From Planctomycetota bacterium (GTDB taxonomy: Bacteria > Planctomycetota > JADGBV01): 35,410 nucleotides of DNA. This document shows, piece after piece, positions 1 through 35,410 of the stretch. A program made the translations under genes and the position numbers. The notes beneath the pieces were generated by a model. That model was not told where the DNA came from. It did not search any database and was given only the letters and a program-made list of their open reading frames with translations. Each line of letters begins with the position of its first letter. The first letter of the stretch is position 1. The stretch lies in NCBI GenBank assembly GCA_015231345.1, contig JADGBV010000004.1:1-35410 (forward strand). The letters run 5' to 3'.

Positions 1-1625
1 AGCAACTTCGCCGCGAAGTTCTTGAAAATCAAGAAGCTTTAGTTGAAAGAACGCGAGAAGCCGAAGATGCTTCTAGAGCTAAAACTGACTTCCTTTCCAC
101 GATGAGTCACGAGTTACGCACACCTATGAATGGTGTCATAGGTATTTCTCAGTTATTAGCTGAAACTCAACTTAATCCGGAGCAATTGGATTATGTAAAA
201 ACAATCTCACAATCAGGGGAGTCTCTGTTAACTATTATAAGTGATATACTCGATTTCTCAAAGATCGAAGCCGGCAGAATGGTATTGGAGGAAATCCCTT
301 TTAGTTTAGAAGATGTACTTACGAATGTAATAAACTTCTTTTCAGCTTCAATGCAGAGTCGTGAAGGACTGGAGTTGGTTTCCTACTATTCATCAAACTT
401 AACAAGGCCTTTGATCGGTGATTCTGGTCGTTTAAGACAAGTATTAACGAATTTACTTGGCAATGCTTTAAAGTTTACACAAACGGGCAGCGTATCAGTT
501 CATACGATGTTAGTTAATGAGGACGATGTAGGGTGTACCTTTCGTATAGAGGTGAGGGATACGGGTATTGGAATTTCTGAATTGAAACAAAAAGAGCTTT
601 TTAATGATTTTAATCAATTGGATTCATCTATGACAAGGCGCTTTGGTGGAACAGGCTTGGGCCTTGCCATTAGCAAACGTTTGGTGACTTTAATGGGGGG
701 TAAAATTGGCGTTACGAGCATTGAGGAGAAAGGGAGTAATTTTTGGGTGGAAATGAACTTACTTTACGATGTGAAGGCTACAAGAGTAGACGTGTTTGAT
801 TCATCATTTCTGAAAAAGAAACGCATTCTCGTTTGTTCTATATGCGAAGGTTTCCTAGGGGTTTTTCGCTCTTACTTCAGAGATTGGAAGGTTGATTTTG
901 ACAATGTGCATGATGTTACTGAATTAGGCGAAGCCTTGTCATCCCATGACTATGACGCCTTAATTGTAACAGAATGCTTACTTAAGAATAGTTATAAAGA
1001 TGATTTAGGGCAATTATTCAATATTCTCGATAAACTGGAACTACCAAAAATCATGGTTGGTTTTTCTGCATCTGAATTCGAGATTAGTGCTCAAAATCAA
1101 TCATATTTTTACTTAAGGTCCCCATTTACTCGAGTCGTATTTGGAGATATTCTTTATGATGCTTTGAATATGCTAACAAAAAAATCACCATTTCAGCAAG
1201 CTGATAATATTGATATTCCAATTGATATTGTTGAAGAGAATGATCACGACTTAAATATACTTGTCGTTGAAGATAATACTATCAATCAGCGTTTATTAGA
1301 AAAAATTGTCTCTAGAGCAGGCTACCATTGTGAGATAGCCGTGAATGGGGAAGATGGAGTGAGTAGGATTAAGTCTGGTGATTTTCAGCTTGTGTTTATG
1401 GATTTGCAAATGCCTGTAATGGATGGCTATGAAGCTACGAAAGTGATTCGTGAGATGGAGCAGGGGAAGGACTTGCCTATTATTGCTGTCACAGCTAATG
1501 CATTGGTGGAAGATAAAGAAAAATGTTATGAAGTTGGCATGAATGATTATCTTTCAAAGCCTTATAAAAAAGAAGCCATTCTTGAAATGATTGATAAATG
1601 GGCTCATGTAGATGAGAATACCTGA
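1..1625 (+). CDS. Hybrid sensor histidine kinase, C-terminal part (5' end outside window)
   Basis: The frame is open from base 3, so the gene begins before the window; the first visible ATG (102) lies inside the H-box and is not the start. Visible order: an end of coiled linker, a HisKA H-box [13 protein letters not shown] with the phospho-accepting His at bases 108-110, a HATPase_c domain (DTGIGI and GGTGLGLAI boxes), a degenerate receiver-like segment at about 820-1190, and a C-terminal receiver at about 1250-1610. In the last receiver the acidic ED pair, the phospho-Asp in [11 protein letters not shown] (bases 1401-1403), the TAN segment and the SKPY lysine are all present. The family autophosphorylates the His and relays to the receiver Asp. 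The sensor domain is not visible, so the signal is unknown. The middle receiver-like segment has no Asp where the acceptor should be. No convincing terminator follows the stop. Confidence 0.93.
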
Positions 1626-1644
1626 ATCCAGATGATTACATGAA

Positions 1645-1762
1645 TTGGTTAAAAAAACCAAAATATACTTAATTAAACAATGTAACCAGAATATTTTTCT
1701 TTAAATTGGTGAAAAAAACCAAATCGATAATTTCTCTATTAAATATTGGTGAAATAAACCAA
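1645..1762 (+). repeat. Three copies of interrupted palindrome TTGGT-N7-ACCAA
   Basis: The 17-base units TTGGTTAAAAAAACCAA (1645-1661), TTGGTGAAAAAAACCAA (1706-1722) and TTGGTGAAATAAACCAA (1746-1762) share identical arms and an A-rich centre. Their starts are 61 and 40 bases apart, close to six and four helical turns, so they would sit on about the same DNA face. They lie 85-200 bases upstream of a sigma-54-like promoter for pspA, where enhancer-binding proteins normally bind. I infer operator or enhancer sites. They could also form weak RNA hairpins, but the stems are short and no U-tract follows, so terminators are unlikely. The rest of this 278-base gap is AT-rich and holds no convincing gene. 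Confidence 0.75.
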
Positions 1763-1846
1763 TTTTTATTCTTGGACTATAGCTGTGATCATCTTAAAAG
1801 AATAATGAATACCATATGTTGTTGAAATATATATATTTATGTGATT

Positions 1847-1862
1847 CGGCACGCAACTTACT
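1847..1862 (+). promoter_or_regulatory. Candidate sigma-54 promoter for pspA
   Basis: CGGCACG-CAAC-TTACT matches the sigma-54 consensus TGGCACG-N4-TTGCW at 10 of 12 defined positions. The GG (1848-1849) and the -12 dinucleotide (1860-1861) have exactly the canonical 10-base spacing. The weak point is AC instead of GC at -12, normally a highly conserved position. Transcription would start near 1872 and give a leader of about 30 bases before the pspA ATG. Sigma-54 control of pspA through an enhancer-binding protein (PspF) is established in enterobacteria. No PspF-like gene is visible here. Confidence 0.45.
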
Positions 1863-1903
1863 ATATAAAATTCATCAATTAAACTTACTGGAGAATACAA
1901 ATA

Positions 1904-2596
1904 ATGGGAATATTTAGTCGTATCGGAAACATAATGACTGCTGGTGTTAACGACATTCTGGATAAGGCAGAAGACCCTGAAAAAATGGTCAATCAAATGA
2001 TCCGAAACATGGAGAATTCTGTTACTGAACTAGAAGAAAGTACGGCTTCAGCCTTGGCTGCAGCCAAGTTAGCCATGAGAAAATATGATAAAGCTGTGCA
2101 AGAGAAAGGTGAATGGCAAACTCGTGCTGAGCAAGCTTTGGCCAGTGGCAACGAAGACTTAGCTAGAAAAGCTTTGATGAAAAAGAATAGCATCGAGAAA
2201 AATGTGAGTATCTTTGAAAAGCAAGCTGCCGATGCTAATAAATTAGCCAATCGAATGAAAGAAGAATATCAGACGGTTAAAGAGCAATTGGCAGAGGCTA
2301 GAGATAAAGCTGGTCACTTAATCAATCAGAAAAAAGCAGCCGAAAGCCGTAAGAAAATCAACGAAGATAGCAATAAATTCAATTCATCACTCAACTCAGT
2401 TAAAGGAGCTTTTTCAACCATGAATAATGCAGATGAAATGTTTGCCAAAATGGAAGAGAAGATTGATAAAGATCTTGTTGCGATCGAAGCTCGTGAAGAA
2501 TTACAAGAAGATAGCATTGAGAAAGAGTTTGCTGAATTGACCAAGAAAACAGCAATCGACGACGAACTTGAAGCTCTTAAAGCTAAAGTTAAGTAA
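1904..2596 (+). CDS. pspA: Phage shock protein A (PspA/IM30 family)
   Basis: This 230-residue protein has the usual PspA length and layout. It has an N-terminal amphipathic helix (MGIFSRIGNIMTAGVNDIL), the family signature DPEKMVNQMIRNME at residues 24-37, then long charged coiled-coil helices including EWQTRAEQAL and GNEDLARKAL (about 70-91), and a C-terminal helical region. PspA/IM30 proteins are bacterial ESCRT-III relatives that bind the inner face of the cytoplasmic membrane and polymerise on stressed bilayers. The start is supported by GGAG at 1890-1893, ten bases before the ATG. It is first of a two-gene unit with a diverged PspA-like gene 14 bases downstream, and a strong terminator closes the unit. 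The upstream repeats and sigma-54-like promoter suggest stress-induced expression. Confidence 0.96.
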   Translation: MGIFSRIGNIMTAGVNDILDKAEDPEKMVNQMIRNMENSVTELEESTASALAAAKLAMRKYDKAVQEKGEWQTRAEQALASGNEDLARKALMKKNSIEKNVSIFEKQAADANKLANRMKEEYQTVKEQLAEARDKAGHLINQKKAAESRKKINEDSNKFNSSLNSVKGAFSTMNNADEMFAKMEEKIDKDLVAIEAREELQEDSIEKEFAELTKKTAIDDELEALKAKVK

Positions 2597-2609
2597 GCCC
2601 GGAGCGGGC
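2597..2609 (+). promoter_or_regulatory. GC hairpin between pspA and its partner, with the SD in the loop
   Basis: GCCCG-GAG-CGGGC is a perfect five-pair, all-GC stem with a three-base loop. It fills the space between the pspA stop (2594-2596) and the next ATG (2611). The Shine-Dalgarno GGAG (2601-2604) forms the loop plus the adjoining stem base. In AT-rich DNA this is conspicuous. A ribosome finishing pspA would melt it, so I infer translational coupling or damping of the second gene. Confidence 0.6.
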
Positions 2610-2610
2610 C

Positions 2611-3096
2611 ATGAACTACGCTAAACAAGCATTTCAACTTGTAAGATCTGAGTGTAAAAGACACAAAGAAGCTAATATTCCAGAATATTTAATGGAAGTT
2701 AGGATTCGAGAGATCGACCAATTTTTGGTTGATGGTAGAAGGCAAATTCGTACATGGAGGAAAGAAGCGGAGCGGAGTGTTCATCACAAGAAGGTCATTG
2801 AGGGAAAGGTTACTATGTGGCTGGGTAATGAAGAATTAGCCATAAATAAAGATCGAGATGACCTCATTGAAAAAGCTAGAAGCGTTCTAAAAGAATATAA
2901 GTCAGAACTTGAAAAAATTAAATTAGAATGTGAAGCTTACGAGGAGTTTATTAGTTTGTTCTCTAAAGATCTAGAGGACTTAGAAAACGTCGCACAGATA
3001 AAGAGAGATCAATTACAGCAAAGTCAAAGCCAGTCATCTTCTGATAGACAATCGACCGATGCCTTTGACCCATCAGATTTGATGAAAGATTTATAA
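2611..3096 (+). CDS. Diverged, shortened PspA-like protein (pspA operon partner)
   Basis: A 161-residue, highly charged, helical protein without signal peptide or membrane segment. It aligns by eye with the PspA encoded just upstream with a constant one-residue offset and no gaps. IPEYLMEVRIREID (23-36) lies over DPEKMVNQMIRNME, W70 over W71, and DRDDLIEKA (81-89) over GNEDLARKA. Identity is low, but the landmarks hold over about 70 residues. It lacks the PspA amphipathic first helix and the C-terminal third. The tail is Gln/Ser-rich and ends in an acidic segment. I infer a paralogue that could co-assemble with, cap or regulate PspA polymers. Another reading is a generic coiled-coil protein of convergent composition. 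The GGAG site six bases upstream supports the start. Confidence 0.8.
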   Translation: MNYAKQAFQLVRSECKRHKEANIPEYLMEVRIREIDQFLVDGRRQIRTWRKEAERSVHHKKVIEGKVTMWLGNEELAINKDRDDLIEKARSVLKEYKSELEKIKLECEAYEEFISLFSKDLEDLENVAQIKRDQLQQSQSQSSSDRQSTDAFDPSDLMKDL

Positions 3097-3105
3097 TGAT
3101 TATTG

Positions 3106-3142
3106 GCCTTCAGTGTTAATCACTGAAGGCTATTTTATTATT
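3106..3142 (+). terminator. Rho-independent terminator of the pspA unit
   Basis: GCCTTCAGTG (3106-3115), loop TTAAT, CACTGAAGGC (3121-3130) make a perfect ten-pair stem, followed by the T-rich tail TATTTTATTATT. It starts ten bases after the stop of the PspA-like gene. The opposite side is AT-rich but lacks a good T-run, so it may serve the convergent mod operon only weakly. Confidence 0.85.
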
Positions 3143-3185
3143 GATCATTTACTCAGGTTGCACTCAAATAATAAATACATAATTA

Positions 3186-4253
3186 TTAGGATAGCAAGGT
3201 GATACTTTTGATATCAGCGTAGACTTCCATGCCTTCTGATAATTTGAGATTATCAACAGACTTATGAGTGATTCGCGCTAGAAAGGGCATCTCATCAACT
3301 ATTAATTTAACTGTACAGTAAGTCTTGTTGTCACTAATTATATGATCAATTTTGGCTGGAAAACTATTCAGAATGCTTGTGTCATGAGATTCTTTTAAAC
3401 TAATGCTCACATTACGGGCGGGGATTCTGACCCTAATGGTGTTGCCAATAGGAATCTCTTTTAATGATGTATATAAAAGGACGCTACCAGCCTGGAGGAT
3501 AGATAAATTGTATTTAGTATCATGCTCTTTAACTTTGGCTTGGATTAAGGACTCTGCTTCATTATTATGTGAAATGGATAAATCTAAGCGTGTCAGCATA
3601 TCATTAATAGAACCAGAGGATGTTACTTTGCCATTTTCTAGCAATACGAGATGATCTGCTAATCTTGCGACCTCGTCGGGGGAGTGGCTAACGTACACAA
3701 TAGGTATATCTAGCTCGGTATGCAAAGACTCCAAGTAAGGCAATATATCTTTCTTCTTTTTTAGGTCCAAGGCAGCCAAGGGCTCATCCATTAAAAGCAT
3801 TTGTGGACTCACAGCTAAAGCTCTCGCTATGGCGACTCTTTGTCTTTCACCACCAGATAACTGGTTAGGTTTACGGTCCAGTAAACTCTCTATGCCTAGG
3901 AGATCAATGACTCGTGTCATGGAAACTTTTCTGTCTTTGGTATTTGTACGTTTTAATCCATAAAGTAAATTTGCTCTTGCACTGAGGTGAGGGAATAAAC
4001 TTGCTTCTTGAAAGACATAGCCAAGAGACCTTTTGTGGGGAGGAGTGAACTTTTTACCCTCTTGCCATACTTTATCGCCAATTTTAAGAGTGCATTTGGG
4101 GTGAAAGTCCAAACCTGCCATGGCTCTTAATAAGGTCGTTTTTCCACAGCCTGATGGCCCAAATATTGCCGTTACTCCTCGAGATGGGATACTGAAATCA
4201 ACATCCAAGGTGAAGTCATCTCTGCGAATAAAAAACTTAGCTTCTATGGTCAT
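3186..4253 (-). CDS. modC: Molybdate ABC transporter ATP-binding protein
   Basis: A 355-residue ABC ATPase. Walker A GPSGCGKTT is at residues 32-40, the Q-loop lies in GYVFQEASLFPHLS, the signature is LSGGERQRVAIARA, Walker B is LLMDEPLAALD, and the switch His is in VYVSHSPDEV. A C-terminal TOBE/Mop region (about 290-355) is the part that binds oxyanions and distinguishes ModC from general ABC ATPases. It powers import of molybdate (or tungstate) through ModB. Its ATG shares one base with the modB stop (TAATG), indicating translational coupling. It is the last gene of modA-modB-modC and converges on the pspA unit. Length matches the family. Confidence 0.95.
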   Translation of the reverse strand: MTIEAKFFIRRDDFTLDVDFSIPSRGVTAIFGPSGCGKTTLLRAMAGLDFHPKCTLKIGDKVWQEGKKFTPPHKRSLGYVFQEASLFPHLSARANLLYGLKRTNTKDRKVSMTRVIDLLGIESLLDRKPNQLSGGERQRVAIARALAVSPQMLLMDEPLAALDLKKKKDILPYLESLHTELDIPIVYVSHSPDEVARLADHLVLLENGKVTSSGSINDMLTRLDLSISHNNEAESLIQAKVKEHDTKYNLSILQAGSVLLYTSLKEIPIGNTIRVRIPARNVSISLKESHDTSILNSFPAKIDHIISDNKTYCTVKLIVDEMPFLARITHKSVDNLKLSEGMEVYADIKSITLLS

Positions 4254-4927
4254 TATAATTTCTTAAAGCGACGATTAATGCCATAGACAATGACTAGCAT
4301 AATAAAAGACATTAGCACTAAACCACCCGAGAGCCAGTGAGCCTGTTCATATTCTAAGCTTTCAACATGATCGTAGATGGCGATTGAAATCACCTGTGTC
4401 TTCCCGGGGATATTACCTCCAAGCATGAGAACAACGCCAAATTCACCAATGGTATGAGCAAATCCTAAGACGATAGCCGATAAAAAACCTGGTAAGGCAA
4501 GAGGTACAGCCACAGTGAAAAAACGGTCTATAGGAGAGGCACCAAGTGTTGCAGCAACCTCCATGGGACGGGAACCAACTGCGATAAAAGCATTTTGTAA
4601 GGGTTGCACCACAAATGGGAGTGAGTAAATAACAGAACCAATAATAAGCCCCGTAAAAGAAAATGCGAGGGAATGACCAAAAAAGTAAGTGGTCATTTTG
4701 CCTATGGGCCCATACGGCCCCAAAGATATTAATAAATAGAAGCCTAAAACAGTTGGTGGAAGGATTAGTGGTAAAGCAACGAGGGATTCAATAAGAAATT
4801 TATACTTCCAGGTCGACCTAGCTAACCACCAAGCTAGAGGTGTGCCTAATATCAATAAAATAAGAACAGTATAGGCTGCTAATTGCAGAGTGATGGAAAG
4901 AGCATTTAAATCTTCAGCACCAATCAT
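4253..4927 (-). CDS. modB: Molybdate ABC transporter permease
   Basis: A 224-residue integral membrane protein with about five hydrophobic spans, the usual ModB size. The cytoplasmic EAA loop that docks onto the ATPase is seen in EVAATLGASPIDRFFTVAVP. The first span region (LQLAAYTVLILLILGTPLAW) and PLILPPTVLGFYLL are typical of ModB. It forms the homodimeric channel for molybdate delivered by ModA. The start codon overlaps the modA stop by four bases (ATGA) and the stop overlaps the modC start, so all three subunits should be made together. Confidence 0.95.
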   Translation of the reverse strand: MIGAEDLNALSITLQLAAYTVLILLILGTPLAWWLARSTWKYKFLIESLVALPLILPPTVLGFYLLISLGPYGPIGKMTTYFFGHSLAFSFTGLIIGSVIYSLPFVVQPLQNAFIAVGSRPMEVAATLGASPIDRFFTVAVPLALPGFLSAIVLGFAHTIGEFGVVLMLGGNIPGKTQVISIAIYDHVESLEYEQAHWLSGGLVLMSFIMLVIVYGINRRFKKL

Positions 4928-5682
4928 TTGCTCGTATCATACCCGTAAGCTTTAATAATGGCTTTACCTTCTTTGCTTTGCAGAAACTTGAGGAAATCTC
5001 GACCAAGAGGTGAGTCTTTCAGCAAGACAGCCTGCTGCTCTATGGGGGTATATAATTCTTGAGGAACAAGCCAATAAGAGCCTGGTTGTGTGCAAGCACA
5101 GGTGTTAATTTGAGACAAAGCTATAAAGCCTAGTTTAGCATTGCCACTTTTGACAAATTGGAAAGTTTGACCAATATTTTCTCCTCTGACAAAAAAGGGC
5201 TTTAGTTCATTCCATAAGCCCATTTTTGTTAAAGTTTCTTCTGCAGCAGTGCCATAAGGTGCTAATTTCGGGTTCGCAATGGCCAAATGTCGGAAGTCTT
5301 TCTTTTTTAAAATGGCTCCATTTTTATCAACATAATTACCCTCAAGGCTCCATAAAGCAAGTTTTCCCTTAGCGTATGTGAAGCGAGTTCCTTTAATGAT
5401 GTGGCCTTCTTTTTCAAGCAAGAGAGGCCTGGCCTTGTCTGCTGCTAAAAAAATATCAAATGGCGCTCCATTGCGAATTTGGGCATAATGTTTGCCCGTG
5501 GAGCCTGAACTTACCAGAACTTTTTTATGATTTTTAAGAGAGTATTTGCGTATTAGAGCTTCTAGAGCGATAGAAAAGTTACTCGCTGCAGCTATTCTGA
5601 TTTCATCGGCATGACTGGATGGGCAAGTTAAAAATAGGCTGTATGCTATTAAAAACACTATTAAGCTAAGTTGTTTTCTCAT
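4924..5682 (-). CDS. modA: Molybdate-binding periplasmic protein
   Basis: A type II periplasmic binding protein of about 250 residues. I use the ATG at 5682, where the product begins MRKQLSLIVFLIAYSLF, a clean signal peptide probably cleaved after SSHA. A TTG at 5703 would add seven residues; neither start has a clear Shine-Dalgarno. The mature N-terminus IRIAAASNFSIALEAL and the SSGSTGKHYAQI and GAPFDIFLAADKARP segments are ModA hallmarks whose Ser, Ala and backbone atoms coordinate the oxyanion. IANPKLAPYGTAAEETL is also typical. One oddity is a CAC triplet (INTCACTQPGSYW) in a loop that is usually Cys-free. It is first of the mod operon. No ModE-type regulator gene or obvious ModE box is visible. 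Confidence 0.93.
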   Translation of the reverse strand: MRKQLSLIVFLIAYSLFLTCPSSHADEIRIAAASNFSIALEALIRKYSLKNHKKVLVSSGSTGKHYAQIRNGAPFDIFLAADKARPLLLEKEGHIIKGTRFTYAKGKLALWSLEGNYVDKNGAILKKKDFRHLAIANPKLAPYGTAAEETLTKMGLWNELKPFFVRGENIGQTFQFVKSGNAKLGFIALSQINTCACTQPGSYWLVPQELYTPIEQQAVLLKDSPLGRDFLKFLQSKEGKAIIKAYGYDTSK

Positions 5683-5703
5683 AAAGTGACCATTCAGACT
5701 CAA

Positions 5704-5839
5704 AAGAATAAGCTCTTGCCTGCCTTTGATAATTTTATAAACTCCTGCTAATTCACAATTAGTGGTGGATTTCTTTTTTGTAGACTCTAAGAAAAGCCTT
5801 GCTTAGCTCGAAAAAAAAGGATCTATTGCTTCCATCTCA
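5704..5839 (-). promoter_or_regulatory. Intergenic region between the metal pump operon and modA
   Basis: Read on the minus strand, the RND pump stop is followed by a run of eight T and then a weak AAGC/GCTT hairpin with a T-rich tail, which could end the pump transcript. Nearer modA is the palindrome CTAATTGTGAATTAG (plus-strand 5748-5762, six-base arms, three-base centre), a possible operator. I do not see a canonical ModE box or molybdenum-cofactor riboswitch. The promoter is not identifiable with confidence. Confidence 0.35.
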
Positions 5840-8800
5840 TCAGATTTCCTTTTGAATAGGAGTAAAAAAAGATTCTTCGGGATTTTGCTGCTCATCTTGA
5901 TGATTTAAGTTTATGGCATTTTTTCCAAAAACATAAAATAAAGCAGGGCGAACGATAAAATCCAGTAAAGTACTGGAGATGAGTCCACCTATAATAACTG
6001 TCGCTACGGGGTAAAGGATTTCTTTGCCTGGTTCCCCTGGTGATAATGCTAAGGGAATAAGAGCAATGCCACTTGTGAGAGCTGTCATCATTACGGGGAC
6101 CATTCTTTCCTGACCAGCTTTAATAATCAGCTCGACAGAGAAAGGCATCTTTTCAACCTTCAATAAGTAAATGTAGTGATCTATTAGCAAAATTGCATTT
6201 CTTGAAGCGATGCCTCCTAATGAAATGAGACCAACAAGACTTGCCACAGAAAGAACCTGCTCGCTGAGATAAATATAAATCACGGCACCGATAAAAGACA
6301 TGGGAATGCTAGCTAGCACTTGGAAACTAAGATTTAAGGATTTAAAGTGAAGGTAGAGAATCATCACCATACAAGCTACTGAAAGTAAACTCAAAAGCAG
6401 TATTTTTTTTGTCGCTGCTTGTTGGGCTTCAAACTGGCCGCTAATATGGATAGAATATCCAGTTAAGTCATTGAGTTTTTCTTTAAGAGGTAGGAGAGAT
6501 TTTTCTATATCAGAGACAACTTCCCCTAATGACCGGCCTTGAATGTTATTTTGTACAACAATGCGCCGACTCATATTTTCGTGTTTAATATTATTGTTCT
6601 CCAAGTTCATGATGACTCTTGCTACATCTTCTAATCTAATTAATGTATCGTCGGGCTTTTTGAGATATAAATTTCGAATATCATTTAATGATTTTCGCTG
6701 ATCTTCTTGCAAACTAAGTGTTATGGGATAACTAAAGCGACCTTGCACAAAACGTGAGATGCGTTCTCCCCCCAAAGAAAGTTCAATTGTTTGGCCGACA
6801 TCATCCACAGATAGACCATGACGTGCAAGCATTTCCCTTTTAGGTTCTATTGAAATATTAGGAATCAAGACTTGTGGTTCAACCATCAGGTCTTTGATTC
6901 CAGGAATATTTTTAATGAGCCCTTCTGTCTCTTGAGCTAGATTTCTCAGCATATTTAGGTCTGGTCCAGAAATCTTGATAGCAACTTGAGCTTTAATCCC
7001 AGACAGCATAGCGCTGAGAAGATGAGCCAATGGTTGGTCCACTGCAAATGCAACACCGGGGAATTCCGCAGAGATTTCAGTACGTATTTCACTTAAAATT
7101 TCGTCTCGGGAACGATCAGAATTATTGTCAAAGGTAATAATCGCTTCACTATTGTTGACACTTTCAGCGTGCTCGTCACCTTCAGCTCGTCCAGTTCGCC
7201 TCGTAACATGCTGCACCCCTGGAATTTGAATCAGTAATTTTTCTAATCGGCGACCGTATTCATTGGATGTTTTTAGGCCAGTTTCAGGCGGTAAAACTAA
7301 ATTGATTTGCACGACTCCTTCATTGAAGGGTGGGAGGAAACTCGTCCCTGTGTTGGCCAAAATATAAAATGCTATGCCTGTTGTTATCAGCAAAGCTGCT
7401 AATATAGGAGTGGACATATTGACGCTAAATCTAATGACGCGTGATGTTACTTTTTTGAGCATCGAAACGACAAAGCTATCATTCTTGTGATTCGACTGAA
7501 TATTATTTGGAAGCAGATAATAAGATAATGCAGGTGTCAGTGTGAGAGATACAATCAACGAAGACCCTACGCTTATAATATATGCATAGCCTATGGGAGT
7601 GAATAGCTGACCTTCCATCCCACTTAGAAAGAAGAGTGGGGTATAAACTATAATAACAAGAAGTGTGCCAATAACAATGGCTTGTCTCACTTCAGAAGAT
7701 GCTTCGTAAATTACAACCAAAGGATGTTTCTTCTGGTCTGAATCCAAGAGGGCATTCTGACGCAAGCGCCTAAATACATTCTCCACATCTACGATAGCAT
7801 CATCAACTAATGCCCCTATAGCAACAGCTAGACCACCTAAGGTCATGGTATTAATCGATATACCGAAAATAGAAAAAATTAATGCCGTCATGGCAATGGA
7901 GATGGGGATGGCTGTAAGTGTTATGAGAGTGACACGCCAATTCATGAGAAAAATAAAGAGGATGATGATGACCATAAGACCTCCATCCCTTACAGCTTCA
8001 AAGACATTATCGATCGCTCGGTGGATAAAATCAGCTTGCCTGAATAAATCAGATATAATCTCGATACCTTCAGGAAGGGCATCATTTAATCGAATCAGGC
8101 TTTTGCTAACATTTTGAGTGAGACTTAAAGTGTCCGCTTCGGGTTGTTTCATAATAACGAGTAAAACACCTGGATGACCATTGATTCCAGACTCTCCCAC
8201 CTTGATGGCAGAAGGGCCAAACTCTATGGCGGCCACATCGCTTATACGAATGGGGCGATGTTTGTTATGACTGACGACAGCTTTTGCCAACTCATCTTTG
8301 TTATTCAGCATCCCTGTAACTGTAATAACTGGAGATTTGGTGCCTAATTCCATAAAACCACCACTGCTATTTTGATTGTTTTCCAGAATAGCATTTTCAA
8401 CATCCTTGATAGTGACTCCATAAGCCCGAAGTTTTAAGGCATCAACTTTAACTTGTAATTGTTTTGTGGAGCTACCTGAAACAATCACCTTAGAAACTCC
8501 AGGGATTGCTAATAAGTCATACTTTAAGCGGTTATCAGCAATGGAACGAATTTCTTCTTGACTCAGATGATCATTTTTACTTCTTAGGCCTATGATCTGA
8601 ATTTGCCCCATTACACTAGAGATGGGAGCCATGATGGGAATAATATTATCTGGTAAGCGATCTTTGGCTAAGACAAGTTTTTCTGCGACTATTTGCCTGT
8701 TTCTGTATATGTCACTTCCCCAAGCGAATTCAACTTTAATCACCGATAAGCCTAGTCCAGATGCTGAACGAACCCTTTCAACACCTGTTGCGCCATTTAA

Positions 8801-9016
8801 TATTTGCTCTAAAGGGAGAGTGACAAGTTGTTCTACGTTAATGGGAGTCATGGCATGAGCTTCTGTCATAATGACAACAGTTGGGCGATTTAAGTTCGGT
8901 AGCACATCAATGGGCATTTGCTTTGCGGTATAAAAGCCAGCAAAAGCAACGATTATTGCAGATGCAATAATGAGGGTGCGGTTTTTTAAACTATAAGCGA
9001 TTAAAGCGTTCAACAT
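5840..9016 (-). CDS. Heavy-metal efflux RND pump (CusA/CzcA family)
   Basis: A 1058-residue RND permease of full family length, with the N-terminal span, a large periplasmic loop, a central membrane cluster, a second loop and a C-terminal cluster. The HME-RND signature in the fourth membrane segment is AIGALVDDAIVDVENVFRRL, with acidic residues D405, D406, D410 and E412 in the proton-relay region. This resembles CusA/CzcA rather than drug pumps. It exports metal cations from periplasm or cytoplasm by proton antiport, docking with the adaptor and outer-membrane factor encoded just upstream. GAGG before the ATG supports the start. It is the last gene of the operon, eight bases after the adaptor gene. 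Which metal it exports (Cu/Ag or Zn/Co/Cd) cannot be fixed from sequence alone. Confidence 0.93.
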   Translation of the reverse strand: MLNALIAYSLKNRTLIIASAIIVAFAGFYTAKQMPIDVLPNLNRPTVVIMTEAHAMTPINVEQLVTLPLEQILNGATGVERVRSASGLGLSVIKVEFAWGSDIYRNRQIVAEKLVLAKDRLPDNIIPIMAPISSVMGQIQIIGLRSKNDHLSQEEIRSIADNRLKYDLLAIPGVSKVIVSGSSTKQLQVKVDALKLRAYGVTIKDVENAILENNQNSSGGFMELGTKSPVITVTGMLNNKDELAKAVVSHNKHRPIRISDVAAIEFGPSAIKVGESGINGHPGVLLVIMKQPEADTLSLTQNVSKSLIRLNDALPEGIEIISDLFRQADFIHRAIDNVFEAVRDGGLMVIIILFIFLMNWRVTLITLTAIPISIAMTALIFSIFGISINTMTLGGLAVAIGALVDDAIVDVENVFRRLRQNALLDSDQKKHPLVVIYEASSEVRQAIVIGTLLVIIVYTPLFFLSGMEGQLFTPIGYAYIISVGSSLIVSLTLTPALSYYLLPNNIQSNHKNDSFVVSMLKKVTSRVIRFSVNMSTPILAALLITTGIAFYILANTGTSFLPPFNEGVVQINLVLPPETGLKTSNEYGRRLEKLLIQIPGVQHVTRRTGRAEGDEHAESVNNSEAIITFDNNSDRSRDEILSEIRTEISAEFPGVAFAVDQPLAHLLSAMLSGIKAQVAIKISGPDLNMLRNLAQETEGLIKNIPGIKDLMVEPQVLIPNISIEPKREMLARHGLSVDDVGQTIELSLGGERISRFVQGRFSYPITLSLQEDQRKSLNDIRNLYLKKPDDTLIRLEDVARVIMNLENNNIKHENMSRRIVVQNNIQGRSLGEVVSDIEKSLLPLKEKLNDLTGYSIHISGQFEAQQAATKKILLLSLLSVACMVMILYLHFKSLNLSFQVLASIPMSFIGAVIYIYLSEQVLSVASLVGLISLGGIASRNAILLIDHYIYLLKVEKMPFSVELIIKAGQERMVPVMMTALTSGIALIPLALSPGEPGKEILYPVATVIIGGLISSTLLDFIVRPALFYVFGKNAINLNHQDEQQNPEESFFTPIQKEI

Positions 9017-9024
9017 AATAAACC

Positions 9025-10884
9025 TCAGTGATTATGGCCGGCATGTGGATCGACAGCCATAGGTGTACCTGCAATAAGGGCTTGGTGTAGGGCAAAGGCA
9101 CCTTCTGTCACCATCGCTTCTCCGGGTAGTAGTTCTGAGCCTTCACCAATGACTGCGTAGTCACTATCTTCATGAAGGACTATGACTTTTCTTTTGATGA
9201 ACTGATTGTGTGCCTTAATGTAGACTATCTTATCTGGCCCTACTTGTATGACTGCTTTACTCGGAAGAACTATAACATCTTTCAAAATATTGATGGGTAC
9301 TTGAAGGAAATACTTCATGCCGCTACGAAGATTCCAGTTCCGGAAGGTTTTGCCTGTATCTGATTTGTTTAGGCTCATGATAGTATTGATGAAAGGGAGG
9401 TATACTTCATCTTGCCCGTCACTATTGCTGCTCATCTTACTAACGCTGAGGCTTGGGATATTCAGCCCTGTTCCTGGCAGTAAGGGGACTGCTTGAATAG
9501 GTAAATTTTCTCTACAAGACTTTGTCAGTGGAATGATTTCAGAACCTTGGGGGTGGGCTAATAAATACATATCGGAATGATTACTGAGGGTTAATAGACT
9601 ATCACCCTCACTAATCCATTGTCCCACTTTAACATTAACTGAATCGATATCCCATCCGGTTTCATTAAGTGGAGCCATGACACTTACAATCGCTTCAAGA
9701 GAACCACTCTGAAAATGATCTTTGATATCTTGTAGCGAATGACCGTCTTGAAGTAGTCTAGCAATTTTTAAAAAATGAGCACTTGCTTCTTTATTGCTTT
9801 CAAGCCATTCTATTAAAGCTGGAGATATAAGTTCTTCAGCGCTCATTTCCCCAATTGTAGCGATGCACCAGCGATCGGCTCCATCTTCTTTAGGTAAAGA
9901 CATTAGTAGTCGTTCGCACTGTTTATTCCAAATTTGATTTGCCTTTAAAGCTCCTAGCCATAGATTTGCAGAGGGGATATTAAGGTTCTCGCTGCTGACT
10001 TTATTTATATCCTTTAGAGACAACCCATGCCACTGCATCTTTTGTTCATTGTTTTTAAGGTCAGCTTCAATTTCAGCTTTGCGGTAATTAAGTTCAATAA
10101 TTTCTTTGCGTGGAACAATAACTGTGGATGTCTGCTTATCTTGAAAAGTTTTTATTCTTGATAATTCTTGATTGATAATTTTCAACAGCACGTTATTCTT
10201 TCTGTAGTCGATAACGGTATTATGATATTCTTCAGAAGCTGGTTTGAGTATATTATCGACCATATTGATTTCAGGTCTTTTTATGGGGGCTCGAAGCATG
10301 CGTAGTAAAACCGTCTTGCTCTGAATGAATTCTCCAGGAATAACATTTATGCTGAGTATACGCCCATGAGTGGGTGAAAATAGGGGTTGTATGTTATTGT
10401 TGTGTTCAGCAACGACTGCTGGGACGGGTGTGTATAAAGTGTAGTGACTCGTATTTATTGCTTGTATTTTTACTCCCATATTAGCTAAGGCCTGCTCAGA
10501 AACTTCCGTTTCACTATGAGACTCATGGTCATGGTCACAGCTGGAGTCTTCTGGTTTCTTTATGGCTGCAGAGGGGGCCTCGTGATTATGTCCAGAATGA
10601 TCGTCATCTTGTGCATGGTCATGGCCACAGCTAGATTTTTCTGTTTTATTTGTGACCCCAGAGTGAATACTGTGATTGTGCTCAGAATGACCCTCACCTT
10701 GTGCATGGTCATGGCTACAGCTGGACTCTTCTGCCTTGCCCATGTCCCACTCAAGGGTCTTATGGCTATTCCAAGAATAATTATTCAGTATAGAATGATT
10801 ATGCTTTGAATAATCATCATTTGCAAATAAATAAAGTAGCAATAGAGAAAAACTGATTAGTGTGATGATGTATTTTTTGTTCAT
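9025..10884 (-). CDS. His-rich periplasmic adaptor of the metal efflux pump (CusB/CzcB-like)
   Basis: I start at the ATG at 10884, four bases after the stop of the outer-membrane factor gene. The product then begins MNKKYIITLISFSLLLLYLF, a membrane anchor or signal. The longer reading from 10932 would overlap the upstream gene. Residues about 54-127 hold two complete and one partial 30-residue repeats rich in Cys, His and Asp, and the C-terminus ends DPHAGHNH. Both look like metal-binding sites. The core matches membrane-fusion proteins: a half lipoyl segment (FSPTHGRILSINVIPGEFI), a helical hairpin (about 200-290), the second half (VNVKVGQWISEGDSLLTLS) and a beta-barrel. Odd feature: about 100 mostly helical residues (roughly 305-405) sit between the hairpin and the second half. 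It bridges pump and outer-membrane channel and may hand over metal. Confidence 0.88.
   Translation of the reverse strand: MNKKYIITLISFSLLLLYLFANDDYSKHNHSILNNYSWNSHKTLEWDMGKAEESSCSHDHAQGEGHSEHNHSIHSGVTNKTEKSSCGHDHAQDDDHSGHNHEAPSAAIKKPEDSSCDHDHESHSETEVSEQALANMGVKIQAINTSHYTLYTPVPAVVAEHNNNIQPLFSPTHGRILSINVIPGEFIQSKTVLLRMLRAPIKRPEINMVDNILKPASEEYHNTVIDYRKNNVLLKIINQELSRIKTFQDKQTSTVIVPRKEIIELNYRKAEIEADLKNNEQKMQWHGLSLKDINKVSSENLNIPSANLWLGALKANQIWNKQCERLLMSLPKEDGADRWCIATIGEMSAEELISPALIEWLESNKEASAHFLKIARLLQDGHSLQDIKDHFQSGSLEAIVSVMAPLNETGWDIDSVNVKVGQWISEGDSLLTLSNHSDMYLLAHPQGSEIIPLTKSCRENLPIQAVPLLPGTGLNIPSLSVSKMSSNSDGQDEVYLPFINTIMSLNKSDTGKTFRNWNLRSGMKYFLQVPINILKDVIVLPSKAVIQVGPDKIVYIKAHNQFIKRKVIVLHEDSDYAVIGEGSELLPGEAMVTEGAFALHQALIAGTPMAVDPHAGHNH
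10504..10725 (-). repeat. 90-base tandem repeats coding the His/Cys-rich segment of the adaptor
   Basis: Two full 90-base units (10636-10725 and 10546-10635) and one partial unit (about 10504-10545) each encode a unit beginning SSCxHDHAQ, followed in the full units by HSxHNH and a Lys/Glu-rich spacer. DNA similarity is visible, with ATGGTCATGG followed by ACAGCT recurring on the plus strand, so the array looks like recent in-frame duplication. Unit number may vary between strains. Confidence 0.8.
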
Positions 10885-10888
10885 AGTC

Positions 10889-12280
10889 TTAATTAGGAAA
10901 GGTATTAGGAGTGGTTGCGTTCGGTTGGCCATTCATATTCAGTAAAGGATAGCCACAGAGATTCTCAAGTAGAATCACATTCAGCCAAGCTTTCTCTTGT
11001 AATTCAATTCTTTTAAGATGTGCTTCCTCATAGCGTGCTCTCATATCTAGGTACTGCAATGAATCCAGACTACCAAAAGAGATCGCTTTTTGTGCTTCAT
11101 TCATACTTTGCTTATATTGAGGTATGAGTTTTTTGTCGATGATATCAAGCTGCTCCAAGCTTATTTTGCATAATTGTATTCGGCTATCAAGGCTTGTGGA
11201 GAGTTCTGATAAGGTGTTTTTATAGGCCCTTAAGTGAATTTTACGTTGATTGATTGCCTGACTGATGCCTGATTGATTTCTATCAAAAAGAGGAATGTCG
11301 ATCCCCAAAGGAATCGAGGTGATAACTGTCTTTTCTCCGACTTCCTGCTCTCGACTAAATCCGATACTTAAGTCGGGGTACTGTTTTGCTAGCTCGAGCT
11401 TGAGCACCTGATCAGACTTGCGAAAATTCATTTTGTCTATGGCAAGTTGATTGTTGTTCTCTGTCATAATCTCTAGTAAATTTGCTTCTGACCAGAAATT
11501 GAAAATAGAGGACGGCTGAGAAAAATTTAGCTCTCTGATGTATTTCAGGTCAACATCAAGGAGTTGTGCTAGAGATTCGGAGTTTTTGATTTGCTCTATA
11601 ACTAAATCTTTTGCCTCAAGCTCTAAGTTAGTCAAGCGAATATTCGTGTCAAATAGCCCCAGGCTGGTGCCAAGCCCTGCCTGAATAGATTTCTCTAAGG
11701 ATCGCCTGAAGGTCGCGAGGGACTTCTGAAGTTCAGCTACTTGTTTCGTTTTGATCGCTGAAAAAGCATATTTGAGATAAGCTTCTTTAAGCTTAAAATA
11801 CAGAGTGCGATGTTGGATAACTTTGCTTGTGTAACTTTGCTGGGCTAGGATATTCTTTAGGTCATCATTGCGGCTTAGTCGTGGGCCAAGTGGGATTTGA
11901 AAGGCGAGAGAAAGAAATCCTTGTCGACTACTTGCAACAGTGTCCTCTAGTCTGCCCCCAAATGCCGGTCCAAATTCTATGCTAGGATTTGGCCATGGGC
12001 TTTTGATCTTTGCTAGTTCTAGACTTGCTTTGTACTGTTGATGTAATAACTGAAGTTCACGGTTATGTTTTTCTAAGATCTTAGCTGCATCTGTAAATGT
12101 GAAGGGCTGAGTTGAATTGGAATTCTCTGAGCGCTCTGTTCTAAGCTGAATAATCTCTTTGTGAATCTTCGTCGAATTAAGCTCTAAAGCACTATAGCGC
12201 TGACATGAACATAAAGCTAAGCACAGAGCCAAGCTAACAACGATAGTTTGATAAATAGTAAAAAGTCTTTGATAAGACAT
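10889..12280 (-). CDS. TolC-family outer-membrane factor of the metal efflux system (CusC/CzcC-like)
   Basis: About 463 residues from the ATG at 12280. This start is preferred over an upstream TTG (12337) because AGGG lies eight bases before it and the product then has a signal peptide, MSYQRLFTIYQTIVVSLALC. A Cys at the end of LALCSC could be a lipobox, so it may be a lipoprotein. Long helices with the two-fold repeat of OEP domains follow (FTDAAKILEKHNRELQLL in the first half; IPLGIDIPLFDRNQSGISQ in the second). It should form the outer-membrane exit duct for the adaptor/RND pump. The Shine-Dalgarno is predicted to be buried in a leader RNA stem (separate entry). The adaptor start follows the stop by four bases. 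Confidence 0.88.
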   Translation of the reverse strand: MSYQRLFTIYQTIVVSLALCLALCSCQRYSALELNSTKIHKEIIQLRTERSENSNSTQPFTFTDAAKILEKHNRELQLLHQQYKASLELAKIKSPWPNPSIEFGPAFGGRLEDTVASSRQGFLSLAFQIPLGPRLSRNDDLKNILAQQSYTSKVIQHRTLYFKLKEAYLKYAFSAIKTKQVAELQKSLATFRRSLEKSIQAGLGTSLGLFDTNIRLTNLELEAKDLVIEQIKNSESLAQLLDVDLKYIRELNFSQPSSIFNFWSEANLLEIMTENNNQLAIDKMNFRKSDQVLKLELAKQYPDLSIGFSREQEVGEKTVITSIPLGIDIPLFDRNQSGISQAINQRKIHLRAYKNTLSELSTSLDSRIQLCKISLEQLDIIDKKLIPQYKQSMNEAQKAISFGSLDSLQYLDMRARYEEAHLKRIELQEKAWLNVILLENLCGYPLLNMNGQPNATTPNTFPN

Positions 12281-12284
12281 AAAG

Positions 12285-12374
12285 ATATCCCTGGAAAAGA
12301 TGAAGTGATGGAGACACTTTAAAGTGCCAAACAACAAGGTGAAGCGAAGATGATCGCTTTACACTCAGGGATAT
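12285..12374 (-). promoter_or_regulatory. Predicted SD-sequestering RNA fold upstream of the outer-membrane factor
   Basis: On the minus-strand RNA, AUAUCCCUG (plus 12374-12366) is perfectly complementary to CAGGGAUAU (12293-12285). The second arm contains the AGGG ribosome site of the gene starting at 12280. Between the arms lie two more hairpins: GUG-UA-AAGCGA/UCGCUU-CAC (about 12364-12338), and CACU-UUAA-AGUG (about 12325-12314). Together they suggest a three-way junction. The first arm begins two bases after the stop codon of the Cys/His-rich ORF (12376-12378). A ribosome terminating there would cover that arm and free the Shine-Dalgarno. This resembles translational attenuation or coupling. 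The fold is my hand prediction. Confidence 0.6.
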
Positions 12375-12375
12375 T

Positions 12376-12810
12376 TCAAATGATAAGTTGTATGCTTGAT
12401 ATGATCTTTAAATGATCTGAAAGGGGAGGAGGGGAATCCTCAATGAAATAATGCTCTTGGTGTGGAGTGTATCTGAATTGCTTCAGAAAATGTGACTTGC
12501 AGGGAGGTGGTGATGTTAATTCAATACTTAATAATTGAGGCCTGAGTTGACGATTTTGGCATAAATTGGGCAAGATGAGATCCTGGCAGTTATGATCATG
12601 ATCTCTAGATGCCTTTTGCTTATCATTGCTTTTCTCTTGTGTCTCACATAGGTCATGGTGTGCACAAGCGCATGAATTTTCCACTTCAAGTTCAAGGTGA
12701 ACTTCTTCGCCTTCTTTCTGACACAGGACCATGTTTTTCGGTAATAGGCCTGATGTTAGAGCCACAAAGGCAATAAAAAGAGGAATAAAATGTCTGGTCA
12801 AAATGGACAT
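12376..12810 (-). CDS. Small Cys/His-rich exported protein leading the metal efflux operon
   Basis: A 144-residue protein starting with a hydrophobic signal-like segment (residues 7-24, HFIPLFIAFVALTSGLLP). It continues with metal-ligand-rich stretches: VLCQKEGEEVHLELE, SCACAHHDLC and ASRDHDHNC. Two SPPP motifs follow in the C-terminal half. Seven Cys and many His and Asp in an exported protein next to a metal pump suggest a periplasmic metal binder, sensor or chaperone. I recall small proteins of similar look (VLC plus an HVxLE-like motif and a Cys cluster) ahead of RND pumps in Verrucomicrobia relatives, but cannot verify this. It is first in the operon with no clear Shine-Dalgarno. Its stop abuts the predicted attenuator fold, so its translation may control the next gene. 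Confidence 0.72.
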   Translation of the reverse strand: MSILTRHFIPLFIAFVALTSGLLPKNMVLCQKEGEEVHLELEVENSCACAHHDLCETQEKSNDKQKASRDHDHNCQDLILPNLCQNRQLRPQLLSIELTSPPPCKSHFLKQFRYTPHQEHYFIEDSPPPLSDHLKIISSIQLII

Positions 12811-12890
12811 ATGTGGTATTTTAAATGAATTTCAGCTTATGCAACAATATTGAAAATAGCACGAGGAATCTACAATAATCTTTTTTTGCC

Positions 12891-13715
12891 ATGATCCAGA
12901 GTTTGAATCACACCCAGCGAGAATTATTTATCACTATTTTTGAGTCTGATACACCCAAAGGGAAAATCTTTGATTTGCTCCTCATTTGTATGATTCTCAT
13001 TTCGCTTTTTATTGTGGCTTTGGAGAGTGTAACTGCTATTAAGGTTAATTGGGGAAGCTATCTCATCGCTTTTGAGTGGGTATTTACAGTATTATTTACG
13101 ATAGAATATTTTTTACGCATTTATTGTCATCCCCATAAATCGAAGTATATCTTCAGCTTTTTTGGTCTCATTGATTTGATTTCAATTATGCCCACATACT
13201 TATCGCTATTTTTACCTTCAGCCCATTATTTTTTGACAATAAGAATTCTAAGGGCGCTGAGAATATTTAGAATTCTTAGACTGATGAATTACTTAGGCGC
13301 TTCTGATGTGTTGTTTAATGCTCTTCGCTCGAGTCGACTGAAAATCACCATATTTCTCTCATGGATTATTTGTATTATCGTTATTTTCGGCAGTATGATG
13401 TATGTTGTTGAAGGTAACGAGAACGGATTTACCAGTATTCCCAAAAGTATTTACTGGTGTATAGTTACATTAACGACTGTAGGTTATGGTGATATTGTAC
13501 CCAAAACGGTCTTAGGTCAGACTTTAGCTTCTTTTATAATGATTTCAGGCTACGCTATTATCGCAGTACCAACAGGTATTGTGACTGCAGAAATGACTAT
13601 GACTAAGATGAAAGAGTTGCAAGAACCTGGCATTATCTGTCCCGATTGTAATCATGAAGGACATATAAATGGAGCTAAATTTTGCCACAAATGTGGTGGG
13701 GAATTAGTCAATTGA
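12891..13715 (+). CDS. Voltage-gated potassium channel with C-terminal zinc ribbon
   Basis: 274 residues with six membrane segments. S1 is around FDLLLICMILISLFIVALES. S4 is seen in IRILRALRIFRILRLM, with Arg at every third position as voltage sensor. The pore helix and selectivity filter are TLTTVGYGDIVP. After S6 (ASFIMISGYAIIAVPTGIV) the tail holds CPDC-x14-CHKC, a two-CxxC zinc ribbon, from residue 248 on. It conducts K+ across the inner membrane in response to voltage. The ribbon may tune gating or assembly; channels with such tails are known in several bacterial groups. It is divergent from the metal efflux operon with an 80-base shared upstream region, and convergent with the response regulator gene. 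Confidence 0.9.
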   Translation: MIQSLNHTQRELFITIFESDTPKGKIFDLLLICMILISLFIVALESVTAIKVNWGSYLIAFEWVFTVLFTIEYFLRIYCHPHKSKYIFSFFGLIDLISIMPTYLSLFLPSAHYFLTIRILRALRIFRILRLMNYLGASDVLFNALRSSRLKITIFLSWIICIIVIFGSMMYVVEGNENGFTSIPKSIYWCIVTLTTVGYGDIVPKTVLGQTLASFIMISGYAIIAVPTGIVTAEMTMTKMKELQEPGIICPDCNHEGHINGAKFCHKCGGELVN

Positions 13716-13734
13716 CTTTAAAACCGCATTTTGG

Positions 13735-14115
13735 TTAATTTAATTCCGCTTCTTCTAAACATTGATTCACAGCTTTGCTGAAAGTGATGCGATCTAGTGG
13801 CTTTGTGAAAATATGCTTTGCACCTAGTTGCTCAGCCATAAAGAGATAAGATTCAGGTTCAATTCTTCCTCCACCGGAGATGGCTATGATGGGTAAGTCT
13901 GGGTGAGATTGCCTGACGGCAATAATGGTCTCTAAACCATCTTTTTCTGGCATAACAATATCTGTAATCATTAAATCATAGTTGGATTCTCGTAGTAATT
14001 TAATGGCATCATTACCATTAAGAGCAATGGTTGTGTTATGATTCTCTAGTTCCATCATCTGTGCAAGCATTTCGCTCATAATATCATCATCATCGACAAT
14101 CAATATGTTCTTCAT
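13735..14115 (-). CDS. Single-domain response regulator
   Basis: 126 residues, only a receiver domain. It has the acidic pocket IVDDDD near the N-terminus, phospho-acceptor D52 in MITDIVMPEKDG, the Ser of AISGGG, and the conserved Lys in FTKPL. There is no DNA-binding or enzymatic output, so it acts through protein contacts or as a phosphotransfer step, like CheY or DivK. Its ATG overlaps the stop of the preceding hybrid kinase by four bases (ATGA), with GGAG upstream, so the two are made together and the kinase is the probable phosphodonor. Convergent with the K+ channel gene 19 bases away. Confidence 0.93.
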   Translation of the reverse strand: MKNILIVDDDDIMSEMLAQMMELENHNTTIALNGNDAIKLLRESNYDLMITDIVMPEKDGLETIIAVRQSHPDLPIIAISGGGRIEPESYLFMAEQLGAKHIFTKPLDRITFSKAVNQCLEEAELN

Positions 14116-16460
14116 TCTTTACTCCTAAGGTCTAAAATGTTCCTTACTTCTATTGCAATCTCATTTTTAATGAAAGGTTTATGGAGAATCGCAGTCACCC
14201 CTTCATTAAGGTATTTATTTTGATCTTGTAAGTCGTGTTGTCCAGTTATGAGAATAAATGGAATATTACGATTTAATTTAAAGACTCTTTTAGCTAACTC
14301 TAATCCATTCATATTAGGTAAGCTGAGGTCAGAAATAATTAAGTCATAATAATTAGGATTCTTTCTGAATAGTTCCAAAGCATCATCGCTATTGTTTGTT
14401 GTGGTAATAGTGTAACCTAGATCAGTAAATAAATACTCAAATACATGACATATTGATTGTTCGTCATCAATGAATAAAATTTTTTCATCACCGCCTTTAG
14501 CAGGAGTCTTTTTATCTGTTTCTGGTTCTGAATCATTGATTGCCTTTTTGTGAGTAGGCAAATATACAGTAAATTCACTTCCTTCGCCAACTTCACTCTT
14601 TACTCTGAGATTCCCTTGATGTTCTTTAATAATACCAAAGACAACAGCTAAGCCTAAACCTGTTCCTTTGCCAACTTCTTGAGTGGTGAAAAATGGATCA
14701 AAAGCTGTTTTTAAGGTGTCATCAGACATACCAGAGCCAAAGTCTTTTGCCTGTATCATATAGTAAGCCCCAGGGTTTATAACTCCCATAATACCGTCTA
14801 ATTGTTGAGTGAGGTTGATTTCATTTGCCCTTAGCTCTATAACCCCTTGGTTATTAGATGACTCAGATGCATTTGTGCATAAATTGATGATGAGATCATG
14901 AATCTTGTCAGGGTCTGCTTTTATTAAAGCCTCGCCTTCAATAACATTCGCTTGAATCGAAATAGTATTTGGGAGTGATTTTTTGAGAATTTCTAAAGCT
15001 TTTTGCATGATTTCAAATGGGTTACTCATTTTCTGTCCAGTTGTATTGGTTTGACTGAAAAGAACCAGTCGCTTGACTAGGCCTTGAGCTCTATGACTGG
15101 CTTTGAGTATCATATTAAGGTTTTTGTTGAGACGGTCATTTTCTTCTGTATACATTTGTGAAATTTCACTAAAACCAATGATGCCACCGAGTAAGTTATT
15201 AAAATCGTGAGCTATGCCAGCAGCGAGGCGTCCTACTGCTTCCATTTTCTCTGAGTATGCTAAACGATTTTCCAAGATGAGACTATCTGTTATATCTTTT
15301 TTGATGCCGATATAATTAATTGCTTGCCCATCTTTATCGACGACAGGTGAGATGACCGCTTCCTCTGTATATAGACTCCCGTCCTTCTTTCTGTTAATAA
15401 TACGACCTTCCCAAGTTTTTCCAGATAGCAAAGTGGCCCATATTTGTTTATAAAATGAATCTGTGTGTTCACCGCTTTTTAAAACACTTGGGTTTTTTCC
15501 AAGGTATTCACTTTGACTATAACCTGTCACTTTCTCAAATGCAGGGTTCGCATAAATAATTTTCGCTTGTAAATCTGTAATGACGATCGTCTCCGTGGTA
15601 TGTTCTATGGCTAACATCAACTGCTCGTTTTTTATGTATTCGGTTTTATTATCTGTTATAACTCTGTGAGTTCCAATAAGACGATGGTTATCAGATGAAA
15701 AAATAGCTCGAGACCAAATCCATTCCCAGTTTCCAGAAGAAGTGAGGACTTGATATTCGGCTTGGAAGTATTCGGCCTCTCCATTCTGATATTTATGTAA
15801 TTCTTGCTTAAATAAGGTCTGATGGTTTGGGTGAATTCTATTTATCCACCACTCTAAGTGAAGATCACTCATTATGGAGTCTTCTTGAATGATATTAAGA
15901 CAATTATGATCTAAGATAATTCTTTGTGACTTAACATCATACTCCCAAAATCCTTCTTTGGTGTTTTGTAAAATAATTGATAATTGAGCTTCTTTATTTT
16001 GTAGGTCTTTTTTTAGATTTTCATTGCTTCGTCGTAATTTCTTCTCGACATTACTGATGCGGAGCATTACTTTAATTCGAGCGATTAATTCATTTTCATC
16101 AATTGGTCTAGAGATAAAATCATCAGCGCCAGCTTCTAAGCTATTTATTTTGATATTCACATCTGGATCCTGAGACGTCATAATCAGGATGGGTACTCTT
16201 GACGTGCTATCATTATTGCGAAGCATTTCTGTGAGCTCATACCCATTCATAAATGGCATGTTAATATCGCATATAATACCGTCAGGTAGGTCTTGTTTGG
16301 CTCTTACAAAGCCTTGATATGAATCTAACTCCGAAATAATGTTAATATGAGGAAGGTGGTGTTGAATGAGTATACTTAAGGTCTGTATATTATCTTCTGT
16401 ATCATCAACAATAAGTATTGTGTCTGTTTTAGTAAGATTATCTGCATGAGTCTGACTCAT
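14112..16460 (-). CDS. Multi-domain hybrid histidine kinase (REC-PAS-PAS-HisKA-HATPase-REC)
   Basis: 782 residues without membrane spans, so probably cytoplasmic. Order: N-terminal receiver (acceptor D65 in ICDINMPFMNG), a coiled linker, a PAS domain with PAC-like end (about 160-275), a second PAS (about 285-400; ITDLQAKIIYANPAFEKVTG), a HisKA domain with H418 in LAAGIAHDFNNLLGGI, HATPase_c with DFGSGM and GKGTGLGL boxes, and a C-terminal receiver with acceptor D711 in IISDLSLPNMNG. The HDFNN type of H-box is the NtrB-like class. Flanking receivers suggest a branched phosphorelay with the single-domain regulator downstream. It follows the GH13 gene by 37 bases and overlaps the regulator gene by four. 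A perfect palindrome covers its start codon. The ligand is unknown. Confidence 0.92.
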   Translation of the reverse strand: MSQTHADNLTKTDTILIVDDTEDNIQTLSILIQHHLPHINIISELDSYQGFVRAKQDLPDGIICDINMPFMNGYELTEMLRNNDSTSRVPILIMTSQDPDVNIKINSLEAGADDFISRPIDENELIARIKVMLRISNVEKKLRRSNENLKKDLQNKEAQLSIILQNTKEGFWEYDVKSQRIILDHNCLNIIQEDSIMSDLHLEWWINRIHPNHQTLFKQELHKYQNGEAEYFQAEYQVLTSSGNWEWIWSRAIFSSDNHRLIGTHRVITDNKTEYIKNEQLMLAIEHTTETIVITDLQAKIIYANPAFEKVTGYSQSEYLGKNPSVLKSGEHTDSFYKQIWATLLSGKTWEGRIINRKKDGSLYTEEAVISPVVDKDGQAINYIGIKKDITDSLILENRLAYSEKMEAVGRLAAGIAHDFNNLLGGIIGFSEISQMYTEENDRLNKNLNMILKASHRAQGLVKRLVLFSQTNTTGQKMSNPFEIMQKALEILKKSLPNTISIQANVIEGEALIKADPDKIHDLIINLCTNASESSNNQGVIELRANEINLTQQLDGIMGVINPGAYYMIQAKDFGSGMSDDTLKTAFDPFFTTQEVGKGTGLGLAVVFGIIKEHQGNLRVKSEVGEGSEFTVYLPTHKKAINDSEPETDKKTPAKGGDEKILFIDDEQSICHVFEYLFTDLGYTITTTNNSDDALELFRKNPNYYDLIISDLSLPNMNGLELAKRVFKLNRNIPFILITGQHDLQDQNKYLNEGVTAILHKPFIKNEIAIEVRNILDLRSKE

Positions 16461-16462
16461 GC
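16444..16462 (-). promoter_or_regulatory. Perfect 9+1+9 palindrome over the kinase start codon
   Basis: GCATGAGTCAGACTCATGC on the minus strand includes the ATG (16458-16460) and the next four codons. As RNA it would form GCAUGAGU-CAG-ACUCAUGC, an eight-pair hairpin with the start codon in its 5' arm. As DNA it is a symmetric operator-like site. Either would lower expression of the kinase relative to the upstream GH13 gene. No clear Shine-Dalgarno is seen upstream. Confidence 0.55.
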
Positions 16463-16497
16463 TTAGCTTAGGTCTTGCTTGAAAAATAAAAAATGAT

Positions 16498-18984
16498 TCA
16501 TTCCTTGAGCCAAAGAGTTTGGAAAGGCTTAAGGGCTAACTGTCCCTTTTGACAATTATCTTGAACTTTAATAGAGCTGATTAGATCTGTTTGGCTTTGA
16601 ATGCTAAGTTCTGCAACAACATTCTGAGGGATAGAAGTTATTGTGCTGCTTAAATTAACTAACACAATAGTTCGTGATTCTTGATAACCTAAGGTAATGC
16701 ATGCAATATGTTTAGGGAGGTCATTATGATGAAAAATTTCAGCTTCTTGTCCTCGTGGATTGAGTGCCATGTCGTTATCGACAATATAAATAAGATGGTT
16801 TAAGCCTGTAGCTATCAGAGTCATAAAATCATTGGGAGCGTTTAAGTTAAGCTCTAGATCTTCATAGATAGACTTTGTTCTTTTAAGATCTCTAAGCTCA
16901 CCACTTTCACTACTGCGATTCTGGTCATTGGCTAGAGCCAGAAGGTCATTAAAGTAAATCGATTTAACATTTCTACCCATAAGAGCAAAAGCTAAGGTGT
17001 AAAAAGCAAGGTACCGTTTCACTTCTAGCTCACTTTGCTCTAACTTTTCTAAGGCATCACGAGTCGAAGAGCATAATTCATAAGGTTCTCGTCCATGTAC
17101 AATTTGATTCATGAAATATTGAATGACTCCCGGCTCTTGTGCTGGGCAGAGATTGGCTTTTTGTAGAAAATTATCTTCGCTACCTAATTCATCTGCAAGA
17201 ATATAGTCTTCATCAGTACTATCGTGATTAGCGAATATATGTTTCTTGAAATCAATTTCATCTACTCCAGCTTCTTGGCAAATAATCCTAAAGTTTTCTT
17301 GGCTGATTTTTCCAGATGGGACAGATTTATATTTCACTCTGCCTCCATTCTTTTCAATAATATTAGCGACCAATTGCCTTTCGCCTAACTTTAAGATATC
17401 CATACTTCCTCTTACTGACTTTCCGTCGTGACTTTCTGCTAAACTAAAGCGAATGGAATGATGGGGGATATCGTACTTTTTAATCATTGAAAAGATTCTC
17501 GATAAAATGCTTGCGTCCTGTGTTGCAAAGAGAGCAGGCATGATGCCAGCTAAGTGAAAGTCGTACATCATGGGCGGTGGCGCATCCTTATTGGCCATCT
17601 GTGTGAGGATACTCGTTAATGTGTTATTGACCTCTAAGTTGGCCACGATACGAGGTGAGACAGCTTCCATTGAAAGGTAGAGTATTTTCATTAATTGATT
17701 AACTTCCTCTAAGCCAAAGCATGATGTTTGCCATTTTTTGAAAGCAAAATTAGCAGCATCGAGCCTGAGCATATTGAGGTCCATACTCAGGTACCAACTA
17801 AAATCATCTGCCAGCATTTTGAGGCCAAGATAGGTGCCTAGGTTTAAGTCTACTTGAACGTGACTGAAGGTCGTTAATGCGCGAATTTCTTGGCCAAAAA
17901 TACTTTCATTCCATTCATGATAAGCACTAATGACTTTCTCAGCAATAGTTTCAGAGATGGATAAAGCTTTTAATAAATCGATGGGTTGTTGTATGGTCGA
18001 ATGAAATGTATAGGGGGTATATTTCGTTTCTTGAATGGGGGAGACAATAAAAATCCTCTGAAATAAGTCAGCGTTATTTGCTTTGAGGTCATCGGTGAAT
18101 GAAGAGAGTAAATTATAATCGTCGATTAATAAGCTCTGATCATTTTTGATTTTATTGAAAAGGTATAAAAGTCCTATCAGATTATCGCTACTAGAAGAAT
18201 TTTTACTCAGACCATCAATCTCTTCAATTAGATCATCTGAAATCTTGCCTTTCATGGCCTTCAACTGTTCATCTAAGCTGAGTGATGAGAAGCAATCTTC
18301 TTTAGGTTTTCTCCTAAAGATTGTAAAAAGAGGGAAGGGCCGTGGGCGAAAAATATCCTTAAAATCTCCTATCTTCGTTCTTTCTAAATACTCCTCTTCA
18401 CTAAAAATATAAAAACATTCTCCTGCAGTGTCATCACCTGCTAAATATTCTTGAAAAGTAGGGTTATCAATATCGACGTGATTAAGAACAAAATCGGCCA
18501 TGGAGTAATACTCTGACATCATTTGCGCGAAGTCATCATTGCTGCCAAAATTATCATCTATTTCGTCTCTCACAACTTGCGAGAAAAATCCATCGTTAAA
18601 ACGCTTGTGATTGACCTTGCATGCTGGTAGCATATGAAGGCCTTTGAGGTGTGGAAAGTATTTGTCCAAAAAGCGTTTAAGACTTTTCAGAGTCAATTCA
18701 CTGCCACTTTGAACGCTATCTGCATATACGATAGCTACCATTTTTTGTTCAATGCGTGATAAGGGATCTTCGGGATTATAAGCTAAATCTTGATTCCGTA
18801 TCCCAGTGTTCTTGTTCTCCCAAACGGACTTTAAGCTTTTTTGCCAGTACAGAGAGATGTCTTGAGCTAGTTGTCCGTATTGTTGGCTTGGATAGATCTG
18901 CTGAAATATCTCATTGATTTCTAATAAAATACTCTCGTCGAGAGGAAGCCATTTTGATGCTGGAGGTTGATTCTTTTGAGTCAT
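16498..18984 (-). CDS. GH13 glycosidase/phosphorylase, sucrose-phosphorylase-like, with large insertion
   Basis: 828 residues. GH13 subfamily 18-like landmarks: IVYADSV, FNDGFFSQVVRDEID, DFVLNHVDIDNP, FRPRPFPLF, TTFSHVQVDLN, then LRLDAANFAFKKWQTSC with nucleophile D409, ANLEVNN with candidate acid/base E451, and SLAESHDGKSVRG with stabiliser D520. Sucrose phosphorylase and its relatives (glucosylglycerate or sucrose-6-phosphate phosphorylase) transfer glucose to phosphate and are about 490-590 residues. Here about 70 extra residues precede the barrel, and about 145 residues (224-370, bases 17875-18315) interrupt domain B where the family has roughly a dozen. All three catalytic carboxylates are present, so activity is likely, but the substrate is uncertain. 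It precedes the hybrid kinase by 37 bases and may share its transcript. No signal peptide, so cytoplasmic. Confidence 0.85.
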   Translation of the reverse strand: MTQKNQPPASKWLPLDESILLEINEIFQQIYPSQQYGQLAQDISLYWQKSLKSVWENKNTGIRNQDLAYNPEDPLSRIEQKMVAIVYADSVQSGSELTLKSLKRFLDKYFPHLKGLHMLPACKVNHKRFNDGFFSQVVRDEIDDNFGSNDDFAQMMSEYYSMADFVLNHVDIDNPTFQEYLAGDDTAGECFYIFSEEEYLERTKIGDFKDIFRPRPFPLFTIFRRKPKEDCFSSLSLDEQLKAMKGKISDDLIEEIDGLSKNSSSSDNLIGLLYLFNKIKNDQSLLIDDYNLLSSFTDDLKANNADLFQRIFIVSPIQETKYTPYTFHSTIQQPIDLLKALSISETIAEKVISAYHEWNESIFGQEIRALTTFSHVQVDLNLGTYLGLKMLADDFSWYLSMDLNMLRLDAANFAFKKWQTSCFGLEEVNQLMKILYLSMEAVSPRIVANLEVNNTLTSILTQMANKDAPPPMMYDFHLAGIMPALFATQDASILSRIFSMIKKYDIPHHSIRFSLAESHDGKSVRGSMDILKLGERQLVANIIEKNGGRVKYKSVPSGKISQENFRIICQEAGVDEIDFKKHIFANHDSTDEDYILADELGSEDNFLQKANLCPAQEPGVIQYFMNQIVHGREPYELCSSTRDALEKLEQSELEVKRYLAFYTLAFALMGRNVKSIYFNDLLALANDQNRSSESGELRDLKRTKSIYEDLELNLNAPNDFMTLIATGLNHLIYIVDNDMALNPRGQEAEIFHHNDLPKHIACITLGYQESRTIVLVNLSSTITSIPQNVVAELSIQSQTDLISSIKVQDNCQKGQLALKPFQTLWLKE

Positions 18985-19001
18985 AAAAATAATATTGAGA
19001 T

Positions 19002-19021
19002 AGCCGAACAGATTTTCGGCT
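19002..19021 (-). promoter_or_regulatory. Stem-loop between the vWA gene and the GH13 gene
   Basis: AGCCGAA-AATCTG-TTCGGCT on the minus strand gives a seven-pair stem and six-base loop, 17 bases before the GH13 ATG. The following run is ATCTCAATATTATTTTT, where the T-run comes late, so this is at best a weak terminator or attenuator. Confidence 0.35.
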
Positions 19022-19029
19022 CAGGCAAA

Positions 19030-20691
19030 TTATTTCAATGATTTTATCCTTAAAATGAACGAAATAAGTAAGATATCAAAAATAAGAAGAAGGGATAAAA
19101 TGATCTGTTTATACGGCCCAATAGGCTCAAGATATTGACTCAGCTGCCATTGAGTCTGTTGTTGTTTCTGGCGGGCTTGATGGATGTGTTGGTAAAAATT
19201 TAGACCAGAGACTTCAAAGGGGCCAATTTCAGGGTGAAAACAGTCTAATTTCACTGGAAGTTTTGCTAATTCTGGTATAGGCCAGATGTAAATACCTGGA
19301 GTTTCAGGGCTAAGGTTTTGCCAGCGAAAGTCTTTGATTTTGATGAGAGAAGAGCTTTTGCTAAATGTATCGATGCGGATTTTTTCTGGTAAAAAAGTGA
19401 GTACAAGGTTGTTTTGCCATAATTGTGAGATCATACTCTTGAGTTCTTGTTGCTCAAAGTCAGGCCTAGCACAAACATGAAAAAGAGTGTTACCGTCACT
19501 AGAGCTCATATAAATTAGGGGCAAGCCCTCTTGGGAGAACAAAATGACCTGATGCTCTTGGCTACCCTGAGTAGCAATTAAATCATGCCACTTTTCATGA
19601 GGCTTTTGGGTGGAGTTGGTTAGAGGAATATTTTTACTATTATTGCTTGTAGGCCACTGTGAGTTCACTAAAGACTGATTATAGAAAGGTTGCCATAAAT
19701 CCATCGGCTGCAAATCAGGAGAGAGAATATGAATATGAATAGCCTGTTTTTTTAATTGACTGATGACCTTTTTTATGGAATAAGAGTCCCTTTCGCTGAC
19801 TTGCCCATCACTGATGATCACCCAAGTTCGAGGAATGAGAGGGGTTGCTATTTCCTGATTGTTATCTTGTTTATGAGTTCTCAAGTTGCTATTTTGTAGC
19901 TGTGCTCTTATGCCGTCACTTTGCTTCTCCTTTCCAATATCGCTATCATCCACACTCAAATTTTGAGCCAATTCAGTTAAAGCAGAAAGAAGGGCTGTTG
20001 TGCCGCTAGGCTTTTTCCATAAACCTAAGGGGACTTTTTCCCCATCATGAGGCCATTCTCCACATTGAATAAGCATATCAGAAAATGTATACATTTGCCA
20101 TTCTCTGCTAGATAATCGTCGTTTTTCTTTGAGGGACTGAATTGCTTTTTCTAGGCGCGTATGCTTTTCATTCTTATGGAATTCTTCACCCATTGTCGCA
20201 CTTTGATCAAGCAAAATCAAAATCTGCTGATTTTTATGATCAGCTGGAATAATGGGGTGTTTCAGCTTTGAAGTATGATTCCATTCATCGTATATCACGA
20301 CTTGAGTTATATTCTCTTGCTTTTTATATTGGCTTAGAGTTGTGATCGCGATATCACGACCTTTAATTTTGAGTTTGGGTAAGTGAACTGGCCATTGACG
20401 AGTAGAATGATACTCGTGCCTCCCTGCAGGAAATGGAGATATTTCCTTCTCCGCATACCATTCACCTACAAGTTTAGGATTGGAGCCTTGGTGTGATTGG
20501 CTTAAATTAAAAGACCACTTGTAAGGCTTGGACTCGATACTTTTACTTATAACCCACAGGGGGACAAGAGTTATAGCATTAATAAAAAAGAGTATGAGGG
20601 CAGGGTATGAAAAGAGAGATTCTTTAAGGAAATGAGTAAGTCTGAATTGCTTTATACTTTGCTTTTCCATCTTCTTTGTAACCAAAACCAT
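19030..20691 (-). CDS. Membrane-anchored von Willebrand factor A domain protein
   Basis: 553 residues with a hydrophobic span near the N-terminus (YPALILFFINAITLVPLWVI, residues 29-48) and another at the C-terminus (IILSLLLIFDILLISFIL). The vWA domain starts near residue 155. MIDAS metal-site residues are D162 and S164 in LLDQSATMGEEF (a DxSxT variant of DxSxS), the Thr of SGTTALLSAL, and the Asp of VIISDGQVSE. Such proteins bind ligands through a divalent cation and often serve assembly or chaperone-like roles; the role here is unknown. The start is uncertain: ATG 20691 or ATG 20670, both overlapping the acyltransferase gene. With that overlap, translational coupling to an LPS-type acyltransferase is likely. 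Confidence 0.75.
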   Translation of the reverse strand: MVLVTKKMEKQSIKQFRLTHFLKESLFSYPALILFFINAITLVPLWVISKSIESKPYKWSFNLSQSHQGSNPKLVGEWYAEKEISPFPAGRHEYHSTRQWPVHLPKLKIKGRDIAITTLSQYKKQENITQVVIYDEWNHTSKLKHPIIPADHKNQQILILLDQSATMGEEFHKNEKHTRLEKAIQSLKEKRRLSSREWQMYTFSDMLIQCGEWPHDGEKVPLGLWKKPSGTTALLSALTELAQNLSVDDSDIGKEKQSDGIRAQLQNSNLRTHKQDNNQEIATPLIPRTWVIISDGQVSERDSYSIKKVISQLKKQAIHIHILSPDLQPMDLWQPFYNQSLVNSQWPTSNNSKNIPLTNSTQKPHEKWHDLIATQGSQEHQVILFSQEGLPLIYMSSSDGNTLFHVCARPDFEQQELKSMISQLWQNNLVLTFLPEKIRIDTFSKSSSLIKIKDFRWQNLSPETPGIYIWPIPELAKLPVKLDCFHPEIGPFEVSGLNFYQHIHQARQKQQQTQWQLSQYLEPIGPYKQIILSLLLIFDILLISFILRIKSLK

Positions 20692-21590
20692 TGCTCTGGA
20701 TGTTGGAAAATAATTTCAGATAGCTGGTTGTTCATCTGATGGCTTAATTCGTGAACTTTATCATCTTTGTTGCCTTCAAGCAAATGTGGATCGATGGGTT
20801 CATTTAGAGTGATTTCATGACTATGGTCTGCTTTGTGATTATGGCCTACGACTAAATATGAATTTGTTCTTAAGCTAAGCTCTGCAGGCCATTTAGGGGT
20901 AGAAGCTGGGATTCCCATGAAGGGTATTCTAAGTCCTTTAGGTCCGATGTCTATATCGGCTAAAATTAATAAAATCCCGCCTTTTTTAAGAAAAGATAAG
21001 CTATGTCTTACGCCAAGTCTATTGTGTAAAATGCGGTGATAGCCTCCCAAGGAACGTCTTTCATTAAAGTATTTGTCGCATAGTGGATTATGCTGCACAG
21101 TAGCCATGATGGCAACGGGTATTTTGGCTTGGTAGAGCAAGCGAGGGACGTACTCCCAATGACCAAGGTGAGCTGTGCTGATAACAACTCCACGGCCTTC
21201 TTTATGGGCTTTTTTCAAGAAATCAAAACCATGAAAATTGATATTCTTTTCTTGGGCTCCATTGGGCCTGTTTTTGCAAAGGCTCAGCCAATTGTCGGCA
21301 AAATTATAATAACTTTTCTTAAGAGTATCAGAGGCTTCCTTGGGAGATGATTTGAGGGTTTTGCCCATCATCTCTATACTCAATTCGTTTCTCTTCTTCA
21401 AAAATAATCGTGCAAAATCAGCAAGGCGGTGCACGAAGAAGCGGCTTAAGCTTAGTGGTAGTACTTCTAAGAAAGTACTGAAGATTATAAAGGGTAGATA
21501 CTCTAGGCGATGTTTGAATTTGGGTTTGCCGTAGCTGATCTCTGGGAGCGTTTTGATAAGTTCTTCTTGATCTGGGCTATTGTGGCTCAA
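20652..21590 (-). CDS. Lysophospholipid/lipid A acyltransferase (LpxL/HtrB family)
   Basis: 312 residues, the usual family length. The catalytic HX4E motif is AHLGHWE (H141 to E146). Other family blocks are LILADIDIGPKGLRIPFMG, a substrate-binding region, and the C-terminal HPEQWFWLQRRWK. An N-terminal hydrophobic segment (about 32-47) anchors it at the inner membrane. The family adds secondary acyl chains to lipid A precursors, indicating an LPS-bearing envelope; a phospholipid or aminolipid acceptor cannot be excluded. It starts with TTG directly after the ClC stop (TAA-TTG), and AAGG eight bases upstream supports this start. Its 3' end overlaps the vWA gene. Confidence 0.88.
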   Translation of the reverse strand: MSHNSPDQEELIKTLPEISYGKPKFKHRLEYLPFIIFSTFLEVLPLSLSRFFVHRLADFARLFLKKRNELSIEMMGKTLKSSPKEASDTLKKSYYNFADNWLSLCKNRPNGAQEKNINFHGFDFLKKAHKEGRGVVISTAHLGHWEYVPRLLYQAKIPVAIMATVQHNPLCDKYFNERRSLGGYHRILHNRLGVRHSLSFLKKGGILLILADIDIGPKGLRIPFMGIPASTPKWPAELSLRTNSYLVVGHNHKADHSHEITLNEPIDPHLLEGNKDDKVHELSHQMNNQLSEIIFQHPEQWFWLQRRWKSKV

Positions 21591-23426
21591 TTAGACAACC
21601 TTATCAGGGTTAACCACTTCATGATACTTTTTCAAAATATCATTATAGAGCACATAGCCAAGTAAGTGTCGCTCCTCATCTTCTAGAGAGGCAACTATGG
21701 GCACTTTATCGAACTCACTACTCATTAAAATCTCAAGTGCTTCGTGTAAATTATGATCGGGAGTCAGAGCATCAACGGTGGGTGTCATAATGTCTTCCAA
21801 TGTCACTAAATTGGCAATAAGAGGATCGCTGCTATCAAAGTGTACATCCCTGAGACTAACCATGCCAGCAAATATATCATCGTGATCAACAAGAACAAGG
21901 TCCGAGGCATGAATTTTTTGGCCAAAGGCTTCACCTGCATGAAAAAGGGTGTGTGAAGAGGTTATGCCTACTTGCCGGTAAGGGCCCATGACAGAGACTT
22001 TTAGGTCTTGCAATACATCGATTGTCATGTCACCAAGGTGAGCTTTAGAGAAGAATTTATTATGAACTTGATTTTCATAGATTGACCATTTTTGAGACAT
22101 AATGATCACTAAAACACTCACTAGCATAAGTGGGGCCAGGAGCTCGTAGCCACCGGTTAATTCTGTCATCATGATAACCGCCGCAATGGGTGCATGAGCG
22201 ACTCCAGCAAAAAATGCAGACATACCTACGAGCACATAAGCTCCAAATGGCGAATAGACCAGACTCGGACAGAGTAGGTAAGCTGCACCTCCGACTGCAG
22301 CGCCAATGGTACTGCCAATAAAAAGACTAGGGGCAAAAACACCACCAGATCCACCACTTGAAATAGTAAAACCTGTTGCAAAAATTTTGAGTAAAGCCAA
22401 TATAAAGAATATAGAAACTACATTCCAAGTGATCTCAGAATGGTTAGTTTTAATCAATTCTTGAATATAACCAAAGCCTGAGCCCATCACTTCAATATAG
22501 AAAAAACCTGTAATACCTACAAGCAAGCCACCTATTGCTGGCTTGACATACATTGGCACGGGAAGGGGATTAAAGAATTTATCCCTTAAACTGTAAAAGC
22601 TCTTGGTGTATAGGAATCCCATGCCTGTGCAAACAAGACCAACCATCAGAAACAAAATGAGCTCAACTGGAATAAACCTGATAGAATGGGCTTCTGGTAA
22701 ATAAAAGACGTTAGAAAACCCAAAAATTGAACCAAAGAGAGCGTAAGCAGTTATGGATGAAATGACACAGGGGATCAAAGCATCGCTTTCAATATCTTCG
22801 TGATACAGCACTTCCACAGCAGTCAATGCTCCACCAAGAGGTGCTTGAAAGATAGCTCCTAAACCAGCAGCAGTTCCTGCCAGCAAAAGTGTTCTTCTTG
22901 CTCTTACGCCAATGCCCATTTTGGTGGCCAGATTGGAGCCAACTCCAGCACCAATTTGTGCAACGGGGCCTTCCTTTCCAGTACTTCCTCCAGAAGCTAT
23001 CGTGATGATCGTGGTTAAACCTTTTACTAATGGAACTACTGCATTGATTTTTCCCACTTTGTTATGAAAAGCATCAATCATTGCATCTGTCCCTGTGCCA
23101 GCTGCCTCTGGGGCGAAACGATATGTGATCCAACCAGAAAGTAAACCACCAACAGCAGGAAGCAGAATTAAATACCATTTGATGGGATCACCATCTGCAG
23201 CAAAGTGAAACATATTATGGATCACTTGCGCACTTCTCTCGCCATCTGGATGAGATACGGGTTGGTTGCCCCACTCGACAAAGAGAAAACCTTGGCTAAT
23301 ATTCAGCAAAGTTTCAAATAGAACTGCTGTAAGACCTGATGCTATTCCAACAAAAAAGGAATAGATATATAATCTTTTATTGTCCGCTAACGAGAAACGG
23401 TCGAAAAATTTGTGAAAGAAACTCAT
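21591..23426 (-). CDS. ClC-family chloride channel/antiporter with CBS pair
   Basis: 611 residues: a ClC membrane domain of about 430 residues, then a C-terminal tandem CBS module (about 455-600; e.g. IMTPTVDALTPDHNL and FDKVPIVASLEDEE). The anion-path motif GSTGKEGPVAQIGAG holds the gating Glu. GSGGVFAPSLFIG is the conserved later motif. The first GSGIP-type motif is replaced by GTGTDAM, a known variation in ClC subgroups. It moves Cl- (or another anion) across the inner membrane, by channel or H+ exchange, and the CBS domains usually sense adenine nucleotides. It lies seven bases after lysA and directly abuts the acyltransferase gene, so these genes appear co-transcribed. Confidence 0.94.
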   Translation of the reverse strand: MSFFHKFFDRFSLADNKRLYIYSFFVGIASGLTAVLFETLLNISQGFLFVEWGNQPVSHPDGERSAQVIHNMFHFAADGDPIKWYLILLPAVGGLLSGWITYRFAPEAAGTGTDAMIDAFHNKVGKINAVVPLVKGLTTIITIASGGSTGKEGPVAQIGAGVGSNLATKMGIGVRARRTLLLAGTAAGLGAIFQAPLGGALTAVEVLYHEDIESDALIPCVISSITAYALFGSIFGFSNVFYLPEAHSIRFIPVELILFLMVGLVCTGMGFLYTKSFYSLRDKFFNPLPVPMYVKPAIGGLLVGITGFFYIEVMGSGFGYIQELIKTNHSEITWNVVSIFFILALLKIFATGFTISSGGSGGVFAPSLFIGSTIGAAVGGAAYLLCPSLVYSPFGAYVLVGMSAFFAGVAHAPIAAVIMMTELTGGYELLAPLMLVSVLVIIMSQKWSIYENQVHNKFFSKAHLGDMTIDVLQDLKVSVMGPYRQVGITSSHTLFHAGEAFGQKIHASDLVLVDHDDIFAGMVSLRDVHFDSSDPLIANLVTLEDIMTPTVDALTPDHNLHEALEILMSSEFDKVPIVASLEDEERHLLGYVLYNDILKKYHEVVNPDKVV

Positions 23427-23433
23427 TTTGCAT

Positions 23434-24720
23434 TTAGCAGAAATTGCTCATTATGTCTTCGTAACTTTCTTTCTTACGAATGAGCTTTGTTTGCCCCTCA
23501 GGTGAAACCAAAACTTCTGGAGGGCGAGAGCGCATGTTATATTGCATGCTCATGCTCATGCCATATGCACCAGCATCCAAAATGGCGACCAAATCACCTT
23601 CTTCGAGAGCGCTGACTTCTCTGTCCTCTATTCCATCTGAGCCTTGAGTGAAAACATCACCACTTTCACAAATATTTCCACATAAGACAATCGCTTTCTT
23701 TTCACCTTCGACTCGTGAGGCATTTAGGATTTTATGATAACTTCCATAAGCCATGGGGCGCATTAAGTGATTAAAGCCCGTATTACAGCCTGCAAATTGG
23801 TGAGCTGGCGTTTCCTTAAGAGTATTTACTTGGGCGATTAATGTTCCTGCCTGGCAAACGAGAAAACGTCCCGGTTCAATTTTTAATTCTAGATCGTTGC
23901 CATATTCGGCACAGAATTTTGTGAAATGTTCACTGACTTTGGCTCCAAAATCTTTTAGATTCAGAGGGCTTTGTGATTCACGGTAAGGAATGCCGATCCC
24001 GCCACCAAAATCAACAAACTCAAGGCCTTCAATTTTTTTCGCCACACCTGTTGTTACATCCATCGCTTCAATGAACTTTTCACTATCCATAATTCCTGTG
24101 CCGATATGACTGTGAATGCCAACTAGTTTTAAATTGTACTGCTTCACGATAGCCTGGATTTGCTCTATTTTATCATGATAAATGCCAAATTTAGTTTTAG
24201 GTCCACCAGTAATACAGTGGCTATGGTGCCCAGCACCTACATCGGGGTTAATTCTTACACTAACTCTTGCGCCTTCTTTTAGTTTGCCTAGACGCTCTAG
24301 TTGGGATAAGGAACCAACATTAATAAGTACGTCTTTTTCTAGGCAGTAGCGCATCTCTTCATCTGTATTATTATCTCCTGTAAAGATAATACTTTCTGGT
24401 GGGAAGCCTAAGTCTAGGCATAAGCGGACTTCCTGGTCTGAAACCGTATCGGCTCCACAGCCTTCTTCCAAAAGAATTTTAAGAATAGTCGGGTTGTAAT
24501 TCGCCTTAACTGCATAATGAACCCTAAATTTAGGGTAAAGAAATTGATCGACAAGCTCTCTATACTGTTTGCGAATGATTGATTCTTCATAAACATAGAG
24601 CGGAGAGCCATATTTTTCAACTAATTCCTGAGCTTTTACACCAGAAAAACAGAGTTGATTGTCTTGAGTGTCCATTTCTATTGAGACTGAATCCGAGAGA
24701 AGAGGGCAGGGTAGGGGCAT
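23434..24720 (-). CDS. lysA: Diaminopimelate decarboxylase
   Basis: 428 residues of the fold III PLP decarboxylase family. The PLP lysine is K72 in YAVKANYN. Phosphate- and substrate-binding blocks are VDFGGGIGIPY, EPGRFLVCQAG and LCGNICESGDVF, the last holding the active-site Cys contributed across the dimer. It converts meso-diaminopimelate to lysine, the last step of lysine synthesis. The ATG at 24720 gives about 15 residues before the conserved part; an in-frame ATG at 24675 (MDTQDNQLCFSG) is an alternative. Neither has a clear Shine-Dalgarno. An 84-base gap without notable features separates it from the ligase gene upstream. Confidence 0.94.
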   Translation of the reverse strand: MPLPCPLLSDSVSIEMDTQDNQLCFSGVKAQELVEKYGSPLYVYEESIIRKQYRELVDQFLYPKFRVHYAVKANYNPTILKILLEEGCGADTVSDQEVRLCLDLGFPPESIIFTGDNNTDEEMRYCLEKDVLINVGSLSQLERLGKLKEGARVSVRINPDVGAGHHSHCITGGPKTKFGIYHDKIEQIQAIVKQYNLKLVGIHSHIGTGIMDSEKFIEAMDVTTGVAKKIEGLEFVDFGGGIGIPYRESQSPLNLKDFGAKVSEHFTKFCAEYGNDLELKIEPGRFLVCQAGTLIAQVNTLKETPAHQFAGCNTGFNHLMRPMAYGSYHKILNASRVEGEKKAIVLCGNICESGDVFTQGSDGIEDREVSALEEGDLVAILDAGAYGMSMSMQYNMRSRPPEVLVSPEGQTKLIRKKESYEDIMSNFC

Positions 24721-24804
24721 CCCTTTTTACTCAAGAAAGGCAGAGAAAATTGCGACTCTCTACGAATCCCATTTCACTTCAAAATAACTGAGATTTGTTA
24801 AATT

Positions 24805-25569
24805 TTACCGGGGGCTTTTGCCACAATAATTCCATTCATCTTTCTTATACTTTCTTTCCGCAAGATCGAGTGTCTCCTGATGCGGCAAGTCATTTTGATT
24901 CATGTAGGCTACTTGCCCAGGAACAATTTCTTGGAGTGCTGTCAAAAAAGTTTCTTTTTCCGTTTCATAGCCTTCACGTTTTAGGTCCGTAATAAAAACT
25001 TCATGTTGTCTCAGTTTTCTGTACTCCGGCCTTTTTTCAGGCTCTTTCAGAACCTTGCTTACGACTGCTAAGTCAAAGTCCATGAGCAAAGTCATATGAT
25101 GCAGAAGGCCATGGCGTTTCCTGGCCTGAGCGGTGCCAGAGATTTTTTTGCCATTTATGGTGAGGTCACAGGTTCCAGATATGTTAACTTCAGCTCCATA
25201 AGCTTTTTTGAGACTTTGAGTGACCCATGGTAGTATGATTTGATAAGAGTTTTCAATAACATCCAAGCCTGAAATGAAATGATAAGGCAAGAAAAAAGAA
25301 AGATTCAGGTTGCCTGGGCCTTGCACCACTGTGCCGCCACCGCTAATTCTACGGTAAACTGGAATATTTAGGTCTTGAGCCTTCTCTGTATAAACTTGAT
25401 TCTCAATTTTTTCGCCTCGTCCCAAGACAATACAGTACTCATCACTCTGCCAGACTCTTATTATAGGATTTAGTTGTGGGTTTTTAACAAAAGGCTGTAT
25501 TAGCACTTCTTCCAATGCTAAATTCTGAGCTTGGTTTGGGCAAGAATAATCAATATATTGGCACTGCAT
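24805..25569 (-). CDS. Lipoate/octanoate-protein ligase family protein (LplA/LipM-like)
   Basis: About 254 residues of the biotin/lipoate A/B ligase catalytic domain. Lipoyl/AMP-binding blocks are YRRISGGGTVVQGPGNLNLS and the catalytic-lysine block NGKKISGTAQARKRHGLLHH. The family attaches lipoate, or transfers octanoate, to lipoyl domains of dehydrogenase complexes and GcvH. It lacks the small C-terminal domain of E. coli LplA. The usual LplA GRND is GTCD here, placing a Cys near where octanoyltransferases (LipM/LipL) keep their nucleophile. This leaves ligase versus transferase open. I start at the ATG at 25569; a TTG lies immediately before it. An AT-rich inverted repeat (25599-25617) covers the end of the preceding pdxB gene. 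Confidence 0.85.
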   Translation of the reverse strand: MQCQYIDYSCPNQAQNLALEEVLIQPFVKNPQLNPIIRVWQSDEYCIVLGRGEKIENQVYTEKAQDLNIPVYRRISGGGTVVQGPGNLNLSFFLPYHFISGLDVIENSYQIILPWVTQSLKKAYGAEVNISGTCDLTINGKKISGTAQARKRHGLLHHMTLLMDFDLAVVSKVLKEPEKRPEYRKLRQHEVFITDLKREGYETEKETFLTALQEIVPGQVAYMNQNDLPHQETLDLAERKYKKDEWNYCGKSPR

Positions 25570-25608
25570 CAATGGCTCACTATTGGTGATAAATTCATGA
25601 AATCTATT

Positions 25609-26742
25609 TCAGATTTCTATGCCCAGGTTCTGGCATATGGAAAAATCTTCTTTGCTGAGCTTAATATTATTGACTTTGCAAAAAGAAAATTCATGCCTCA
25701 TTTGGTAATTTTTCCTTAAGGAATCGAAAGTCTTACCAATTTTGTTCGATGGTGAGTTGAGTAATGATGTTTTACTTAGCTCTGTATCATTTATGGGGTT
25801 ATATAGTGTAAGCACAAGTTCTTGCCAACTCATGGACTGTCCTGCCATATCGAATTGGTGTCGTGAAGGCGGGGACGGCTTTGGGTTAGGAGCTGGAAGA
25901 TTAAGCATTTGGTATGCCTGTTCGCTGATCATATGAGTGCCTCTCCATTTGCTTTCAAATGAATAGCCTGCAATATGAGGTGTGGCAATATAAGATCGCC
26001 TAAGTATATCTAAGGGAACTTCGGGTTCTGGATCCCATACATCCAAGCATTCAATAAGGTGTCCTGGAATATCCTTCAGGACACTAAAATCTAGCACAGC
26101 TCCTCGACCTGCACTTAATAAAACGGTGCCTTTTTTTAGTCGTTTAAGAAAATCGACGCCTAACATTTTATGACTAGGGTAGGGACCTGATTTTGTTAGA
26201 GGGGCATGCACACAAATCATAGAGCAATCGAGTAGCTCTTTTAACTGGCAAGATTTAAAGGCTTCATCACGCTCCTCTTTTGGAGGGTCATAAATAAGAA
26301 GCTCGTATCCCAATATTTCAAGAACTTCCGCCACTTTGCTTCCGACATTTCCATTTGCGATAATGCCAATTTTCCCTTTCGCTTCTAGTTTTCCTGATAG
26401 CTGCAAACATGCTACAGATCCAGCAACATACTCTGCGACTGAGCGAGCATTGCAACCAGGGGCCGCAGACCATTTTACGCCTTTCTTTTCTAAGTATTCG
26501 ATGTCTAGATGATCTGTGCCTATTGTGGCTGTGCCCACAAATGATACAGGGCTACCCTCTAGGAGTTTTGCATCAACACGTGTTACAGAGCGGACTAAAA
26601 GAATATCGACATCTGTAACGTCTTCTGCTTTAATAGACCGTCCTGGCAGCCTTCTGACTTCTCCTAAATGTTGAAAATACTCCTCAACCTGAGGCATATT
26701 TTCATCTGCTAGGATAATGAGTTTCTTATTCTGGAGATTCAT
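25609..26742 (-). CDS. pdxB: Erythronate-4-phosphate dehydrogenase
   Basis: 377 residues, the PdxB length, of the D-2-hydroxyacid dehydrogenase superfamily. The start ADENMP, the substrate block VRSVTRVD and FVGTATIGTDHLD are PdxB-specific. NAD-binding GIIANGNVGSKVAEVL, the catalytic-type Arg in LLSAGRGAVLD, the Glu-region ECLDVWDPEPEVP and the His in ATPHIAGYS follow in order. It oxidises 4-phosphoerythronate in the DXP-dependent pyridoxal phosphate pathway. That is consistent with the nearby PLP enzyme LysA, though the grouping is probably housekeeping. The C-terminal dimerisation part is weakly conserved. Its start overlaps the murQ end by 17 bases. Confidence 0.93.
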   Translation of the reverse strand: MNLQNKKLIILADENMPQVEEYFQHLGEVRRLPGRSIKAEDVTDVDILLVRSVTRVDAKLLEGSPVSFVGTATIGTDHLDIEYLEKKGVKWSAAPGCNARSVAEYVAGSVACLQLSGKLEAKGKIGIIANGNVGSKVAEVLEILGYELLIYDPPKEERDEAFKSCQLKELLDCSMICVHAPLTKSGPYPSHKMLGVDFLKRLKKGTVLLSAGRGAVLDFSVLKDIPGHLIECLDVWDPEPEVPLDILRRSYIATPHIAGYSFESKWRGTHMISEQAYQMLNLPAPNPKPSPPSRHQFDMAGQSMSWQELVLTLYNPINDTELSKTSLLNSPSNKIGKTFDSLRKNYQMRHEFSFCKVNNIKLSKEDFSICQNLGIEI

Positions 26743-27649
26743 GACTTTCGATTAATTGACTAATATCTTGACCCGCACACAATATTTTACTTTCAGCCTC
26801 TTCCTTAGTGACTTTTAAATGGTGCATAACAAGTGCTGTTTTGACTTTACCATCGGCTTGATCGAGTAATTGAAAAGAAGACTCTCGATCTAAGTGGGTA
26901 ATCTGCATGATAATGCGTGAGGCCCGGTCTTTTAACTTATCGTTCGTGGCCTTTACATCAATCATGAGGTTGCCATAGACTCTTCCGGACCGAATCATTA
27001 AAGTGGTTGAAATGGTATTGAGTGCCATTTTGGTTGCCGATCCTGCCTTCATTCTTGTAGACCCTGTTAAGACTTCGGGGCCTGTATTGAGGTATATCAT
27101 TTCATCAATATAGGGGCCCTTTATTCCTCCTGAGCAGGTGATTAATGCTGTGAGGGGAGGGTGCTCTAAAGTCTTAGCCCATTTTAATCCTCCATGAACA
27201 TAAGGTGTTGTGCCACCAGCAGCAATGCCTATAAGTGTGTCGTCAGCATTGAGGTTAAGAGTTTTTAATTCATCAATTGCGCCACTATCGACATCTTCTT
27301 TTGCCTCACTTGATTTCCTTAAAGAGCCATCTCCTCCTGCAATAATTCCAATGACTTTTGATGGAGACACATGAAAAGTTGGTGGAGCTTCAGAGGCATC
27401 TAATACACCAAGACGACCAGATGTGCCTGCTCCAAAATAAATCAGTCGGCCTTCTTTTTTAAAGCCTTTTTCTGCTTTATCACATAAGCTTATGAGTTGA
27501 GCTTGAGCCTCTTCTAATGCCCTGATGACAAAATGGTCTTGCCTTTGAATTTCTTGAATAACCTGAGCCGCATCTAGCTGATGTAAATTATTACACTCAG
27601 GGTTAGATTTTTCTGTTGAAATATGAGATCTGTCTGGAGGTAAATTCAT
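26726..27649 (-). CDS. murQ: N-acetylmuramic acid 6-phosphate etherase
   Basis: 307 residues, standard MurQ length. SIS-domain sugar-phosphate blocks are IYFGAGTSGRLGVLDASE (with the catalytic Glu after the SGRLG turn) and GPEVLTGSTRMKAGSATKM. It cleaves the lactyl ether of MurNAc-6-phosphate to give GlcNAc-6-phosphate and D-lactate in the cytoplasm. It lies six bases after anmK, whose product makes its substrate, so the pair forms a complete anhydro-MurNAc recycling step. Confidence 0.96.
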   Translation of the reverse strand: MNLPPDRSHISTEKSNPECNNLHQLDAAQVIQEIQRQDHFVIRALEEAQAQLISLCDKAEKGFKKEGRLIYFGAGTSGRLGVLDASEAPPTFHVSPSKVIGIIAGGDGSLRKSSEAKEDVDSGAIDELKTLNLNADDTLIGIAAGGTTPYVHGGLKWAKTLEHPPLTALITCSGGIKGPYIDEMIYLNTGPEVLTGSTRMKAGSATKMALNTISTTLMIRSGRVYGNLMIDVKATNDKLKDRASRIIMQITHLDRESSFQLLDQADGKVKTALVMHHLKVTKEEAESKILCAGQDISQLIESHESPE

Positions 27650-27655
27650 GATAAG

Positions 27656-28741
27656 TCATTTTGGCTGCACCCAAACTCCAGCCACAGGAGCTTCTCCGTG
27701 GCAGTGGGTTACTTGCGCTAATGTAATGGGTATTCTGTCTTCACAAAGGGCTCCGAGAATCGCCATGGATATGGATTCCCTATATTGAATGGGGATGTTG
27801 AAATCGTCAGATAGGTAGACTTTTCCAGCAAAAAAGTGTTTGATTTCTGCCACAAGAGCTTGGTTATGAGCGCCACCTCCTGCTAAAATGAGCTCGGCAC
27901 ATTCCTTCAGGGATTCAGATATTAAAAGAGCCATGGCGGCAATAATACTGCGAGCTAAATCTTGACTTGCGATCTTTGGTGTAAGCCCTCGAATGGACGA
28001 GTAGAGTTCATCACCACTGCCGAGGGATCTGGTCGTTTGGTTTTGCTCAGAGAGAATGGTGAAAACTTGCTCAAAGATCTCAGGGTTGACCTTGCCTTCT
28101 AAGGCTTTCTGACCGTCATGGTCGTATTCAAATCCCCACATTTCCCTAGCAAGAGAATCTAAAATATGGTTACATGCACAAAGGTCTTTAGCTGAGATCT
28201 CATTTCTATCCACCTGATCCATAGCAGCAATTTTTGTGATATTACAAAAGCCGCCCAAGTTAACAATGCCTCGTGTCTGTGCAGGCGAACGAAACAGAAT
28301 GGCATCACTAAGAGGAGTCATGGGAGCTCCTTCTCCTCCCATGCTGAGGTCTGCAGCTCTTAAATCGTATACAACAGGGACTTTTAAATTATGAGCAATG
28401 AGGTTTGGATTGAGCATTTGTAAGCTTAAGGGAGGCTTATGATAAAGGGTTTGCCCGTGAATGGCAATGAGATGAGCGTTTTCTGCATGCATTTCTTTCA
28501 GAGCATCGAGGTGCAAGTGGCTAAAATGATGGTTTATTTCGACCAGATCTTTAATGGTAAAGCTTTTACCTAAGGATATGGCCCGCAACTTCTCACTAAG
28601 CTTACCAAGAGGAAAACTTTGATTTCGACTGTCTTTGACTTTTAAATCTAAACCATAACCTTCAAGCTCAACAACAGAGATGTCCAGGCCATCCATACTG
28701 GTGCCTGTCATACAGCCTGCTACAAGACGATTGCTCGACAT
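27656..28741 (-). CDS. anmK: Anhydro-N-acetylmuramic acid kinase
   Basis: 361 residues, near the usual AnmK length. The N-terminal phosphate-binding block is GCMTGTSMDGLDISVVE. The middle sugar/ATP block NLGGFCNIT and the C-terminal adenosine block LILAGGGAHNQAL complete the ASKHA-type fold. It phosphorylates and opens 1,6-anhydro-MurNAc released by lytic transglycosylases to give MurNAc-6-phosphate for MurQ. The ATG is preceded by AAGGG. It follows the membrane/TPR gene by 11 bases. Confidence 0.95.
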   Translation of the reverse strand: MSSNRLVAGCMTGTSMDGLDISVVELEGYGLDLKVKDSRNQSFPLGKLSEKLRAISLGKSFTIKDLVEINHHFSHLHLDALKEMHAENAHLIAIHGQTLYHKPPLSLQMLNPNLIAHNLKVPVVYDLRAADLSMGGEGAPMTPLSDAILFRSPAQTRGIVNLGGFCNITKIAAMDQVDRNEISAKDLCACNHILDSLAREMWGFEYDHDGQKALEGKVNPEIFEQVFTILSEQNQTTRSLGSGDELYSSIRGLTPKIASQDLARSIIAAMALLISESLKECAELILAGGGAHNQALVAEIKHFFAGKVYLSDDFNIPIQYRESISMAILGALCEDRIPITLAQVTHCHGEAPVAGVWVQPK

Positions 28742-28752
28742 TGAACCCTTGT

Positions 28753-31437
28753 CTACGAACCAGTTAGTGCTTTGATAACGTTATCGAGGTGCGCTTTAGC
28801 TGGAGCAAAATTAGGCTGCAATTTTAGAACCTTCTCAAAATTCACTTTAGCTTCCTTGTACTTTTTTAATCTTTCAAAAATAACTCCGCTATTGAAATAG
28901 CCTTCAAAACCATTTGGATTGACTTTGATTGACATACTTGAAGCTTGAAGAGCTTTCTCCATATCTCCTAAGTTGATAAGAGCCATGCATATACCATTAT
29001 AATGAGATGACTGTTTGGGCTTAAGCTTAATGGCTTCTTGAAAGCAGTGAGCTGAGTCTTTGAATTGCTTCAATTGATAAAATGTGTTGCCAAGTTTATG
29101 GAGTATATCGCTATCTTTTTTATTCGTTTGATAAACTTGCAGATAAGAGTTTTTAGCATCAGCATATTTCTTAAATGTAAAAGCTGTATCTCCCATTACT
29201 TTATGATACTCAGCTCCTTTGACTTTATTGAATATTTTTTGGCATAGCACACCAAGCTGACGGTGATTCTCATCTCCAAAGCTTTTAGTGACCTGAGTGA
29301 TGAATTTCATCCTTTCTTTCAGTACTTTGTTGAACTGTTCTGGTAACTGATCAAGAACGGGTTGTGATTGCTCTAACCATGCTTTGGTATCTTTGAAACG
29401 ACCAGCTTTCAGCATAAATGTTGTGGCATTATTATAAAAAAGCCCTAAATATTCACGATCGAGTGCTTCGATATCTGCTATGCTACGTTCGCCTTCGACA
29501 AACTCTGGTACCGTACCGTAACAAGCCTCTAAATTACCTTTAGGTTTTTCCATGATAACATTTCCAGGGTCAAACTTAACTGGGGACCAACCTTGACTTA
29601 AAAAGAGCTGGATACGGTCTTTGTCTACGACCATACTGAGTATCGCTTTGTTGAGCTTATGCTTCTCAATGTACTTTTGAGCGTTATTTCTGGTATAAGC
29701 CTGATAAAAGTCATTGTCATAAATGATGGAGCGTCCATCGATAAAGACTTTTCTTTGTCCATACCATTGCCACAGGAGGTAGCCTCCCATATTATAAGAG
29801 TTATAGATATTTTCATCGGGGTAACGAGTAACAATTTCTTCAGGTAAGCCTTTGAAGAATTTATTAGATTTTCCTAAACCAGGCTCCGTATCTAAAAAGC
29901 CTGAGACTTTATGGAAAAGGCCGTCCTTGTACATTTGATTTTGAGCCAAGGCAAAATATCCAATGCAACCTAGCGTCCATAAGCCTAAACCGATACGTAG
30001 GCCTTGGAAGCTGAGCTTTTGATTATCTTCATGGCCAATTAAGAAGAGGGTTCCTACGACAGGAATAATAAAATAGAAGGGGTAGCAGATGTATTCGGTT
30101 AAATAGATTCCTTTGTAGCCATCACCTAGTCCGCCTATTTTATAGCACAAGCCTTCATGAAAGAGACGCACAAATTCTTGAAATGGTGGACTGGCAAAAT
30201 AGGCCCCCAGTATAATAAGAGAGATTCCTAGAAGTATGGCACCAATGATTTGTTTCTTTTCTTTTGTCAGTTTAGGAAAAGGCTGAGCTAAACTAAATAA
30301 CATAAAAGGAAAGACGACAAGAAAAGGGTAAGATACAGTTCGTAGATAACCCAAAGCGATATAAGTTAGAGCAAGACAGGGGAATTCGAAGCTAAATAAA
30401 AATTTATACTCACCAAAAGTGACACAGGCTATGACTGATTTGATAATGAGGTATGATGTATAAAAAAGCACAAGCAGAAATAATAATCTCACCGAAAGGA
30501 CATAGAGGATTTCGAATGGCCACTGGTATTCAGCCACTAACTTGGCATCTGTTCCACCGAATATTTTCCTAAAAAAGAGTTTTACTTGAGCTTTTAGTTC
30601 TTGTTTACTATTAACCCCTTGAGTCTTCTTGGTATTAGACCCTCCTGCAGAGTCTTGTTCTGGGGAGCTAAAAATGTTGACAACAGAATTATAAGCTAAA
30701 TTATGATAGTTGAGTCCCCAGACACTGTTGACTGGTTGATAGGCTATGCCTAGTGAGATAACCAAGCAGCCTACGAGAAAAAAGTCAGTAGTTTTCTTTC
30801 GACATAGAAGAATTAATTGGTCAATTAAATCACCAAATATAATCAGTAATAAAAATCCATATCCAACATAGACACTCCCGTGAATATGTGTCCAGGCAAT
30901 GAGAATAGGGGGATAAGTCCAAATTAACCAGCGTTTGCCGTTATATTTAATTTGCACCCAGCTCCATGAGATAAAACTCATGAAAAAGAGCACATAAATC
31001 GCATTTTTAATTAAGTGCTTCTGCATGGTGCCAATGACCATCATAATTCCTATGAGAAGGGACCAGATGGTGTAGCGTTTTTTCAGGATATGGAGCATAA
31101 AAAAGATGGACGATAAAATCATAACCCCTCTAAAAACCTGCAATCCGTAAAACCCCCCATAAGTGTATATGAGGTGGAAAATGACATCACCTAGCCATGT
31201 TTTTGAGGTGAAAAGTGTCCCTGTTGTTGGGGAAAAGGTGAATGTTCCTGTTGGCGGGTAGTAGCCGTTTTCGACGATAAAACGACCTGCAGCCATATGC
31301 CACCATAAATCCCAGCTGATGACTCGTCTTATAATATAAAACCAGACTGAAGAAAAGAGCAATGGCCAAAATATCCAAAATGGTATTTTGAGTAAACGCT
31401 CATCGATAAAATTGGTGATTTTCTTTAGCTGATCCAA
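28753..31437 (-). CDS. Polytopic membrane protein with C-terminal TPR repeats (DLWWH type)
   Basis: 894 residues. The N-terminal half has about a dozen hydrophobic spans. After the first comes WDLWWHMAAGRFIVENG, resembling the first-loop acidic motif of GT-C-fold glycosyltransferases and related PVC/cyanobacterial membrane proteins. A soluble middle part (about 535-735) follows, then about four TPR units (roughly 741-890; e.g. SDILHKLGNTFYQLKQFKDS). I infer a membrane enzyme or scaffold handling lipid-linked sugars or envelope parts, but no catalytic residue set is proven. Start codon is TTG with AGGA about ten bases upstream; no other start precedes the first span. It lies 115 bases downstream of rnpB in the same direction and could receive read-through. 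It heads the anmK-murQ-pdxB run. Confidence 0.8.
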   Translation of the reverse strand: MDQLKKITNFIDERLLKIPFWIFWPLLFSSVWFYIIRRVISWDLWWHMAAGRFIVENGYYPPTGTFTFSPTTGTLFTSKTWLGDVIFHLIYTYGGFYGLQVFRGVMILSSIFFMLHILKKRYTIWSLLIGIMMVIGTMQKHLIKNAIYVLFFMSFISWSWVQIKYNGKRWLIWTYPPILIAWTHIHGSVYVGYGFLLLIIFGDLIDQLILLCRKKTTDFFLVGCLVISLGIAYQPVNSVWGLNYHNLAYNSVVNIFSSPEQDSAGGSNTKKTQGVNSKQELKAQVKLFFRKIFGGTDAKLVAEYQWPFEILYVLSVRLLFLLVLFYTSYLIIKSVIACVTFGEYKFLFSFEFPCLALTYIALGYLRTVSYPFLVVFPFMLFSLAQPFPKLTKEKKQIIGAILLGISLIILGAYFASPPFQEFVRLFHEGLCYKIGGLGDGYKGIYLTEYICYPFYFIIPVVGTLFLIGHEDNQKLSFQGLRIGLGLWTLGCIGYFALAQNQMYKDGLFHKVSGFLDTEPGLGKSNKFFKGLPEEIVTRYPDENIYNSYNMGGYLLWQWYGQRKVFIDGRSIIYDNDFYQAYTRNNAQKYIEKHKLNKAILSMVVDKDRIQLFLSQGWSPVKFDPGNVIMEKPKGNLEACYGTVPEFVEGERSIADIEALDREYLGLFYNNATTFMLKAGRFKDTKAWLEQSQPVLDQLPEQFNKVLKERMKFITQVTKSFGDENHRQLGVLCQKIFNKVKGAEYHKVMGDTAFTFKKYADAKNSYLQVYQTNKKDSDILHKLGNTFYQLKQFKDSAHCFQEAIKLKPKQSSHYNGICMALINLGDMEKALQASSMSIKVNPNGFEGYFNSGVIFERLKKYKEAKVNFEKVLKLQPNFAPAKAHLDNVIKALTGS

Positions 31438-31552
31438 AGGGCTATTTCCTACTGATTAAAGGGCACTCTAGTCATTGATTGAAAGGATAAACCGCAAAAA
31501 AAAAAGAATTTTCTACTTTTCTATGCGCCCCTGATTTGATTAAGGAAAAAGT

Positions 31553-31877
31553 GGAGTTGAGCGATAAGCCGGCTTCTGTCTTGGGCAATCATCCATCTAG
31601 GTTTTTCATTGCTGAAAAACTCGAGCGCTCTACCCGCCGCCATATACAGGAATAAGACGACTGCTTGAGTTTGCTCCAGGTGGGGTTTGCCCTGCCATGA
31701 CAGTCACCTGTCATGCGGTGAGCTCTTACCTCACCTTTTCACCCTTACCTCTACGAGGCGGTTTGCTTTCTGTGGCACTTTCCCTGAGGTCACCCTCGGT
31801 GGCTGTTAACCACCACCCTTTCCTGCGGAGGCCGGACTTTCCTCGTGGTAAAACCACGCGATTGCCTACTCAACTCC
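31553..31877 (-). ncRNA. rnpB: RNase P RNA, bacterial class A
   Basis: About 325 bases on the minus strand. Conserved pieces appear in order: P1 strand GGAGTTGAG at the 5' end, GAGGAAAGTCCGG (P4 left strand), GGTGAGGTAAGAGCTCACC, GCAAACCCCACCTGGAGCAA (J11/12 region), AGATGGATGATTGCC, ACAGAAGCCGGCTTA (P4 right strand), and CTCAACTCC closing P1. It is the catalytic RNA that cuts tRNA precursors. The 5' end fits a promoter seven bases upstream. A run of ten T on the minus strand (31496-31505) lies 47 bases past the mature 3' end and may mark termination, but no strong stem precedes it. A 147-codon open frame crossing this region on the plus strand is not a gene. Confidence 0.97.
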
Positions 31878-31883
31878 AAAAGG

Positions 31884-31911
31884 AGTATATGGCCATGGCC
31901 TCTCTTCTCAA
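31884..31911 (-). promoter_or_regulatory. rnpB: Sigma-70-type promoter of rnpB
   Basis: On the minus strand, TTGAGA (31911-31906), a 16-base spacer and TATACT (31889-31884) match the -35/-10 consensus. The predicted start is seven bases after the -10, at the first G of the RNase P RNA (31877). Confidence 0.7.
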
Positions 31912-32021
31912 GTTAGTGGCAAAAAGTAAGGGTTTGAGCTTTTGTCGCCAGAATAAATTTGTGCTTGTTCGCTCTTTGTTCAGATTTATTACCCGATTCA
32001 CCTTTAAAAAAAACAGTCCTC

Positions 32022-33080
32022 ATGACACTAACTATCATGCAGATCTCACCATTCAAAAAGCTGGCTTATTGGTCATTAAGCCAATATTCCAAACTTCCCT
32101 GGCGGCAAAATCGCACCATTTACACCACTTTGGTGTCTGAAATCATGTTGCAGCAGACCACTGTGGGCACCGTCTTGAATCGCTACAATGATTTTTTCGT
32201 AATGTATCCGGATCTTGAATCTTTAGCGCAAACCAGCGAAAGCGAACTTAGGAAAGCATGGCAAGGTTTGGGGTATTACCGCAGGGCAGCTAATTTGTTT
32301 AAAGCGGCAAAGCATATTGTAGAGTTCGGTTTTTCGGAAGATGAGGAGGAATTAAAGGCGATTCCTGGAATAGGGCCCTATACGGCATCTGCCCTTATAG
32401 CCATAGGCCACGATCTACCTGCTTTAGCTGTGGATGGTAATTTAAAACGTGTGATCAGTCGTTTGTTTCGCTTATCAACCCCATATGAAAAAGGCTTGGA
32501 TCAAGAAATTAGAAATATGTCTAAGAAAGAATTCGCAAGGATTTTAAAGGAAATTGGGCCAAGAGTGTTTAATGAGGCCCTTATGGATTTAGGACGGTCG
32601 ATTTGCCGAGTGAGAAAACCTTTATGCCAGGAATGTCCTTTAAGCAAAATATGCCAAGCTTCTCAAGTCGGAGATGCCGTGAGCTTTCCTGTTCGATTAA
32701 AAAAGAAGACCAAATTGCATTCATTAGCCTTATTGCGTTTTATTTGCTTGCACAAGAATCAAATTCTGCTTTATAAGAAGTGCAAAGGAGAGTGGCTGGA
32801 AGATCAATGGGAATTGCCCACAGCAATGATAAAAGGAGACGAATCGTTAACTCAGTACCCTAAACTCACAATTGAAATTCCTTTGCATGAATGTTTGCGG
32901 ACAAATATCACAAAATATAAAATTGATAATTATAGCGAATCAAGAAAGAAAACGGAACTTCTCAATGACTTGCCCTTCTATAAAAAAAGAGAGCTAGCTT
33001 ATTTTAGCCTCCAAGATTTACCACATACATCGACTGCAAGTCTGAAAATATTAAAGAAACTAGGCCATGAGTTTAGCTAA
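32022..33080 (+). CDS. mutY: A/G-specific adenine DNA glycosylase
   Basis: About 352 residues, matching MutY. An upstream ATG (31959) would add a non-conserved 21-residue stretch, so I use 32022; the ATG at 32037 is also possible. Family residues: LPWR near the N-terminus, catalytic Glu in VSEIMLQQTTVGTV, GLGYYRRAANL, helix-hairpin-helix AIPGIGPYTASAL, catalytic Asp in LAVDGNLKRV, and the 4Fe-4S ligands in CRVRKPLCQECPLSKIC (C-x6-C-x2-C-x5-C). A C-terminal NUDIX-like domain that recognises 8-oxoG follows (about 230-350). It removes A mispaired with 8-oxoguanine. It is divergent from rnpB and convergent with the ComEC gene, which it overlaps by 21 bases. Confidence 0.93.
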   Translation: MTLTIMQISPFKKLAYWSLSQYSKLPWRQNRTIYTTLVSEIMLQQTTVGTVLNRYNDFFVMYPDLESLAQTSESELRKAWQGLGYYRRAANLFKAAKHIVEFGFSEDEEELKAIPGIGPYTASALIAIGHDLPALAVDGNLKRVISRLFRLSTPYEKGLDQEIRNMSKKEFARILKEIGPRVFNEALMDLGRSICRVRKPLCQECPLSKICQASQVGDAVSFPVRLKKKTKLHSLALLRFICLHKNQILLYKKCKGEWLEDQWELPTAMIKGDESLTQYPKLTIEIPLHECLRTNITKYKIDNYSESRKKTELLNDLPFYKKRELAYFSLQDLPHTSTASLKILKKLGHEFS

Positions 33081-34604
33081 GCTTTTCTTCTTCGTTTGCT
33101 GCATCATATTATATAAACGTGCAGCGTAATAAATACCAATGAGTCCAGCAAAATACGTACCCATATAGGACGGATCAAAGTCGTACCAAGCATTAACCCA
33201 TGAAAATTGATTAGATAAATAATTCACCAGTTCTTCATAAAAGCGAATGGGAATAAATAAAAACTGTGGAATAGATAAGCCTAGGAGAGAGAAGGGTAAT
33301 ATTATAATTGTCGTTATAACGACAATGGCGTAGAGACTAAACATGGGTGCAGAAAAAATCCATGTCCAAATAGGGATGGTATGGAATGATTGCAAAACAA
33401 TAGGCCAAGTCCAGATCATTGCCCCCCATGAAACACGAAAAATATCATAAAAGTAAATCCCAGTTTTAGTGATGATGGAACGTTGAGCTGTGATATTGTT
33501 GAGATTGATCAGCTTAGTGATATTGATCAGATTGGTAATATAAAGAGACCATAGAATCCCTAGAACCCCTAGATATGATAAGCTGAAAGATAATTGTGTT
33601 ACAACCAAGGGATTAATCAACATTTCAGCCAAGGCCATGAAGAATAAGGCATTAAAAATAGAATAGCGACGGCCAAAATAATTTGCTAAAATATAAATAA
33701 TACACATTCCAGTTGCACGTGCTAAAGAGTAAGCCCAACCACCAAGAGTTCCGTAGCAGAGCAGTATAAATATAAGTAAAATATCCCTGATCATCGGGGG
33801 GATTGCTATACACTTAAAAAGAAAGCGCATGCAGAAAAAAACGATACCAACGTGAAGTCCACTTAATGCGAGTAAAGGCAGTAGCCCTAAACGCCCAAAA
33901 TTATTCTTAAGTTCTTGAGAAATCCCATATCTATTGCCTGTAATGAGGCTACGAACAATTCCACAATGCTCCACTTCTTTATGCTTCTGCCACGAGTTTT
34001 CTAATATGCAGATAACTCTTTTTCTGATGGATGCTAGCAGTGACAATGAATTGCTAGTCTCATGCCCGAGGGCACAACGCAAACTTCTAGGCACCTCTTC
34101 ATGGTAGGTCACCACATGGCTACGCCAATGATGTCCTTTAAAGCATTTTGGATTGAGAGTGGTATATTGAGCGCTAGCCATTACCCACAGTTTCTTCTCA
34201 TAAGCATGGGCGACTTCATTGTTGATTATAGGTCTTACTTTCGCCCAGCCGCTATAAAATCCATCTTGATAAGAAAGGTAAACATCATTGTCCCAGCAAA
34301 ACTCAAGCTCACTCATGCCACGAGTCAAAAAAAAGTCTTGCCAAAAGAGATTCTGTTTATGGTTATGGGATATGTGGTATAAGCCAGCTACATATATCAG
34401 AATAAGCCACAAATACTTAGTCTGCTTTAAACTAAGAATAAAACTTAAGAGAAGAGCGCCTAAGACAAGAAAAAGAGGCTGTTCAGCTTTATACCCACAG
34501 CAAAAAAATAAACAAGCTGCCAAGGCGGGCAGCTTGTTTAATAAAAGGGACGCTTCAGAGTGAAAAAAAGAGAGCCCATTGCGTCTGAATAGACTAGACG
34601 ACAA
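33060..34604 (-). CDS. ComEC/Rec2-family DNA-uptake membrane protein, short form
   Basis: 514 residues. An N-terminal membrane and soluble part (about 25-200) is followed by the Competence domain starting near residue 215, with LLPLLALSGLHVGIVFF as the family signature and many hydrophobic spans. ComEC forms the inner-membrane channel for single-stranded DNA in natural transformation. The C-terminal metallo-beta-lactamase nuclease domain of long ComEC proteins is absent; the protein ends soon after the last spans in a Lys-rich tail. Such short forms exist, so uptake is possible but not shown. The start, TTG at 34604, is uncertain and has no Shine-Dalgarno. It follows the unknown gene by 12 bases. 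Confidence 0.83.
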   Translation of the reverse strand: MSSSLFRRNGLSFFHSEASLLLNKLPALAACLFFCCGYKAEQPLFLVLGALLLSFILSLKQTKYLWLILIYVAGLYHISHNHKQNLFWQDFFLTRGMSELEFCWDNDVYLSYQDGFYSGWAKVRPIINNEVAHAYEKKLWVMASAQYTTLNPKCFKGHHWRSHVVTYHEEVPRSLRCALGHETSNSLSLLASIRKRVICILENSWQKHKEVEHCGIVRSLITGNRYGISQELKNNFGRLGLLPLLALSGLHVGIVFFCMRFLFKCIAIPPMIRDILLIFILLCYGTLGGWAYSLARATGMCIIYILANYFGRRYSIFNALFFMALAEMLINPLVVTQLSFSLSYLGVLGILWSLYITNLINITKLINLNNITAQRSIITKTGIYFYDIFRVSWGAMIWTWPIVLQSFHTIPIWTWIFSAPMFSLYAIVVITTIIILPFSLLGLSIPQFLFIPIRFYEELVNYLSNQFSWVNAWYDFDPSYMGTYFAGLIGIYYAARLYNMMQQTKKKSLAKLMA

Positions 34605-34616
34605 GAGGCGAATTTG

Positions 34617-35410
34617 TTATTTTTTTGGTTGCGCCATAGCTTTCTGCATTTGCATTTGCATGACGGCTCCTGCGATTGATGAGATGGTGTTATAAGGAAT
34701 AACTAGCTGTGAATCATATGAGTCTTGGTAGCTCATATTCATTTCTAGCTTAAGTGCGCTGCTGGCTAACATATCAAAGATAGGTTTGGACTCAGGAGAT
34801 TGCTTGCTAATCATGTCACTTGTTATTTTAATAAGACCTGCGAGGTCAACATAAGATGAAAGGTCGTACTTAGATTGACTGACTCCATTATATTGTCCTT
34901 TATTGATATTGGTGATAAGTTTCCCTAATTCAGCCTTAAATTCTTTAGAACTGGTGACTAAGGTATAGCCTTTATGAAAGACATAAATAAATTCCATTTT
35001 CTCAAAGCCAGCATCAGCCATGAATTTTTGTTGTTCTTTCGCTGCGTATGCGGGATTGTCTAAGTTGATATCGAGCAAGTATGTATGATATGAAACGCCT
35101 TGTATCTTGCCGGCATTTTTCTTGAAAGTGATTTTATCGTAAAGAGGAGCATCAAGTACCTTCGTTTCCAGCATTGATTTATTAAACTCCTCCATAATTT
35201 CAAAGAAAGCATTGGTGTTGATGTCTTTTTTATAGATGATAAATCTCTGATCAATCTGCTTTTTGGCATTAACACTTCCTGAGGCATAATACGAGCTGTT
35301 ATTGAATAATTTAAAGCTTTTCTCCATAAGCTCAGTCATTGAAGTACTAGCTTTCGGGCCGAGCATGCCGGAATAAAGTTCACTATAAAAGCTACTGATG
35401 CCGCCGATTG
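34617..35410 (-). CDS. Unknown protein, C-terminal part (5' end outside window)
   Basis: The frame stays open to the window edge (bases 35367-35410 read IGGISSFYSELYSG before the first visible Met), so the visible 264 residues are a C-terminal part. I do not recognise the family. The visible part mixes helices and beta-strands, has no membrane span, and contains repeated two-sided blocks such as FEKMEFIYVFHKGYTLVTSS and LSSYVDLAGLIKI. It ends in a Met/Gln-rich helix (MQMQMQKAMAQPKK). An exported or lipoprotein N-terminus is possible but not visible. It is the upstream neighbour of the ComEC-like gene in the same direction. Confidence 0.8.
   Translation of the reverse strand, partial: IGGISSFYSELYSGMLGPKASTSMTELMEKSFKLFNNSSYYASGSVNAKKQIDQRFIIYKKDINTNAFFEIMEEFNKSMLETKVLDAPLYDKITFKKNAGKIQGVSYHTYLLDINLDNPAYAAKEQQKFMADAGFEKMEFIYVFHKGYTLVTSSKEFKAELGKLITNINKGQYNGVSQSKYDLSSYVDLAGLIKITSDMISKQSPESKPIFDMLASSALKLEMNMSYQDSYDSQLVIPYNTISSIAGAVMQMQMQKAMAQPKK

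Follow-up and report, generated by a model that had tools for sequence, protein, structure and literature searches.

Does the short gap between a small Cys/His-rich ORF and the outer-membrane factor (OMF) gene of an RND metal efflux operon hold a translational switch, by which the small ORF governs the genes behind it? The locus lies in a 35,410-nt stretch of a Planctomycetota genome (contig JADGBV010000004.1, positions 1 to 35,410; hereafter the window), which we analysed together with related gene junctions from other genomes.

Gene order and structure of the gap

All parts of the operon are encoded on the minus strand, where the small ORF (12810-12376) is followed by a gap of 95 nt and then by the OMF, the adaptor and the RND pump:

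12376..12810, minus, small Cys/His-rich ORF of 144 aa with a hydrophobic N-terminal segment, a Cys/His cluster and the end ...SPPPLSDHLKIISSIQLII-stop, the proposed sensor/arrest peptide
12376..12378, minus, small-ORF stop codon (TGA), paired (UGAA with UUUA at 12283-12280) in the outermost part of the stem in the predicted MFE structure
12366..12374, minus, 5' arm (anti-SD arm) AUAUCCCUG, duplex of -14.7 kcal/mol, matched by 0 of 72 upstream windows
12342..12359, minus, nested hairpin 1 (AAGCGA/UCGCUU), in the MFE and centroid structures
12313..12328, minus, nested hairpin 2 (GGCACU/AGUGUC, one G-U pair), in the MFE and centroid structures
12285..12293, minus, 3' arm CAGGGAUAU, holding the SD AGGG (12292-12289)
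10889..12280, minus, OMF, start MSYQRLF, the proposed regulated gene (PF02321 OEP, E = 3.8e-23)
9025..10932, minus, periplasmic adaptor (HlyD_3, E = 2.1e-5; RND_mfp/CzcB-type matches below cutoff)
5840..9016, minus, RND pump of the CusA/CzcA family by similarity (PF00873, E = 2.3e-228; TIGR00914 with 680 bits, slightly below the cutoff of 701)

The original prediction described a perfect nine-pair stem that encloses two nested hairpins and buries the AGGG of the OMF. The OMF ATG (12280-12278) follows the AGGG at a spacing of 8. The stem is exact in the sequence (12374-12366, AUAUCCCUG, with 12293-12285, CAGGGAUAU), and the RNA fold of 12270-12390 that had been proposed as a check recovered it with both hairpins (12359-12342 and 12328-12313) at an MFE of -27.6 kcal/mol (z -4.16), a stability equalled by 0 of 200 dinucleotide shuffles. 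In the MFE structure the stem runs outward through UGAA/UUUA, which also pairs the small-ORF stop codon and the A with which the OMF start codon begins. The 5' arm does begin just past the stop codon (12378-12376), at a distance of one base (from 12374) and not the two given earlier. The previous estimate of one in 65 gave chance too much credit: perfect runs of nine or more pairs between the first 25 and the last 24 nt of the gap arose in 0.08% of 5000 gap shuffles, and in 0.16% with pairing allowed anywhere upstream (a range of about 1 in 600 to 1250). The predicted probability that the SD is unpaired rises from 0.00 in the full fold to 0.25 once a ribosome is placed over the stretch next to the stop. 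A dispersed repeat was ruled out, the hairpin being single copy in its genome.

Pairing between stop codon and start region in related junctions

A scan with the pump found relatives of about 66% identity in Lentisphaera and of 51-62% in Planctomycetota and Kiritimatiellota, and the series of small ORF, OMF, adaptor and pump reappears there. The small protein as sole homology query retrieved almost nothing, BLAST recognising just two homologues (L034 and L036, both directly upstream of an OMF), so the family was reached through its position next to the OMF. Genome searches with an OMF profile yielded 37 separate junctions at which a short Cys/His-rich ORF immediately precedes the OMF; 36 of these junctions were scored. 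They were drawn from Planctomycetota, Lentisphaerota and Kiritimatiellota (the PVC set), and junctions without a small ORF (e.g. L043, L139, L152, L153, L157-L159) were excluded from the positive set. OMF starts were chosen manually, with lipoprotein signal, start codon and SD as criteria, before pairing energies were calculated and after the sequences had been viewed, so that their choice was not fully blind. Searching plasmids for close relatives produced weak TolC matches alone.

For each junction, the OMF start region was paired with the small-ORF end extended by 28 bases. Across the 36 PVC loci the duplex energy of the own pairs was -581 (with the stop of L155 corrected), compared with a mean of -469 (sd 18) in GC-stratified permutations that swapped the partners, of which 0 of 20,000 reached the observed value; this count is not an exact probability because the loci are related to differing degrees. 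Leaving out the window locus still gave 0 of 20,000, as did a reduced set of 30. The OMF start region was paired to the stop region in 67% of the 36 junctions versus 15% of the controls (p = 3e-10), these being 111 neighbouring gene pairs, one of them in fact the window junction.

What is conserved, therefore, is that the OMF start region pairs with the small-ORF end, and not the sequence by which it does so. The arms differ by locus, e.g. GAUCCACU/AGUGGAUU in L038 and AGUUCCUC-UGAGU/ACUCAGGAGGAACU in L130, and within Lentisphaerota they compensate each other up to and including the stop codon (UGAUACC/GGUAUCA in L036, UAAUACC/GGUAUUA in L154). A stem under selection would be expected to behave in this way, keeping its pairing from phylum to phylum as both arms change. 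The covariation check suggested with the original prediction came out in its favour: the arms do not drift independently, and the controls mostly lack the pairing. When the 5' arm was limited to bases after the stop, the signal was weaker (z -2.2, reached by 307 of 20,000 permutations), which indicates that the last codons and the stop codon carry much of the pairing. With a ribosome placed over the stop region, mean predicted SD exposure across loci increased modestly from 0.17 to 0.31. About one third of the loci (e.g. L044, L052, L129, L132) have no clear stem between stop and SD with the starts chosen here. At L155 (1375-1430) a frameshift close to the 3' end of the small ORF puts the usual VTQVLI-TAA ending in another frame, and the RNA stem is kept.

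A further 41 junctions were found beside more distant pumps (loci L054-L113), nearly all in Bacteroidota and one in Ignavibacteria; for only some of them did a profile identify the downstream gene as an OMF. Here, the stem again lies at the stop codon (-394 versus -297, sd 13, 0 of 20,000 permutations). The same arrangement thus recurs with different sequences in dozens of relatives, and for this reason looks like a real switch.

Architecture of the small protein

Neither Pfam nor NCBIfam contained a family matching the window protein or its relatives, and mean column identity among the small proteins is 24%. A hydrophobic N-terminal segment is present in all 36 proteins scored; in the window protein its Kyte-Doolittle value is 2.27, and it was judged to be of export type by this hydrophobicity. 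The last ligand of the Cys/His cluster lies at a median of 66 residues from the end (56-81 in 34 of 36). If about 30 residues occupy the ribosome tunnel and about 17 span the membrane, as reckoned in PMC9973294, a cluster at 66 residues from the end would lie outside the membrane by the time the ribosome reaches the stop codon.

The C-terminus of the PVC proteins is conserved as L-[RK]-[TS]-...-L-[LR]-[ILC]-stop. Among the 37 proteins, L occupies position -3 in 26, L or R position -2 in 31, I or L position -1 in 26, and T or S position -6 in 22, while R at -7 and L at -8 are the commonest residues there. Within the last 30 residues, conservation peaks at the final three (2.2-2.7 bits versus 0.5-1.9 elsewhere). 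Several synonymous codons are used for the terminal leucines and arginines, which argues for selection on the peptide and not on the RNA alone. Three Planctomycetota members (L129, L131, L132) carry a CruR-like motif at their end, RPRAPP followed by two residues, and have weak or no stems between stop and SD. The Bacteroidota ORFs are His-rich and end in LR[GA]PPxx, i.e. R[GA]PP plus a few residues. LR[GA]PP occupies the same place as the PVC terminal motif, with L at -8 and R at -7 as in many PVC members, and RAPP/RGPP ends are known arrest motifs (PMC10987492).

Relation to known upstream regulators

The closest counterpart is CutF of Rhodobacter capsulatus, shown experimentally to be a metal-responsive translational switch controlling its neighbour (PMC9973294). 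In both systems a short protein with metal ligands, exported in CutF and with an export-type N-terminus here, is encoded immediately before a metal-homeostasis gene; both have a short gap, a C-terminal motif and a hairpin in the gap, here predicted and conserved, that conceals the SD of the downstream gene. Among the neighbours that PMC9973294 lists for CutF-like genes, OEP (PF02321) is the commonest. The ends differ, being proline-rich in CutF and L-[RK]-[TS]-...-L-[LR]-[ILC] at the stop in the PVC proteins. With 144 aa and a same-strand gene 95 nt away, the window protein falls within the published CutF-like limits (<150 aa, 1000 nt; PMC9973294). Those rules also ask for PP within 15 residues of the C-terminus, and here PPP stands at residues 16-18 from the end; 21 of the 37 relatives likewise lack PP within the last 15. 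The CxxxC metal motif of the R. capsulatus type is absent, CAC plus His/Cys clusters being present instead, and DUF2946, the Pfam family of CruR and CutF, was matched neither by the window protein at E <= 0.1 nor by the relatives at E <= 1. On these three counts the window protein is not CutF-like by published rules. PMC9973294 assigns most CutF-like members to Pseudomonadota and Bacteroidota; 'Planctomycet' is absent from its main text, and its supplementary lists may include a few PVC sequences.

CruR (Bp2923, DUF2946) of Bordetella pertussis is likewise encoded by an upstream ORF and combines a metal motif with an arrest motif at its C-terminus, the two at fixed spacing. It differs in using Rho-dependent termination, with copper switching the genes off (PMC9426467), and its RAPP motif is missing from most PVC members. 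An export-type N-terminus, a spacer and a conserved C-terminal sequence are also shared with SecM, VemP, MifM and the Sec/YidC-linked arrest peptides; in SecM, VemP and MifM a downstream hairpin is opened by the stalled ribosome, and in some listed clusters the motif ends at the stop codon (PMC10987492). Their downstream genes, on the other hand, encode secretion machinery, and export is sensed, not metal. Measured against what defines export-linked arrest peptides (PMC10987492), the small proteins are upstream ORFs of unknown function with a conserved C-terminus and a spacer of more than 30 residues; their export signal was judged by hydrophobicity only, and the class of the downstream gene differs. 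CzcI, encoded before czcCBA in Cupriavidus metallidurans, is another small upstream protein ahead of the OMF of an RND metal pump and is described as lacking a proline motif (PMC9973294).

A putative translational attenuator and its alternatives

The element is real and conserved, and most likely acts as a translational attenuator. We consider a cis-acting attenuator of the CutF type, controlling the RND metal pump, to be the probable explanation, because translation of CutF in cis, its Sec signal, metal motif, C-terminus and hairpin have each been shown to matter (PMC9973294). With the end of the small ORF free of ribosomes, the long-range stem from stop codon to OMF start would keep the OMF ribosome site closed, and pairing would thereby lower OMF translation. 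The small protein would be exported during its synthesis. Metal binding to the Cys/His cluster, by then outside the membrane, might cause the C-terminus to hold the ribosome at or near the stop codon, where it would cover the 5' arm, free the SD and allow OMF, adaptor and pump to be made. In other words, the peptide end may slow the ribosome and metal on the exposed cluster may modulate this slowing; the sensed signal would be periplasmic metal, and the small protein would act mainly through its translation in cis. The original prediction of a small ORF that doubles as a translational switch gains support from the persistent pairing, the anatomy of a nascent-chain regulator and the layout shared with CutF, to which we add metal response and arrest by inference.

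It is quite possible, and we put this forward tentatively, that L-[RK]-[TS]-x-x-L-[LR]-[ILC] at the stop is a PVC arrest motif of an undescribed class, which would replace RAPP/polyproline and couple periplasmic metal to translation of the RND pump, with the stop codon lying within the regulatory stem. This terminal motif is missed by filters based on proline pairs, and it is position and architecture that link the CutF-like, Bacteroidota LR[GA]PP and PVC proteins. Metal sensing by a nascent exported protein would extend to deep-branching phyla. Experiments have established the mechanism in one organism, and the pairing, kept while its sequence changes, adds comparative RNA evidence from dozens of loci.

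Plain translational coupling by stems that hide an SD is a known phenomenon, and a stem at the stop codon fits it equally well. Each terminating ribosome would open the stem, OMF would be made in proportion to the small protein with neither arrest nor metal sensing at this step, and the small protein would be a periplasmic metal binder whose C-terminal motif serves protein function. We regard this as a serious but rather unlikely alternative: on its own it does not explain why the C-terminus is better conserved than the remainder of the protein, why the Cys/His cluster keeps a fixed spacing and why arrest-type LR[GA]PP ends stand at the same position in Bacteroidota.

Attenuation at the translational level also seems preferable to a scheme in which Rho terminates transcription within the gap under the control of the small ORF, the hairpin being either incidental or a means of protecting the RNA. 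The related upstream ORF CruR does work in this way (PMC9426467), and the three loci with RAPP-like ends and weak or no stems (L129, L131, L132) would suit it, yet this scheme needs no pairing between SD and stop region, which is conserved, and the CruR gap is longer (162 nt, PMC9973294, versus 95 nt here). An intrinsic terminator was sought in the window gap and none was found, which has no bearing on Rho. Overall, this scheme appears improbable. More improbable still is an RNA element that binds metal directly, independent of small-ORF translation: the metal operon and a structured gap with nested hairpins would be in keeping with a riboswitch, but the hairpin region gave no Rfam match at E <= 1, and no conserved loop or junction sequence stood out between loci by eye, the stop/SD pairing recurring while the nested part differs. 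Finally, a functionless chance hairpin is scarcely credible given a shuffle P of about 0.001 and conservation across phyla, even though four unrelated control junctions also pair strongly.

Further observations in the window

Copper specificity was considered for the pump by comparison with CusA and was left unassigned; the three aligned positions, which we take to be the CusA methionine triad, read I, N and A. The adaptor (9025-10932) carries several His-rich repeats of the SSC-HDHAQ/HSxHNH type near its N-terminus and ends in DPHAGHNH. Upstream of the small-ORF ATG (12808-12850, minus strand; AAATACCACATATG) no SD is evident, which could mean a leaderless message or a wrongly assigned start. 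The divergent gene adjoining the small ORF (12891-13715) contains a TVGYGD motif and probably encodes a voltage-gated potassium channel. Elsewhere, a strong inverted repeat without an SD (18984-19032, minus strand; duplex -17.5 kcal/mol) lies between two neighbouring genes and is possibly a terminator-type hairpin.
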